Shown piece by piece: positions 1 to 53,986 of a DNA stretch of 53,986 bases. The position numbers and the translations under genes were made by a program. Every line of letters starts with the position of its first letter. Positions within the stretch are counted from its first letter, which is position 1. Source of the DNA: a virus; the IMG/VR virus record IMGVR_UViG_3300042311_001046, positions 1 to 53,986 of that record. One strand, 5' to 3'. The notes under the pieces were generated by a model. That model saw only the letters and a list, made by a program, of their open reading frames with translations. It ran no database searches and had not been told where the DNA came from.

Positions 1-3000
1 TCTAATGAGCCAAAATACATTTTAAAGTTTGTTGGGTCAAACAAAACTTTTGCCTTTGTATCTCCAGAAGATGCTGAAAAACTTAAACTATCAACGTCTT
101 TGTACTCTGAATCCAAAATTTCGGTTCCGTCTTGACTATAAGAGTAATATCTTAAAGATGCGGAATCTGAAGAAATATCAAAAGGATTATAAGTTAAATT
201 AAATGAACCTATAACAGTAATTGTATTAGTTTTTGTTGATGTTGGAGTATTAGTATTGGTAGGTGTCACAGTTGAGGTATTAGTGTTAGTAGGTGTTGCA
301 TTTGGAGTCTTCGTTATAGTTGGAGTATTTGTAGAAGTCTTTGTTACAGTTTGAGTTGGTGTTGGTGTCTGAGTTGGACTTACTTGAGGTTGAAAATCTA
401 TATTCATGCAACCGGCAAACAATAATTGAGACGCCCCGTACATATTCGAACCTGCAACATTTGGGTTTCCGAATAAAGATACAGGTGAGTAAGGTGATTC
501 ATTTGGAATTTGGTATAAATCTGAGTAACCTGCTAAAATTTGAGTAGAACTTTCAAGAAGTACAAACCCACTATTCTGCACAATAGGATTTGATACCTGA
601 AAATCGACCTCAAATTCACTTGTGTCATAATCATATTGTGTTATGTAAAATGTTTCTGGTGTACTATTTATGAAGTTTGGTATAATTAATTTTGAGTTAT
701 CATTAAGTATAAAGTTAGAACCTGGTGATACTTTTCTTCCAGTTGCCAAACAGAATAGTGGTGTAACGGAAATGTTATTAGGGTCAGTTATATTCATTTG
801 AATAAAACAAGAAGTTGTTGTTCCTGTTGCGGCAATAATTGTAAAGTCGTCTATTGCAAGAATACCTGGTCCTATGTTAAAGTTTAAAGATATATCTTGT
901 GAATATGTTGCAACAAATGGAGATAGTGTTATATCCCAAACTCTTAAATAATTGTAGTATGGACCAACAGGGCCTCCTTGTTTAAACTGAGTAAATAATT
1001 TTCCTTCAGTATGTGTTAAATCACCGGCGGACACACTTAAATTAGGTACTACTAATTCTGCCGACTCATTAGGACTACTAAAACTATATTTGTAAATTCT
1101 ACTCTCAGCTCTTACTAATGCATCACATAAACCTACTGAAACTGGTGTAAGTTCTACAGGTAGACAACCAACATTGTATTTTTGTGATGCACCATATATA
1201 TCGGAAATTGCCGTTGGGTTACCAAATAAAGTTAAAGGACTATACGGAGAATTGAGAGGTACATTATAAATGTCATTTTTACCAATTAAAAGTTGCGTTT
1301 CACTCTCTATTATTACAAAATTATTAAAAGTTGTATTTCCTTCGGATGCAACTAAGACATCTTGTTCCTCAAAACCTGTTGTATAATCAAACTGAGTTAA
1401 ATGATATGTAATTGGGCTAAATCCGTCATCGTGTGTGTTTGACACAATTAATTTACCATTGTCCGTTAAAATAAAATTAGACCAACGAGAAACTTTTCTA
1501 TTTGGTGATAAACAGAATTTATCTGTAACACCTATATATACTGGGTCAGTAATGTCTATTTCAATAAAACAAGAAGTTGTACTACCTGTTGAGACTATTA
1601 ATGTTGTGTTACTAAGAGCAAATATGCCCCATCCTATTTCAAAATCTAAACTAATGTCTTCTATGAAGTCCGCACCAAACGGAGATAAGTTTAAATCCCA
1701 AACTCTTATTGAATCTATTATTGTATTTGAAGTACTACCGAATTGGGCAAATAATCTTGTTTCAGTATGTGTAATATCTGCTGGGGTAATAGTTAAATTA
1801 GGTATAACAAGTTCTGTTGATGTGTCTGGTGAGTTTGTGTCGTACTTATAAAGTTTTGATTGACCTCTTAATAAAATTTCACAGCTAGTTACTACTTCAG
1901 TGTTTGTTGTAAATCCACTTCCTACAAGACCGCAATCATCAAAAATTGGAAGTTTAGTAGGAGTTATAGTTGGTGTTGGTGTCGGAGTTGAGGTCGGGTT
2001 AATACATCCACAACTTCCAGTATAAACTATACCATTTCCAGACAATCTGATTACATCAAATGCGCATAAAGATGAACCGTACTGAGTTGAATACATGGTA
2101 AATTGATTTACTTGTATTTCACTTGTTGTATTGTCACAATAGGTTACCTCAAAATTACTTCCACCTGTTTGGGTTCCCCCGTACATATCAAAATTAAAAC
2201 AACATCTTGTTGGAGAAGGTGTTGGTGTTTTTGTTAAAGTTGGTGTTGGGGTCTTGGTTCTTGTTGGTGTTGGTGTTGGAGCGCAAGGGTCGATTTCAAT
2301 AAAACATGTTAAATCACATGGATTAAATGTATATCCATCAGGACAAGAATATCCACTAGAAGTGTAATTTCCCGTTAAAGTTTGAACCGTAGTGGCGCTC
2401 GTTTGTCCGCTAGATGAAAATAAAATATTCAAATCAGACAAATCAGTTGCCGATATTAATTCTTCAGCTGTATTATCATAAATTTCACATCCAAATCCCG
2501 CCGCGGAAGGAGTTACACCATCACCCAAAAAAGTTCTGTTTAATCCATATAACTCAATTACATGGTCACCTACCGATAGATTTACTGGATACACGTGCCA
2601 ATAGATAAACCCTAGATTCCCCCCCGAGGGGCAACAATATGGGCCGGAAAAAGTATTAACAAACTCAACTCCGTCTACAACAAATCTAAAACTATTATCC
2701 GCACCTAACCCAATCCAATAAGTTTTAGTTTCAGGAACAGTAATACAAACACTAAATCCTAACCAAGTAAGTATTGGAAAATTAACAGCGTCTGTTGCCC
2801 ATATACCACTTCTATTTAATGGTCCATCGGAAGAGCTGGTATTCTTCCAAACTGAGTTAGTATCCAATACCGCTAAGTAAATATTACCAGGGCTAGTACC
2901 ATTAGGATTAAATGGGTCATGAATTATTGTCCCCATCAAAGTATTAACATCATTTCCAATACCATTTGATGAAACATTAACAATCGCATCGGCAGATGGG

Positions 3001-4472
3001 GGAGTTGCCTCAATTGTAACAATTGTTGTAAAACAAATTGTTGGTGTCGGTGTTGGAGTGGCAGTTCCTGATGGTGTGGGTAATAAAGGTGTTATTCTAA
3101 AACTTTGTTTAAAGCAGTCAGTTAATTGAGACGTTCCATTAATTCTTTCGTTTATGTTAGTTTCAAAAGTTATATTATAAGGATAATTTAAATCCATAGA
3201 ATAACTCTGACCATCAGAACTGTTGTTTACAACAAATATGTTATTATCAAAAGAATATAAACCGGCAGGAGATGGAACCGTACTTGTGATATTAATTTCA
3301 ACTTCTGGCCCTTCAGTTAAGTCATATTGATTAACAAAGGTGTTACCTTCGCCGTCTTGATTTGTTATAAGTAGTTTATTACTAGAATTATATGAAATGT
3401 CTCCAGTTACAAATCTTCCGTTAGTTAAGAAAAATAAACTAGATGGTACACCTGTGTTTGTTGTAATATCTAATAATAAAATTTCATCTGGAATATTAGG
3501 TACATCTGAACTTCTTGATATAACTAACGTAGTGTCATTAATAACTCCAAGACCATTACCAACATTTATGTTTGGTAGTTCTATTAGACGAGAATATTCA
3601 ACACTAAACGGGAAAAGTGATACTATATCCCATTCTTGTATATGTGTTTCCCCAAGTAACCAAAGAGTCTCTTCTGTATGTGCAATATCCAAATTATAAT
3701 TAGATATACTTGGACCAATAAAAAATGAAGTTAGATTTAATGACGTATTTGTAACCGGGTTAAACGCATAAACTTGTCCTGACTTAGTCACATAAAGTAC
3801 ATCACATTCATTAATATATGGAAATCTAGTTGGAGTTGGAGTGACAGTTGGAGTTCTTGTTGGTTTTGGTGTTTTATTTGGTGTTCTTGTTACGGTTGGA
3901 GTTGGAGTTGGTTTTTGCGTACTTCTTGGTGTCCTTGTTACTGTTGGAGTGGATGTAGGTCTTATTATTGGACATCTACCATCTATACAAGGTCCAACAA
4001 GTACTGAAGTCACATATGAAGATGCTGTAAACGCATTTGGTGACATACAAAGAGGCTCTGAACTATTATTGTCTATCGTAGTTTGAGTAAAATCACCTTT
4101 GCAATCATAATATTTTAATTTTCCATCATTACCTGTATTGTTTATAAAAGTATAACAAAAACAAACTGAAGTTGGTGTAGGTGTAGCCGTTTTGGTTGGG
4201 GTCCTTGTCGGAGTTAGTTTAGGGTTAGTTCTTGTTGGTGTAGCGGTTTTGGTTGGCGTAGGTGTTGGGGTTGGACAGGGTATTGAAAAATCACAGGTTT
4301 CATTATATTCTGGAAAATATAAGGTATAAGTACCAAAATAGTAGTCGGCTTCGTAGTTATAAGGTATTGTGACATAACCTATTGTAATTGTACCACCTGT
4401 ACACGGATAAAACGTGACTAAGGCAATTTGACCCTCAAAATTTTCTGACGTTATTTGAACTACTTCTGGCAT
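1..4472 (-). CDS. Giant modular Thr-Pro-rich surface/adhesion protein (C-terminus beyond window)
   Basis: The reading frame is open from the ATG at 4472-4470 to the window edge, giving 1490 codons with no stop, so the C-terminus is missing. Residues 1-60 form a small beta-rich domain shared with the next two upstream genes. Thr-Pro linkers then separate several modules: a Cys module (about nt 4000-4170); a roughly 235-residue propeller-like domain (nt 3110-3812); a PA14-like region (about nt 2500-3050) with the pattern YWIGLGADNSFRFVVDG; a second Cys module (nt 2045-2215); and two more copies of the propeller-like domain (nt 1160-1884 and 400-1128). The propeller-like copies carry RVWD and ITDP motifs. 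A PA14-like domain suggests glycan binding. The setting is a leftward cluster of surface genes, so a tail-fibre or virion-surface role is likely but inferred. A TATTTAT box precedes the start. No specific homologue is recognised. Confidence 0.8.
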   Translation of the reverse strand, partial: MPEVVQITSENFEGQIALVTFYPCTGGTITIGYVTIPYNYEADYYFGTYTLYFPEYNETCDFSIPCPTPTPTPTKTATPTRTNPKLTPTRTPTKTATPTPTSVCFCYTFINNTGNDGKLKYYDCKGDFTQTTIDNNSSEPLCMSPNAFTASSYVTSVLVGPCIDGRCPIIRPTSTPTVTRTPRSTQKPTPTPTVTRTPNKTPKPTRTPTVTPTPTRFPYINECDVLYVTKSGQVYAFNPVTNTSLNLTSFFIGPSISNYNLDIAHTEETLWLLGETHIQEWDIVSLFPFSVEYSRLIELPNINVGNGLGVINDTTLVISRSSDVPNIPDEILLLDITTNTGVPSSLFFLTNGRFVTGDISYNSSNKLLITNQDGEGNTFVNQYDLTEGPEVEINITSTVPSPAGLYSFDNNIFVVNNSSDGQSYSMDLNYPYNITFETNINERINGTSQLTDCFKQSFRITPLLPTPSGTATPTPTPTICFTTIVTIEATPPSADAIVNVSSNGIGNDVNTLMGTIIHDPFNPNGTSPGNIYLAVLDTNSVWKNTSSSDGPLNRSGIWATDAVNFPILTWLGFSVCITVPETKTYWIGLGADNSFRFVVDGVEFVNTFSGPYCCPSGGNLGFIYWHVYPVNLSVGDHVIELYGLNRTFLGDGVTPSAAGFGCEIYDNTAEELISATDLSDLNILFSSSGQTSATTVQTLTGNYTSSGYSCPDGYTFNPCDLTCFIEIDPCAPTPTPTRTKTPTPTLTKTPTPSPTRCCFNFDMYGGTQTGGSNFEVTYCDNTTSEIQVNQFTMYSTQYGSSLCAFDVIRLSGNGIVYTGSCGCINPTSTPTPTPTITPTKLPIFDDCGLVGSGFTTNTEVVTSCEILLRGQSKLYKYDTNSPDTSTELVIPNLTITPADITHTETRLFAQFGSTSNTIIDSIRVWDLNLSPFGADFIEDISLDFEIGWGIFALSNTTLIVSTGSTTSCFIEIDITDPVYIGVTDKFCLSPNRKVSRWSNFILTDNGKLIVSNTHDDGFSPITYHLTQFDYTTGFEEQDVLVASEGNTTFNNFVIIESETQLLIGKNDIYNVPLNSPYSPLTLFGNPTAISDIYGASQKYNVGCLPVELTPVSVGLCDALVRAESRIYKYSFSSPNESAELVVPNLSVSAGDLTHTEGKLFTQFKQGGPVGPYYNYLRVWDITLSPFVATYSQDISLNFNIGPGILAIDDFTIIAATGTTTSCFIQMNITDPNNISVTPLFCLATGRKVSPGSNFILNDNSKLIIPNFINSTPETFYITQYDYDTSEFEVDFQVSNPIVQNSGFVLLESSTQILAGYSDLYQIPNESPYSPVSLFGNPNVAGSNMYGASQLLFAGCMNIDFQPQVSPTQTPTPTQTVTKTSTNTPTITKTPNATPTNTNTSTVTPTNTNTPTSTKTNTITVIGSFNLTYNPFDISSDSASLRYYSYSQDGTEILDSEYKDVDSLSFSASSGDTKAKVLFDPTNFKMYFGSL
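400..1884 (-). repeat. Tandem duplication of a ~243-residue domain inside the giant adhesin
   Basis: Two adjacent copies, about nt 1160-1884 and 400-1128, align along their whole length. Both run from a Cys-led segment with LYKY or IYKY, through HTE, RVWD, TTSCFI and ITDP, to a YGAS motif near the end. Corresponding points are about 760 nt apart. A third, more diverged copy lies at about nt 3110-3812. The arrangement suggests propeller-like domains that multiplied by unequal recombination. Confidence 0.75.
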
Positions 4473-4482
4473 CTTTTTTAAA

Positions 4483-4489
4483 ATAAATA
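4483..4489 (-). promoter_or_regulatory. TATTTAT box upstream of giant adhesin gene
   Basis: The coding strand reads GATATTTATTT, ending 10 nt before the ATG at 4472. It belongs to a set of TATTTAT boxes placed just before unit-leading genes. A late-promoter element is the most likely role. Confidence 0.45.
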
Positions 4490-4516
4490 TCTTTACTTTT
4501 TTATTATACTAATTTT

Positions 4517-4858
4517 TTAATTAGTTATATTGTATTCTATATCACAAACTGGAACTTCAACAATTCCATAATCAATGTCACAAGGAGGAACAAATATTGT
4601 TACTCCTGAAATATCACAGTCAGGAACATTTATTTCTTCAGTGTAAATGTCTATTGGGGGGATGTCTATTACCTTTGGGAAGGTCCTGTCAATACTTGGT
4701 ATGTAAAAATAAAATGTACCGGCTAACTGGTCTGTTGTATATTGGAAAGGAAAAGTACCTGAACCTAAATCTATTCTTGTATTTGAGTCATACTTTGAAT
4801 ATTGTACTTTTATCGCCTGCCCTAAAAATGTTTTACTTATAAATCTATAGGTTATCAT
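4517..4858 (-). CDS. Small adhesin-family protein with CDI repeats
   Basis: This 113-residue protein of unknown function appears related to its neighbours. Its first ~60 residues (GTFPFQYTTDQLAGTFYFY) align weakly with the N-terminal domain of the giant adhesin downstream and the 178-residue protein upstream. The C-terminal half is a short peptide repeat: VPDCDI, VPPCDI and VPVCDI, spaced about 12-14 residues apart. Its start overlaps the stop of the upstream gene in an ATGA arrangement, so the two are probably translationally coupled. It may be a short relative of the large adhesin that kept only the N-terminal domain, or an assembly partner for it. No enzyme motif is visible. Confidence 0.65.
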   Translation of the reverse strand: MITYRFISKTFLGQAIKVQYSKYDSNTRIDLGSGTFPFQYTTDQLAGTFYFYIPSIDRTFPKVIDIPPIDIYTEEINVPDCDISGVTIFVPPCDIDYGIVEVPVCDIEYNITN

Positions 4859-5391
4859 GGTATTTCTACAACAGTTATATCATTTATGGTTCCACCAGTT
4901 GCGCAGTTTGGACATCTTGGGTCAAACATTTGGAATTTAGTTTTGAGTAAATCAAAGTTGTGTACAATTTCAGAGGCATTTAATGGCTCCACATACATTC
5001 TAAATTGACTTATTCCACCATCAAAAGTACCTGCAAAATTTGGTTCAATTAATATATTGGTTGTAAGTGCCGATAAACTTGTTCCTGATAATGTTTGATT
5101 TGGCATTACTTCAGGGTCTTGTTGATATGGAGCGTCAAATGTGTAAGTTATTGGACCTGGTATTGGTGGGGTAAATACTGGTAAAGTTTGTCCCGAAATA
5201 ATTGAAAAGGAACAAGAATAATTAAAACCTGTAAAATTTAAAATATATTCTCCGTAAAAATAGTCTGTAGAATAGTTGTAAGGTATTACTTGAGAGCCCA
5301 CATTAACTGTTCCTCCTGTATCGGGGTTATATGTTATTACAGCGGTTTGACCACTATAATTATTACTACCAATTTTAACAGTTGCCGGCAT
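4855..5391 (-). CDS. Adhesin-family protein with shared N-terminal domain
   Basis: Residues 1-65 of this 178-residue protein match the N-terminal domain of the giant adhesin two genes downstream: GGTVNVGSQVIPYNYSTDY here against GGTITIGYVTIPYNYEADY there. The C-terminal part contains GGISQFRMYVEPLNASEI and a CPNC pair. That wording resembles C-terminal segments of lectin-fold (concanavalin-like) phage structural proteins, a weak resemblance only. It lies between the oxygenase gene and the 113-residue relative, and its stop overlaps the start of the latter. A virion-surface role is inferred from context; no specific function is recognised. Confidence 0.7.
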   Translation of the reverse strand: MPATVKIGSNNYSGQTAVITYNPDTGGTVNVGSQVIPYNYSTDYFYGEYILNFTGFNYSCSFSIISGQTLPVFTPPIPGPITYTFDAPYQQDPEVMPNQTLSGTSLSALTTNILIEPNFAGTFDGGISQFRMYVEPLNASEIVHNFDLLKTKFQMFDPRCPNCATGGTINDITVVEIP

Positions 5392-5407
5392 CCAAAAACT
5401 TTATTTA

Positions 5408-5414
5408 ATAAATA
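5408..5414 (-). promoter_or_regulatory. TATTTAT box upstream of the 178-residue gene
   Basis: The coding strand reads TAATATTTATTAAATAAAG, with the box ending 16 nt before the ATG at 5391. It abuts the stop codon of the preceding oxygenase gene. It is one of the recurrent boxes with near-constant spacing to the start codon. Confidence 0.45.
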
Positions 5415-6047
5415 TTAAAGTTGTTGGAAATACTTTTGTATTCTTTGACTTAATCTAACTCTTGGGTCATTTTCACTTCGACCGACAACATCATATGGAA
5501 CAATAAAACCAAAACTTAAAAAAACTCTTCTTGAGTTAAACTCGTTTGTCCAATGTTTATAAAGAGATGCTTCAAACCCATAAAGGTCAGTTTGTTCAAT
5601 ATTAATTGAATCATCACCAATGAATAAATCATAATTTTCAGATAATACACTAATATTACATTTGTAATTAATGTAACCGTTAATAGATGCATCATAATGT
5701 GGATTAATTTTTCCACCTTTATTCATATCTACCGCTTGTAGAAAAATATTATCTTTTGGAAAATTAAATTCCTTTGAGATTCTATCAATTATATTATAAA
5801 TGAACTCAGGTAATATATCTTGAGATACATCTGAAATTGATTGGAATTTTGTGATGTAGTTGGTAAGGGGTGTATTTGAAATATCAAAAATGCAAGACTT
5901 TCCTTTTAGTTCTTTGGATAATTCTGATAAATGATAATTACTATCATTTCCTGTGTGATTAACAGAATCAATCCAATTTACTATTTGGTGTACTTCATCT
6001 TTTGAGATAAACTTTTTTTTTATCTTATAGGTTTCCGTGTTTTCCAA
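5415..6047 (-). CDS. 2OG-Fe(II) oxygenase-like (prolyl-4-hydroxylase-like) protein
   Basis: This 210-residue protein has the layout of a 2-oxoglutarate/Fe(II) dioxygenase. The HxD iron motif is at PHYD (H117, D119). A distal H165 lies in YKHW, and R173/R174 follow eight to nine residues later in SRRVFLSFGF, the usual place for the arginine that binds 2-oxoglutarate. Members of the family hydroxylate protein prolines, nucleobases or small molecules; the substrate here cannot be read from sequence. It sits among Thr-Pro-rich surface protein genes, so proline hydroxylation of those proteins is an attractive but untested idea. Its first 23 nt overlap the end of the upstream 86-residue gene. Confidence 0.75.
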   Translation of the reverse strand: MENTETYKIKKKFISKDEVHQIVNWIDSVNHTGNDSNYHLSELSKELKGKSCIFDISNTPLTNYITKFQSISDVSQDILPEFIYNIIDRISKEFNFPKDNIFLQAVDMNKGGKINPHYDASINGYINYKCNISVLSENYDLFIGDDSINIEQTDLYGFEASLYKHWTNEFNSRRVFLSFGFIVPYDVVGRSENDPRVRLSQRIQKYFQQL

Positions 6048-6285
6048 TCTTTTTCAAATTGTGTTTTGCCAAAAATTCCTTTGGGTTCATTGCCTCAATT
6101 ATTGTTAGTTCGGCTGAGTCCATAAGTTCTTTTGCCCTTTCTTCGGGAACCGCCATAACACATAATTTATGAGTTGCCGGTAATTCTCCTGTTGGTGACA
6201 AACTTATTTTTAAGATGTTGTCATTTTTCATTTTTTCTCTTGCTTGTGAAACTTTTGATTCTTCACATAATATACAAATTCTCAT
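6025..6285 (-). CDS. Hypothetical 86-residue protein
   Basis: The protein is not recognised. It starts MRICILCEES, with a CxxC pair at residues 4-7, and is rich in Lys and Glu. The segment KLCVMAVPEERAKELM suggests a small alpha/beta fold. It lies 6 nt after the solenoid protein stop and overlaps the oxygenase start by 23 nt, so all three are probably on one message. No TATTTAT box precedes it, which supports co-transcription with the upstream gene. Confidence 0.6.
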   Translation of the reverse strand: MRICILCEESKVSQAREKMKNDNILKISLSPTGELPATHKLCVMAVPEERAKELMDSAELTIIEAMNPKEFLAKHNLKKIGKHGNL

Positions 6286-6291
6286 AATTTT

Positions 6292-9200
6292 TTATTCATT
6301 AATATTTTTTATTGTTAGTGTATCACTTGAATCGTAATATGATAATCGTTTGTTTCCTCCTTGTCTTTCAAAAATCTGACAAGTGTAAGTTTCATAAACA
6401 GATGGATTAACACTAATACCTGTAACAGTAATGACAACATCGTCAGCAGGAGTTGCTCCACTTATTTGAGTCCCTAATATCGTTATTGTATTACCGGTTT
6501 GGTATAATCTACCATCAGAAAATCCACTAACACCTATTACCGCTCCACCCGAAACCTCAACATCAAAAGTTGCTCCTGTACCAATTCCATTTGTAGTGCC
6601 AGATAAATCAGTATAAACGGCATCAGTTCCGGTTGTCCCATTAGCAACATATGTAACCCCTGTTATGTTTCCATAATTTGTTGTAAAATCAGTGTTATTT
6701 ATAACTGTGTTAACAATGTTCCACTGAAAATAATCTCCTATGGTGTTGTTCTCAAAATTATCAGCAATTGTATTGTTATAGAAATACTCACCTATTGTAT
6801 TATCAACAAAATAATTACCTATGGTATTACCTTGTGGTTCGCCACCTCCGTTTCCAAAATTTTCACCTATTGTGTTATTACTAAAACCGACACCGATATT
6901 GTTATTGGCAAAATTATTACCAATAGTGTTTGAAAAGACACCACCTTTAAATGTATTTTGGTAAACATCACCCAAAAAGTCATTACTATCAATATTGGGT
7001 CCGAAGGTATTCTGACTACAATACCCACTAATTTGATTTCCTCCAAATCCCCAATCTAATCTATTTTGGTAAAAACTATCATACGTTATATTGCCCTTAA
7101 ATTCGTTGAATATTTGGTTATCATAAAAATCACCATATATTGTATTGTTTTCAAATTGTTCACCGATTCTATTTGTGGATGTCTCTCCACTTATTGAATT
7201 ATTATTGAATCCAGAAGCAATTTCATTTTTATTGAAGTCATTTATAATTTCGTTATTTTGAAAATCAAAACCAATTTGATTATCTTCGAAATTATCACCT
7301 ATGATATTATCTTCGAAATTATTACCAATTACATTATTTCTAAAATTATTACCATTATTTGTTTGTGTGTAAATTGAGTTCCATTCAGTATCCTGCGGTG
7401 AAACGCTAGAATTCCACGACCCCTCTGTTGCAATATTATAAATACCATCTGAATCACCCCTAGTTATTTCAACAACGCCTTCAACAATAATGTCAACTTC
7501 AGACCCATAATTAGTTTTTGTAAAGGTAACTGCTGAACCTATATTATTACCGTTAGAATCAATTTCTTGTCTGTCATATTGGAATCCACCCCCATTATTA
7601 CTTTGTGTCCATTGAGTAAATTTAATTTTAAAGTATTGTGATGTTGAAATTATTTTCATCACTAATTCTTTACCTAATACTTTATTATCTAAATCACCGC
7701 TAACAGCGTCATTAAAAAGCTCGTAATTTCTTGTTGACAGTGTTGATAAATCATTCCAACCAAATAGAGTATAGTTATAAGGTCTATTATCTCGAAAATC
7801 TATCCCTACATTGTTTTCATTAAAATCGTAGCTAACTATGTTATTGTAAAAATAATAACCTGTGCTATTATTATAGAAATCATCATATACCTTGTTATTA
7901 TTGTACCCATTACCAATATTATTTAGAGCAAAATAATCACCAGTTTGATTATTATTAAAACCATTTAATATTGTATTACCAATAAATTCACCATTTATGG
8001 TATTATCTTGGAAATTAGTCCCTATTTGATTATTTTGGAAATCTTCTCTTATAGTATTATTATTAAAATTATTACGAATGTAATTTCTGTAAAATACATT
8101 CTCAGTTAAGTTACCAAAATCACCAATTGTATTATTGTTAAAACCATCTAATATTTCATTTTTATAAAATCTAGAATAAATAATATTATTATTAAAACCG
8201 TTACCAATTATGTTATCCTCAAAATCATCATCATTTTCAGCTAATAGTTGGTTATTGTTAAAATCATTTCCAATATGGTTATCGGTTATATTGGTATTTA
8301 TTAGGTTATCGTGAAAATAATGTCCAATTATGCTATCATCTATATCGTTTGTTGAAACGTTATTATAACAGTAATCACCCCAAGTATTATTTCCATTATC
8401 AGTACCCCAAGTATTATTATAACAATAGTCTCCAAATTTATTACTTTCGTATTCACCTTGTATAAACACATTATTTGCTAATATAAATGTTCCATCCGAT
8501 ATGTTTGTGTAGTTGTTTGCGTAATTACCTACATAGTTATTTTTGGCATAATTTTCAGATATGGCGTCACCAAATGTTGTGTATTCTATAAAATCATCTG
8601 TTTTAACATTTGTTCTTTTGTAACTAAAATATCCTCCATATTCATCATCATTAGTAATCTCCTCAACAGCTAAATAAAACGCTGAACCTGCCCCAGCAGT
8701 AGCTATTGTATCACCAGAAACCGTCATTGTCACATTATCATCAATAGTAACAATTTCATAATAACTAGGGTCGGCATTAGGTATATAAACAACATCACCA
8801 ACGGTTAACGCTGTAAAAGATGTGTTATTACCCTCAACAGTACCATCATTTAATAACTCTATGGTACCATTTAAACGTAGTCCTTCTCTATTAGTATACA
8901 AACGATATCTTTTGAATAAAATCGTTCTATGGTCATAATCTGTTCTGTTATTGAACTCATCAATTCTTTCAGTAATCCTACCTTTAGCAGGACCTGATGT
9001 TACCTCTGTTAGGTTCCAACTTATATCATAAGATATTTTATCTTGTGGATATAGTGTTGAATAAACTGTAGGTGAAAACCCTGTTGTTGATGTTGCCAAC
9101 AATAATATAGGTTCTGTTGTCCCTGTTTTATAGTTGCCCGTTGTTATTGGAGTACTATCACTATTATAGTTTGGTTGGTCATAACAAGTTTGATAATCGG

Positions 9201-9399
9201 TCATCAAGTAAAATATACCAGACGTTAATGTTCCACCTGTATATAATGAATATAACTCGTCATATGTTACCTCAACTGTTGAGTTAGAAGTAATTGCTGA
9301 AATTGCTCCTTGATATGTTGTTCCTTCATCAACAAATGGAAATGTACTTGTTGAAGTTAGATTCCCTAAAGGTAATTCTGAAATTTTTACGTTAGCCAT
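6292..9399 (-). CDS. Tail/surface protein with Asn-rich 9-residue solenoid repeats
   Basis: The protein has 1035 residues. It opens with MANVKISELP, a start motif often seen in phage tail and fibre proteins. Residues 60-260 form a non-repetitive region containing KGRITERIDEFNNRTDYD. Two blocks follow, about 283-548 and 683-905, of a near-perfect 9-residue repeat with consensus NxIGxxFxN; hydrophobic positions alternate at 4 and 5 residue steps. An inserted domain of about 130 residues (549-680) separates the blocks. The C-terminus (906-1035) is a beta-rich tail. The repeat should fold as a parallel beta-solenoid with Asn ladders, as in tail spikes and pentapeptide proteins, but the 9-residue period is not a named family that I recognise. 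Its own TATTTAT box lies 14 nt before the start. Confidence 0.8.
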   Translation of the reverse strand: MANVKISELPLGNLTSTSTFPFVDEGTTYQGAISAITSNSTVEVTYDELYSLYTGGTLTSGIFYLMTDYQTCYDQPNYNSDSTPITTGNYKTGTTEPILLLATSTTGFSPTVYSTLYPQDKISYDISWNLTEVTSGPAKGRITERIDEFNNRTDYDHRTILFKRYRLYTNREGLRLNGTIELLNDGTVEGNNTSFTALTVGDVVYIPNADPSYYEIVTIDDNVTMTVSGDTIATAGAGSAFYLAVEEITNDDEYGGYFSYKRTNVKTDDFIEYTTFGDAISENYAKNNYVGNYANNYTNISDGTFILANNVFIQGEYESNKFGDYCYNNTWGTDNGNNTWGDYCYNNVSTNDIDDSIIGHYFHDNLINTNITDNHIGNDFNNNQLLAENDDDFEDNIIGNGFNNNIIYSRFYKNEILDGFNNNTIGDFGNLTENVFYRNYIRNNFNNNTIREDFQNNQIGTNFQDNTINGEFIGNTILNGFNNNQTGDYFALNNIGNGYNNNKVYDDFYNNSTGYYFYNNIVSYDFNENNVGIDFRDNRPYNYTLFGWNDLSTLSTRNYELFNDAVSGDLDNKVLGKELVMKIISTSQYFKIKFTQWTQSNNGGGFQYDRQEIDSNGNNIGSAVTFTKTNYGSEVDIIVEGVVEITRGDSDGIYNIATEGSWNSSVSPQDTEWNSIYTQTNNGNNFRNNVIGNNFEDNIIGDNFEDNQIGFDFQNNEIINDFNKNEIASGFNNNSISGETSTNRIGEQFENNTIYGDFYDNQIFNEFKGNITYDSFYQNRLDWGFGGNQISGYCSQNTFGPNIDSNDFLGDVYQNTFKGGVFSNTIGNNFANNNIGVGFSNNTIGENFGNGGGEPQGNTIGNYFVDNTIGEYFYNNTIADNFENNTIGDYFQWNIVNTVINNTDFTTNYGNITGVTYVANGTTGTDAVYTDLSGTTNGIGTGATFDVEVSGGAVIGVSGFSDGRLYQTGNTITILGTQISGATPADDVVITVTGISVNPSVYETYTCQIFERQGGNKRLSYYDSSDTLTIKNINE
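6685..8550 (-). repeat. Two blocks of 27-bp (9-residue) coding repeats
   Basis: The solenoid blocks lie at about nt 7755-8553 and 6685-7353 of the 1035-residue gene. The units are degenerate at DNA level but strongly conserved at protein level. A clear run at residues 688-730 goes from NVIGNNFED through NIIGDNFED and NQIGFDFQN to NEIINDFNK. The unique insert between the blocks spans about nt 7355-7755. Confidence 0.75.
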
Positions 9400-9413
9400 T
9401 TTTAATTTTATTT

Positions 9414-9420
9414 ATAAATA
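9414..9420 (-). promoter_or_regulatory. TATTTAT box upstream of solenoid gene
   Basis: The coding strand reads GATATTTATAAATAAAATT, with the box ending 14 nt before the ATG at 9399. The wider sequence TATTTATAAATA (9409-9420) is palindromic, so the T4-type late motif TATAAATA is also present on both strands here. Confidence 0.5.
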
Positions 9421-9459
9421 TCTTTTATTTTATTAGTTATGTTTTTTATTTGTCTTTAT

Positions 9460-12204
9460 TTAACATGCTCCTGAAAATGTTAATGGGAATTGACACGGGA
9501 AAGCAACACCACCGCCAGGTCCTGTAAATACGTATGTATAAGTTCCGTCTGAAGATACAATTCCAACAAAACTTGTTGCCCCAATATTATCTGTTATAAC
9601 ATCATTCACTTGTATTTGTAAAGTTTCTGAAGTCTGAGTTAATTGAAGTGTATTACTGTTTATACTAGTCGCACCATTCCATAATGTTGGAACAACTATT
9701 TGACGAACACAATTTGGGGTAAATGACGGAGTTGGGGTTATTGTTGTTGTTGGGGTTTGTGTTGGAGTTTCAGTTGGCGTTGGAGTTTGTGAAGATGTTA
9801 TTGATGGTGTTGGGGTTTGTGTTGGAGTTTCAGTTGGCGTTGGAGTTTGTGAAGATGTTATTGATGGTGTTGGCGTGGGAGTAGGTGTTGATGTATTTGT
9901 TGGAGTTGGGCTTACACAAGTATTAATTTCAGATATAATAAAATCCCCTTCTTCTGTTAGAATGAAATTACCAAGTTCATCAGTTAGATATTGAACACAA
10001 GGGTTAGTTGATGTTGGAGTTGGAGTAGGTGTAATACAAGGATTACGTTCTGAAATAATATAATCACCGCTTTCAGTTAAAATAAAATTACCTAATTCAT
10101 CTGTTAAGTATTCCACACAAAGGTTAGTTGGAGTTACTGTTTGAGTTGGGGTTAATGTTGGGGTAGATGTAAATGAAGGAGTTGGTGTTGGAGTAAGTGT
10201 TGAGGTTTGAGTAACTGATGGTGTTGGAGTTGGAGAAATGAACTCTGACTCGAAAGTAAAATCGATGTTATTACTTATAGAAGATGGGGACACAACCAAA
10301 TTTTCAAACGAACTTGACCCGTTCAAAATGTTAAAATCTTCACCCAATGTTACAAGTGTATTCCCACTTATACCGTTTGGAGGTATTGAAACTGAAGAGG
10401 TTACTAAAATGTTATTTCCTGTTGTAGTTCCAAGTATATGAGTAAACTCAACGGTTATTGTGTCATTAATTGGAAACTCCGTATTTAAAATATATTCTAA
10501 CTTTATCGAACCTGAGCCTATTATAACAAGTAAGTTTAAACCAATCTCAACACCATAAGCAATGTCGCAAGCAGGTTTTGGGTCAAATGTTAAACTCTCT
10601 CTAAGACCTTGTGTTCCCCCACCCCAAGATATGTTAAATGGAACCCCAAGTTGTTTTTCCTTCTCAGCATTTAACCCTCTTGGAATTATTTCCTCAAATC
10701 CATTAATTACATAGAATAATTTTCCATTAACGTAGATTTTAAGGGCTCCAAGTCTATCTGATTTTTCTATTAACCATCTTTCATTTAAATTAACAATCTC
10801 AACTTGGTCAGGTGCAGGACTACCTGTGTGAGTAACAGGAGGTTCAATTAAATTGACCGTATTATTAGATAAACTATCAACGTATTTAAAGTTGGTAATT
10901 AATCCAAGACCTCCTCTGTAATATAAATCACAAGTATCAAACCAAGTATTTCTTTCCCAAACTGCATCAATTAAAACCCAATGTTCTTCAGTCAAAAAAT
11001 CAGGACCATTTACATCACAGTAATCATATATGTTTGATTCTGAACAATATTCTGTAACAGTATAACCCGTTTGATATGTTATCCCAGTAGTTGGAGTTGT
11101 TCCTGTAACAACACAATCGCCAGTAAACTTTAAAACTTTAACACATACCTTTGGATTTGACGGGTCTCCGTCTAATCTTAAAGAAAGTGCGTTTGACATC
11201 GAATCATACAATGGGTCTTTGTCAGGGTTCATAACTGTATTGTTATTACAACCACAGTTACAATCAATATTGTGTTCTACCGTATATTCTATTGGGTTAT
11301 AAACTTCAATACATCTTGAGTTTGTTACACCCGTATTATCACAAGCACAAGTCTTTAGAATACCTTCTAATGCTTGTGTTACTCTTGTATATCCACTATC
11401 AGATGCTGGTGAGCCTGAGGCATGGTGATAAAATTTATTTTCACCTCTTGCTCCAAAATAAAAAAATGTATTTTTATTTTCAGGGTAAACTAAGTTTAAA
11501 GTTGTTTCACCCGATTCAGGACCGAATTCATCAGACAATCTTGGTCTAATAATCATTTCAACAGACCAACCTTTATTTACTCTATTTGGAAAAGTTTCAT
11601 AATCATATCCAAATAATTTGAAAAACCCTTGATAAAAACCACCGTAAAGTTGGTTATATGTTCCAATTTGACTGTTTGTTTTGGAAACTATTTCATAAAC
11701 TGTCCTATCTGTATTTCCTGAAAATCTTTCATTAGGAGGGTCAGTATAACCCGTAACCTGAAACATTTTAAATCTTCTGTCAAAAGAATATCTATTAAAC
11801 TTGTCAACATCATCTAATAATCCCATAGTGAAAGAAATACTTTCACCTGACATTATATCCACAAGTCCATTATCAATAGCGGTTAATCCAATATCACATA
11901 AAGTGGATGCGGTAAACATATCCAAATTTTCATCATTTGGATTATAATAATTTAAAGAAACAAGGGTATTTGCCGAGTTATATATTCCATAGTTTAAAAC
12001 AAATAATTGTGATGACCCTGAATTATTTAAGTCAAAATAAATTGGTAATCTATTACCGTCATTTTGAGCAATTAAATTAGGTGAAAAAACAACTTCTTCG
12101 TTATAGTCCCTTTCATCTGATGCAAGATTTACATCAAGATTTTGACCCGCAGGTCTTAGAAACCATTTTTTATAATTATATTCTCTAATATTCTGTTGCG
12201 ACAT
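9460..12204 (-). CDS. Virion surface protein with Thr-Pro-rich modular C-terminus
   Basis: The protein has 914 residues. Residues 1-640 form a large folded region that includes [13 protein letters not shown] and [12 protein letters not shown], lines typical of lectin-like (LamG/concanavalin) beta-sandwiches in phage structural proteins. Residues 320-345 hold a Cys cluster with CNCGCNN. From about residue 655 the chain becomes Thr-Pro-rich linkers holding two copies of a ~30-residue module containing [13 protein letters not shown] and flanked by Cys. The last ~80 residues form a small domain ending in Cys. Together with the giant and LRR adhesins it makes a family of Thr-Pro-linked surface proteins. 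A receptor-binding role is inferred. The gene begins the leftward surface cluster, divergent from the 12251 gene. Confidence 0.75.
9751..9870. repeat. Perfect 60-bp tandem duplication in Thr-Pro linker
   Basis: Positions 9751-9810 and 9811-9870 are identical, encoding two copies of a 20-residue Thr-Pro/Ser unit ([18 protein letters not shown] in part). Perfect identity points to recent duplication or ongoing expansion and contraction of the linker. Confidence 0.95.
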
Positions 12205-12210
12205 CTTACA

Positions 12211-12217
12211 ATAAATA
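12211..12217 (-). promoter_or_regulatory. TATTTAT box upstream of 914-residue protein gene
   Basis: The coding strand reads TTGTATTTATTGTAAG, with the box ending 6 nt before the ATG at 12204. This is closer than the usual 12-16 nt. A second candidate on this strand is the exact T4-type TATAAATA at 12230-12237. Confidence 0.35.
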
Positions 12218-12229
12218 CAAGTTTCCGTG

Positions 12230-12236
12230 TATTTAT
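12230..12236 (+). promoter_or_regulatory. TATTTAT box for rightward unit starting at 12251
   Basis: The sequence GTATTTATAGATAAAAAAC ends its box 14 nt before the ATG at 12251, the modal spacing of the set. It lies in the 46-nt divergent gap with the 914-residue gene, so this short stretch probably carries both start signals. Confidence 0.5.
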
Positions 12237-12250
12237 AGATAAAAAACTAT

Positions 12251-13129
12251 ATGCTTTATAGGAAAGAATATTATAAACATCCGTATTACTTTTTCTTGAA
12301 AGAGGGAAAGGAAACTATTACTTTATATTTTAGTGTTCAGAACACTTTATCTGAAGCAAGAAAAAAGGATGAGAAAATTTCTTTCAACAAAAAAGACAAA
12401 AAATATGTTGAAAAGGAGCTGACCAAAATATTCCAAGAGAAAAAAGCCAAATCAACAGAAGATGTTAAGAAAAAACTAGAAAAGGTTAAATCTGAAATAG
12501 AAGAATTAGTAGATTATGACGGAACTTTTTTAAGTTCAAAAGTACCAATTCTTAACCCAAAATTAGCTCCAAAAGGAACTATAGACCAAGAAGTGGTACA
12601 GAATAGACAAACAAATAATCCTGTAACAAGAGGTTATAGAGTTTATTGGGGTGAAAGTGAAGATGAAGAGGGCGATGTGGTATCTGAAATTGATTTAAGT
12701 GACACATTTGGTGGTCCTGAAACTCAGGATTTGAACGGCCCTGAAACATTTAATAAATTTTTTAAAGAGTTTGAATTACCCGCAGAAGAAGCCGCTGAAA
12801 GAACAAGACAACAAGGTAAAGAACCCGACCAAAGAGAACATAAGAAAAAACTTAAAAGAGTTCCAAAAAAAATTAGAAAGAAAAAAAATTATATAGATAC
12901 ATTAACGCTTGTTGAGAGAAGAAAAATAGAAGAGGAGAGAAAAGAAAAAATGCGTAAAATGGTTGAGGATATGGTTTTGGGTAAAAAATCAAATGATAAA
13001 GAAGTTAATAAAAAAAATTCCGCAATGAGTAAACTATTGACAAAAAATTTGGAGTCGATAAAAAAAATTGCAGAGAAGGAAGGAATATCAGTTTCTGAAT
13101 TAATCAAAATACTTAAAAAAGGTGAATAA
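12251..13129 (+). CDS. Hypothetical charged protein
   Basis: This 292-residue protein is not recognised. It is very rich in Lys and Glu. Residues 35-85 look helical and possibly coiled-coil (KKVEKELTKIF, VKKKLEKVKSEIEELV). An acidic middle (EDEEGDVVSEIDLSD) follows, then a basic stretch (KKKLKRVPKKIRKKKN, about residues 198-213) and a helical C-terminus ending in VSELIKILKKGE. The mix of acidic and basic blocks suggests a nucleic-acid or head-associated protein, but nothing specific can be assigned. It leads a five-gene rightward unit that ends at the terminator at 14833. The next gene starts 8 nt before its stop. Confidence 0.65.
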   Translation: MLYRKEYYKHPYYFFLKEGKETITLYFSVQNTLSEARKKDEKISFNKKDKKYVEKELTKIFQEKKAKSTEDVKKKLEKVKSEIEELVDYDGTFLSSKVPILNPKLAPKGTIDQEVVQNRQTNNPVTRGYRVYWGESEDEEGDVVSEIDLSDTFGGPETQDLNGPETFNKFFKEFELPAEEAAERTRQQGKEPDQREHKKKLKRVPKKIRKKKNYIDTLTLVERRKIEEERKEKMRKMVEDMVLGKKSNDKEVNKKNSAMSKLLTKNLESIKKIAEKEGISVSELIKILKKGE

Positions 13130-13571
13130 AGATTTATACGGAAAAGAATACGAGGTACCTTCTGACGTTCTTGAAAATTTAAACAGTTTCAGGGGTGAAA
13201 AAACTATTGAAAATATAATTAATAATAAAAAAATATCTTACTCACTACTCAAAAGATTAAAAAACAGAATGGAAAATGGTGAAATAGATAATTTAGGTGG
13301 AGAAAATTTTAAAAATTGGGTTGAACAAAAATTAGGTGAGGATAGAAGAGCAATACACACATCAAAAGATGTAAAAAGAAAAAGTGGCGTTGCAAATGCT
13401 TTTATAAGACCTCACTCTAAAAAAGATTTAATTAGACCCAATCAAAGACATAGAAAAGCATCCGAAAGACACGATACTTGGAGTGACAACAGTAGTAATT
13501 TTAACTTAAAACTCGAGTCTCGTATTATTGAGGAACTTCAAATAATAAACGAAATAATAAAAAAAATGTAA
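13122..13571 (+). CDS. Hypothetical basic protein (GTG start)
   Basis: This 149-residue protein is not recognised. The best start is the GTG at 13122, giving NKDLYGKEYEVPS after the initiator. It overlaps the previous stop by 8 nt, consistent with coupling. Most of the sequence is Lys/Arg/Asn-rich and probably helical. The middle contains the strongly basic IRPHSKKDLIRPNQRHRK, and the C-terminus is a short amphipathic helix (IIEELQIINEIIKKM). Similar small basic proteins occur in T4-like structural neighbourhoods. No function can be assigned. Confidence 0.6.
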   Translation: MNKDLYGKEYEVPSDVLENLNSFRGEKTIENIINNKKISYSLLKRLKNRMENGEIDNLGGENFKNWVEQKLGEDRRAIHTSKDVKRKSGVANAFIRPHSKKDLIRPNQRHRKASERHDTWSDNSSNFNLKLESRIIEELQIINEIIKKM

Positions 13572-13572
13572 A

Positions 13573-13860
13573 ATGGCAACTTTCGAACCGTTAGATTTCA
13601 ATCAACCTGATAATAAATTAACTCAGGTCGCTCAACAAATTAGAACATCACAACTAGTTAAAAATGACTACAGCAATGAAAATCAATTCAGCTCAACAAG
13701 TCCTGATGCGATTTCAGATGGAGACATTAGAGGTAAAGGTACTGGAACTTTTTTGGACACATCTCAAGGTGGTAATTCTATTGACGTTATGGAAAGAATT
13801 AACAACATCAAGATTAACCAATTTAGTTTCGACAAACCTTACCAAGTTCCTGGAACGTAA
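13573..13860 (+). CDS. Hypothetical 95-residue protein
   Basis: The protein is not recognised. It is polar, Gln/Asn/Ser/Asp-rich and appears largely unstructured, with a Gly-rich middle (GDIRGKGTGTFLDTSQGGN). It starts 1 nt after the preceding stop and its TAA stop overlaps the ATG of the next gene (TAATG), so it lies within a tightly packed operon. A small virion or assembly protein is possible. Confidence 0.6.
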   Translation: MATFEPLDFNQPDNKLTQVAQQIRTSQLVKNDYSNENQFSSTSPDAISDGDIRGKGTGTFLDTSQGGNSIDVMERINNIKINQFSFDKPYQVPGT

Positions 13861-14252
13861 TGAGACTTTACAATACGATAAAGCAAATTATCTTAGAAAA
13901 GTCCTTTGACCAAATTGCGAACTCTGTTAGAAACAAAAATCTAGTAACAATTTACTACGATGGAGAAGACAACGGAGGTAAAGGTTTAAGGGTTATAGAA
14001 CCATTTTGCTTTGGAGTATCAAAGGCCGGAAACGCAGTTATAAGAGCATGGGAACGAGAGGGGGCTTCCTTTACTGCACAAAAAGGGGAGCAACCTCTAC
14101 CTGGTTGGCGTCTTTTTAGGGTGGATAGAATTGGTAGTTATAATGTAGACCCAAGGGACTCATTTAATGAACCAAGACCACTTTACAACCCTAACGACAA
14201 AGGAATGAGTAGTATTAAACTTTGTGCAAAATTTGAATTAGAGGGAACATGA
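13860..14252 (+). CDS. WYL-domain-like protein
   Basis: The 130-residue protein reads like a stand-alone WYL-type domain. Strands around VTIYYDGED and GLRVIEPFCFGVSKAGNAV are followed by IRAWEREGAS and then GWRLFRVDRIGSYNV, the family ending in which an Arg-rich strand leads to DRI. WYL domains usually sense nucleotides or other ligands in transcription regulators and defence proteins. Here there is no DNA-binding domain attached. The stop overlaps the next start (ATGA), and it lies in the small rightward operon 12251-14827. A role as a regulator or virion accessory is open; the domain call is moderately supported by motif resemblance only. Confidence 0.6.
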   Translation: MRLYNTIKQIILEKSFDQIANSVRNKNLVTIYYDGEDNGGKGLRVIEPFCFGVSKAGNAVIRAWEREGASFTAQKGEQPLPGWRLFRVDRIGSYNVDPRDSFNEPRPLYNPNDKGMSSIKLCAKFELEGT

Positions 14253-14827
14253 CAGACGATTTTATAAAAAAACTTATGGTGTCTAAGCAGATTATGGATA
14301 GACACAACGATATTCCAAGAGGAAATGCCCAAGGTGGTATTACTGAAAGTATTACATCTCCGTCACAAATAGATGTATACGAGCCCAAACCCGTGGCAGC
14401 AAATTATAATATTCCACAAGAGTATCTTAGTCAACAACCATCAAAACCAATTACCCCTCCTGTTGTAACTGAAGATAAAATAAAAAATTCCAAACTTCCT
14501 GATGCAATAAAGGAGTTAATGATGAAACATCCCATTAAACAACCCGAATCATATTCTCCAAGTTTATCCGAAGATATTATAGAAAGGGCATCAAGATTAA
14601 TGGGTGAAAATAAGAGTATTACTCAAACATCAAACAAAGTTAATCCTAAACCAAGCCAATCCTCTAATGGAGATTTAAAAAAAATAGTGAAAGAAACTTT
14701 GGAAGAACTCCTTATTGAGCACGGGATTATTTCTGAATCCCAAACAAAGACAGATGAGATTTTTCAGTTTAAGGTTGGCAAACATCTTTTTGAAGGTAAA
14801 GTTACCAAAATAAAAAAATTAAGATAG
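14249..14827 (+). CDS. Hypothetical protein, last gene of small operon
   Basis: This 192-residue protein is not recognised. Residues 1-110 are Pro/Gln/Ser-rich and probably disordered (SQQPSKPITPPVVTED). A helical segment (about 135-160, KKIVKETLEELLIEHG) comes next, and a small beta unit ends the chain (FQFKVGKHLFEGKVTKIKK). The pattern of long linker plus helix plus C-terminal hairpin resembles small virion or assembly proteins in other T4-like phages. A rho-independent terminator starts 6 nt downstream. Confidence 0.6.
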   Translation: MTDDFIKKLMVSKQIMDRHNDIPRGNAQGGITESITSPSQIDVYEPKPVAANYNIPQEYLSQQPSKPITPPVVTEDKIKNSKLPDAIKELMMKHPIKQPESYSPSLSEDIIERASRLMGENKSITQTSNKVNPKPSQSSNGDLKKIVKETLEELLIEHGIISESQTKTDEIFQFKVGKHLFEGKVTKIKKLR

Positions 14828-14832
14828 ACACT

Positions 14833-14857
14833 AACCCTCCAATCGGAGGGTTTTTAT
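14833..14857 (+). terminator. Rho-independent terminator
   Basis: The 8-bp stem AACCCTCC/GGAGGGTT with an AATC loop continues into TTTTTATTTC. It closes the unit 12251-14827 and separates it from the glycan island. Confidence 0.9.
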
Positions 14858-14891
14858 TTCTATATCCCTTGAAAGAGGTGAAAATTTGACT

Positions 14892-14934
14892 TATATTTAG
14901 TGGACTTGGAGCTATAAACTTAAAATTTCCAAGT
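14892..14934 (+). promoter_or_regulatory. Possible promoter and leader hairpin before glycosyltransferase
   Basis: TATATTTAG (14892-14900) resembles the TAnnTTTG/TATTTAT type of promoter element. It is followed by the inverted repeat ACTTGGA (14904-14910) / TCCAAGT (14928-14934), ending 9 nt before the ATG at 14944. The hairpin could sit in the mRNA leader and affect translation. Both calls are tentative. Confidence 0.35.
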
Positions 14935-14943
14935 TATTTTTAT

Positions 14944-16158
14944 ATGTCAAAAATTAAAGTATTAGTTGTTCCTTCTGACAGGACAGGTGTAGGTAAATTT
15001 CGTTCTATAGACCCTCATATTTTTTTACAAAAGCTATATCCTGATGATTTTCATGTTGATATTATCTTTGACTTAGATTTTAATGATATAAGTTTTTGGA
15101 AAGATTATCAGATTGTTCATTTTCATAGAAGTATCGGTCCTGATATGGATGGCTCAATTCGATTTATACCGTTTCTAAACTCTTTGGGTATTATAACCAT
15201 ATGTGATATAGATGACTATTGGTTACCTACAAAAGAGCATCCACTTCATCAACTTATTGTACAAAATAAAATAAATGAAAAGATTGTTGCTAATATCAAA
15301 GCTGCTAGTTATGTTACGACAACTACTGAACTTTATGCCGATGAAATAAGTAAAATTAATAGAAACGTAATTGTTCTACCAAATGCGATTGACCCTAATG
15401 AAGCTCAGTTTAAAGAAAAAACTGAAGAAAGTGACAGACTAAGAGTTGGGTGGCTCGGAGGCTCATCTCACTTGCACGACCTTATGTTACTTGACGGGAT
15501 GGTTGCAAAACTAACGGATATTAAAGATAAACTTCAATTTGTGGTTTGTGGGTTTGATACGAGAGGCACAATGACTGAAATTAATCAACAGACAGGAGAA
15601 CAAAAACAGAGGCCAATTAAACCACATGAAACTGTTTGGTATGAATATGAAAAAATATTCACTGACAATTACAAAATTGTAACTCCTGAATATAAAGATT
15701 ATCTAGAAAAATTTATACAGGACCCATTTGAAAATGAAATAAGTGAAAACTACCTTCGAGTTTGGACAAAACCTGTAACATCTTACGCTAAAAACTACTC
15801 AAAATTTGATGTATCTTTGGCACCAATTAAACAACACATTTTTAATAAGGTTAAATCTCAATTGAAGGTAATTGAGGCTGGATTCTATAAGAAAGCGCTT
15901 ATCGCATCAAACTATGGTCCTTACACAATTGACCTTAAGCATTGTTTAAAAAATGGAGAATTTGTAGATGGAAACGCTTTATTGGTTGATGAAGTTAGAA
16001 ACCATTCAGATTGGTCAAAATATATTAAAAAGTTACAGCAGAACCCAAATATGGTTAAAGACATGGGAGAAAGATTATACGAACACGTATCACAAAGATA
16101 TGACCTAGCAATTGTAACAAAAACACGAAGTGAATTTTATAAATCATTAATAAAATAA
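14944..16158 (+). CDS. Glycosyltransferase, GT-B fold
   Basis: This 404-residue protein has a Rossmann start (KIKVLVVPSDRTGVGKFRS) and an early HFHRS segment. DIDDYW (about residues 92-97) and the LPNAID turn between the two halves follow, then VGWLGGSSHLHD (nucleotide-sugar binding region) and a C-terminal KVIEAGFYKKALIASNYGP segment typical of GT-B glycosyltransferases. It should transfer a sugar from an activated donor; donor and acceptor are unknown. It opens the glycan island after the terminator and is followed 4 nt later by a sugar nucleotidylyltransferase gene. Confidence 0.8.
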   Translation: MSKIKVLVVPSDRTGVGKFRSIDPHIFLQKLYPDDFHVDIIFDLDFNDISFWKDYQIVHFHRSIGPDMDGSIRFIPFLNSLGIITICDIDDYWLPTKEHPLHQLIVQNKINEKIVANIKAASYVTTTTELYADEISKINRNVIVLPNAIDPNEAQFKEKTEESDRLRVGWLGGSSHLHDLMLLDGMVAKLTDIKDKLQFVVCGFDTRGTMTEINQQTGEQKQRPIKPHETVWYEYEKIFTDNYKIVTPEYKDYLEKFIQDPFENEISENYLRVWTKPVTSYAKNYSKFDVSLAPIKQHIFNKVKSQLKVIEAGFYKKALIASNYGPYTIDLKHCLKNGEFVDGNALLVDEVRNHSDWSKYIKKLQQNPNMVKDMGERLYEHVSQRYDLAIVTKTRSEFYKSLIK

Positions 16159-16162
16159 TTTA

Positions 16163-16615
16163 ATGAAGTTAGATAGCAAAAAAGTAATAGGATTTACTGC
16201 GGGTAATTTTGACCTACTACATCCTGGTTATATATACACGTTTGAAGAAGCCAAAAGACATTGTGATTACTTTATGGTTTTTTTACAGAGAGACCCCTCC
16301 GAGTCTAGATACACTAAATATAAACCTGTAATCCCACTTTATGAAAGATATAAAACTTTAATGTCGGTTAAGTATGTCGATGAGGTTGTAACATATCAAA
16401 CAGAAGAAGACTTAGTTAAATTAATAGAGTTTTATAAACCAGACATAAGAATTTTAGGTGATGATTATATTGGAAAAAGATTTACTGGAGACCATTTACC
16501 AATAAAAGTTATTTACACAACTAGGTCACACGATTGGTCTACCACCAAAATAAAAGATTTAATTACTATACAGACAATTAGACAAAATCCAGAAATAATT
16601 GAAAGGTCAAAATGA
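16163..16615 (+). CDS. Cytidylyltransferase-like protein (TagD/RfaE family)
   Basis: This 150-residue protein belongs to the nucleotidyltransferase superfamily that makes CDP- or ADP-activated polyol and sugar precursors. It has GNFDLLHPGY (residues 14-23) for the nucleotide-binding HxGH site, ERYKTLMSVKYVDEV, and the C-terminal WSTTKIKDLI motif (ISTTxI-like). The length suits the family, which runs about 130-160 residues. The second His of HxGH is Tyr here, which may change activity or specificity. It probably makes an activated donor for one of the neighbouring glycosyltransferases. Its stop overlaps the ATG of the exonuclease gene. Confidence 0.8.
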   Translation: MKLDSKKVIGFTAGNFDLLHPGYIYTFEEAKRHCDYFMVFLQRDPSESRYTKYKPVIPLYERYKTLMSVKYVDEVVTYQTEEDLVKLIEFYKPDIRILGDDYIGKRFTGDHLPIKVIYTTRSHDWSTTKIKDLITIQTIRQNPEIIERSK

Positions 16616-17337
16616 TAAACTTACCATTAAATAAAATACTTTTTATTGACATTGAAACTGTTGGTATTTCATCAACGTTTGAAAATTTTAAGTCGGACTA
16701 TCCTGAACTTTATCATCAATACATAAAGTATTATGATTGGTTTTTGAAAAGATTTCCTGAGGATGATACAACAGTTAGTAATAGTGAACTTGCCGATAAG
16801 AAACAAGAAAGAATTTTTGAAAGTAGGTCGGCTTTAGTTCCTGAATTTGCCAAAATTATTTGTGTATCGGCAGGAGTTGTTGATAAAGAAGGGGAACTCA
16901 AGAAAATGTCTTACTTTAATTCTGATGAAAAAGTATTACTTGAAGAAGTAAATAAACTACTTGGCAGAGTTAATGGACCAGGATTTTCAATTTGTGGACA
17001 CAATGTTAAAAACTTTGATATCCCGATGCTTGCAAAAAGAATGATTATTAATGGGATTAAACCATCATCAATCCTGCCAAGTTATGATACCAAGCCTTGG
17101 GAAATTAGAGCAATTGACACAAAAGAAATTTGGCAATATGGGCAGTTTGGAGCACTGTCAAGTTTAGAACTTATGTGCATTTCAATGGGAATTCCAACAC
17201 CAAAAAGTGATGAAATATCGGGAGATAAAATACACCATTTATTTTGGAATGAAAACAAGTATGATTTAATAAAAGAATATTGTGAAAAAGATGTGGATAC
17301 AGTATTTGAGTTAGTTAAAAAAATTAAAAATTTATGA
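16612..17337 (+). CDS. DEDD-type 3'-5' exonuclease (PolB-exo-like)
   Basis: The 241-residue protein carries the three exonuclease motifs of the DnaQ/RNase H-like DEDDy group: Exo I FIDIETV (D13, E15), Exo II GHNVKNFDIP (D136) and Exo III YCEKD (Y223, D227). This closely follows the predicted PolB-like 3'-5' exonuclease family common in phages and Bacteroidota. No polymerase domain is attached. It would act on DNA ends in the cytoplasm during replication, repair or host DNA breakdown. It overlaps both neighbours by 4 nt, so it is co-translated with a nucleotidylyltransferase and dUTPase although its function is nucleic-acid metabolism. Confidence 0.85.
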   Translation: MINLPLNKILFIDIETVGISSTFENFKSDYPELYHQYIKYYDWFLKRFPEDDTTVSNSELADKKQERIFESRSALVPEFAKIICVSAGVVDKEGELKKMSYFNSDEKVLLEEVNKLLGRVNGPGFSICGHNVKNFDIPMLAKRMIINGIKPSSILPSYDTKPWEIRAIDTKEIWQYGQFGALSSLELMCISMGIPTPKSDEISGDKIHHLFWNENKYDLIKEYCEKDVDTVFELVKKIKNL

Positions 17338-17906
17338 GCGGAAAAAATATACACGATGAATTTGAGGAGTTAAAAAAAATGTTATTGTTTGAAGAACCAA
17401 CTAATGATTACACGGAACTTCTCGATAAATTAGGATTAGATATGAAAACATTAGAAGAAAATTCTTTCTCTTCTGTTGAATTAGAGTATAAAAGTGAAAC
17501 GGGTAAAGAACTGTCTTATGTGTACCCAACCGATAGCGGATTTGATTTATACGCTTCAGAAGAAGTTCATTTATTACCTTTTGGCAGAGCTTTAGTACCT
17601 ACAGGAGTTAGATTTAATATTCCTCCGTTTTATGAAATACAAGTTAGGTCAAAAAGTGGACTTGCAATAAACAAGGGTCTTATGGTTTTAAATTCTCCTG
17701 GCACAGTTGACCAAGGATACACAGGTGAAGTTAAAGTAATTGTTTTTAACGCGAGTGACTTGTCTCAAACAATAGAGAAGGGTACAAAAATAGCTCAAGC
17801 GGTTCTCTCTATTTGTATTCCAGGTAAGTCAGTTAATTTAAAAATGGTTGAAGCAATAAACAATAAAGACCGAAATGAAAACGGTTTTGGGAGCACAGGA
17901 ATATGA
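17334..17906 (+). CDS. dut: dUTPase (deoxyuridine 5'-triphosphate nucleotidohydrolase)
   Basis: All five motifs of trimeric dUTPases are present in this 190-residue protein: DSGFDLYA (67-74), RSKSGLA (105-111), GTVDQGYTGEV (123-133), GTKIAQAVL (150-158) and RNENGFGSTG (180-189). The last supplies the flexible arm that closes the active site. The enzyme hydrolyses dUTP to dUMP and diphosphate, which keeps uracil out of phage DNA and feeds dTMP synthesis. An N-terminal extension of about 55 residues, acidic and helical, is longer than in typical bacterial enzymes of about 150 residues. ATGA overlaps join it to the genes on each side. Confidence 0.95.
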   Translation: MSGKNIHDEFEELKKMLLFEEPTNDYTELLDKLGLDMKTLEENSFSSVELEYKSETGKELSYVYPTDSGFDLYASEEVHLLPFGRALVPTGVRFNIPPFYEIQVRSKSGLAINKGLMVLNSPGTVDQGYTGEVKVIVFNASDLSQTIEKGTKIAQAVLSICIPGKSVNLKMVEAINNKDRNENGFGSTGI

Positions 17907-19321
17907 TTACAATAGGATTTAGTACAAGAAAATCAAACCCTCAGTATGTTGAAATTTTAAAGAAGTCTTGTGGGTTAAAAAATGTTGAGGTTATCGAAAT
18001 CGTAAATGATGGAATAATGTCATTACCCGAAGCTTACAATAAAATTCTTAGTGAGTCATCAAACAATATTGTTGTTCTATGTCATGATGATTTAGAATTT
18101 GATACCAATAATTGGGGTAGTAAGTTATTAAAGCATTATAGTAAAAACCCCGAATTCGGGGTAATTGGTCTTGCCGGTTCAAAGTATTTACCTGACTCTG
18201 GTAAATGGTGGGAGATACCGCAAACAATGTACGGAATTGTTAATCACAAAAATGAAGGTAAAAAATGGACCAGTACTTATTCTAAACATATAAATAATAA
18301 TATCGAGGAAGTTGTTTTAATAGATGGATTATTTATGACCTTGGATAAAACCAAAATCAAACATAAATTTGATGAAGAGTTTAAAGGATTTCACTTTTAT
18401 GATTTGTCTTTCTGTGTTCCAAATCACATAGATGGTATTAAAATAGGAATTGTTACTGACATTAGAGTTACTCACTTGTCTATTGGTATGACCAATCAAT
18501 CATGGGAGGATAATAGAGTATTCTTTTCAGAAAAATTTAAAAAAAATCTGCCTTTAGACATTACAAACAACGGTGTTTGTGAAACGTTTATTTTCTGTCA
18601 TAACCAAGATATAATTTTAGATTATGAAAAATCAGGTAAATTTAAAAACCTTAAAAAATATAGATACGTATTTTTAGGTAATGGAGACACTGATAAAATA
18701 GATAATAATTCAAATATTATTATTGCAAAAAATTTACCTAATAATATTGAAGATTACCCTAATATAAATGCCTATACAGGGTGGTATGCGTTGTGGAAAA
18801 ATAATTTTATTACCACACCTTATATTAATCTATTTGAATACGATGTCATCCTTAATCCTAATTTGGAACAAACTATGGATAAATTTATGTATGACGGTCA
18901 AAAAATGATTGGGTATATCCCGTTTCTTTGTTCAAATTATCATTTTATAGATAATAAAGATTGGGTTGAGGAATTGTTTGTTGCAATAAAAAAAGTTTAC
19001 AAAATAGACTTAGAAAAAACTATAAGATTATACATGAAACAAAACCCCAACCTTGGTTGGTCAACTACGAGCAATTGTACAATGGAGGTTTCATTTTTCA
19101 ATGATTACATGAAGTGGTTTGAACCTCTCGCTGATTTGATTAAACATTCTAAAACTGCCGGTCACGGACACGAAAGGTCAATTACTTTTTTCTGTTTAAT
19201 GTATAAACACATCCCAATTCTTACTCAAGGGTTTATAAAACATCTTCAAATGAATTCTCACGGAACTCAAGACCATTACGTTGATTATGATAAAAACATT
19301 AAGGAATTAATTGAAAACTAA
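17903..19321 (+). CDS. Two-domain glycosyltransferase (GT2-like plus duplicated C-terminal domain)
   Basis: This protein has 472 residues. Residues 1-215 match the Glyco_tranf_2_5 type of GT-A domain: GFSTRKSNPQYVEILKKS, SLPEAYNKIL, VVLCHDDLEFD (the metal-binding acidic motif) and GVIGLAGSKYL with a following WW. Residues about 225-472 form a second domain with NLPNNIEDYP, TGWYALWKNN, NLFEYDV, GHGHERS and NSHGTQ. The entire next gene is a separate copy of this second domain. Its role is unknown but its company implies glycan synthesis. The protein is probably cytosolic, since no membrane segment is visible. Confidence 0.8.
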   Translation: MITIGFSTRKSNPQYVEILKKSCGLKNVEVIEIVNDGIMSLPEAYNKILSESSNNIVVLCHDDLEFDTNNWGSKLLKHYSKNPEFGVIGLAGSKYLPDSGKWWEIPQTMYGIVNHKNEGKKWTSTYSKHINNNIEEVVLIDGLFMTLDKTKIKHKFDEEFKGFHFYDLSFCVPNHIDGIKIGIVTDIRVTHLSIGMTNQSWEDNRVFFSEKFKKNLPLDITNNGVCETFIFCHNQDIILDYEKSGKFKNLKKYRYVFLGNGDTDKIDNNSNIIIAKNLPNNIEDYPNINAYTGWYALWKNNFITTPYINLFEYDVILNPNLEQTMDKFMYDGQKMIGYIPFLCSNYHFIDNKDWVEELFVAIKKVYKIDLEKTIRLYMKQNPNLGWSTTSNCTMEVSFFNDYMKWFEPLADLIKHSKTAGHGHERSITFFCLMYKHIPILTQGFIKHLQMNSHGTQDHYVDYDKNIKELIEN

Positions 19322-19326
19322 TGAAA

Positions 19327-19333
19327 TATTTAG
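19327..19333 (+). promoter_or_regulatory. TATTTAG box, variant of the recurrent element
   Basis: AAATATTTAG ends 14 nt before the ATG at 19348, the modal spacing of the TATTTAT set, in the 26-nt gap between the duplicated glycosyltransferase genes. It differs from the core in its last base. Confidence 0.3.
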
Positions 19334-19347
19334 TAAAAATATAATAT

Positions 19348-20091
19348 ATGAAAATACAATCATTTGTTTTTGTACACGACCAAGAAATTATTTTGGAATA
19401 TCTAAAAGTTAATAAATTTTCAGAGTTACCAAATTTAAAGTATGTTTTTTTAGGAAAAAATCCAACAGACAAAGTTGAAATTTTAGAAAATGTTATCATT
19501 GCAAGAAATTTACCTCAAAATATTGAGGAATATCCTCTTTTTACCTCTTTTACTGGTTGGTATTGTTTATGGAAAAATAATTTAATTGACTGTGATATTA
19601 TAAATCTATTTGAATATGATATTGTAATTAATAATAATTTTACGGAAATACTAAAAAATTTATTGATTGATTATGATTTTATTGGGTATTTACCTTATAC
19701 GATGAGTATGAACTATATACAAGAGGTCCGTTGGATTGAGAATATAGTACCCTCGATTGAAAAAAATTATAACGTCAACATTATAGACATTGTTAATGAG
19801 CAGCTTAAAAAAGATGGTAATTCCGTGTGGTCGTCTACTAGTAATAGTACATTTACCATATCAACATTTATGGAATACATGAATTGGTTTGAAAAACTTA
19901 TTGATGATTTAAAAAGTTCTACTTTTTGTGGTCACTCTCACGAAAGGTCAATAAGTTTTTTTCATCTGATAAATAATAAAAAAATTTACTACTTATCAGG
20001 GTTTATACGACACTATCAGCTAGATTCTCACGGTACACAATCAATAAACGCAGACATGAAATTTTTTATAAAAGAACTTACAAAAAAATGA
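19348..20091 (+). CDS. Paralogue of the preceding protein's C-terminal domain
   Basis: The protein has 247 residues and aligns end to end with residues ~225-472 of the preceding glycosyltransferase. Shared landmarks are QEIILEYLK, YVFLGKNPTDK, ARNLPQNIEEYP, TGWYCLWKNN, NLFEYDI, WSSTSNSTF, GHSHERSISF and DSHGTQS. The conserved Tyr/Trp, FEYD and HER residues suggest a catalytic domain, perhaps a glycosyltransferase fold not easily named. The pair looks like a gene duplication in which one copy stayed fused to a GT2 domain and the other became free. The stop overlaps the next ATG. Confidence 0.7.
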   Translation: MKIQSFVFVHDQEIILEYLKVNKFSELPNLKYVFLGKNPTDKVEILENVIIARNLPQNIEEYPLFTSFTGWYCLWKNNLIDCDIINLFEYDIVINNNFTEILKNLLIDYDFIGYLPYTMSMNYIQEVRWIENIVPSIEKNYNVNIIDIVNEQLKKDGNSVWSSTSNSTFTISTFMEYMNWFEKLIDDLKSSTFCGHSHERSISFFHLINNKKIYYLSGFIRHYQLDSHGTQSINADMKFFIKELTKK

Positions 20092-20918
20092 AAAAAATTC
20101 TTTTTTTTAATGATTGGCATAATGGGGATATACATATGTCAAGAGAATATGTAAAGGACTTGATTAACATATTCCAACCTTCGGAGAGTCATTATTTTCA
20201 TGTTAATAATTCAAATATTTTATTTGATTTATCTAATATAACACATACTAATGTTAAAAATGGAGATTATGATTTAATAATTAATACTTGGATAGGACAG
20301 TATTGGCACGTAAATAATAATTTTAACGGATGTAATTTTCCAAGTTATTATAATGTAATGAAAGAACTATATACTAAACTATCTATTTTTGATAATCTAA
20401 AAGGTATAGAAAATTACATACCATCAATTGACTACACAAAATTTAATTTAAAAAGTTTTAACGAAGATAAATTAAAAAATAAAAAAAATGTTCTTTTTTG
20501 TAACAATTTTGTTAATTCTAGACAATCTGAAAATTTTAGTTTTAGTGAAATAATTAATAATTTAGGTGAAAAATTTAAAGATATAAATTTTATAATAACA
20601 AATTATGAATCAGGAATTATTATTAAAGAAAATGTTTTTTATACTACTGATATAATTACAGGTTTTAATAATTTTGATTTGAATGAAATTTCTTATTTGT
20701 CAACTAAATGTGACGTTATCATTGGTAGGTCGTCGGGTCCTTATAGTTTTTCTATAGTAAAAGAAAATATTTTAAATAGTAAAAAAAAGTTTGTATGTTT
20801 CACTAACGTAATTAATGATGCATGGTTTTTGGGAGATATTGTTGATTTAACTTGGAGTAATAATTATTCTCACTCATCGATGATTAATTTAATAATAAAC
20901 GTTCTAGAAAAAATATAA
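20088..20918 (+). CDS. Putative glycan-synthesis protein, GT-B-like
   Basis: This 276-residue protein is very rich in Asn, Ile and Lys. It opens with KKILFFNDWHNGDIHMSREY, has a central strand KNVLFCNNFVNSRQ where the second Rossmann half could begin, and contains CDVIIGRSSGPYSF followed by KKFVCFTNV. This layout resembles the sugar-nucleotide half of heptosyltransferase-like GT-B enzymes. The match is weak and no catalytic residue can be fixed. It overlaps the previous gene by 4 nt and shares its TAATG stop-start with the following SDR gene, so it is part of the same message. Confidence 0.55.
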   Translation: MKKILFFNDWHNGDIHMSREYVKDLINIFQPSESHYFHVNNSNILFDLSNITHTNVKNGDYDLIINTWIGQYWHVNNNFNGCNFPSYYNVMKELYTKLSIFDNLKGIENYIPSIDYTKFNLKSFNEDKLKNKKNVLFCNNFVNSRQSENFSFSEIINNLGEKFKDINFIITNYESGIIIKENVFYTTDIITGFNNFDLNEISYLSTKCDVIIGRSSGPYSFSIVKENILNSKKKFVCFTNVINDAWFLGDIVDLTWSNNYSHSSMINLIINVLEKI

Positions 20919-21844
20919 TGAAAAAAGTTTTAATCACTGGCATAATGGGTCAAGATGGAACAATATTAAATGAAATACTAAAAAACGAATACGAAGTACA
21001 TGGTGTTTGTCGAATTGATTCTGAAGAAATAAAATTAGAAAATTTTAAAAAAAAGTATTGTAAAAATTTACATTTAATAGATTTATCTAAAAAAAATGAG
21101 GTTGGGGAGATAATAAAAAAAATTGACCCTGAAATAATAATTAATTTTGCCGGTGAAACAAATGTTATTAACCCATGGGAAAACGTAAGAGAAACTTTTG
21201 AACAAAATTTTTTTATAGTCTCAAATATTTTAGAGGAGATTAAAAAAATAAACACAGATATTTTTTTCTTTCAGTCATCTTCGTCACTAATGTACGCTAG
21301 GTCCAATGAGATAAAAATAGATGAAAATTCTAATTTCTCACCAATGTATCCATACGGTATATCAAAATTGTCATCTCACCTTTTGGTAAATGAATATCGA
21401 AAAAAATTTAATATTAAGTGTTCATCAGGTATTTTTTTTAATCACGAATCACCATATAGAAATGAAAAATTTTTAAGTAAAAAAGTTTCTAATTTTGTTA
21501 AAAAAATTCTTTTGGGAGAAGACTTGAAAATAAATCTTAATAATTTAAATATATATAGGGACATAAGTCATGCTGAAGATTTTATGAAAGGGGTTAAAAT
21601 TATTGTAGAAAATAAAGTTAATGAAGATTTTATTTTTTCAAGCGGAGAGTTAATTTCTATGAAAAAATTTGTTAATTTATTTTTTGAAATGTTTAATTTA
21701 AATTTTGAAGATTACTTAATTTACAGTGAAGAAAATAATGAAACTTATAAAATTTATGGTGATAATTCTAAACTAAAATCATTAGGTTGGAATCCTGAAT
21801 TTAGAATTGAAGACTTAGTCAGACAAATGGTAGAAATAAGTTAA
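20918..21844 (+). CDS. NAD(P)-dependent sugar epimerase/reductase-like SDR
   Basis: This 308-residue extended short-chain dehydrogenase is most like GDP-mannose 4,6-dehydratases: TGIMGQDG (7-14) binds the cofactor, SSSSLMYA (120-127) holds the active-site Ser, YPYGISK (144-150) supplies YxxxK, and NHESPYR follows. The catalytic Glu that follows the SSS in dehydratases (SSSEMFG) is Leu here. That loss argues against dehydration and fits a reductase or epimerase such as the RMD type, which reduces GDP-4-keto-6-deoxymannose. A true dehydratase is encoded at 24643. Together they could make GDP-D-rhamnose or a related 6-deoxy sugar; this is inference. Confidence 0.75.
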   Translation: MKKVLITGIMGQDGTILNEILKNEYEVHGVCRIDSEEIKLENFKKKYCKNLHLIDLSKKNEVGEIIKKIDPEIIINFAGETNVINPWENVRETFEQNFFIVSNILEEIKKINTDIFFFQSSSSLMYARSNEIKIDENSNFSPMYPYGISKLSSHLLVNEYRKKFNIKCSSGIFFNHESPYRNEKFLSKKVSNFVKKILLGEDLKINLNNLNIYRDISHAEDFMKGVKIIVENKVNEDFIFSSGELISMKKFVNLFFEMFNLNFEDYLIYSEENNETYKIYGDNSKLKSLGWNPEFRIEDLVRQMVEIS

Positions 21845-21858
21845 TATATTATTTAAAA

Positions 21859-21900
21859 ATAAACTATTTTACTTATTATTTTAAATAATAAACTATTTTA
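21859..21900. repeat. AT-only palindrome flanked by 13-bp direct repeats
   Basis: ATAAACTATTTTA occurs at 21859-21871 and 21888-21900. Between and overlapping them lies the inverted repeat TTATTATTT / AAATAATAA (21873-21891, one central T). It occupies the 74-nt gap between the SDR and FkbM genes. It may be an operator, a weak terminator or simply low-complexity sequence. Confidence 0.6.
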
Positions 21901-21918
21901 TTTAAAATTTTAGCACAA

Positions 21919-22548
21919 ATGACAGAACAAAGATTTTTTGGTCAATTTAGCCCGCCGGTTGATTTTCACATAAGAGAGTATTTTAAAAATGAAGAAGAAG
22001 GAGTCTGCATCGAAATAGGCGCTGTAGATGGACATTATTTAAGTAATACTCTTCATTTTGAATTGAGTGGGTGGGATTGCTTATGTATTGAACCTATACC
22101 ACAATATTTTGAAAAATTAAAACAAACTAGAAAAAAATGTCTAAACTATGCAATATCAAGTGATGAAAAAGACAAAGTTAAATTTAATTTAATTACAATA
22201 GGTCACAATTTATCTTCTATAAGTGGATTAGACTTAGATTATAGACTAATTGAAACTCATAAAAAATTGGGGTTGAATCCGATTATAGGAGAAATTGAGG
22301 TTCAATCTAAAAGGTTGGATTGGTGTATAGAAAACTATTTTAACCATGAAAAAATTGATTTTATATCTATCGATACTGAGGGCAGTGAGCTCGATGTTTT
22401 GAAAAGCTTTGACGTAAACAAATACAATATTAGATTATTGGTAATTGAGAATAATTACAATGACAGTGATATTGAAAATTACTTAAACAACTTAGGTTGG
22501 ATAAAAGATAAAAGAATTGAAGTTAACGATTTTTATATTAAAAAATAA
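21919..22548 (+). CDS. FkbM-family methyltransferase
   Basis: The protein has 209 residues. The SAM-binding loop is CIEIGAVDGHYLSNT (about residues 30-44), followed by CLCIEPIPQYFEKL, a diagnostic FkbM line. KIDFISIDTEGSELDVLKSF (about 150-170) is the second hallmark motif. FkbM enzymes O-methylate sugars or other hydroxyls, and in surface-polysaccharide loci they usually cap glycans. It is preceded by an AT-only palindrome and is the first of three methyltransferase genes in a row. A relative lies at 23792. Confidence 0.85.
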   Translation: MTEQRFFGQFSPPVDFHIREYFKNEEEGVCIEIGAVDGHYLSNTLHFELSGWDCLCIEPIPQYFEKLKQTRKKCLNYAISSDEKDKVKFNLITIGHNLSSISGLDLDYRLIETHKKLGLNPIIGEIEVQSKRLDWCIENYFNHEKIDFISIDTEGSELDVLKSFDVNKYNIRLLVIENNYNDSDIENYLNNLGWIKDKRIEVNDFYIKK

Positions 22549-22552
22549 CATT

Positions 22553-23767
22553 ATGCAGGAATTATTTAGTTTGGGTAATCTATATGTTTCAGATTTTATA
22601 GAAAAAAACTCAAAAAAAGAAAAGGAAAAGTTTGAACTAAAGATGATGCTAGACGAAAGTACGGGTGTTGTTCGTTTAGAAAAGTCGGCTCCCCTACATT
22701 CAATGTATGGTAAATACTGGTATCGTTCAGGTATTAATAATACAATGAAAATGGAATTAAAAGATATTGTAGAATCAGTACAAAATGTTTTTAAACTTAA
22801 AGAAAATGACGTGTGGGTTGACATTGCCTGTAATGACGGCACATTACTAAGTTACGTTCCAAAAAATTTGATTAGAATTGGTGTAGACCCCGCTGACGAT
22901 TCTTTTGTAAACGAATCAATTAATCATTCTAATCTCATAATACAAGATTATTTTACTTATGATGGATATGAGAAAAGTAAATTTGGTAGTCTTAAAGCAA
23001 AAGTAATTACATCAATAGCAATGTTCTATGATTTGGAAAATCCTGAAAATTTTGTTAATGATATATACAAAACTTTAGATGATAATGGTCTTTGGGTTTT
23101 GCAACTATCATATACTCCTTTAATGTTAAAACAACTGGCCTTTGATAATATCTGTCACGAACACATTTATTATTATTCATTATTTAACCTAAAAAAAATG
23201 TTTGATAAATGTGGATTTGATGTTGTTGATGTACAGTTAAATGACATTAATGGGGGTTCATTTAGAGTTTATTGTATGAAAAAAAATGCGGATAAAACTA
23301 AATTTTCTACCCAACCAAACAGAGATGTATGTGATTTTAGAATAAATTCACTTTTAGAGTATGAAAAAAAGTTAAATTTAGATAAAACAGAGACTTGGGT
23401 TGATTTTTACAATCAAATTAATGAATTAAAAGAAAAAACTGTTAATTTTATTAAAACAGAAAAAGAAAAAGGAAAGAAAATTTGGGCTTACGGAGCATCA
23501 ACTAAAGGTAATACTCTCTTACAGTATTTTAATTTAGATAATACTTTAATTGACGGAATTGCGGAAAGAAGTATATATAAATTTGGATTAAAAACTATAG
23601 GTACTAATATACCAATATATTCAGAAGATGAAATGAGAAAAGAAAATCCTGATTATTTGTTAGTTTTACCTTGGCATTTTATAAATGAGTTTGTAGAGAG
23701 AGAGTCTGAATATTTAAAAAACGGAGGTAAATTTATAGTACCTTGTCCAAAATTTCAAATAATATAA
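22553..23767 (+). CDS. Sugar C-methyltransferase (Methyltransf_13/14 family-like)
   Basis: This 404-residue protein begins at the ATG at 22553, 4 nt after the FkbM stop; an upstream in-frame start at 22517 would overlap that gene by 32 nt. The SAM-binding motif VDIACNDGTLLSYV (about residues 83-96) is followed by ITSIAMFYDLENPENFV, NICHEHIYYYSL and NGGSFRVY. The C-terminal half has WAYGASTKGNTLLQY. This is the two-part layout of NDP-4-keto-hexose C-methyltransferases (TylCIII/NovU type), which methylate C3 or C5 of deoxysugars. The N-terminal zinc-binding Cys motif of the family is not seen, so that part is shortened or changed. Confidence 0.8.
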   Translation: MQELFSLGNLYVSDFIEKNSKKEKEKFELKMMLDESTGVVRLEKSAPLHSMYGKYWYRSGINNTMKMELKDIVESVQNVFKLKENDVWVDIACNDGTLLSYVPKNLIRIGVDPADDSFVNESINHSNLIIQDYFTYDGYEKSKFGSLKAKVITSIAMFYDLENPENFVNDIYKTLDDNGLWVLQLSYTPLMLKQLAFDNICHEHIYYYSLFNLKKMFDKCGFDVVDVQLNDINGGSFRVYCMKKNADKTKFSTQPNRDVCDFRINSLLEYEKKLNLDKTETWVDFYNQINELKEKTVNFIKTEKEKGKKIWAYGASTKGNTLLQYFNLDNTLIDGIAERSIYKFGLKTIGTNIPIYSEDEMRKENPDYLLVLPWHFINEFVERESEYLKNGGKFIVPCPKFQII

Positions 23768-23791
23768 AATTAAAAATTAAAAATTATAATA

Positions 23792-24391
23792 ATGTATAAC
23801 GCTGAATTTAATACTGACAAATATATCAGAGAAACTTTTTTTTCTGATTTTGATTATAAAGGCACCATGATTGAGGTTGGCGCTGGTCCCACTACTTTTT
23901 TTAGTATGTCTAAACATTTTAGAGATACTGGATGGAGGTGTATATGTATCGACCCTAATCCTAAATTTGTGGAGGCACATAAAAAAATAGGTAATGAAAT
24001 TTACCAATTAGCATGTTCAAATTTTGAAGGGACAAATAATTTTAAAATTGTCTCCACTGGTTGGCCTGAAGAAAATGACGGAATAAGTTATTCTTCATTA
24101 GAAATAAAATACGACATGCCAAACCATCCTTTCCAAGAAATTACTGTCAATGTAACCAAATTAGATACTCTTTTGGAGAGTTTAAATGTAAATAAAATAG
24201 ATTTTGTTTCTATAGACGTTGAAGGTTGGGAATTGGAGGTAATGCAAGGGTTTTCTCCTGAAAAATACACTCCAAAAGTAATTTTATTAGAGAATTATAC
24301 TCACAAAAATGAATACATAGAATATATGGATTCTATTGGATATACTTTAAAAGAAAAAATTAAATATAATTATATTTTTGAAAAAAGATAA
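23792..24391 (+). CDS. FkbM-family methyltransferase
   Basis: The protein has 199 residues. GTMIEVGAGPTTFFSMSKH gives the SAM-binding loop, GWRCICIDPNPKFVEAHKK is the family line, and KIDFVSIDVEGWELEVMQGF (about residues 138-157) the second motif. It is related to the product of 21919 but clearly diverged, so the two probably act on different positions of a glycan. It follows the C-methyltransferase by 24 nt and precedes a DUF4254-like gene by 3 nt. Confidence 0.85.
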   Translation: MYNAEFNTDKYIRETFFSDFDYKGTMIEVGAGPTTFFSMSKHFRDTGWRCICIDPNPKFVEAHKKIGNEIYQLACSNFEGTNNFKIVSTGWPEENDGISYSSLEIKYDMPNHPFQEITVNVTKLDTLLESLNVNKIDFVSIDVEGWELEVMQGFSPEKYTPKVILLENYTHKNEYIEYMDSIGYTLKEKIKYNYIFEKR

Positions 24392-24394
24392 AAA

Positions 24395-24646
24395 ATGGAG
24401 ACATTAGGTAATTTAATCGACAAACTAACTATTGTGAATCTTAGGATATGGATGGCCGAGGATATAAAAAGAGACCCTGAAGCCTCCGACTCTAAAATTG
24501 CAAATGCTACAAAATTAACAAACATTGCCAATTCACAAAGAAATGATTTAATTCAAGAAATTGATGAATTGATAAATAATATTGTTATATCTGAAAAACC
24601 TCAAAAATTATACAAACAGGGTGACACTAAAATGTACGGAAAATGA
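24395..24646 (+). CDS. DUF4254-like small protein
   Basis: The 83-residue helical protein begins METLGNLIDKLTIVNLRIWM, matching the opening of DUF4254-type proteins (LGxLIDKLxIxNLRIW). Those proteins are often found beside glycosyltransferases in surface-polysaccharide loci of bacteria and phages. The rest is a helix pair with SQRNDLIQEIDELINNI and a short tail. The biochemical role is unknown. The full family is longer, so this may be a core or truncated version. Its stop overlaps the start of the GDP-mannose dehydratase gene (ATGA). Confidence 0.6.
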   Translation: METLGNLIDKLTIVNLRIWMAEDIKRDPEASDSKIANATKLTNIANSQRNDLIQEIDELINNIVISEKPQKLYKQGDTKMYGK

Positions 24647-25626
24647 AAAAATGTTTAATTACCGGTATAAATGGTCAAGACGGTTCTTATTTATCAGAAT
24701 TTTTATTAGAAAAAGGATACGAAGTTCATGGTATTTTAAAAAGAAATTCTGTATCTGAAAACCAAACATATAGACTAAATAATATTTACGATAAAATAAA
24801 TTTGCATTACGGAGACTTAACAGATATGTCATCTTTGATTTCTGTAATACAAAAAGTTATGCCAGATGAAATTTATAATTTAGCGGCACAATCACACGTT
24901 AGAATTTCATTTGACCAACCAATATACACCGCAAATGTAACTGGATTAGGTACTTTAAATCTGTTAGAGGCGGTAAAATTAATAAAACCAAATACTAAAA
25001 TATATCAAGCATCTTCATCAGAAATGTTTGGTAATTCTATCGATTTAGATGGGTTTCAGAGAGAAACTACTCCAATGAATCCTGTTTCACCATACGGATG
25101 TGCTAAAGTTTTTAGTTACAATATTTGTCGTAATTATAGAAATTCTTACGGTATGTTTATCTCAAATGGTATTTTGTTTAATCATGAGTCTCCAAGAAGA
25201 GGAACAAATTTTGTTACAAATAAAGTTTGTAAAGAAGCGGTTAAAATAAAATTAGGTTTATCTAATGAATTAAAATTAGGTAATCTAGATGCAACTCGAG
25301 ATTGGGGTCACGCTAAAGATTATGTAAAAGCCATGTGGGAAATTTTACAATTAGATGAACCAGACGATTTTGTTTGTTCAACAGGAGTTTCCCATTCTGT
25401 AAGAGAACTTGTAAATTATGTTTTTACTAGATTAGGATTACATTGGTCTGAGTATGTTAAACAAGATGAAAAATTTTTGAGACCTGAAGAATTACACGAC
25501 TTAAAAGGTGATAGTACAAAATTAGTTAACACAACTGGATGGTCACACGATTACACCTTTGAAACTATGCTAGATGAGATGATTGACTATTGGAAATTTT
25601 ATTATTCAAATAGTAAAAATATTTAA
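24643..25626 (+). CDS. gmd: GDP-mannose 4,6-dehydratase
   Basis: This 327-residue SDR carries all the key features of GMD. They are TGINGQDGSYL (7-17), RNSVSENQTYRL, SSSEMFG (124-130, with catalytic Glu127), SPYGCAKVF with YxxxK at 151-155, and LFNHESPRRGTNFVT. It converts GDP-D-mannose to GDP-4-keto-6-deoxy-D-mannose, the common precursor of GDP-fucose, GDP-rhamnose, colitose and perosamine. It is somewhat shorter than typical bacterial GMDs of 345-375 residues. A divergent paralogue lacking the catalytic Glu is encoded at 20918. No fucose synthase or perosamine transaminase is visible in the window. Confidence 0.93.
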   Translation: MKKCLITGINGQDGSYLSEFLLEKGYEVHGILKRNSVSENQTYRLNNIYDKINLHYGDLTDMSSLISVIQKVMPDEIYNLAAQSHVRISFDQPIYTANVTGLGTLNLLEAVKLIKPNTKIYQASSSEMFGNSIDLDGFQRETTPMNPVSPYGCAKVFSYNICRNYRNSYGMFISNGILFNHESPRRGTNFVTNKVCKEAVKIKLGLSNELKLGNLDATRDWGHAKDYVKAMWEILQLDEPDDFVCSTGVSHSVRELVNYVFTRLGLHWSEYVKQDEKFLRPEELHDLKGDSTKLVNTTGWSHDYTFETMLDEMIDYWKFYYSNSKNI

Positions 25627-25638
25627 GTTATTTAACAG

Positions 25639-26028
25639 ATGATGAAATTAGTTGATTGCACTGAAGAACATTGGGAATTTGTCAGAAAGTTAAGGACAGA
25701 CAAAAACAATTCAATATGGTTTTATACCCAGATTGAAATTACCCCAAGTCAACAAAAAATTTTTATGGAAAATAATTCTTATAAATATAAAATTTGTTTG
25801 CTTGATGAAAAACCAGTCGGGTACATTGGAATCATGGATAACAATGAAATTACATATTGTGTTGACAATTTTTATAAGAACAGAGGAATTGGCACATTTA
25901 TGGTTTCTAAATTTATTGAGAAATATGATGAGGTTAATGCATTCGTGATTCCTAGTAATAATTCAAGTATCAGAGTTTTTGAAAAACTTGGATTTGAGAA
26001 ACACATATTTTTTAAGTATAAAAAATGA
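25639..26028 (+). CDS. GNAT-family acetyltransferase
   Basis: The protein has 129 residues with the GNAT layout. A substrate-arm helix (EEHWEFVRKLRTDKNN) comes first, then strands around YKICLLDEKPVGYIGIMDN, the acetyl-CoA loop KNRGIGTFMV (about residues 78-87, RxxGxG type) and a C-terminal SSIRVFEKLGFEKH. Members in glycan loci acetylate aminosugars, but the family also modifies proteins and small molecules. A second ATG directly follows the first (MMK), so the start could be 3 nt downstream. It overlaps the next gene by 4 nt. Confidence 0.85.
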   Translation: MMKLVDCTEEHWEFVRKLRTDKNNSIWFYTQIEITPSQQKIFMENNSYKYKICLLDEKPVGYIGIMDNNEITYCVDNFYKNRGIGTFMVSKFIEKYDEVNAFVIPSNNSSIRVFEKLGFEKHIFFKYKK

Positions 26029-26771
26029 AATTATTAAAATTTGAAATAATTTTACTTTATTATAAAAGACCTGAGATTGTAAAAAATTCTTTAGACTCAA
26101 TTAAAAAATCTAGTTACAATAATTGGCATTTGACATTTATAGATGACTCAGGAGATAATTCATTTGAAAAAAATTTAGATGAATTTGGTTTTGATAAATC
26201 TAAAATAACTTATGTGCCGATAATGATGTCTGATGATGAAAAAATAAAATTGCAAGGTTCCCTTAATGGGAAATATATGAACGATGCAATTTACCTCACA
26301 GATGCTGACATCATCATACCGATTTGTGACGATGATGCGTTAGTTAGTGATTATATGGAAAAATTAAACGAATATTATAACAAAAATGATTCAGTAGTGT
26401 GGTCATATTGTTATTTAAATTTTTATGACCCATATAGAGAAAGTTACTTAGAGTCTAAATCTGAATCTGAAAATCCGGCGCTTAACTACCCTTATTTAAA
26501 TGACCACAAAAGTCCTTTAAATCCTTATATGTGCAAAGATTTTTCCCAAGTTACTTTCAGAAAAAATGCATTAGTAGAAAAAGAAATAAAATACTTGTAC
26601 CCAAAAAACCACGATTTGGACGCCGCAATTTTTAACGATTTTTTTGAAGTGTGGGGACCGTGTCACTTTAATGGGCTCAGAGGTCAACACAAGGGATGGC
26701 ATGAAGAACAATTAGGAGTAAGAATAAGAACTGGCAGAGGACATTTTTTTTCTCCACAAAAATACCTATAA
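26025..26771 (+). CDS. GT2-like glycosyltransferase (GT-A fold)
   Basis: This 248-residue protein starts with FEIILLYYKRPEIVKNSLDS and YNNWHLTFIDDSGDNSF, the usual opening of family-2 glycosyltransferases. The metal-binding acidic motif is in IIPICDDDALVS (about residues 98-109), preceded by a segment where the donor would bind. The C-terminal part has FRKNALVEKEI and GQHKGWHEEQLG. The acceptor is unknown. It overlaps the acetyltransferase gene and precedes phoH by 13 nt, making it the last gene of the first glycan block. Confidence 0.82.
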   Translation: MKLLKFEIILLYYKRPEIVKNSLDSIKKSSYNNWHLTFIDDSGDNSFEKNLDEFGFDKSKITYVPIMMSDDEKIKLQGSLNGKYMNDAIYLTDADIIIPICDDDALVSDYMEKLNEYYNKNDSVVWSYCYLNFYDPYRESYLESKSESENPALNYPYLNDHKSPLNPYMCKDFSQVTFRKNALVEKEIKYLYPKNHDLDAAIFNDFFEVWGPCHFNGLRGQHKGWHEEQLGVRIRTGRGHFFSPQKYL

Positions 26772-26784
26772 TTAACTAAAAAAT

Positions 26785-27516
26785 ATGACAAGAAGAAAAA
26801 CACAAAATAAAGATATTCTTTCAGAGAATATTGAATATAGACAAAAGATTTCAAAAAAAGACCAAATTTGTAACATAATTAAAAAAACAAAGGACAAATT
26901 TTTAACTCAAGGTCAAAGAAAATATTATGACACACTTAGACATAATCAAATAACCATTTGTTCAGGACCCGCAGGTGTTGGTAAAAGTTATATAGCCATG
27001 AAAGCGGCTGTTGATTTATTATCTGACCCTGATAGTTCTTATGAAAAAATAGTAATAGTTAGACCAGCTGTTGAGGCTGAGGAAAAACTTGGTTCTCTTC
27101 CAGGTAATATGGAAGAAAAACTTGACCCATATATTTTCCCTTCTTATTACCTTTTAAATAAAATAATCGGTAAAGAAGCGAGAGAAAAACTTAAGCAAAT
27201 GGAAGTTGTTGAAGTGTTTGCCTTGGCATATATGAGAGGTATGAACATTGACAATACTATTTTAATTTTTGAAGAAGCCCAAAACGCAACTCCAAAGCAA
27301 ATGAAACTTTTGTTAACAAGAATTGGCACAAATTCTAAATTCTTTATTTCAGGTGACTTAGAACAAACCGATAGATACAAAAATATCAAAGATTCAGGTT
27401 TGTATGACGCAATTGAGAGACTAAAAAATGTTTCTGAAATAGGAATTCACGAATTTGGAGAAGAAGATATCGTAAGGAACGCTATTATCGGAGACATTTT
27501 AAAACGTTACGAATAA
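26785..27516 (+). CDS. phoH: PhoH-like ATPase
   Basis: The protein has 243 residues. TQGQRKYYDTLRHNQITIC leads into Walker A GPAGVGKS (61-68), then VRPAVEAEEKLGSLPGNM, a PhoH signature, and Walker B TILIFEEAQN (158-167) followed by TRIGTNSKFFISGDLEQTD. PhoH proteins are P-loop ATPases of the helicase-like group, widespread in large phages and tied to RNA or phosphate metabolism, with no agreed role. Its TAATG stop-start joins it to the HAD-like gene. Confidence 0.93.
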   Translation: MTRRKTQNKDILSENIEYRQKISKKDQICNIIKKTKDKFLTQGQRKYYDTLRHNQITICSGPAGVGKSYIAMKAAVDLLSDPDSSYEKIVIVRPAVEAEEKLGSLPGNMEEKLDPYIFPSYYLLNKIIGKEAREKLKQMEVVEVFALAYMRGMNIDNTILIFEEAQNATPKQMKLLLTRIGTNSKFFISGDLEQTDRYKNIKDSGLYDAIERLKNVSEIGIHEFGEEDIVRNAIIGDILKRYE

Positions 27517-28184
27517 TGAAAATTGCAATTGAAATAAATGGAGTCCTAAGGGACACTATTGAAAAATTCAAGCAGGTATATGAAAAACATATGATTGATG
27601 AAGATTTAGATGAATCTTATGTTTTACCAACTACTTTTAATATAGATGAATCAGGTAATACTGAGTATAATGAAGTCGAAAGAAAATTTGAATACAGAAT
27701 TTTGGGAGAAGTGACAAGCTTGGATTTATCTGAACATTTTTCATTTAGGTCAAAGGAAGACTATTTTTCTTTTATGTACGAAGAATTTCCTATGAATATA
27801 TTTGGGCATGCTCCTTCTACTGAAATGACAACCTTTAATGATTTAAATGATTTCTATAATGAATTTAGGGATGAACACGAAATTACCATCATATCTGATG
27901 AAATGGGTAAAAGTAAGCCAGCCTCACTCTTTTTCTTATCTAAATTTGGATGTTTAGTCGAGAATATCATTTTCTATAATTCAGTAACAAAGGATAAAGT
28001 ATTATCTTCTTTTGATTTAATAGTTACTTCTAACCCTGAATTAATTATTAATTATTCTAATAAAGTATCTGTGATTAAATACAATACTTCATATAATAAA
28101 CAAGTTGATGCAAAAAATTCAATTTCAAGATTGAGGGAACTTGCAGACACAATAAAATCAATTGCTAATGTTGAAATTATTTAA
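27516..28184 (+). CDS. HAD-like protein with altered catalytic motif
   Basis: This 222-residue protein opens MKIAIEINGVLRDT, in the place and form of HAD motif I (DxDGVLRDT), but both Asp positions are changed: Glu5 and Asn7. Later pieces, ITIISDEMGKSKPASLFFLSK and VTKDKVLSSFDLIVTSNPE, resemble the Ser/Thr, Lys and acidic motifs of phage 5'-nucleotidase/HAD proteins. Loss of the nucleophilic Asp predicts no phosphatase activity, so it may bind a nucleotide or protein instead. It is co-translated with phoH and overlaps the next gene. Confidence 0.55.
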   Translation: MKIAIEINGVLRDTIEKFKQVYEKHMIDEDLDESYVLPTTFNIDESGNTEYNEVERKFEYRILGEVTSLDLSEHFSFRSKEDYFSFMYEEFPMNIFGHAPSTEMTTFNDLNDFYNEFRDEHEITIISDEMGKSKPASLFFLSKFGCLVENIIFYNSVTKDKVLSSFDLIVTSNPELIINYSNKVSVIKYNTSYNKQVDAKNSISRLRELADTIKSIANVEII

Positions 28185-28434
28185 CGAAAACTATTTTATT
28201 GATATTAATGAGATAGAAAAATTTGTTAATCTTGAAATTGTTGAGATGTCAGGAGGCACAAGTGAACAACAAATAAAGTATGTAAAGTACGAAATGGTGA
28301 AAATAATGATGGAGGTTTTGATGACTGAAAGAGAGGACGCTGACGAAATGTTAGGTAACAAATCAGCAGTTTCAATACCATTTAAACTAGCATTTAACAC
28401 ACTACTAAACGAAAATATATTAAAACAATACTAA
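28168..28434 (+). CDS. Hypothetical 88-residue protein
   Basis: The protein is not recognised. The ATG at 28168 gives MLKLFNENYFIDINEIEKF; a TTG at 28162 would add two residues. It overlaps the HAD-like stop by 17 nt in another frame. The middle VEMSGGTSEQQIKYVKYEM and the helical KIMMEVLMTEREDADEML suggest a compact alpha protein. It lies just before a glycosyltransferase gene and after phoH and the HAD-like gene. Confidence 0.6.
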   Translation: MLKLFNENYFIDINEIEKFVNLEIVEMSGGTSEQQIKYVKYEMVKIMMEVLMTEREDADEMLGNKSAVSIPFKLAFNTLLNENILKQY

Positions 28435-28437
28435 TTT

Positions 28438-29502
28438 ATGAACGAATTAATTAAAAAATTAGAACAATCAATCGAAAACCTCAAAGAAAAAAAATCAAGG
28501 GTTTTCTTCTTCGTACAAGATACGAAAGGAAATGCAAGAGCATCTATTAGATATACCTATCAAATGGCAATGTCTCTGAAAAATTCAGGTTATGATGCCA
28601 TTATTTTACATGAAAAACCTGATTACTTTGGTGTACAGGATTGGCTTGGTGGAGACTATATGGAAAAACTTCAACACATTTCTGTTGAGGGACAAAATTT
28701 GGAGGTAGCTCCTGAGGATACAATTGTTGTTCCTGAGTTATACGGATATGTAATGTCCCAACTTGCTAATTTGCCATGTGCTAAAATTGTTTTATGCCAA
28801 TCATATGATTACATTTTTGAAACATTACAGCCAGGTCAAACGTGGAGTCAGTTTGGGTTTACAAAGTGTATTACAACATCTGAAAAGATGAAAGAATATA
28901 TCTCCCAAGTAATGAGAGGAACGTCAATTGATGTTATTGAACCAAACATTTCTAAAAATTTCAGTCCATCTAAATTTCCACCAAAACCAATGATTGCAAT
29001 TCATTCAAGAGAACAAAGAGATGCTATTAATCTAATCAAATCTTTTTATGTAAAATACCCTCAATACAGATGGATAGCATTTAGAGACATGAGAGGAGTT
29101 TCTGAAAATGAATTTGCAGCTAATTTAAGAGATTGTATGTTATCAGTTTGGATGGATGAGAAAAGTTCATTTGGAACTTATCCTATCGAATCCATGGCGA
29201 GTGGAGTTCCTGTTATGTCAAAAGCTCCCAATTTAATTCCTGAGTGGATTACCGCTGAAAATGGACTATGGATTGACGATACTATGAAACTTCAAGACTA
29301 CATTGCTGAATTTGTTCAAAATTGGCTTGAGGATAATATCTCTGAAAATCTTTACAGGACGGGAATTGAAACCGCTGAAAAATATTCTAATAATAACAAA
29401 TTTACAGAAAACGTTGTAACTAAGTTTGAAGGGTATAACACAGTAAGATTAGATTTATTTCAAGAAGAATATAATAAACACGTAGAAACACAAAACGCAT
29501 AA
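28438..29502 (+). CDS. Glycosyltransferase family 4-like
   Basis: This 354-residue GT-B protein starts with a short coiled helix, then SRVFFFVQDTKGNARASIRY (about residues 20-39), a donor-side Rossmann start. In the C-terminal domain SSFGTYPIESMASGVPVMSK contains the ExxxxxxxE-type glycine-rich segment of GT4 enzymes that positions the nucleotide sugar. LSVWMDEKSSFGT immediately precedes it. Acceptor and donor are unknown. It is followed 1 nt later by another glycosyltransferase, forming a second pair separated from the main island by phoH. Confidence 0.82.
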   Translation: MNELIKKLEQSIENLKEKKSRVFFFVQDTKGNARASIRYTYQMAMSLKNSGYDAIILHEKPDYFGVQDWLGGDYMEKLQHISVEGQNLEVAPEDTIVVPELYGYVMSQLANLPCAKIVLCQSYDYIFETLQPGQTWSQFGFTKCITTSEKMKEYISQVMRGTSIDVIEPNISKNFSPSKFPPKPMIAIHSREQRDAINLIKSFYVKYPQYRWIAFRDMRGVSENEFAANLRDCMLSVWMDEKSSFGTYPIESMASGVPVMSKAPNLIPEWITAENGLWIDDTMKLQDYIAEFVQNWLEDNISENLYRTGIETAEKYSNNNKFTENVVTKFEGYNTVRLDLFQEEYNKHVETQNA

Positions 29503-29503
29503 T

Positions 29504-30307
29504 ATGGAAACGAATTTTAATATCTCAATTATATTACCTGTAAACTCATCAAAGGTTAAAGATTTTAGTGACTTTTTTGGAAAGGCAGTTGAATCAGTTA
29601 AAAATCAATTAGTTAAAGTAAATGAACTTGTAATTGTTCATACAGATGAAGAAGCTTTAATTGAATTTTTAAATGGTTTTGATTTTTCTGATTTGAATGT
29701 TAAAAAAGTTTTAAACACTGGTAAGTCGGATTACGCATCTCAAATTAATTTGGGAGTTAAAGAAAGTAGTTCTGCATGGGTTTCTTTTTTTGAATTTGAT
29801 GATGAGTACTCTCAAATTTGGATTAAAAATGTTCAAAAATATTCAGAGATTTACTCAGATGTAGAAGCATTTTTACCTATTGTTGTCGATGTTAATGATA
29901 AATCTGTATTTGCAGGTTTCACAAACGAGGCCACATTTGCCGCAAGTTTTGCGCAAGAAATGGGAATCCTCACAAATGAGATGCTCCACAACTATCAGAA
30001 TTTCCAAAGCTCCGGAATGGTAATTAAAAAGTCAGTGATTGAGTCTTTCGGAGGATTTAAAGAGAGTATAAAACTAACTTTTGTTTACGAATTTTTACTT
30101 AGAATGACTTATAACTCTGTTAAAATGATGACTATACCAAAAATTGGTTACAAGCACATGAATATGAGACCTGAGTCAATATTTTGGGATTTAAAATTTG
30201 GTAATGATAAATTGACTGAAAACGAAAGTAAGTTTTGGATTTCTACCTCAAAGAAAGAGTATTTTTTTGTTGACGATAGAAACATAAAATACACAGAAAC
30301 AGTTTAA
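29504..30307 (+). CDS. GT2-like glycosyltransferase
   Basis: The 267-residue protein has the GT-A opening ISIILPVNSSKVKDF, the phrase AVESVKNQLVKVNELVIVH, and the acidic metal-binding segment SFFEFDDEYSQIW (about residues 94-106). A later FQSSGMVIKKSVIESFGGF matches the acceptor-side line seen in many GT2 proteins. Its TAATG stop overlaps the start of the late sigma factor gene, so glycan genes and the transcription switch share a message. Confidence 0.8.
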   Translation: METNFNISIILPVNSSKVKDFSDFFGKAVESVKNQLVKVNELVIVHTDEEALIEFLNGFDFSDLNVKKVLNTGKSDYASQINLGVKESSSAWVSFFEFDDEYSQIWIKNVQKYSEIYSDVEAFLPIVVDVNDKSVFAGFTNEATFAASFAQEMGILTNEMLHNYQNFQSSGMVIKKSVIESFGGFKESIKLTFVYEFLLRMTYNSVKMMTIPKIGYKHMNMRPESIFWDLKFGNDKLTENESKFWISTSKKEYFFVDDRNIKYTETV

Positions 30308-31053
30308 TGTCCCCAAATGGAGAGTCTAACCCAAATAAAATAATTAAAACTAAAAAGGGAAAAAGCTCCCAAGGTGAGAATTATTTTGATGTAAGAGAAG
30401 AGATGGCGGTGAGGATGTTCCTCACCGCAACTACTTATGATGAAAAAAATAAGATTTATAACGAATATCTTAGATATCCATTAGATAAAATGATTTCATC
30501 AATTATTCGTCGTTACAAACTTTACAGAAAAGATATGGATTTTTTAGAAATCCATACAGATACGCATTCTTTTTTAATGACAAAAGTAGACAAATTTGTG
30601 CCGAGTAAAGAAAAAAAGGCTTACTCATATTTTGGTACAATTTGCAAGAATTATTTGATGGGTCAGATACTCAAAGACCAAAAAGAATTTAATAGAAAAA
30701 TTTCATATGAAGATATATCGTCAGATTTAGAAAATAATATCAATATGACATATTATATTGATATTGAGCCAGAAAAAACTGATAACATTATTCCTAATTT
30801 AATTAAATCAATTAAAGATATACTTGAATCTGAGGACCTAAATGAAAATGAATATAAATTAGGTTTAGCATTAAGTGATATTTTTGATAAGTATGAAATT
30901 ATATTCCCCGCAACAGACAATAATAAATTCAATAAGAATTTTATTTTGTTATCATTAAGGGAAATTACTAATATGTCAACTAAAGAAATTAGGTCGTCTA
31001 TGAAAAAGTTTAAAAAGATTTATTTGGGTTTAATCTCACCAGACGAATCATAA
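30307..31053 (+). CDS. 55: Late sigma factor, T4 gp55-like
   Basis: This 248-residue protein resembles the phage T4 gp55 group of small sigma factors. It starts with a disordered, basic N-terminus, then helical blocks equivalent to sigma region 2: LRYPLDKMISSIIRRYKL, DTHSFLMTKVDKFVP and KAYSYFGTICKNYLMGQILK, the last like the AYxTQxCFNAFxQRI line of gp55. It would direct host RNA polymerase to phage late promoters. The C-terminal ~80 residues (STKEIRSSMKKFKKIYLGL) include a possible clamp or flap contact. It sits at the boundary between the glycan island and the virion genes that it probably turns on. Confidence 0.72.
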   Translation: MSPNGESNPNKIIKTKKGKSSQGENYFDVREEMAVRMFLTATTYDEKNKIYNEYLRYPLDKMISSIIRRYKLYRKDMDFLEIHTDTHSFLMTKVDKFVPSKEKKAYSYFGTICKNYLMGQILKDQKEFNRKISYEDISSDLENNINMTYYIDIEPEKTDNIIPNLIKSIKDILESEDLNENEYKLGLALSDIFDKYEIIFPATDNNKFNKNFILLSLREITNMSTKEIRSSMKKFKKIYLGLISPDES

Positions 31054-31066
31054 ATAATAAATTTTA

Positions 31067-31073
31067 TATTTAT
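31067..31073 (+). promoter_or_regulatory. TATTTAT box before 31078 gene
   Basis: TTATATTTATTG lies only 4 nt before the ATG at 31078, closer than in other members of the set. It could be chance or a site giving a leaderless start. Confidence 0.25.
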
Positions 31074-31077
31074 TGTT

Positions 31078-31440
31078 ATGGCAAAACCAAAAAGAAAAGA
31101 AATTAATTTTACTAAAGATTCAATCCTGACATTAATGCAGGAAATCTATAATGAATTAGTTGAGCAAAGGTCAACAGCAATTAGAATTCAAAATAAAATG
31201 ATTTCTATGATGAAAGAACCTGAAGATATGACCGTAATTGGCCCTGTGATTGAAAAACAACAAAAAATTATAAACGATTGTGTTGAAAAAAAATTAAGTC
31301 TTTCTAAACTTCAGTCGGGAATTTGGGAAAAACAAAATTCTAGAGAGGAGGTTTTTGATATTACTGAAATGGACGAATCTATTTTACAGGGTCTGATTGA
31401 GAAAGACATACAATCAGGTGAAGAAAAGTTTGAATTATAA
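31078..31440 (+). CDS. Hypothetical helical protein
   Basis: This 120-residue protein is not recognised. It is nearly all helix, with ILTLMQEIYNELVEQRSTAI and IEKQQKIINDCVEKKLSLS suggesting a two-helix coiled coil, and it ends in an acidic tail. It begins the virion gene block directly after the late sigma factor, and its stop overlaps the next start. A small assembly chaperone or baseplate protein is possible, but nothing specific supports that. Confidence 0.6.
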   Translation: MAKPKRKEINFTKDSILTLMQEIYNELVEQRSTAIRIQNKMISMMKEPEDMTVIGPVIEKQQKIINDCVEKKLSLSKLQSGIWEKQNSREEVFDITEMDESILQGLIEKDIQSGEEKFEL

Positions 31441-33341
31441 TGGCATTAGACTTAGATAATAGTTACAAAAAATCACAAGATAAACTAAGAGCTTTAAAAA
31501 CTTTTAGTGAGGTGAAGTCTGGAGTTAATAAAGCTATTGCTCAGACTGAAACTAATACTACACCTAATTTTGATTTATCGTCATTTAATTTAGATGAGGC
31601 GGAAATACAAAGACAAATCAAAAAGAAGATGGAATCACAATTTGACCAGCTTCTTAAATTGGTTCAGTCAAATAGAGGTTCGGGGCCGGCAACTGGACAA
31701 TTTTTAATAAAAAAATTCGTACAGGCCATAAAAATTCTTAATAAAAAATTACCCGACATTTTAGCGAGAGAAATCATAAAGGCCTTAGGTTGTGATTTTG
31801 AACAAACATTTACAGGTGGTCAAGAAGTTTGGGTAAAAATGAAATCAATAGATTTATCCAAACTTTTGTTTGTAAATCCTGATTCGAAAGTAGGTAGATT
31901 AAAATATGAGAGGACCCCATATACCACCACTAATATTCCGAGTTCTATTAATAGAATGTTATATGAAAGAACTCAAAATGAAGGAGAATCTTTATCTGCT
32001 GCATATGGGTCACCATTATTAGGTAACTCTACTAATCCGTTATTTGATATCACATATGAACAAGTATATTTAACGGATGTTACAGGATGGTTCAGGGTTA
32101 ATTTGAGCAACAGACCAGGGGTTGCACCTGGCTCACAAATAAAAGTTTCCGAATTTTTAACAGACTATTATAAAACAATAAAAGTTTTAGACTTTAAGGC
32201 ACTTACAGCTGCATTATTGGATTTAGTGTTGGGGGCAGTATCCATAAAATTAAGAATGGCACAAGGTACTATAGACGACTCTACTCGATTTGGATTGTTA
32301 GTACAAAGAATTTTAGGAATGTGTTTTGACGAGGGGGACGAAATCTCAATCGCCGGACAAGCAAAAACACCAGAACTTGATGATACAACTGACACTTTTT
32401 TCGAAATGACAGATGTTGATTTCGGTATAATTGAACAGCGTACATCTCAAATATTAAAGGGAGTTGTTTCATTTGAAACCTGTGATAATGTAGAACTACC
32501 TGTTGATGCCGAGGTGATTTTAGACTTAATTGAAGAAAATTTAAACAAATTTGAGGAAGGTGAAGGTTTAGAAGAAACTCTAAATGCAATATCAACTTAC
32601 TTATCGAACGACCCAAATTGGTCATTAGCATTTCCTTTCCCTGACCAACTAAAAATTACCTTAGATTTTAGTTTTATAAAACAACTACCTCAAGCAGTTG
32701 TTTCATGTGGGTTAGGTCCAAAGGTAATATTGCCTTTTATGATTATGATTAAAGCTTTAGGAATACCTTATGATGAAGATTCTACAGGACTTGCCAATTT
32801 TATAAGGAAAAACAGAGCTCTGATGAATCAACTAATTTCACAAATTGGAGCCGAATTTGTAAGAATACTTTTTGAGGAAATAAAAAAAGATATAAGAAAT
32901 CTAATAAGAGCTATTATCACGGATATTAGTAAAGATGAGAGTGGTACTACAGCGGCTATGATTGATAAATTAATTAGTATTGCACTTATAGTGGTAACAA
33001 TCATAAAAGATTATCGAAGATGTAAAAGTGTAATAGATTCAATATTGGCACTTTTAAACTTTATACCATTAAAAAGGCCAAGTATTCCAATACCATTATT
33101 ACAATTCTCAGCCTTACTTCCTGGTTATTCCCCTAATAAAGCCTTCATTAATGCAATAGAAAAAATGCAACAACTAGGTTTACCAACAGGGCCATTACCA
33201 GATGGAAGTCCTAACTTGGGATTACAAGCAATATACTCACAGATGAAAGGGGCAGATACTGAACAAAAAGAAAATGGAAAATTAGAACTTACTGTGACAA
33301 CTCCATTTGGAGTATTTAAAGGAAACGGAAAATCAGTTTAA
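31440..33341 (+). CDS. Probable structural (baseplate-region) protein
   Basis: The protein has 633 residues and is not assigned to a named family. An N-terminal helical part (LDEAEIQRQIKKKMESQFDQ) is followed by a mixed region with the acidic EGEGLEETLNAIS. The C-terminal half has long helices and hydrophobic stretches (ISIALIVVTIIKDY, SIPIPLLQFSALLPG), with no signal peptide. It is encoded between the late sigma factor and a gp5-like baseplate hub protein, so a baseplate or tail role is inferred from position. The short gene at 33343 follows 1 nt after its stop. Confidence 0.6.
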   Translation: MALDLDNSYKKSQDKLRALKTFSEVKSGVNKAIAQTETNTTPNFDLSSFNLDEAEIQRQIKKKMESQFDQLLKLVQSNRGSGPATGQFLIKKFVQAIKILNKKLPDILAREIIKALGCDFEQTFTGGQEVWVKMKSIDLSKLLFVNPDSKVGRLKYERTPYTTTNIPSSINRMLYERTQNEGESLSAAYGSPLLGNSTNPLFDITYEQVYLTDVTGWFRVNLSNRPGVAPGSQIKVSEFLTDYYKTIKVLDFKALTAALLDLVLGAVSIKLRMAQGTIDDSTRFGLLVQRILGMCFDEGDEISIAGQAKTPELDDTTDTFFEMTDVDFGIIEQRTSQILKGVVSFETCDNVELPVDAEVILDLIEENLNKFEEGEGLEETLNAISTYLSNDPNWSLAFPFPDQLKITLDFSFIKQLPQAVVSCGLGPKVILPFMIMIKALGIPYDEDSTGLANFIRKNRALMNQLISQIGAEFVRILFEEIKKDIRNLIRAIITDISKDESGTTAAMIDKLISIALIVVTIIKDYRRCKSVIDSILALLNFIPLKRPSIPIPLLQFSALLPGYSPNKAFINAIEKMQQLGLPTGPLPDGSPNLGLQAIYSQMKGADTEQKENGKLELTVTTPFGVFKGNGKSV

Positions 33342-33342
33342 A

Positions 33343-33537
33343 ATGAAAGAAGAAGTTTTAGAAATAATAAAAGATTTTAAAAATAGACCTAGTAAAGATT
33401 TAATAAAGGCCATGGATTTACTAAGTCAAGATTTTGAGTATACTAAAAATACTGTAATAGAATTGACTAAACATTTAGATAAACTAGAGTATACATATAA
33501 TCAAATATTAAAAGAATTTAATGGTAGGAAAAGCTAA
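33343..33537 (+). CDS. Small helical protein between structural genes
   Basis: This 64-residue protein begins at the ATG at 33343, right after the preceding stop; an in-frame TTG at 33307 would overlap that gene by 35 nt. The sequence is one long amphipathic helix set (MKEEVLEIIKDFKNRPSK, VIELTKHLDKLEYTYNQILK). It overlaps the start of the hub gene by 17 nt. It may be an assembly helper, but no homologue is recognised. Confidence 0.6.
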   Translation: MKEEVLEIIKDFKNRPSKDLIKAMDLLSQDFEYTKNTVIELTKHLDKLEYTYNQILKEFNGRKS

Positions 33538-35164
33538 ACTATTTTACTACGGTATAGTAATTGACAATCAGGACATTTATGGACTTAATAGGGTAAGAGT
33601 TTTTCCCGAAACAGAGGATGCCATAAGATTAATTTTGAAAAAAACTAAACCTGAACTTTTAGATAACATTGAAAGTCCTACAGATATTATAGAGGAAGCT
33701 TGGTATACACTAAATGACCCTTTTGCCTTTTACCCCTTATTACCACCTTATCTAAGTTTTATCCCCAAAATAGGTGAAATGGTTTGGGTCGTGTATTCAA
33801 TGCTCGGGGACAAACAACAGAGGAAAGAACAGTTTTATATACCAGGCCCAAAAACAAGTCCATTTAATATTGCTTTTGAGGAATATAATAACTCCAAGGT
33901 AAACACATCACAAGGTTTTAATACTAGAATAAAACCACCTCTTAAATCAGTTACAATTAATGGCCCTGGATTAAAACCTTGGTCTCCTACTCATTTATAC
34001 GGTATTTGGGCCGAGCCAGGTGATAATGCAATTTACGGTCAAGGTACGACAGATTTAATTTTAAAACGTGATGAAATTTTACTAAGGGCGGGTAAAAAAT
34101 CTACCATGCAACCTAATGACATTCCAAATGATGAAGACAAGAGGAATTTAAATTTAGGATTTTTACAAATTTCTAATTATAGAACTAAACCATTTACTTT
34201 AGCGGAGGAAAGTACCACAACAGATGAAATTGACGAATCTCCTTTAAAATTTTTAATAGAATACGAATTGATAAATCCTGAAAATGCTCAAGATGTATAT
34301 AGTGGTATAATAACATTGTTAGAAATTTCTAAGGCGGCTGAAAAAAACAATAAATTTACTGCGGGTACTCCAGTGAACCCAAATAATGTAAATCAATATT
34401 GGAGTTATCAATTTAATCTTGAACCTATGACAAATGTTGTTAGAATAATTAACGATGTTATTAATGGTTTAAATAAAGGAAAGATTGTAATATCAGGAAC
34501 TACTACCAGTCCTGAATCAACTCTTATATTATGTGACGATGTTGACGCAAATGGTGAATGCGGATATTGTGGAAGATGTTTTCCATTTTACTACCGACCC
34601 ACAGCTAGAATGAGGACAATATTAGGAAAATTACCTGATTTTGCAGATAATCCCTACGCATACGCTGAACTATACAGTGTTAGTAGTATGGTTACACAAG
34701 TAAGGTTTACATACGCATTTTTAGATGTAAATGGTGACGGGCTAGTGTCAAAAAAAGACAAGTTTGGACCATCAAAAAAGAAAAAGAAATATAAAAATAT
34801 ACCACAAGTTTCTGAAGTTAAACCAAACAGTGTTTCTATTTTAGGTAGTAACAAAATAATTTTATATTCACAAGATTCTCAAATTGATGACAAAAAAATA
34901 AATTTAAGTGGAGATTCAATATATGGACTTAGTCAAAATACAATTTTTAAAGAAGTATTACCTAAAACAGACGCAATGGTAAGAGGAGATAAACTAAAAG
35001 AATTTTTGACTCTTCTTATGAGATTTACGTTAACCCACTGCCACGCATATCACGGATTACCTCCAAATCCTACATCATTTTCACAAGTTGAAATTGCTCA
35101 AATTGAACAAGAGTTTCTAAACTATGATTCTAAAGTATTAAATCAAAACATTCGAATTAATTGA
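33521..35164 (+). CDS. Baseplate hub protein, gp5-like OB-fold N-terminus
   Basis: The protein has 547 residues. The first ~100 residues fit the N-terminal OB domain of T4 gp5/VgrG-type hubs: FYYGIVIDNQDIYGLNRVRV, then IPKIGEMVWVVYSMLGDKQQ and QFYIPGPKTS, the usual GDxVWVxF and PVVLG-like lines. A middle Cys cluster (CDDVDANGECGYCGRCF, about residues 344-360) could bind metal. A calcium-loop-like DVNGDGLVSKKD follows at about 404-415. No lysozyme domain is evident, unlike T4 gp5. It is expected to form the hub that joins baseplate to tail tube. The next gene starts after a TATTTAT box. Confidence 0.65.
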   Translation: MVGKAKLFYYGIVIDNQDIYGLNRVRVFPETEDAIRLILKKTKPELLDNIESPTDIIEEAWYTLNDPFAFYPLLPPYLSFIPKIGEMVWVVYSMLGDKQQRKEQFYIPGPKTSPFNIAFEEYNNSKVNTSQGFNTRIKPPLKSVTINGPGLKPWSPTHLYGIWAEPGDNAIYGQGTTDLILKRDEILLRAGKKSTMQPNDIPNDEDKRNLNLGFLQISNYRTKPFTLAEESTTTDEIDESPLKFLIEYELINPENAQDVYSGIITLLEISKAAEKNNKFTAGTPVNPNNVNQYWSYQFNLEPMTNVVRIINDVINGLNKGKIVISGTTTSPESTLILCDDVDANGECGYCGRCFPFYYRPTARMRTILGKLPDFADNPYAYAELYSVSSMVTQVRFTYAFLDVNGDGLVSKKDKFGPSKKKKKYKNIPQVSEVKPNSVSILGSNKIILYSQDSQIDDKKINLSGDSIYGLSQNTIFKEVLPKTDAMVRGDKLKEFLTLLMRFTLTHCHAYHGLPPNPTSFSQVEIAQIEQEFLNYDSKVLNQNIRIN

Positions 35165-35171
35165 TATTTAT
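35165..35171 (+). promoter_or_regulatory. TATTTAT box before 35184 gene
   Basis: TTGATATTTATCTATAAAAG lies in the 19-nt gap after the hub gene, with the box ending 12 nt before the ATG at 35184. It matches the strongest form of the motif, GATATTTAT. Confidence 0.5.
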
Positions 35172-35183
35172 CTATAAAAGATA

Positions 35184-36662
35184 ATGTCAGTACATTTTTC
35201 ATATTTTAGTAGAAATAATACATTACTCTCCGGGAGTTACACAAACACCGGAAGAGCTCCGTATACTCAGTTATATTTTGGAGCGTCTCTCGACACATTA
35301 GCCAATTCAGCATATAGTAGATTTATTTTTGATTTTGATTTAACTGATTTAATTCAAAAATTCTCAGACGGTACCATATCCACAGGATGTACAGGATTTA
35401 GTGGTATTACTCATAAATTAAAAATGATTAATACGTCTTCTTTTGATAGAGCACAATTAAGAGCCACTTCATTTGATTTAAACTTAATTAGAATACCTCT
35501 AACATCAGGCGATACAGGAACAGTACAATCTTGGGATGAAGGTGTTGGTTATGATTATTATGACGTTAAAAAAACAATAAATACCCAATTTGCACAGCTT
35601 TCCCCAACAAATTTTACAGATGACCTTTCACTGTCTAATAGACCGTCAAACTTTTACGAAAGAACCACTTTATATACTTGGAGCGAACCTGGTATCTACT
35701 CAAATATTAATACAGGAGTTACCCCATTTTCATCAATGACAATAATTGACACCCAACATTTTGAGGAGGGTAATGAAAATCTTGAGTTTGATATGACAAG
35801 TGAAATTAATTCAATTATTGAGGGTACAATTACCGGAAATACTGGATGGATTATATCATTCCCTCCTGAGCTTGAATTAATCACGGGTCTTACTGAAAAC
35901 TACTCTGTTGGATTTTTTAGTCGGAACACTCAAACTTTTTACGAGCCTTATTTGGAAACAACTTATGATGATTTAATCGAGGACGATAGAAATACTTTTT
36001 ACAAGAATAGAATAAATAAACTATACCTTTATTCGTATATCGATGGTGATTTAGTTAATTTAGACACACCTCCATCTACAATAATTGTTGACTCATCTGA
36101 TAATATAATCCAAGGGCCAATTACTTCTTGTTTAAAAACAAAAGGAGTTTACGAGATAACAATATCGGCAATCACATCCACAACACTTGCAACTAATTGT
36201 ACACTATATGATATATGGTCAGGAATAACTTATAATGGAGTTACTCTTGATAATATCACAAATCAACTTGTACTTTTACCATATAACAAATCAATACAAC
36301 TCGGACCTGATAGTCAAGACCCAATACTTTATGGTTTTGATTATTATGGTATTAAACAAGATGAAAAAATAATCAATACCGACATAAGGAAAGTTGGGGT
36401 TATTGTTAAGAAAGCATATTCTACAAATGAATCTATACAAAGAATAAATGTATATTATAGAATATACGTTAAAGAAGGCCAAACTGAAGTTGATGTCCAA
36501 GAATGGACAAAAGTGAATAGGTCGTATAATCAATACTATTTCTTGTTTGACACAAGAGACAAACTTCCAAACGAATATTACATCGATTTAAAAGTATATT
36601 CTGATGGAACCGCAAATACTTATAAAAAACAAATTAAATTCCAAATAGTTAATAGGAAATGA
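35184..36662 (+). CDS. Virion/tail protein with DNRLRE-like and Ig-like regions
   Basis: This 492-residue beta-rich protein has no named family that is certain. The first half resembles DNRLRE/CBM96-type modules used in surface proteins: SRFIFDFDLTDLIQKF, THKLKMINTSSFDRAQLRA, an aromatic middle TTLYTWSEPGIYS, and then DMTSEINSIIEG with GWIISFPPELE. The second half contains an Ig-like stretch (GVYEITISAITSTTLATNC) and a C-terminal sandwich ending in KQIKFQIVNRK. It is probably a tail or baseplate accessory that contacts sugars. Its stop overlaps the next gene by 4 nt. Confidence 0.6.
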   Translation: MSVHFSYFSRNNTLLSGSYTNTGRAPYTQLYFGASLDTLANSAYSRFIFDFDLTDLIQKFSDGTISTGCTGFSGITHKLKMINTSSFDRAQLRATSFDLNLIRIPLTSGDTGTVQSWDEGVGYDYYDVKKTINTQFAQLSPTNFTDDLSLSNRPSNFYERTTLYTWSEPGIYSNINTGVTPFSSMTIIDTQHFEEGNENLEFDMTSEINSIIEGTITGNTGWIISFPPELELITGLTENYSVGFFSRNTQTFYEPYLETTYDDLIEDDRNTFYKNRINKLYLYSYIDGDLVNLDTPPSTIIVDSSDNIIQGPITSCLKTKGVYEITISAITSTTLATNCTLYDIWSGITYNGVTLDNITNQLVLLPYNKSIQLGPDSQDPILYGFDYYGIKQDEKIINTDIRKVGVIVKKAYSTNESIQRINVYYRIYVKEGQTEVDVQEWTKVNRSYNQYYFLFDTRDKLPNEYYIDLKVYSDGTANTYKKQIKFQIVNRK

Positions 36663-37156
36663 AAAAAATAACATTAACAGAATCACAATTAGTGTCTTTA
36701 ATCCAAAGAATGGTTAATGAAGCCATGTCAGATATAGATATAATTCTTGATAAAATAAGCCAAGAAGGTATGGAATCTTTAACTCAACAAGAAAAAGAAT
36801 ATTTAAGACATTATTCAACAACAGGAGAATATATGGATATTGAGGATGAAGATGAAATGGAGACTTCATTTGAAGGTGAAACATTTAAAGACAGAATAAA
36901 AGACGCACCTGTTAGTTTCACATATGAAGTAACTGAAGAAACAGATAAGGGTATTATACACGCAGGATATTTTACAATCTATGAAGATGAATACTATGGT
37001 GAAATTTTCTGTGATGGTGACGGAACATTTATGTTTGCCAATTTTGAATCACCTGAAGGAACTGAGCTATTTGAAGACTATAATGAAATACAAGGAGAAT
37101 TGGAAATGTTTCTCCAAAATGTTTGTGAAAACCTAAAATCAGACCCAACAACTTAA
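36659..37156 (+). CDS. Acidic protein with LTESQL N-terminal motif
   Basis: The 165-residue protein starts MKKITLTESQLVSLIQRMV, a short N-terminal motif recurring in many phage proteins whose role is unknown. Residues 24-53 (DIILDKISQEGMESLTQQEK) match the ILDKISxxGxxSLTxxEK line of DUF6576-like tails of Bacteroidota proteins, a hint to the host group. The rest is strongly acidic with beta-like stretches (GYFTIYEDEYYGEIFCDGDG). The LTESQL motif and the acidic character may mark virion assembly proteins, but that is not established. Confidence 0.65.
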   Translation: MKKITLTESQLVSLIQRMVNEAMSDIDIILDKISQEGMESLTQQEKEYLRHYSTTGEYMDIEDEDEMETSFEGETFKDRIKDAPVSFTYEVTEETDKGIIHAGYFTIYEDEYYGEIFCDGDGTFMFANFESPEGTELFEDYNEIQGELEMFLQNVCENLKSDPTT

Positions 37157-37160
37157 AAAA

Positions 37161-37634
37161 ATGAGAAATATAGATAGTTTAATTAGAAAAGTTATTAAAG
37201 AACAATCAGATAGATATATGTTCTTTTCAAACTTAGAACAAATGAGAAGACAATGTGACCTATTGTTAGATTTAGAACGTGATATGGTCGATTCAATACT
37301 TGACAACGGTCACGATTGGGCTCAGGACCATATTGCTGAAGCCAAAAACAATTTAGACCAAGTGTTTGATTTCTTAATGAATGAAACAAAAAAGGATGGT
37401 ATGGAATTATCTATGAATATTGATGATAAAGAAATGGTTATGTCGGAAGGTCGTAAAAAGACTGGAACAAAATTGTGTGCCAGAGGGTACGCAGCTGCCA
37501 AATCAAAATTCAAAGTTTTTCCCTCAGCATATAGCTCAGGCTACGGAGTTCAAGTCTGTAAAGGTAGAATGCCAGGATTAGATGGTAAAAAACGTTGTTC
37601 ACCACCATATTGTGGTTCAAAAAAGAAGAAGTAA
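37161..37634 (+). CDS. DUF5872-like basic protein
   Basis: This 157-residue protein has an N-terminal helical part with the short motif DSLIRKVIKEQ, then helices (NLEQMRRQCDLLLDLERDMV). The C-terminal ~55 residues (GTKLCARGYAAAKSKFKVFP, then SAYSSGYGVQVCKGRMPG) carry four Cys and match the KVFPSAYxxGYxVxVCKG line of DUF5872, found in large phages and marine bacteria. It ends in a Lys tail. A second protein with a related Cys-rich basic C-terminus is encoded nearby on the opposite strand (38513-39529). The function is unknown. Confidence 0.65.
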   Translation: MRNIDSLIRKVIKEQSDRYMFFSNLEQMRRQCDLLLDLERDMVDSILDNGHDWAQDHIAEAKNNLDQVFDFLMNETKKDGMELSMNIDDKEMVMSEGRKKTGTKLCARGYAAAKSKFKVFPSAYSSGYGVQVCKGRMPGLDGKKRCSPPYCGSKKKK

Positions 37635-37661
37635 TAATTTTTTAGAACTAAAGTTTCGTAG

Positions 37662-37669
37662 TATATTTG
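37662..37669 (+). promoter_or_regulatory. Host-type -7 promoter element TATATTTG
   Basis: The element is an exact match to the Bacteroidota -7 consensus TAnnTTTG, lying 15 nt before the ATG at 37685. That is the same spacing shown by the phage TATTTAT boxes. A clear -33 TTG is not obvious. It suggests host-sigma transcription of the following gene. Confidence 0.5.
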
Positions 37670-37684
37670 TAAAAAAATACCACT

Positions 37685-38131
37685 ATGAGATTCTTAAAAC
37701 GATTTTACCTTAAAATGCGATTAGCGTATCGCAAACAGTACTACACACAACAGAACCAAGAGAAGTACCAAAGAGCTCCACTCTTTATATGTATGAAATT
37801 ACTTAAAATTGAGGACTCTCTTTTACTTATCGCACCTGTTTCCGATGACAAGTACATATATAACGAAAGACTCGGTATATTGGTCTCTTTATTAGGTCAT
37901 CGAGGGTCTATTATCGATAGAACATATTCATACGATATTAACCTATCTAACAAAGATTGGGATAAATTGGATAAGTTGTTTTCTAATGAGATGCAAAAAC
38001 GCACCAAGAAGATTGAGGAACAAATTGTATCTAATGTAAAACACTCATTAGATAATATATACAAGAGAATAAATAAGGATATGAATAAATCTCCGATTAT
38101 GAATTTATCATCGGTTAGTGAACTTAATTAA
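37685..38131 (+). CDS. Hypothetical protein with host-type promoter
   Basis: This 148-residue protein is not recognised. The N-terminal 35 residues are very basic and aromatic (MRFLKRFYLKMRLAYRKQYY). The middle has two hydrophobic strands (DSLLLIAPVSDDKYIY and RLGILVSLLGHRG), and the C-terminal ~60 residues are helical (KKIEEQIVSNVKHSLDNIYK). It is the only gene here preceded by a perfect TAnnTTTG element, so it may be expressed early or constitutively. It overlaps the end of the zincin gene tail-to-tail by 8 nt. Confidence 0.6.
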   Translation: MRFLKRFYLKMRLAYRKQYYTQQNQEKYQRAPLFICMKLLKIEDSLLLIAPVSDDKYIYNERLGILVSLLGHRGSIIDRTYSYDINLSNKDWDKLDKLFSNEMQKRTKKIEEQIVSNVKHSLDNIYKRINKDMNKSPIMNLSSVSELN

Positions 38132-38516
38132 AAATCTTTTTATGTAATTTCGGGTGGGATTTAATGAATTTTTTTGTTATCTCACCCGATTTTTCATTTG
38201 CAAAATCTTCGGCCTTACCACCAACTTCTTTTCTGTCTTTAATTTTAAGTTTTTGGTGGTCATAACAATGAGCCCATTCGTGAGATAAAGTTCTAAGAAT
38301 ATCGGCAAGCATTCTACCCTTAGATAAGACTTTAATCTCATTAGTTTTATTTTTAAATGACCCTGTTGTCATTTTACCCTTTCTTTCACTCAAAAATTTA
38401 ATTGTTAAATCTCCTGTAAGAGTGAGTTTTTCTTGCAGAAGAAGGATAAAACTTTTGATAATATCAATTTGATACTTTTCTAAAGTACCCTTTTCAAATT
38501 TCAGACAGAGTTTCAT
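38124..38516 (-). CDS. Small zincin-like metalloprotease
   Basis: The 130-residue protein carries the zinc-binding HExxH motif in LSHEWAHCYDHQ (H79, E80, H83). A likely third ligand lies in GGKAEDFANEKS (E103 or nearby). The rest is mixed alpha/beta, with TLTGDLTIKFLSERKGKMTT as the possible edge strands of a minimal zincin core. Family members are small single-domain proteases or inactive relatives; substrates here are unknown. A virion-maturation or host-lysis role is possible but not shown. Its start overlaps the stop of the upstream basic protein by 4 nt (ATGA), implying coupled translation. Confidence 0.7.
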   Translation of the reverse strand: MKLCLKFEKGTLEKYQIDIIKSFILLLQEKLTLTGDLTIKFLSERKGKMTTGSFKNKTNEIKVLSKGRMLADILRTLSHEWAHCYDHQKLKIKDRKEVGGKAEDFANEKSGEITKKFIKSHPKLHKKIFN

Positions 38517-39529
38517 TTGTTTTTTAAATGTTCTATCAAAGTTTTAATTATAATTGACTCGTTTTTACTTTTTTTCTTTGGTTTGTAAGAAGTCATTGTT
38601 GGGGCATTCCCTGTACCAGATTTTGGTTCTTTCTTTTCTGCTCTTCTTTTCTGACTACAAGCCGCACTTTTTTGTGTGTCTGTCATTTTAGCCGCAACTC
38701 CAACTGCTCTACATTTTGGGTATCCTTTAGAATCTGCCTCAGGTCTACCACATGGAGGGTGTCCACCACCTTCTTTTTTTCTACATATATTAACCCAAGG
38801 ACCTTTTGGTTGTTTACTACCTTTTGGTTTTTTCTTAGTTCCAAACCAAACCGCAAGGTCTTCTTTAATTGTATGGGTATCCTCTGTTTCTATATTATAA
38901 GTTCCGTCTTGACCCTTTTCCCACATGCCAACAGTTCTTTTTATATTATTTTTTAACTTACTTTTAATTTTTTTCTTATTAATTTCACTTTTAACTTGTT
39001 CAGTATATGCTCCCAACTCTGATTTTTTCCATTTTTTCATCCCTACCTCAATTGGTCCACTATATTCACCAGCAGAAATAGAAGTATCAGACTCATGAAT
39101 TTTAGTGAATGGTGCCGAATAATGCGATTCGTCTTTTATTCTTGGTTTTTTTCCTGACTTATCTCCTTTTTTTCTATAAGATGGTACTAAAACTTTAAAA
39201 GGAGCCTTTGTATACTCATCATCACCTTCAGCTGGTGCATCCTGTTTAAAATCATTATTTTGTATTTCTTTTGCTATTCTTTCTTTTTTTGAAATTTTGT
39301 TTTTCGGGGTAGATATATGGCCGTCAAGTGAATCGTAGTTTAATTCGGCATCAACATAATCGGAAATAGGATTAACAAATGGTTGTAAATCTTCAGGGTC
39401 CCAATAAGTAAGTCCCGGTCTAATAGGTGGTTTATATGAACCCCTAGCAATACCTGAACTTGTAACCTCATTTAATTTTTCAGCACCAATATATTTGGTA
39501 TATAATTCTAAAAAATTTGGTTTTGGCAT
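38513..39529 (-). CDS. Basic protein with DUF5872-like Cys-containing C-terminus
   Basis: This 338-residue protein is largely disordered-looking and Lys/Pro/Gly-rich. The N-terminal part includes YKPPIRPGLTYWDPEDLQPF and acidic to basic runs. The C-terminal ~100 residues hold GPWVNICRKKEGGGHPPCGR and YPKCRAVGVAAKM, a three-Cys pattern resembling DUF5872 proteins, followed by AACSQKRRAEKKEP and the helix SIIIKTLIEHLKNK. It has a TATTTAT box 21 nt upstream. The function is unknown; the charge and Cys pattern would suit nucleic-acid or virion binding. Confidence 0.6.
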   Translation of the reverse strand: MPKPNFLELYTKYIGAEKLNEVTSSGIARGSYKPPIRPGLTYWDPEDLQPFVNPISDYVDAELNYDSLDGHISTPKNKISKKERIAKEIQNNDFKQDAPAEGDDEYTKAPFKVLVPSYRKKGDKSGKKPRIKDESHYSAPFTKIHESDTSISAGEYSGPIEVGMKKWKKSELGAYTEQVKSEINKKKIKSKLKNNIKRTVGMWEKGQDGTYNIETEDTHTIKEDLAVWFGTKKKPKGSKQPKGPWVNICRKKEGGGHPPCGRPEADSKGYPKCRAVGVAAKMTDTQKSAACSQKRRAEKKEPKSGTGNAPTMTSYKPKKKSKNESIIIKTLIEHLKNK

Positions 39530-39550
39530 GATTTATAACTATATTTTTCT

Positions 39551-39557
39551 ATAAATA
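39551..39557 (-). promoter_or_regulatory. TATTTAT box upstream of 338-residue gene
   Basis: The coding strand reads AAGATATTTATAGAAAAATA, with the box ending 21 nt before the ATG at 39529. It lies in a 36-nt divergent gap shared with the 39566 gene. Confidence 0.4.
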
Positions 39558-39565
39558 TCTTTTAG

Positions 39566-39817
39566 ATGGAAACAAACGCAGATTTACAAAAAGAATTGGA
39601 ACAAAAATTAGAAGAATTAACACCAAAAGGAGCTCTTTTTGAATCAATAACTTACTATAACGAAGAACAATTAAATTTGTTTTTGTCTAATATGACACAA
39701 GAACAGGCAATTTACTGTTTAGTTGAGGCGGTTAAAATTGCATACAGAAGAGGTTCATATAGTTTAGAGGAGTCTGAAGCAATCTCAAAATCTCTAAGGG
39801 TGATTGGTGGTCAATAA
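39566..39817 (+). CDS. Hypothetical 83-residue protein
   Basis: The protein is not recognised. It is helical and acidic, with YNEEQLNLFLSNMTQEQAIY and SYSLEESEAISKSLRVIGG suggesting a small four-helix fold. It is a single-gene unit divergent from the basic protein gene and ends immediately in a strong two-way terminator shared with the capsid gene. Similar small proteins often sit beside capsid genes in T4-like phages of Bacteroidota, but the function is unknown. Confidence 0.65.
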   Translation: METNADLQKELEQKLEELTPKGALFESITYYNEEQLNLFLSNMTQEQAIYCLVEAVKIAYRRGSYSLEESEAISKSLRVIGGQ

Positions 39818-39842
39818 AAAAGGGGACCTAAGTCCCCTTTTT
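39817..39842. terminator. Two-way rho-independent terminator
   Basis: The perfect 11-bp stem AAAAAGGGGAC/GTCCCCTTTTT with a CTAA loop has a U-run on either strand. It can terminate both the 83-residue gene (plus) and the capsid gene (minus), whose stops flank it. Confidence 0.95.
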
Positions 39843-39861
39843 AATTTATTCATTAAATTGA

Positions 39862-41706
39862 TTATCTCAATTCATTCAAATCAAATGTACGTACACCGTC
39901 AACGATGATACGTCCGAAGAAACGGTTGTTAACCATTTTCTTAGCGTAACGAGTCATAATACCCTTGATAGGTGTAAAGTTGAATGGGTTGTACATAGTT
40001 GGAGTTAATTGAAGTGGTACATATGGTGCGTAGATGTAACCAGTGTCAAGAAGTGACGTACCTTTGTGACCCAACAACACAGTGTTTGGTGGGAAGTAAG
40101 GGTCACGATACACTTGGTAACGACCTGCTAATGTACCTACTCTTTCAATACCCATGTTATACTGGTCTTGCTCAGCAGCTGCGTTAGAAACGTGGAAATA
40201 TTGAAGGTCATCAAAAATTGCTGAGATTTCAGATGATACAACAATCCAGTTTGCTCCACCTCTCAACGTAGATTTGTGAATCTGTGCAGAGATTTGGTTG
40301 ATTGCGGTGATAAGAGTTTGGTTCCAGTCCTTCTGAGTGTAAGGAGTAGATTGGTTGTTCAGACGCTTCCAACCGTTGTAATCCCAACGAAGTGTCCAAG
40401 CCGCACCTTTACGAAGGTCACGGAGGATTTCACGGTCGATTTCAGCTGCCACTTGTTCAGACAATAAAGCCGTTAATTCAGCCTCAGCGTCGATGTTGTG
40501 GAATGCCGCAACGTCTTGTGCAAGTTCTGGTGACCACTGTGCTCTCAACTTTCTTTCAGTTACAGAAACTGTTACTGACTCAAGGTCGAAAGAAACTTCA
40601 CCAATCTTGTCTTCGAATTCAAGTTCCTTATATCTCTTAAAATAAGCAATAAATGGGTTACTAGCTGAGGAACCAGATACTGCAGATTCGAAAGTTGTAC
40701 CTGAGTATCCATCAGGAGTTGATTGACCACAAGCAATACAAGCTGGAACTTGTAAGTCTACTTCCAAATAGATTATACCATTTGGTGTACAAATATCAAA
40801 ATATGTACCACCGTTACCACCACCTGTGTTTGTACCAGGATAAGAAGCTGTTGAGTATGAACCATACTGAACAATGCTCTTAGCATATTTCTGTGTTACA
40901 ACACGGAACAAAAGAGGTGCAGTTGTTGAGAAAGTTACACCACCAATAGTTCCTTGTGATGGAAGAATTGTAAGGTCTGAAAGGAATGCCTCAGTATCCA
41001 TTTCTTGTCCGTCAGGACCGATAAGTTTACCAGCACCTGAGTTAGAGAAACCTGACAATGCAATTAAAATTTTACGATATTCGCCAGCAGGGTAACCTGA
41101 AAGTATTAAATTACCGCTACTCCAAATAACTGTGTTTGTAATTGCCGACAACCAAGTGAATGCACCCTTAGAGTAGTCGAACAAACCTGGAGGATTTAAA
41201 CCTGGCTCGTTACCTTCATAAAATGCATCATAAAGGTTCTTAGAGAATGCATTTGCATTTGGTGGATAACCATCACCGATAGCGGTTTGGTTACTACCAG
41301 GTGCTCCAAATGGAGCGTAGTGGTCATTATCATTACCTTGAGCAATAGCAACTGGAGTATTTCCAGTATAACCTTGAATGCGCGGTACAAAGTAGAACAA
41401 CTTACCGATAGGAAGGTTCATAGCTTGTACTGATACGATTTCATTAGCTAAAAGTTTAGAGAATACACGACGAATGATTGGGAATACGACAGTTTCAAAT
41501 GAACCTGAATCTGCAGTAGACGCCGCTTCGTTAATTAAGAATGAAGCTTGGTTTTCATATAACTGAGCTACGTTCTCTTTTAGGTGACCACGAAGGCCTT
41601 CAAGGAACCCTAATTTGTCCCATTTGTTGATAGTATCTTCCTTGATAACTTTAAGGTGCTTAAGACCTATGTTACCAACGAGACCTGATTCTAATAATGC
41701 TCCCAT
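39862..41706 (-). CDS. 23: Major capsid protein, gp23-like
   Basis: The 614-residue protein matches T4 gp23. Its N-terminus contains TINKWDKLGFLEGLRGH and ENVAQLYENQ, and the C-terminal half keeps long collinear blocks such as RKLRAQWSPELAQDVAAFHN, EVAAEIDREILRDLR-type helices and PVRYQVYRDPYF-like lines. A prohead protease site of the T4 type (Ile/Leu-x-Glu) is visible as INE after residue 58, so cleavage after E60 would remove the N-terminal helix. It is about 90 residues longer than T4 gp23; extra Gly/Ser/Cys-rich sequence near residues 290-350 may be an insertion domain. The leader is very A-rich, with no Shine-Dalgarno sequence and no TATTTAT box. Confidence 0.95.
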   Translation of the reverse strand: MGALLESGLVGNIGLKHLKVIKEDTINKWDKLGFLEGLRGHLKENVAQLYENQASFLINEAASTADSGSFETVVFPIIRRVFSKLLANEIVSVQAMNLPIGKLFYFVPRIQGYTGNTPVAIAQGNDNDHYAPFGAPGSNQTAIGDGYPPNANAFSKNLYDAFYEGNEPGLNPPGLFDYSKGAFTWLSAITNTVIWSSGNLILSGYPAGEYRKILIALSGFSNSGAGKLIGPDGQEMDTEAFLSDLTILPSQGTIGGVTFSTTAPLLFRVVTQKYAKSIVQYGSYSTASYPGTNTGGGNGGTYFDICTPNGIIYLEVDLQVPACIACGQSTPDGYSGTTFESAVSGSSASNPFIAYFKRYKELEFEDKIGEVSFDLESVTVSVTERKLRAQWSPELAQDVAAFHNIDAEAELTALLSEQVAAEIDREILRDLRKGAAWTLRWDYNGWKRLNNQSTPYTQKDWNQTLITAINQISAQIHKSTLRGGANWIVVSSEISAIFDDLQYFHVSNAAAEQDQYNMGIERVGTLAGRYQVYRDPYFPPNTVLLGHKGTSLLDTGYIYAPYVPLQLTPTMYNPFNFTPIKGIMTRYAKKMVNNRFFGRIIVDGVRTFDLNELR

Positions 41707-41734
41707 TTTTTATTTTGGTTTTTATTTTTATTAT

Positions 41735-43207
41735 TTATTTTGCAATTTTACTCATGATGTCTTTCATTCTAAGGAACTGAGGATTCTCATATGTCTTAGA
41801 TTCAATCAAGTTAATTGCGGAACCTGATTGTGGCTCACGGTCAATTACTCTTTCAATTGATTCTGTAATTGGTGTCGCTTTTGTGCCTTGTGAAAGTTCA
41901 TCTTTAATTGTTTTATATAATGCCTTTGATTCCTTGAGAGTTTCAGCAGAGTCAAATCTTCTAAGAATGTTAATTTTTTCATGTTTAGAAGTTGAGTGTT
42001 CAGTGAAAAGTCTTGTAGCATAAGCCAAATTTGAATTAAAGATTGCTACCTCATTTAATTTATCTCTAAATAAATTAAGTGCCTTTCTGTATTCTTCATT
42101 TTTGGTTCTCAACATTTGTAATTCTTCCATAACTTCAACACTTTCAGCAACGTTTTTGCCGTATTCGTAGTTTCTGTTAGGAGTAATTCCTTTTCTTAAA
42201 CCTCTACCTGATTTTGAACCCATTCCATAAGTGCGTGATGCTTCTTTAGCTTCTCCTTTAGAAAATTTCTTGGTCTTGCTTGGCATTTCCATTACTTCTC
42301 CCTCTTTGAATTCAAACTTAGGTCCTTTACCTAGTCCAACAGTTTTACCTTGTTTTTTCTTTTCGTTGAAACCGCCTTTTGATTTCTCATAAGAAAAAGT
42401 AGGTTTACCTGTTTTACCTTTAGAGCCGACTTTTGGTTTCATACCCTCTTTGGTTTCCATTTTCTTAGCTTTTTTAGCTTCCATCATTGGTTTGTAACTT
42501 TCATTGTCTTCAGCATCCTCATATGAACCTTCTTCGAGTTCGAATTCGTATTCTTCCTCTTCAAGTTCATCAGCAGGAGTGTCATCGATTTCAATTTCGT
42601 ACATAACCTCTTCTTTTTCTTCTTCTGGTTGATATGATGCGTCTTCATACATTTCTTCTTCCATCGCCTGATAACCTTCTTCCGTTTCATCATCTTCTTC
42701 CTCTTCCTCTTCACCTTCCATTTGTAAAAGGTATTCGGCTTCAGTTTCGTCATCAGAAATTTTAGTGTAGTCACCATCAGGAACTACGGTTACAGTGTCA
42801 GAATTTTTCATGTTTTTGAAAACTTTAAAAACTTCTTCGAAGTCCTCTTCACCTGTAAGGTCAGCGACTGGCTCGTCATCCATGTCCATCATATCAGACA
42901 TTTCATCGTCCATGCCCATCATACCAGGCATTTCGTCGTCTTCCTCTTCGTATTCTTCGTCCTCTTCAGATTCCTCTTCTTCAGATTCCTCTTCGTCTTC
43001 GAATTCTACTTCGGTTTCAAGCTCATCTTCTTCAGCTTCTTTCATTTCAACCTCTTCGTCAGTCTCTTCTTTCATAGACTCTTTTACTAGTTCGCTAATT
43101 TCTTCCTTCATTGTCGAAGCAAGTATTTCTTTTGCGTTTTCATTAATTACTTCTTCCAAATTCTGTATTTGGAGAAGTGTTTCGTTAACTAAATTTTTTT
43201 CAGCCAT
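41735..43207 (-). CDS. Prohead core/scaffold protein, gp22-like position
   Basis: This 490-residue protein is extremely acidic in residues 45-260, with long Glu/Asp runs and Met clusters (MPGMMGMDDEMSDMMDMDDE). A basic Gly/Lys-rich stretch follows (about 270-350, SYEKSKGGFNEKKKQGK). A helical C-terminus carries LRTKNEEYRKALNLFRDKL and LYKTIKDELSQ, the part that resembles prohead scaffold helices. It lies directly upstream of the capsid gene, as gene 22 does in T4. It should form the inner scaffold of the prohead and be degraded by the S77 protease. A TATTTAT box lies 14 nt before the start. Confidence 0.8.
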   Translation of the reverse strand: MAEKNLVNETLLQIQNLEEVINENAKEILASTMKEEISELVKESMKEETDEEVEMKEAEEDELETEVEFEDEEESEEEESEEDEEYEEEDDEMPGMMGMDDEMSDMMDMDDEPVADLTGEEDFEEVFKVFKNMKNSDTVTVVPDGDYTKISDDETEAEYLLQMEGEEEEEEDDETEEGYQAMEEEMYEDASYQPEEEKEEVMYEIEIDDTPADELEEEEYEFELEEGSYEDAEDNESYKPMMEAKKAKKMETKEGMKPKVGSKGKTGKPTFSYEKSKGGFNEKKKQGKTVGLGKGPKFEFKEGEVMEMPSKTKKFSKGEAKEASRTYGMGSKSGRGLRKGITPNRNYEYGKNVAESVEVMEELQMLRTKNEEYRKALNLFRDKLNEVAIFNSNLAYATRLFTEHSTSKHEKINILRRFDSAETLKESKALYKTIKDELSQGTKATPITESIERVIDREPQSGSAINLIESKTYENPQFLRMKDIMSKIAK

Positions 43208-43221
43208 TTAACTTTTTTTTA

Positions 43222-43228
43222 ATAAATA
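43222..43228 (-). promoter_or_regulatory. TATTTAT box upstream of prohead core gene
   Basis: The coding strand reads ATATATTTATTAAAAAAAAG, with the box ending 14 nt before the ATG at 43207. It probably drives core plus capsid, because the capsid gene has no box of its own. Confidence 0.5.
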
Positions 43229-43271
43229 TATTAAGAAGCTAAAAAAATAAGTTTTTCTTGATTTATAAATG

Positions 43272-43296
43272 AAAAAAGGGGACAAATGTCCCCTTT
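43272..43296 (-). terminator. Rho-independent terminator after DUF4494-like gene
   Basis: The 9-bp stem AAAGGGGAC/GTCCCCTTT with an AAAT loop is followed on the minus strand by a T-run. It shares the GGGGAC stem with the terminator at 39817, and lies between the protease block and the core-capsid block. Confidence 0.85.
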
Positions 43297-43320
43297 GGTA
43301 AAGTTTGATATGAGTATATA

Positions 43321-43530
43321 TTACTCTACTACTTCATTAATTTTACTCTCAACAATCGCGGTAATTCTCCAATCCTGAGAATATGATTCAAAAAGCTTTG
43401 TTACTTTAGCCTCAACGTCAGTCGGGCTAAATCCTTTGACAAGTTTTTCTTCTTTTGTTTTTTTGATTTTTCCTGACTCTGAGTCAACATCATCGATTGT
43501 AATTTTTGCTACAAAATATTTTTCGTCCAT
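43321..43530 (-). CDS. DUF4494-like small protein
   Basis: The 69-residue protein has the layout of DUF4494: an opening strand (KYFVAKITIDDVD), a charged turn with KKTKEEKLVKGFSPTDVEAK corresponding to the YLVxAxSFTEAEaRI line, and a final strand (WRITAIVESKINEVVE). The family is typical of Bacteroidota and of phages infecting them, which supports that host assignment; its role is unknown. The gene lies between the prohead protease and the core gene, a place where T4 has no equivalent. It has its own TATTTAT box and terminator. Confidence 0.6.
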   Translation of the reverse strand: MDEKYFVAKITIDDVDSESGKIKKTKEEKLVKGFSPTDVEAKVTKLFESYSQDWRITAIVESKINEVVE

Positions 43531-43535
43531 ATTAA

Positions 43536-44255
43536 TTATTTTGATAAATAATCGGTGAGTTTTTTCATTAAATCAAGTGAGCTACCCATTTCTCTTTGTT
43601 GTTTTAATTCTTTTTCCTCTTGTAAGTTTTCTTCATACTTGTATCTGTCTTTTTCGTCCTTAAAAAGGTACGCGCCAGGTGTTGATGGAGAAGAAACAAG
43701 GTCAAAACAAATTAGTTCAAAATCTTCTTGGACTTCATTCTGTTCTCCTCTTTTTGCAAGTGACCCAACTCCTCTTGAGGATATACCAAGAGTAACACCT
43801 TGTCTTAAAAGATTTGCGGCTTGGTCTCCTTTAGTTGAAACTATCCCTCTCTCGTGAAATCCTGGAGAAGTTAATAATCTAAGTTTACCAAGAAGAACAT
43901 TTTTGTCCCACCACATATCAGTTATAATGTGTGATACTCTATCGAGGTCAATTAAGGATGATTCAGGGTGATTAAGTTCAGATAATGAGGTTCCTCTCTT
44001 AATATAGTTTTTAGTGTAATTGTCGGCTTCTCTTCTTAATATTTTCTCAGGATATATTCTACCGTTTCTATTTGGGGTATCGTACTTTTGTAGTACGGCA
44101 TAAAATTCAAATGGCTTAGAGTGGTCTGTAGTATTAAAATTTTCTTTTATTACTCTATCATTAGAGAATTCAGTAGGTGATACATAACCTGCATCATACT
44201 CGATAAGAATTCCTCTACCTGACTCTGTCGGTCCTAAAATTCGTAAGTTTTGCAT
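43536..44255 (-). CDS. 21: Prohead core protease, gp21-like (peptidase S77)
   Basis: This 239-residue protein matches the T4 gp21 family of serine proteases that mature the prohead. Catalytic-region lines are LSELNHPESS with H96 and VTLGISSRGVGSL with S159/S160; LDRVSHIITDMWW and FDLVSSPSTPGAYLF are further family hallmarks. It would cleave capsid and core proteins after Ile/Leu-x-Glu sequences, and a matching site is present in the capsid N-terminus. Its order relative to portal and capsid follows T4 (20-21-22-23). A TATTTAT box lies 14 nt upstream. Confidence 0.9.
   Translation of the reverse strand: MQNLRILGPTESGRGILIEYDAGYVSPTEFSNDRVIKENFNTTDHSKPFEFYAVLQKYDTPNRNGRIYPEKILRREADNYTKNYIKRGTSLSELNHPESSLIDLDRVSHIITDMWWDKNVLLGKLRLLTSPGFHERGIVSTKGDQAANLLRQGVTLGISSRGVGSLAKRGEQNEVQEDFELICFDLVSSPSTPGAYLFKDEKDRYKYEENLQEEKELKQQREMGSSLDLMKKLTDYLSK
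43544..43550 (-). promoter_or_regulatory. TATTTAT box upstream of DUF4494-like gene
   Basis: The coding strand reads GATTATTTATCAAAATAATT, with the box ending 13 nt before the ATG at 43530. It sits inside the 3' end of the protease gene. Confidence 0.45.
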
Positions 44256-44269
44256 TTAATATTTTCTTT

Positions 44270-44276
44270 ATAAATA
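44270..44276 (-). promoter_or_regulatory. TATTTAT box upstream of prohead protease gene
   Basis: The coding strand reads TAATATTTATAAAGAAAATA, with the box ending 14 nt before the ATG at 44255 and 20 nt after the preceding gene's 3' boundary region begins. Confidence 0.45.
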
Positions 44277-44732
44277 TTAAACTACAACCAAATTTTTTTC
44301 TTTGTCATTTTTTGTTAAATGAAAATCGAATAATTCAGATTGTTGGAATATATCTTTTTCTACATAAGATATAATTCTTTTTATCTCATTCTTTAATTTA
44401 ATTGATTTAAAATCAATTTCCGTTTTAATGTAAAAGGTCATTTCCAAATTCATAAAAGACCTTTTTCCTAATGTTATCCCACTTGTCCTTAAATCTAAAT
44501 CAACAATGAATTTACTGTGAAAAATAAATTTATCTGATATCTCTAAAAGAAGTTGTTTAATTAACCTATTCAAACAGGATACCTCTCTACCCCAATTTTC
44601 TAAAGATTTTTTTGGCTCTACCCAAGACTGTATGTTTATGTATATTGACTTTAAATTTTTTGAATCTACCGTTCCATAAGAAGTTTTAAAATTTTTATAT
44701 CCCTTCAGCACACAAGATTTCCCTTTTTTCAT
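44277..44732 (-). CDS. Hypothetical protein in head operon
   Basis: This 151-residue protein is not recognised. It is mixed alpha/beta with a basic N-terminus (MKKGKSCVLKGYKNF), a central helix (SCLNRLIKQLLLEISDKF) and strands in KFIVDLDLRTSGITLGKRSF. It lies between the portal and protease genes, where T4 carries the small core genes 67 and 68, so a prohead-core or head-completion role is possible by position only. Upstream lies the divergent bS21 gene, and an exact TATAAATA is on this strand at 44755-44762. Confidence 0.6.
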   Translation of the reverse strand: MKKGKSCVLKGYKNFKTSYGTVDSKNLKSIYINIQSWVEPKKSLENWGREVSCLNRLIKQLLLEISDKFIFHSKFIVDLDLRTSGITLGKRSFMNLEMTFYIKTEIDFKSIKLKNEIKRIISYVEKDIFQQSELFDFHLTKNDKEKNLVVV

Positions 44733-44754
44733 TTAACTTTGCATAATATCCGTT

Positions 44755-44762
44755 TATTTATA
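44755..44762. promoter_or_regulatory. Bidirectional late-promoter-like element (TATTTATA / TATAAATA)
   Basis: The plus strand reads TATTTATA, 34 nt before the bS21 ATG. The minus strand reads TATAAATA, an exact match to the T4 late consensus, 22 nt before the ATG of the 151-residue gene. It lies in the divergent 64-nt gap and may serve either or both genes. Confidence 0.4.
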
Positions 44763-44796
44763 TATTAAATTTAATAAAAAAAAACCAATAGTCAAA

Positions 44797-44982
44797 ATGT
44801 TAATTATTGAAGTTAAAAAGGGTAATGTTGAGGGTGCTCTTAAACAATTTAAATCTAAAGCAATTAAAACAAAACTTGTTTCACAATTACAAGATAGAAA
44901 AACATACAAAAAAAAATCTGACGTAAAACGTCAGATTAAGAAAGATGCAATTTACAAACAAAAGAAATACTCAGACAATTAA
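44797..44982 (+). CDS. rpsU: Ribosomal protein bS21 homologue
   Basis: The 61-residue protein matches bS21, particularly the Bacteroidota form. It begins MLIIEVKKGNVEGALKQFKS, continues AIKTKLVSQLQDRKTYKKKS and ends with a basic helix (DVKRQIKKDAIYKQKKY). In bacteria bS21 sits on the small-subunit platform near the anti-Shine-Dalgarno end of 16S rRNA. Phage-encoded bS21 is known from several large phages and is thought to swap into host ribosomes late in infection. Here it is the only plus-strand gene within the head operon, lies divergent from the 151-residue gene and overlaps the 235-residue gene tail-to-tail by 12 nt. It has an A-rich leader without a Shine-Dalgarno sequence. Confidence 0.88.
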   Translation: MLIIEVKKGNVEGALKQFKSKAIKTKLVSQLQDRKTYKKKSDVKRQIKKDAIYKQKKYSDN

Positions 44983-45678
44983 ACCTTTGTGTAATTGTTC
45001 GAGTTTGATAAATTCTTTTTTATCAAATTTTGTTGATTGTATTTTATTCTTTGTTTCAAGTAAAGTTTGTTTAATTTCTTCATCTGATTCTGAAATTAGT
45101 TTTTCTAATTTTTGAATTGTCGATTCTTTAATTGTCTCAAACTCTTCTTTTGTTGGTTTCTTTTTCAAAGAAGAGATTACCTCTTCTCTATCAGATTCGT
45201 TAAGTTCAGATAGAGTCTTTTCAATATTGTTATTTGCAATTTTCAACATTGTACTTATCGGAACTACTTTTTTAGATTCCTTTATGGTTGGTTTTTTCAT
45301 AAGGGATTCTACAATATTCTTTTTAGCCATTGATTTTCTCTCAGGGTGTAATTCATTACCGTAAAATAAATCATCAATTGTAGTGTAGTTATTTTCTTTA
45401 ATTATACCTTTTGTCCACTTCAAAATTTTATTTGTAAAATTCTCAGTAAGTTCAATTGACTTAACCTCTTTTGATAAATCATCCACCATATATTCGGCAA
45501 TTTCTTTATCCAAAGATTTATTTTCTTTTAATGTATCATAAATAAAATATAGTCTTTTAAAAGATTTATTCTCCAATAGTTCGTTCTTGAAGAATTTCAT
45601 ATCCTTGTCTAATTTTTTGTCGACAAATGATTTAACTAATTTATTCTCTACTAAAGTTTTAATTATACCGAATTTCAT
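44971..45678 (-). CDS. Helical protein between portal and protease
   Basis: This 235-residue protein is not recognised. It is Lys/Glu-rich and almost all helix (FFKNELLENKSFKRLYFIYD, ELISESDEEIKQTLLETK-like segments), with conserved-looking middle lines such as DLFYGNELHPERKSMAKKNI. It follows the portal gene at the place of T4 genes 67/68, which encode small prohead-core components; the placement suggests a similar role but no sequence match can be claimed. A TATTTAT box lies 15 nt before its start. Confidence 0.65.
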   Translation of the reverse strand: MKFGIIKTLVENKLVKSFVDKKLDKDMKFFKNELLENKSFKRLYFIYDTLKENKSLDKEIAEYMVDDLSKEVKSIELTENFTNKILKWTKGIIKENNYTTIDDLFYGNELHPERKSMAKKNIVESLMKKPTIKESKKVVPISTMLKIANNNIEKTLSELNESDREEVISSLKKKPTKEEFETIKESTIQKLEKLISESDEEIKQTLLETKNKIQSTKFDKKEFIKLEQLHKGLIV

Positions 45679-45693
45679 ATTAGTGTTTTCTGT

Positions 45694-45700
45694 ATAAATA
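45694..45700 (-). promoter_or_regulatory. TATTTAT box upstream of 235-residue gene
   Basis: The coding strand reads TTGATATTTATACAGAAAA, with the box ending 15 nt before the ATG at 45678, just after the portal stop. Confidence 0.5.
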
Positions 45701-47524
45701 TCAATCTTTTAGTAAGCTGTTTAGTTTTTGTTCCATTTCACCTAAAGATTTTTTTGCTTTAGATAAATCAATCATTTCATTGTCTCCAAACATATTACTC
45801 TCAAGTAGGATATTCATATCTCTTTCTAACGACTCTGGAGTTACTCCGGCCTCACCTCCTGGTTCGGGACCAGGTGCTGGAGGTGCTGGCAATTCACCAG
45901 GTGGTTCAGACATCATTCCTCCTCCACCTTCCTCAGGAGGTGCTCCTCCTTCTGTAGGAGTACCAGCAGGTTCACCTTCCTTCTTACCATATAGTTTATC
46001 CAAATTATCAAATAATCCTGTATGAGTAATAACCTCAGCAGTTTTCTTGAGTTCTTCACCAACCGCTTTTTCAATACGCTGTTGTTGTAGGTCAAGTTTA
46101 ATTTCTTCATCAGAAAATCCTAAAATATGTTTCTTAGCCCAAGACTGAGAAACTGCAGCAATTCCTGAACCAGGGTCTGCAACCATATCTTTATATAGTA
46201 AAACCTTTTCTTTCCAAACGTCGATTCGTAAAAGGTCAGCTTGAGTAGATGGATTAGTTAGAGACAAAGTAAAGTTTCCAACCTCTTCTTCGAATCCTAA
46301 TACAAACAAGTGAATGATTGCAATTTTATTCAATTCTTGAATCATATTCTTTTGAATACGATTTATAGTTCTTGCAAAACGAATATCTTGTAGGGATAAA
46401 TTTTTTCCGTCTCCTACAGTCTCCTCAAATCCAAGAAATGCTTTCGGCACACGTAATGCCGTTAAAAGTTTCTTTTGTATATATTCAATATCAGCAATTT
46501 CTGATAGGTTTTGAGCACCTGCAAGAGTTTCAATAGGAGAGGCTTGAGCTGGGTCACGAACAGGGACAAAATAATCTTGGTCAACAGCCATTTGATTAAA
46601 TCTCATGTCCACATTTCCTGTTTTATGGTCAACAACTTGGTCTCTCTTGAATTTGTTTGCAAATCTTTGGATATATGGCTCAACATCAGCGTCATCCATA
46701 TTTCCAACAAATACTTTAAATATTCTTCTCTCAGGTGCTCTTGATGTTCTATAAATTAACATCGCATCTTCAGACAGTAAAAGTTGTTTCCAAATACGTC
46801 TTGCCTTTTCAAGCATAGATGTACCGTAAGGAAGTCTTCTATCGTCTCCAAGTAATCTAAAGTGAGCAATTTCCCAAGTATTAAATTCAAGGTCTTTTTG
46901 TTTCCACTTAAACTTTGTATGTTTTTTTGTTGGATTAGTTTCAGGTTCGGCAGATTTACCCCCCATTCCTGCTTCCAATCTTTCAATTTCAACAATTGGA
47001 AGTTGCATACATCCTATAATTCCTTTTTCGGGGTCAAGTTTAAGAAACACAAAATTATCACCGTACTTGCAAGTGTTTCTTGTCCACATTGGAAGGTTGG
47101 TATTAATATCTAAACTATTATTGAATAGGTCTGCAAGTATTGATTTAATTCTTCTTGATTCAGAATAAATCTGAAGCATAAATCCATCTTGATTAATAGT
47201 TGTAGATTCTTCAGCGTATATATCTAAAGCTGCTCCAATTTCAGGAGTAAACTCCATAGATTCATAATCATAAAATGAAGATAATCTTGTTGGTTCGTAA
47301 TATGTTGCTTGAGTATATAGATTATGCTCAATCTTTGACCACTGATTTGCAAGATAATAATTTTGTTGAGCCTGTAGTTTTTCTCTATTATACTCTTGTT
47401 TTGAGGTTGTACGGAGAAGTTCTTTTTTATCGTACTTGTATGTAGGGTAATCTTGACCTAAAAGTGAATTAGGACCAAACGCTTGGGATAACCTTTGCCA
47501 TACTGTTAACTTGTTATTTTCCAT
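45701..47524 (-). CDS. 20: Portal protein, gp20-like
   Basis: This 607-residue protein matches T4-type portal proteins. Family lines are SFYDYESMEFTPEIGAALDI, YAEESTTINQDG, IAHFRLLGDDRRLPYGTSML, EKARRIWKQLLLSEDAMLIY and TALRVPKAFLGFEETVGDGK with SLQDIRFARTI after it. The portal ring sits at one capsid vertex, nucleates prohead assembly and is the channel for DNA packaging by the terminase. The C-terminal ~100 residues include a Pro/Gly/Glu-rich linker (GGAPPEEGGGGMMSEPPGE) and a final helix. A TATTTAT box lies 30 nt upstream. Confidence 0.93.
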   Translation of the reverse strand: MENNKLTVWQRLSQAFGPNSLLGQDYPTYKYDKKELLRTTSKQEYNREKLQAQQNYYLANQWSKIEHNLYTQATYYEPTRLSSFYDYESMEFTPEIGAALDIYAEESTTINQDGFMLQIYSESRRIKSILADLFNNSLDINTNLPMWTRNTCKYGDNFVFLKLDPEKGIIGCMQLPIVEIERLEAGMGGKSAEPETNPTKKHTKFKWKQKDLEFNTWEIAHFRLLGDDRRLPYGTSMLEKARRIWKQLLLSEDAMLIYRTSRAPERRIFKVFVGNMDDADVEPYIQRFANKFKRDQVVDHKTGNVDMRFNQMAVDQDYFVPVRDPAQASPIETLAGAQNLSEIADIEYIQKKLLTALRVPKAFLGFEETVGDGKNLSLQDIRFARTINRIQKNMIQELNKIAIIHLFVLGFEEEVGNFTLSLTNPSTQADLLRIDVWKEKVLLYKDMVADPGSGIAAVSQSWAKKHILGFSDEEIKLDLQQQRIEKAVGEELKKTAEVITHTGLFDNLDKLYGKKEGEPAGTPTEGGAPPEEGGGGMMSEPPGELPAPPAPGPEPGGEAGVTPESLERDMNILLESNMFGDNEMIDLSKAKKSLGEMEQKLNSLLKD

Positions 47525-47554
47525 TAGTAAAAATTAATCTGTTTTGTATAGATT

Positions 47555-47561
47555 ATAAATA
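47555..47561 (-). promoter_or_regulatory. TATTTAT box upstream of portal gene
   Basis: The coding strand reads AACTATTTATAATCTATAC, with the box ending 30 nt before the ATG at 47524. It lies between the adhesin stop and the portal start. Confidence 0.35.
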
Positions 47562-47580
47562 GTTAGGAAAATTAGTTTTG

Positions 47581-50500
47581 TTAAGCAGTAGTTACGGTCC
47601 AGTTATATGGAGCTGCAATCAAAATATTTCTACAAAATGTTCCACTATTTGTCGTTATAGCTTGCCCTGTAGCCGCTGCGGAGCCAATATTTCCGTTTGT
47701 TCTATTATAACTAAAAGTATTTGCACCCGGCCCTGCATTTATTGTATATGTACCATCAAAAATGGCATCAACACCACTAACAACTACAGTTTGTCCTGCT
47801 AAGAAATTATGTGCAACTGAAGTTGTTAATGTTGCAACGTTAGCGTTTAATACTTTGTTAGTAATAGATATAAATCCGCTAGGAGCTGAGTTAAGAGCTG
47901 CCGTGGGAGTCGCAATAGTATTATTTATTGATATTGTTCCAGCGGTTCTAGGGTTCACTCCAAAATTGCCGACCACACTGTCTTTTATGCTACAAATAAT
48001 TAAATCAACGCCAGTTCGAGATATACCACAATTTTGTAAATTTAGTGTTCTTAAATTAGTTGCTGTTATAAAAGACTTATTCCAATTAGAAAAGAAAAAA
48101 TTGTTGGCGTTCGTAACGTCATTTGTCGTCCCATGAGTGCTTGAAAGATTCAAAGTTCTTAGACTTGATGGCCAGTTTCCAGAACAAACCGCATCTGCTC
48201 CTCCTCCGACTGACGCATACGTGCTTGCCGCAGTTACATTTGCCGGCCCATTGTTAGCGGCTATTATATTATAAGTAAAACTAGTTGTAGTAGGGGTTGA
48301 TATAATGGTATAAGTTCCATTATATGTTCCATTTTGATTAATAAACACTGAAACTTGTTGACCGGCAGTAAAATTGTGTGCAGTTGTTGCAGTTAGAGTC
48401 GCAACATTAGATAATATTTGTACTCTTTGTATTTGTACAAAGAGCCCACCAAACTGATTTTGGAGCGAGGTTATTGTTTCTATATTTGAGTGGGTTGAAA
48501 GATTTAAAAATCTATTGAAAACTCTGCTGGTTCCTGCCGTCTGTCTTTGGTTGGTTAAAGTTTTAAGAGCTGGAAACAAACTAAAATCAAAAACAGATAC
48601 TACATTACTACTGATAGTTAATGATGTCATCCCAAGTCCTTGAACATTAATTTGGGTTAATGAGCTGTTACTTGAAACATCTAAAGTGTGCAAAGAATTA
48701 GGAAAATTATTTGTAAAAATAGTAATTGGATTTGTACGAAATTGATTAACAGCACTTCGTTGTAGATAAAGTTCTCTAATATTTGTTGGTAATAAATTAT
48801 TGTTGAATGGTCCTGAAAGTCCATTTCCATCGAACTCAATATATTCTGTACTATTTGGGAAAATTGGAAACGTTGTCAGAGCATTATCCGACAATATCAC
48901 ACGTCTTAATTGTGAACAATTTATAATTTGTGAAGTAAATTGGCTTAAATTTACATTACTCTCTACGTTAAGTTCCCTTAGTTCTGAATCTATTGGAATA
49001 GTTGGATTAAAATTAGTTATTCTATTTCTAGCACCTGACCCGGGTCCTTCTGTGGTGTTATCGAGGTTCAAAATTCTAAGTGATTTAGGTAGGGTTACGT
49101 CAAAGACTCTAAGGGCCGAATTAGATAGATTTAAACCTGTTAAACTTGTTAAATTTAATGGATTTAAAATTGAAAACGTAAATCCTGCCGGTTGATTAGG
49201 TCCAGAGGCGAGGGTTAAATTAAAATCTCTAAGAGACGACGGCCCATTTAATGTTACGCTCTGAAAATTTGGTTGGAGGGTGCTTGTACTACTATTGTTA
49301 GTGTAGGATATTGTTATTGCGGTTAATGAGGTAAATGTTGACAAATTAGGTTGGAAAACTTGAATTGGTATATTTGTCATTTTAATTGACTTTAAAAGAG
49401 AACCATCAGATGGGTTAAAGTTCAAAAATGGTGTAAAAATACCATCCGCCGTTGAATTTATCATTTCAAGCTCATCAAACGCCCCTAAACTTATGTTAAA
49501 ATTTGTTAAACGTGATGAACTGATTGTCATTTTAGTTGTGTTAGGAAAACTAGATTGTTGGAAAATTAAAGGTCCTCCTATACTTGAAATTCTTGTGAAC
49601 TGCACTTCACCTAAAGCCCCAAAATTTGAAACGTTACTTAATTTTGCAACAAAGGAATTGTTTGCATAAGTTTTAGGAAAATTTGTTCCTGTCCCGGTAG
49701 CATCCCAAGTTGCAGATTGATTAGTACCATCCCCCCAATCGAGTGTACCCGTTGATGACCCTCCAATGGTCCTTAAATTAAAGACTAAAGGATTGGTGCC
49801 AGGTATGTTTCCAATTTCCAAAACTGGATTCGGTGTTTGTGATGGGGTTTGAGTCACAGTCGGAGTTTGTGTTTGTGTTGGTGTGGGACCAGGTATTGGA
49901 CCGCAGTATGAAAGTTCAGTGACATTACAAGAACCGTCTAAGGTTGATAGGGTCCATCTTATAAACCATGCACCTGAAGTTGGCGTTGGTAATTGTGTTG
50001 GGTCTGTGTAATTAACCAAACCAGTTCTACTACCTGGATTTGGACAACTACATCCATTACCCTGACTATTGTTAAACCACCTTCTTTGATTCAACACCGC
50101 CCCACTAAATGAAACAGGGTCATAAGGTAATGGATAAGATAATCCAAGAACGGCACCATTAATGGGGTCAATATAAGCACCATTAACAATGTCATTATTA
50201 TATCGAGAACAAGCCTGTGCTGCGCTTGACAACCCTGCGGCATTCGTTATGAATCCTCCTGGTGCATTTGCTAGGTAAGCGGCCTCAGAAACCCATAGAT
50301 TTTGAGCAATTCTAACTGATTGTACTGTTGGTTTCACACAACAATCTAAACTTTGTGTAATTACACAGTTTACTATTCTTATTAAAGTTGCAGTTCGAGC
50401 GTTATTATCAAGATTTACCCAATAAAATCCATTTGGTATGTTACACAAACAACTAGTTCCTGTATTATTATATACTCGTGTATTAATCTCAAGAGACCCA

Positions 50501-52602
50501 CCTGAAGTTCGGAAATTAAATCCTTGAGTTGCACATACTAAACTAGTATCATACCTTGACAAGAAATAAGTTTCTAATTCAGAACAGGCCGTTGCGGTTG
50601 TAAAATTCACTGTTGCAGGTGAACCACATCCCGCTCCACTATTATAAGTGTAAGCGGATACCCCATTGATTGACACCAACCCACTAGGAGCGGCACATGA
50701 AGGTGTGTTAGTTTGTGTTGGAGTTTGAGATTGGGTATTTGAAGGAGTTTGAGTGTTTGTTTGAGTTTGAGTTGGTGTAACACCATCTATAGTTGGTGTA
50801 TTAGTATTAGTATTTGTTGGTGTATTTGTTGGTGTTGGTGTAAGGGTTGGAGTTTGTGTTTGTGTTGGTGGTGGAGGTGGGGCGGCACAGAAGTATATAT
50901 CAACTATTTCACAGTTTAATACTGTAATTATATTAATACCTTCTGTTTTATTGACATCATTGTTATAGTCAATAGCGTTAACCCAATATCTACCATTTTC
51001 TAAATTACAAAGACAAGAAGTGTTTGCGGTATTATATACTTTTGCACCAATACTAAAAGCGGTAACTTGAATTGCTAATCCAACGTTTGCTGGTGAAATA
51101 TTATTAACGTATTCCTCGGTATAATTAGCGCATCCTTCATTATTATCGAGTCCAGTAATAATCCACAGGATACCTTGTCCAACGCTGGGGCCTGTCCAAT
51201 ATCTTTCTACGACAGCAATTTGTATTAGACCGCCTGGTTTAGCACAAGTCTTTGTTGGCGTTTGAGTTGTGGTATTTGTAGGAGTCGCGGTATTTGTAGG
51301 AGTCGCGGTATTTGTAGGAGTTACAGTATTTGTTGGTGTTTCAGTTATGGTCGCAGAAGGAGTTACAGTATTTGTTGGTGTTTCAGTTATGGTCGCAGAA
51401 GGGGTTGCAGTATTTGTTGGACTTATTGAAGGGGTAGGAGTTATAGTTGGACTTTGTGTCGGAGTAGAAGTATTTGTTGCCGTATTTGTTGGGGTTTGTG
51501 TCTTTGTTGCCGTGTTAGATGGTGTATTTGTAGGTGTAGAAGTATTTGTTTGAGTTGGTGTTTGAGTAAATGGGGGACATCCTGGTAAATCAGCACAGAA
51601 TCCCAAAGGGGATGCAATTAATATATTTGCATCAGTAGATGAGACCGATTGGGCACAAAGGTAAGTAAATCCAGGCGGTGCTAATTCAAAAGGATAAAAA
51701 ATCGCATTACAATCCCTTTTTACATAAGGGACATTTCCACCAGATGTATTATTTAATTCCCAACAATAGCAAGGACCAGGTGTTCCTGTATTAGTCTGAG
51801 TATTTGTTGTAGTATTTGTAGGAGTTACAGTATTTGTCGGAGTTTGAGTAGGAGTTTTTGTATTTGTCGGAGTTTGAGTTGGTGTTCTTGTAGTGGTCGG
51901 AGTTTGAGTTTGAGTTCTGGTATTAGTTTGAGTTTGAGTTCTTGTTGGAGTATTTGTTCTTGTAGGAGTTTGGGTTCTAGTTGATGTTTTAGTAGTTGTG
52001 GGGGTCTGAGTATTAGTTGGGGTATTTGTTCTTGTAGGGGTTGGAGTTTTAGTTTGAGTTCTTGTTTGTGTTGATGTTCTTGTATTAGTGGGGGTTTGAG
52101 TTCTAGTGACAGTGTTAGTAGGAGTTTGTGTTGGAGTTGTAGTGTTAGTAGGAGTTTGTGTTGGGGTTGACGTACTTGTTCGAGTTGGAGTTTTAGTAGG
52201 AGTTGGAGTTTTAGTTTGAGTTCTAGTAGGAGTTGGAGTTTTAGTTTGAGTTCTAGTATTAGTAGGAGTTTTAGTTTGAGTTCTAGTATTAGTAGGAGTT
52301 TTAGTTTGAGTTCTAGTATTAGTAGGAGTTGGAGTTGGTGTTTTGGTATTTGTAGGCGTATTAGTATTAGTAGGAGTATTAGTGGGCGTCTCAGCAATTG
52401 TCGGAGTGTTAGTGGGTGTTGTAAAAGGGGTAGGAGTGTTAGTTGGAGTGGGTGGTGGGATGGACGCAACACCAGGTGCAGGGGCAATTTTAAAAATCGT
52501 GACAATAGCCTTTAAGAAGGTTTTTATACCGTTATTAATTACATTGATTTTCGAACCGTCGAATAATCTGCCCGCTCTTTGTGGTCTGTTTTGTAAACCC
52601 AT
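47581..52602 (-). CDS. Giant Thr-Pro/leucine-rich-repeat adhesin
   Basis: This 1673-residue protein starts at the ATG at 52602, overlapping the terminase stop (TAATG). A ~45-residue N-terminal anchor leads to a long Thr-Pro tract (about 50-271), a Cys module (CYCWELNNTSGG), a second tract (338-451), and three related Cys-rich domains (about 452-571, 635-755 and 755-901) sharing YNNTGTSCLCN-like and GxYWVN lines. A PKD-like WGDGT segment (about 953) precedes a leucine-rich-repeat region (about 960-1385) and two copies of a beta module containing NVATLT and AHNFxAGQ. There is no enzyme motif. The modular build implies receptor binding or surface attachment. T4 has tail sheath and tube genes at this place between terminase and portal. 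Confidence 0.8.
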   Translation of the reverse strand: MGLQNRPQRAGRLFDGSKINVINNGIKTFLKAIVTIFKIAPAPGVASIPPPTPTNTPTPFTTPTNTPTIAETPTNTPTNTNTPTNTKTPTPTPTNTRTQTKTPTNTRTQTKTPTNTRTQTKTPTPTRTQTKTPTPTKTPTRTSTSTPTQTPTNTTTPTQTPTNTVTRTQTPTNTRTSTQTRTQTKTPTPTRTNTPTNTQTPTTTKTSTRTQTPTRTNTPTRTQTQTNTRTQTQTPTTTRTPTQTPTNTKTPTQTPTNTVTPTNTTTNTQTNTGTPGPCYCWELNNTSGGNVPYVKRDCNAIFYPFELAPPGFTYLCAQSVSSTDANILIASPLGFCADLPGCPPFTQTPTQTNTSTPTNTPSNTATKTQTPTNTATNTSTPTQSPTITPTPSISPTNTATPSATITETPTNTVTPSATITETPTNTVTPTNTATPTNTATPTNTTTQTPTKTCAKPGGLIQIAVVERYWTGPSVGQGILWIITGLDNNEGCANYTEEYVNNISPANVGLAIQVTAFSIGAKVYNTANTSCLCNLENGRYWVNAIDYNNDVNKTEGINIITVLNCEIVDIYFCAAPPPPPTQTQTPTLTPTPTNTPTNTNTNTPTIDGVTPTQTQTNTQTPSNTQSQTPTQTNTPSCAAPSGLVSINGVSAYTYNSGAGCGSPATVNFTTATACSELETYFLSRYDTSLVCATQGFNFRTSGGSLEINTRVYNNTGTSCLCNIPNGFYWVNLDNNARTATLIRIVNCVITQSLDCCVKPTVQSVRIAQNLWVSEAAYLANAPGGFITNAAGLSSAAQACSRYNNDIVNGAYIDPINGAVLGLSYPLPYDPVSFSGAVLNQRRWFNNSQGNGCSCPNPGSRTGLVNYTDPTQLPTPTSGAWFIRWTLSTLDGSCNVTELSYCGPIPGPTPTQTQTPTVTQTPSQTPNPVLEIGNIPGTNPLVFNLRTIGGSSTGTLDWGDGTNQSATWDATGTGTNFPKTYANNSFVAKLSNVSNFGALGEVQFTRISSIGGPLIFQQSSFPNTTKMTISSSRLTNFNISLGAFDELEMINSTADGIFTPFLNFNPSDGSLLKSIKMTNIPIQVFQPNLSTFTSLTAITISYTNNSSTSTLQPNFQSVTLNGPSSLRDFNLTLASGPNQPAGFTFSILNPLNLTSLTGLNLSNSALRVFDVTLPKSLRILNLDNTTEGPGSGARNRITNFNPTIPIDSELRELNVESNVNLSQFTSQIINCSQLRRVILSDNALTTFPIFPNSTEYIEFDGNGLSGPFNNNLLPTNIRELYLQRSAVNQFRTNPITIFTNNFPNSLHTLDVSSNSSLTQINVQGLGMTSLTISSNVVSVFDFSLFPALKTLTNQRQTAGTSRVFNRFLNLSTHSNIETITSLQNQFGGLFVQIQRVQILSNVATLTATTAHNFTAGQQVSVFINQNGTYNGTYTIISTPTTTSFTYNIIAANNGPANVTAASTYASVGGGADAVCSGNWPSSLRTLNLSSTHGTTNDVTNANNFFFSNWNKSFITATNLRTLNLQNCGISRTGVDLIICSIKDSVVGNFGVNPRTAGTISINNTIATPTAALNSAPSGFISITNKVLNANVATLTTSVAHNFLAGQTVVVSGVDAIFDGTYTINAGPGANTFSYNRTNGNIGSAAATGQAITTNSGTFCRNILIAAPYNWTVTTA
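51271..51403. repeat. 18-bp and 42-bp tandem repeats in adhesin linker
   Basis: GGTATTTGTAGGAGTCGC occurs at 51271-51288 and 51289-51306, with a partial third copy. A 42-bp unit occurs at 51320-51361 and 51362-51403, differing only in the last base. They encode Thr-Pro linker and can change length by slippage or recombination. Confidence 0.9.
52211..52330. repeat. 30-bp tandem repeats in adhesin linker
   Basis: Three perfect 30-bp copies lie at 52241-52270, 52271-52300 and 52301-52330, preceded by a near copy at 52211-52240. They encode the repeated NTRTQTKTPT unit of the first Thr-Pro tract. Confidence 0.95.
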
Positions 52603-53986
52603 TATCTATTTCCTCCGAATAACCAATTATAGTTCATATAATCATTTTTTGTAGGCTGATTATTAACTTGTTTTACATCAGATATTGTCGGATTAAAATA
52701 ATCTGAATGACTTCTTGTATTTGTGTTAACTTGCCAAGATTCTAACATTGCTTTTGTATGTTGTGTTACTTTTGATATTGATGTAAATGAAGATTCTGAA
52801 ACATAAGTACACATTGATACTGACATAATTAAGTCATCGTGATGTCCTTTTTGGTGGTCGGGTCTTCCATTAATATATATAAAGGTTCCCATTTCATTTA
52901 ATAATCTTGATGAATAAATTTTAAATCCGTGCCTTAAATGCTCCTCAAAAGAGGCAATAATCTGAACTCTTTTATTATTGAAGTTAATTCCAGGTATTTT
53001 ATCTTGAGTTTTTGGGTCATATTTCCACTTATTAAAATGGTCTACACCATCAACATATAAATCTTTATATCCAAGTTCTTGTAGTTTCCTTGCGGTTGTT
53101 ACACCCATTCCTCCTGTTATATCAATAACTATAAACGCTGAGTACATATTTCCCCATTTGTAACAAATTTCAGCTAAAGTATCTGGTGGCATTTTTCCAA
53201 CATATTCAAATACTTGTTCCCTTTCATCAAAGTCAATAATCTGAATTGATGAAAAGTCCTCAGAATCCCCACGACTAACATCGACCCCCATTATATATTT
53301 GTGTCCTATTACAGGTTCTTTCCATATCCATATTGAACCTCCCATCATTTTGTTTGATGGTTCCTTAATCATATTCTCTCTATAGTTTTGGAGCATTTCA
53401 GCATCAAATACGTTGTCACCAGACCCAAGGAATTTACACTCTAATTCTTGGTTAACTTTTCTTCTGTCGTACTTGAGTTTTTTAACCATCGACTCATACC
53501 AAGAAGAGGTAGGTTTATATCCTTTAGAAATTAAATCTTTAACATCTTCAAAATTTCTTTCTTTAAATGGAATCATTGAATAGTCGACAGATTCCACTTC
53601 AGGATATTCATCTCTATTTAAATAAAAATGTATTACATCATTAACTTTAATAAGAGATAAATCTTTAGCATATCTTGGGTCTTTAAACCACACCATCTCT
53701 GAAACCTTAAACTCATTCATATTACGAAGAGCTTGGTCATAGATTTCATAATAAATTGGGTCAAATCCGTTTGGAGTTGAAATTACTATTACTTTACCTC
53801 CTGTTGAGAGGGACGCCATACAAGCTGCCCAAAAGTCAGAATCGGCTTCGATATATGCCGCCTCGTCAAATATTAATATGGTTGGGGTATAACCTCTGAG
53901 AGCGTCCTTAGATGTTGCAACGGCTTTAACTTCACATCCATTATTTAATTTAAAGTGTCTTTGTGAGTTTTTCTCAGCGGAAAATC
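52602..53986 (-). CDS. terL: Terminase large subunit, gp17-like (N-terminus beyond window)
   Basis: 460 residues of the C-terminal part are visible; the frame stays open to the window edge, so the N-terminal ATPase start is missing. Walker B is ILIFDEAAYIEADSD, followed by the coupling segment VIVISTPNGFDPIYYEIYDQ. The nuclease domain shows GHKYIMGVDVSRGDSEDFSS, VIDITGGMGVTTARKLQELG and GHHDDLIMSVSMCTY, the three acidic motifs of the RNase H-like terminase nuclease. It packages and cuts concatemeric DNA at the portal. Its TAA overlaps the adhesin ATG. A GGAGG lies 11 nt before that ATG but is explained by the GGN codons. Confidence 0.95.
   Translation of the reverse strand, partial: FSAEKNSQRHFKLNNGCEVKAVATSKDALRGYTPTILIFDEAAYIEADSDFWAACMASLSTGGKVIVISTPNGFDPIYYEIYDQALRNMNEFKVSEMVWFKDPRYAKDLSLIKVNDVIHFYLNRDEYPEVESVDYSMIPFKERNFEDVKDLISKGYKPTSSWYESMVKKLKYDRRKVNQELECKFLGSGDNVFDAEMLQNYRENMIKEPSNKMMGGSIWIWKEPVIGHKYIMGVDVSRGDSEDFSSIQIIDFDEREQVFEYVGKMPPDTLAEICYKWGNMYSAFIVIDITGGMGVTTARKLQELGYKDLYVDGVDHFNKWKYDPKTQDKIPGINFNNKRVQIIASFEEHLRHGFKIYSSRLLNEMGTFIYINGRPDHQKGHHDDLIMSVSMCTYVSESSFTSISKVTQHTKAMLESWQVNTNTRSHSDYFNPTISDVKQVNNQPTKNDYMNYNWLFGGNR

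Follow-up and report, generated by a model that had tools for sequence, protein, structure and literature searches.

The window, a 53,986-base linear IMG/VR record analysed over its full length, carries a gene for a Bacteroidota-type ribosomal protein bS21 (positions 44797..44982, plus strand; 61 amino acids with an ATG start) within the head-gene cluster of a T4-like jumbo myovirus. The joint reading that this gene encodes a working bS21, and that its late supply or replacement of the host protein would sustain initiation without Shine-Dalgarno (SD) sequences, outside the SD-based control of the host, is given about an even chance, with ribosome binding, late timing and displacement of host bS21 presumed.

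The identity of the product, proposed in a preliminary description from the letters alone, stood up in an HMM search that passed both curated cut-offs, namely Pfam Ribosomal_S21 (PF01165; 41.2 bits against a cut-off of 27, E = 1.4e-10; residues 4–55 aligned to positions 2–54 of the 55-position profile) and the NCBIfam S21p equivalog TIGR00030 (38.2 bits against a cut-off of 28.95). A further match was obtained to phrog_21469, ‘ribosomal protein S21’ (E = 3.8e-6). The likeness to the Bacteroidota form held as well, as the protein is closest to Bacteroidota bS21 and its top two PDB sequence matches were 9i5v (E = 1.6e-6) and 7jil (E = 1.4e-5), the latter being the Flavobacterium johnsoniae ribosome. 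An AlphaFold2 model contained helices at residues 11–26, 29–32 and 40–60 (pLDDT 81, pTM only 0.37), and a Foldseek search with this model returned small-subunit ribosome entries, but at E-values of about 0.8–7. The gene is kept in 41 viral loci, and the dN/dS values between the window and ten relatives (0.05–0.19) indicate that the protein is under purifying selection.

The window is a new fragment of a bS21-encoding Bacteroidetes jumbo phage group already in print. Of the 51 window genes tested, 38 have a match in a single viral contig of 293,850 bp, almost all of them in order, and this relative encodes at the same place a bS21 that is 72% identical. The published group comprises 47 bS21-encoding genomes of Bacteroidetes jumbo myoviruses, the complete ones measuring 293–331 kb, with several tRNAs (Chen et al. 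2022, PMC9723584); the window is a 54-kb fragment in which no tRNA genes were found, and tRNAs are known from the 293,850-bp relative (n = 25). An ARAGORN tmRNA call in the same relative (L155, 9741-10133, minus strand; tag GNVINKLQTIGLIRTEEVSVA) may be false. As in the window, the bS21 of the published phages (clades a–e) lies on the strand opposite to the terminase (TerL), portal, protease and major capsid protein (MCP) genes, is flanked by two uncharacterized genes, and combines a conserved aromatic residue 54 with divergent residues in the N-terminal helix; these genomes are likewise AT-rich with PhoH, dUTPase and sugar genes. The published phage bS21 is strongly transcribed, late and with the structural genes, and was hypothesised to take the place of host bS21 (Chen et al. 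2022). The bS21 type and the SD-less leaders of the window agree with a Bacteroidota host.

Read leftwards on the minus strand, the cluster is of the T4 type and consists of the portal protein (T4 gp20 family; 45701..47524), P0003 (235 amino acids; 44971..45678), P0002 (151 amino acids, uncharacterized but conserved; 44277..44732), the prohead protease (T4 gp21 family, Peptidase_S77; 43536..44255), a 490-amino acid protein in what its position suggests is the scaffold (gp22) place (41735..43207), and the MCP (T4 gp23 family; 39862..41706). The portal, protease and MCP were assigned by family matches, the 490-amino acid protein matched no Pfam, PHROG or NCBIfam profile, and weak matches point to a probable large terminase at 52602..53819 (minus strand). 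The bS21 gene lies inside this cluster on the opposite strand, as first described, with P0003 convergent on one side, the two 3′ ends overlapping by 12 nt, and P0002 divergent on the other. In terms of the T4 gene order, P0003 and P0002 occupy the positions of T4 genes 67 and 68, respectively. Either of the two may be the gene that Chen et al. 2022 call ‘bS21_CN’. That bS21 is the only plus-strand gene among the head genes is correct from the portal to the MCP, but not beyond, since a conserved plus-strand ORF lies just past the MCP gene (39566-39817, 83 amino acids). This small ORF, which adjoins the MCP gene, had no family match and is 59% identical to its counterpart at the same place in the 293,850-bp relative. 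At the other end, a 1673-amino acid ORF without a Pfam or NCBIfam match spans the region from the portal to the probable terminase (47581-52602, minus strand) and has 28% identity over 440 residues in the 293,850-bp relative, where the surrounding genes are 83–88% identical.

P0002 is highly conserved (40 invariant columns among 32 diverse members) and was found in 208 viral stretches; among the best 80 of these, bS21 was located divergently upstream of P0002 in 72. Of the other eight, one (L199) is cut off at this point; in the remaining seven, the same two genes enclose an empty site, which contains a hairpin-like, terminator-like repeat and a TTGACA-type box. No bS21 was found elsewhere on the larger bS21-less contigs (309, 208, 178 and 152 kb), which may be incomplete. 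In a tree of P0002 and the protease, the bS21-less loci fell in two separate places among the carriers, one as sister to carriers with 98% support. Because of these two placements and the single clade formed by phage bS21, two losses are the simplest reading of the sequences, and repeated gain is possible. The existence of two lineages without bS21 between intact flanks indicates that the gene is dispensable and that late translation can do without it. A role for P0002 as a partner of bS21 was rejected, as P0002 persists in phages without bS21 and its AlphaFold2 model (pLDDT 87) had as its single viral fold match an uncharacterized myovirus protein (A0A8S5L9A5, TM 0.75); a head-core role, judged by position, is likelier.

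The location could also be explained if the small, basic bS21 acted outside the ribosome, packed in the head, bound to phage RNA or DNA, or working with the neighbouring head proteins. Chen et al. 2022 suggested possible packaging in the virion, and the site among the prohead-core genes is fixed across two deep phage groups. Such a role is nevertheless considered very improbable, as relatives with the same core genes have no bS21, bS21 has no head-core homology, and features that serve ribosome contact, Tyr54 among them, have been conserved.

A FastTree phylogeny of bS21 was built with 49 distinct phage sequences from the two groups and 127 host sequences, a comparison put forward in the preliminary description. 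The phage sequences formed one clade apart from the hosts, though in a weak tree of about 60 residues (SH-like support of 0.77, or 0.97 with megaphage bS21 added). At about residues 21–28, Flavobacteriales hosts have a nearly invariant KRKFDKTGT and the phages mostly K[SG]KVIKTK[QL], in agreement with the divergent phage positions reported by Chen et al. 2022 (Arg21, Phe23, Asp25 and Thr28) in the mRNA-facing part of bS21. This phage-specific segment may help the phage protein to compete with host bS21, or may adjust the entry of mRNA. Position 54 is aromatic in all 49 distinct phage sequences (Tyr in 46, Phe in 3) and Tyr in all 71 distinct Flavobacteriales sequences; the window protein has Tyr here, matching F. 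johnsoniae Tyr54, the residue that covers the anti-SD. With this tyrosine kept, phage bS21 should preserve, not change, the SD-blind mode of initiation.

SD pairing was scored (in kcal/mol) between the 25 nt before each start codon and the F. johnsoniae 16S tail (ACCUCCUUUCU, A1534-U1544). The window bS21 leader (44772..44796, plus strand) has no SD, with a best duplex of +1.0 kcal/mol, and of 34 distinct leaders of phage bS21, drawn from both groups of phages, none fell below −3.7 kcal/mol. All 80 Flavobacteriales rpsU leaders, picked by similarity to F. johnsoniae bS21 and not an even sample, carried an extended SD (−16 to −17.7 kcal/mol). At the pairing energy of the extended SD of autoregulated rpsU (below −13 kcal/mol), no such element was present in the window bS21 leader or in the 34 distinct phage leaders. 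The contrast holds for the Flavobacteriales and not for the whole phylum, as among 34 wider Bacteroidota with tyrosine-type bS21 the host rpsU leader was at or below −13 kcal/mol in 19 and above −6 kcal/mol in 12. It was not reported in the literature found, a search that covered few subscription journals and no preprints. In F. johnsoniae, autoregulation of rpsU works through its extended SD, which is read by ribosomes without bS21; ribosomes lacking bS21 or its C-terminus initiate inefficiently on mRNA that has no SD, and more efficiently on rpsU (McNutt et al. 2023, PMC9976891). Without the extended SD, the phage gene therefore appears to stand outside the host rpsU autoregulation loop, an escape that applies only if the host is a member of the Flavobacteriales, because many other host rpsU genes lack a strong SD.

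The genes of the window nearly all lack SD sequences, as first described; only 4 of 49 leaders reached −6 kcal/mol, no more than shuffled leaders. The same test applied to 120 kb of a Flavobacterium genome likewise gave SD-less, A-rich leaders, and against these no distinct class of phage leader that a phage-bS21 ribosome could favour was seen. SD-less leaders are thus what the likely hosts ordinarily have, and the missing SD is no evidence for selective translation. These results bear on the proposal of specialised ribosomes, made by Chen et al. 2022 and in the preliminary description, in which phage bS21 replaces the host protein and its altered N-terminal part favours phage mRNAs. The single phage clade, with common substitutions at positions 21–28 where hosts are nearly invariant, and the placement of these substitutions at the mRNA-facing part speak for this proposal, but the phage leaders form no class apart from those of Flavobacterium, the anti-SD-covering tyrosine is kept, and the gene cluster is the same in phages that lack bS21; overall it is rather doubtful. 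Selective translation of phage mRNA through the 21–28 segment is possible, but beyond that change a bias of initiation toward phage leaders, as had been put forward, finds no support in the sequence.

Upstream of the window gene lies a promoter-like TATTTAT motif (44755..44761, plus strand; 42 nt before the start); each of the 15 distinct leaders in the window’s own bS21 group has it between −42 and −46. In the 293,850-bp relative, 89 of 204 genes had TATTTAT in the sense orientation within the 60 nt upstream of the start, and 26 had it in the antisense orientation (200 shuffles: mean, 15.5; maximum, 28), mostly 8–15 or 20–27 nt before the start codon. In the window, the motif also precedes the portal, P0003, the protease and two genes between the protease and the MCP, and may act as a promoter element of the phage. 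Its spacing would fit a possible promoter giving very short leaders or none. A second, conserved motif beside the bS21 start, GTCAAA, was rejected as a translation signal, as it is found further upstream in the second phage group; it is more simply read as TTTGAC on the other strand, a candidate −33/−35 box for the divergent P0002.

Under the reading given even chances, it is plausible that the phage protein replaces host bS21 late in infection, and this would proceed as follows. A phage promoter would drive late synthesis of phage bS21, which would bind host 30S subunits that had lost or never received bS21, or displace the host protein. It would cover the anti-SD as host bS21 does, keeping the 30S complete for SD-less initiation during the mass production of capsid proteins, and ribosomes refilled in this manner would switch off host rpsU. 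As the phage leader has no extended SD, synthesis of phage bS21 should not depend on ribosomes that lack bS21. A stronger version, in which unregulated phage bS21 breaks host autoregulation, being made by any ribosome, filling every 30S and repressing rpsU, with the 21–28 segment giving phage-specific behaviour late in infection, is considered unlikely. Binding to a foreign ribosome has a precedent in the bS21 of Pelagibacter phage HTVC008M, which is also from a large myovirus and enters E. coli 70S ribosomes, though those ribosomes were almost inactive, at ~5% of wild type (Mizuno et al. 2019, PMC6375957), so that incorporation need not sustain translation. The same loss of activity speaks for a rival reading in which phage bS21 makes ribosomes poor at host messages or counters a host defence that acts on translation, rather than supporting phage translation, and the countering of a translation-stalling defence was mentioned by Chen et al. 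2022. Shut-off or anti-defence of this kind is judged quite unlikely, given the published late expression alongside the structural genes, when translation is needed, and a conserved residue pattern that suggests normal 30S binding.

Flavobacteriales rpsU encodes a bS21 that shares Tyr54 with the phage, but has an extended SD with SD-based autoregulation and the KRKFDKTG segment; the phage gene lacks both the SD and this segment. Several Bacteroidota genomes (G126, G045, G148, G206 and others) possess two or three bS21 genes. HTVC008M bS21 is of the Proteobacterial type (37% identity with the window protein across 51 residues), and the bS21 gene of the related Pelagibacter phage Mosig (L301), unlike the window group, has a strong SD (−17.6 kcal/mol), and no head genes are annotated immediately beside it. 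Megaphages of 634–735 kb (LR756501-LR756504 and LR745206, all unannotated records) encode a bS21 that is 47–49% identical to that of the window; the protein of the 735-kb phage (L299, LR756501) groups with the present phage clade, yet its gene has a strong SD (−12.1 kcal/mol).

The basic discovery of bS21 in these phages was published in 2022; the present analysis goes beyond it in the SD-less phage leaders, the promoter-like TATTTAT motif before bS21 and the head genes, the close relatives, nested among carriers, in which the site is empty, and a second, deeper group of carriers. Phages that encode ribosomal proteins are a test of the idea that viruses build specialised ribosomes. The difference in SD between the phage gene and host rpsU makes the autoregulation prediction testable in Flavobacterium johnsoniae, and the relatives with an empty site between unchanged flanks are naturally bS21-less phages for comparison.
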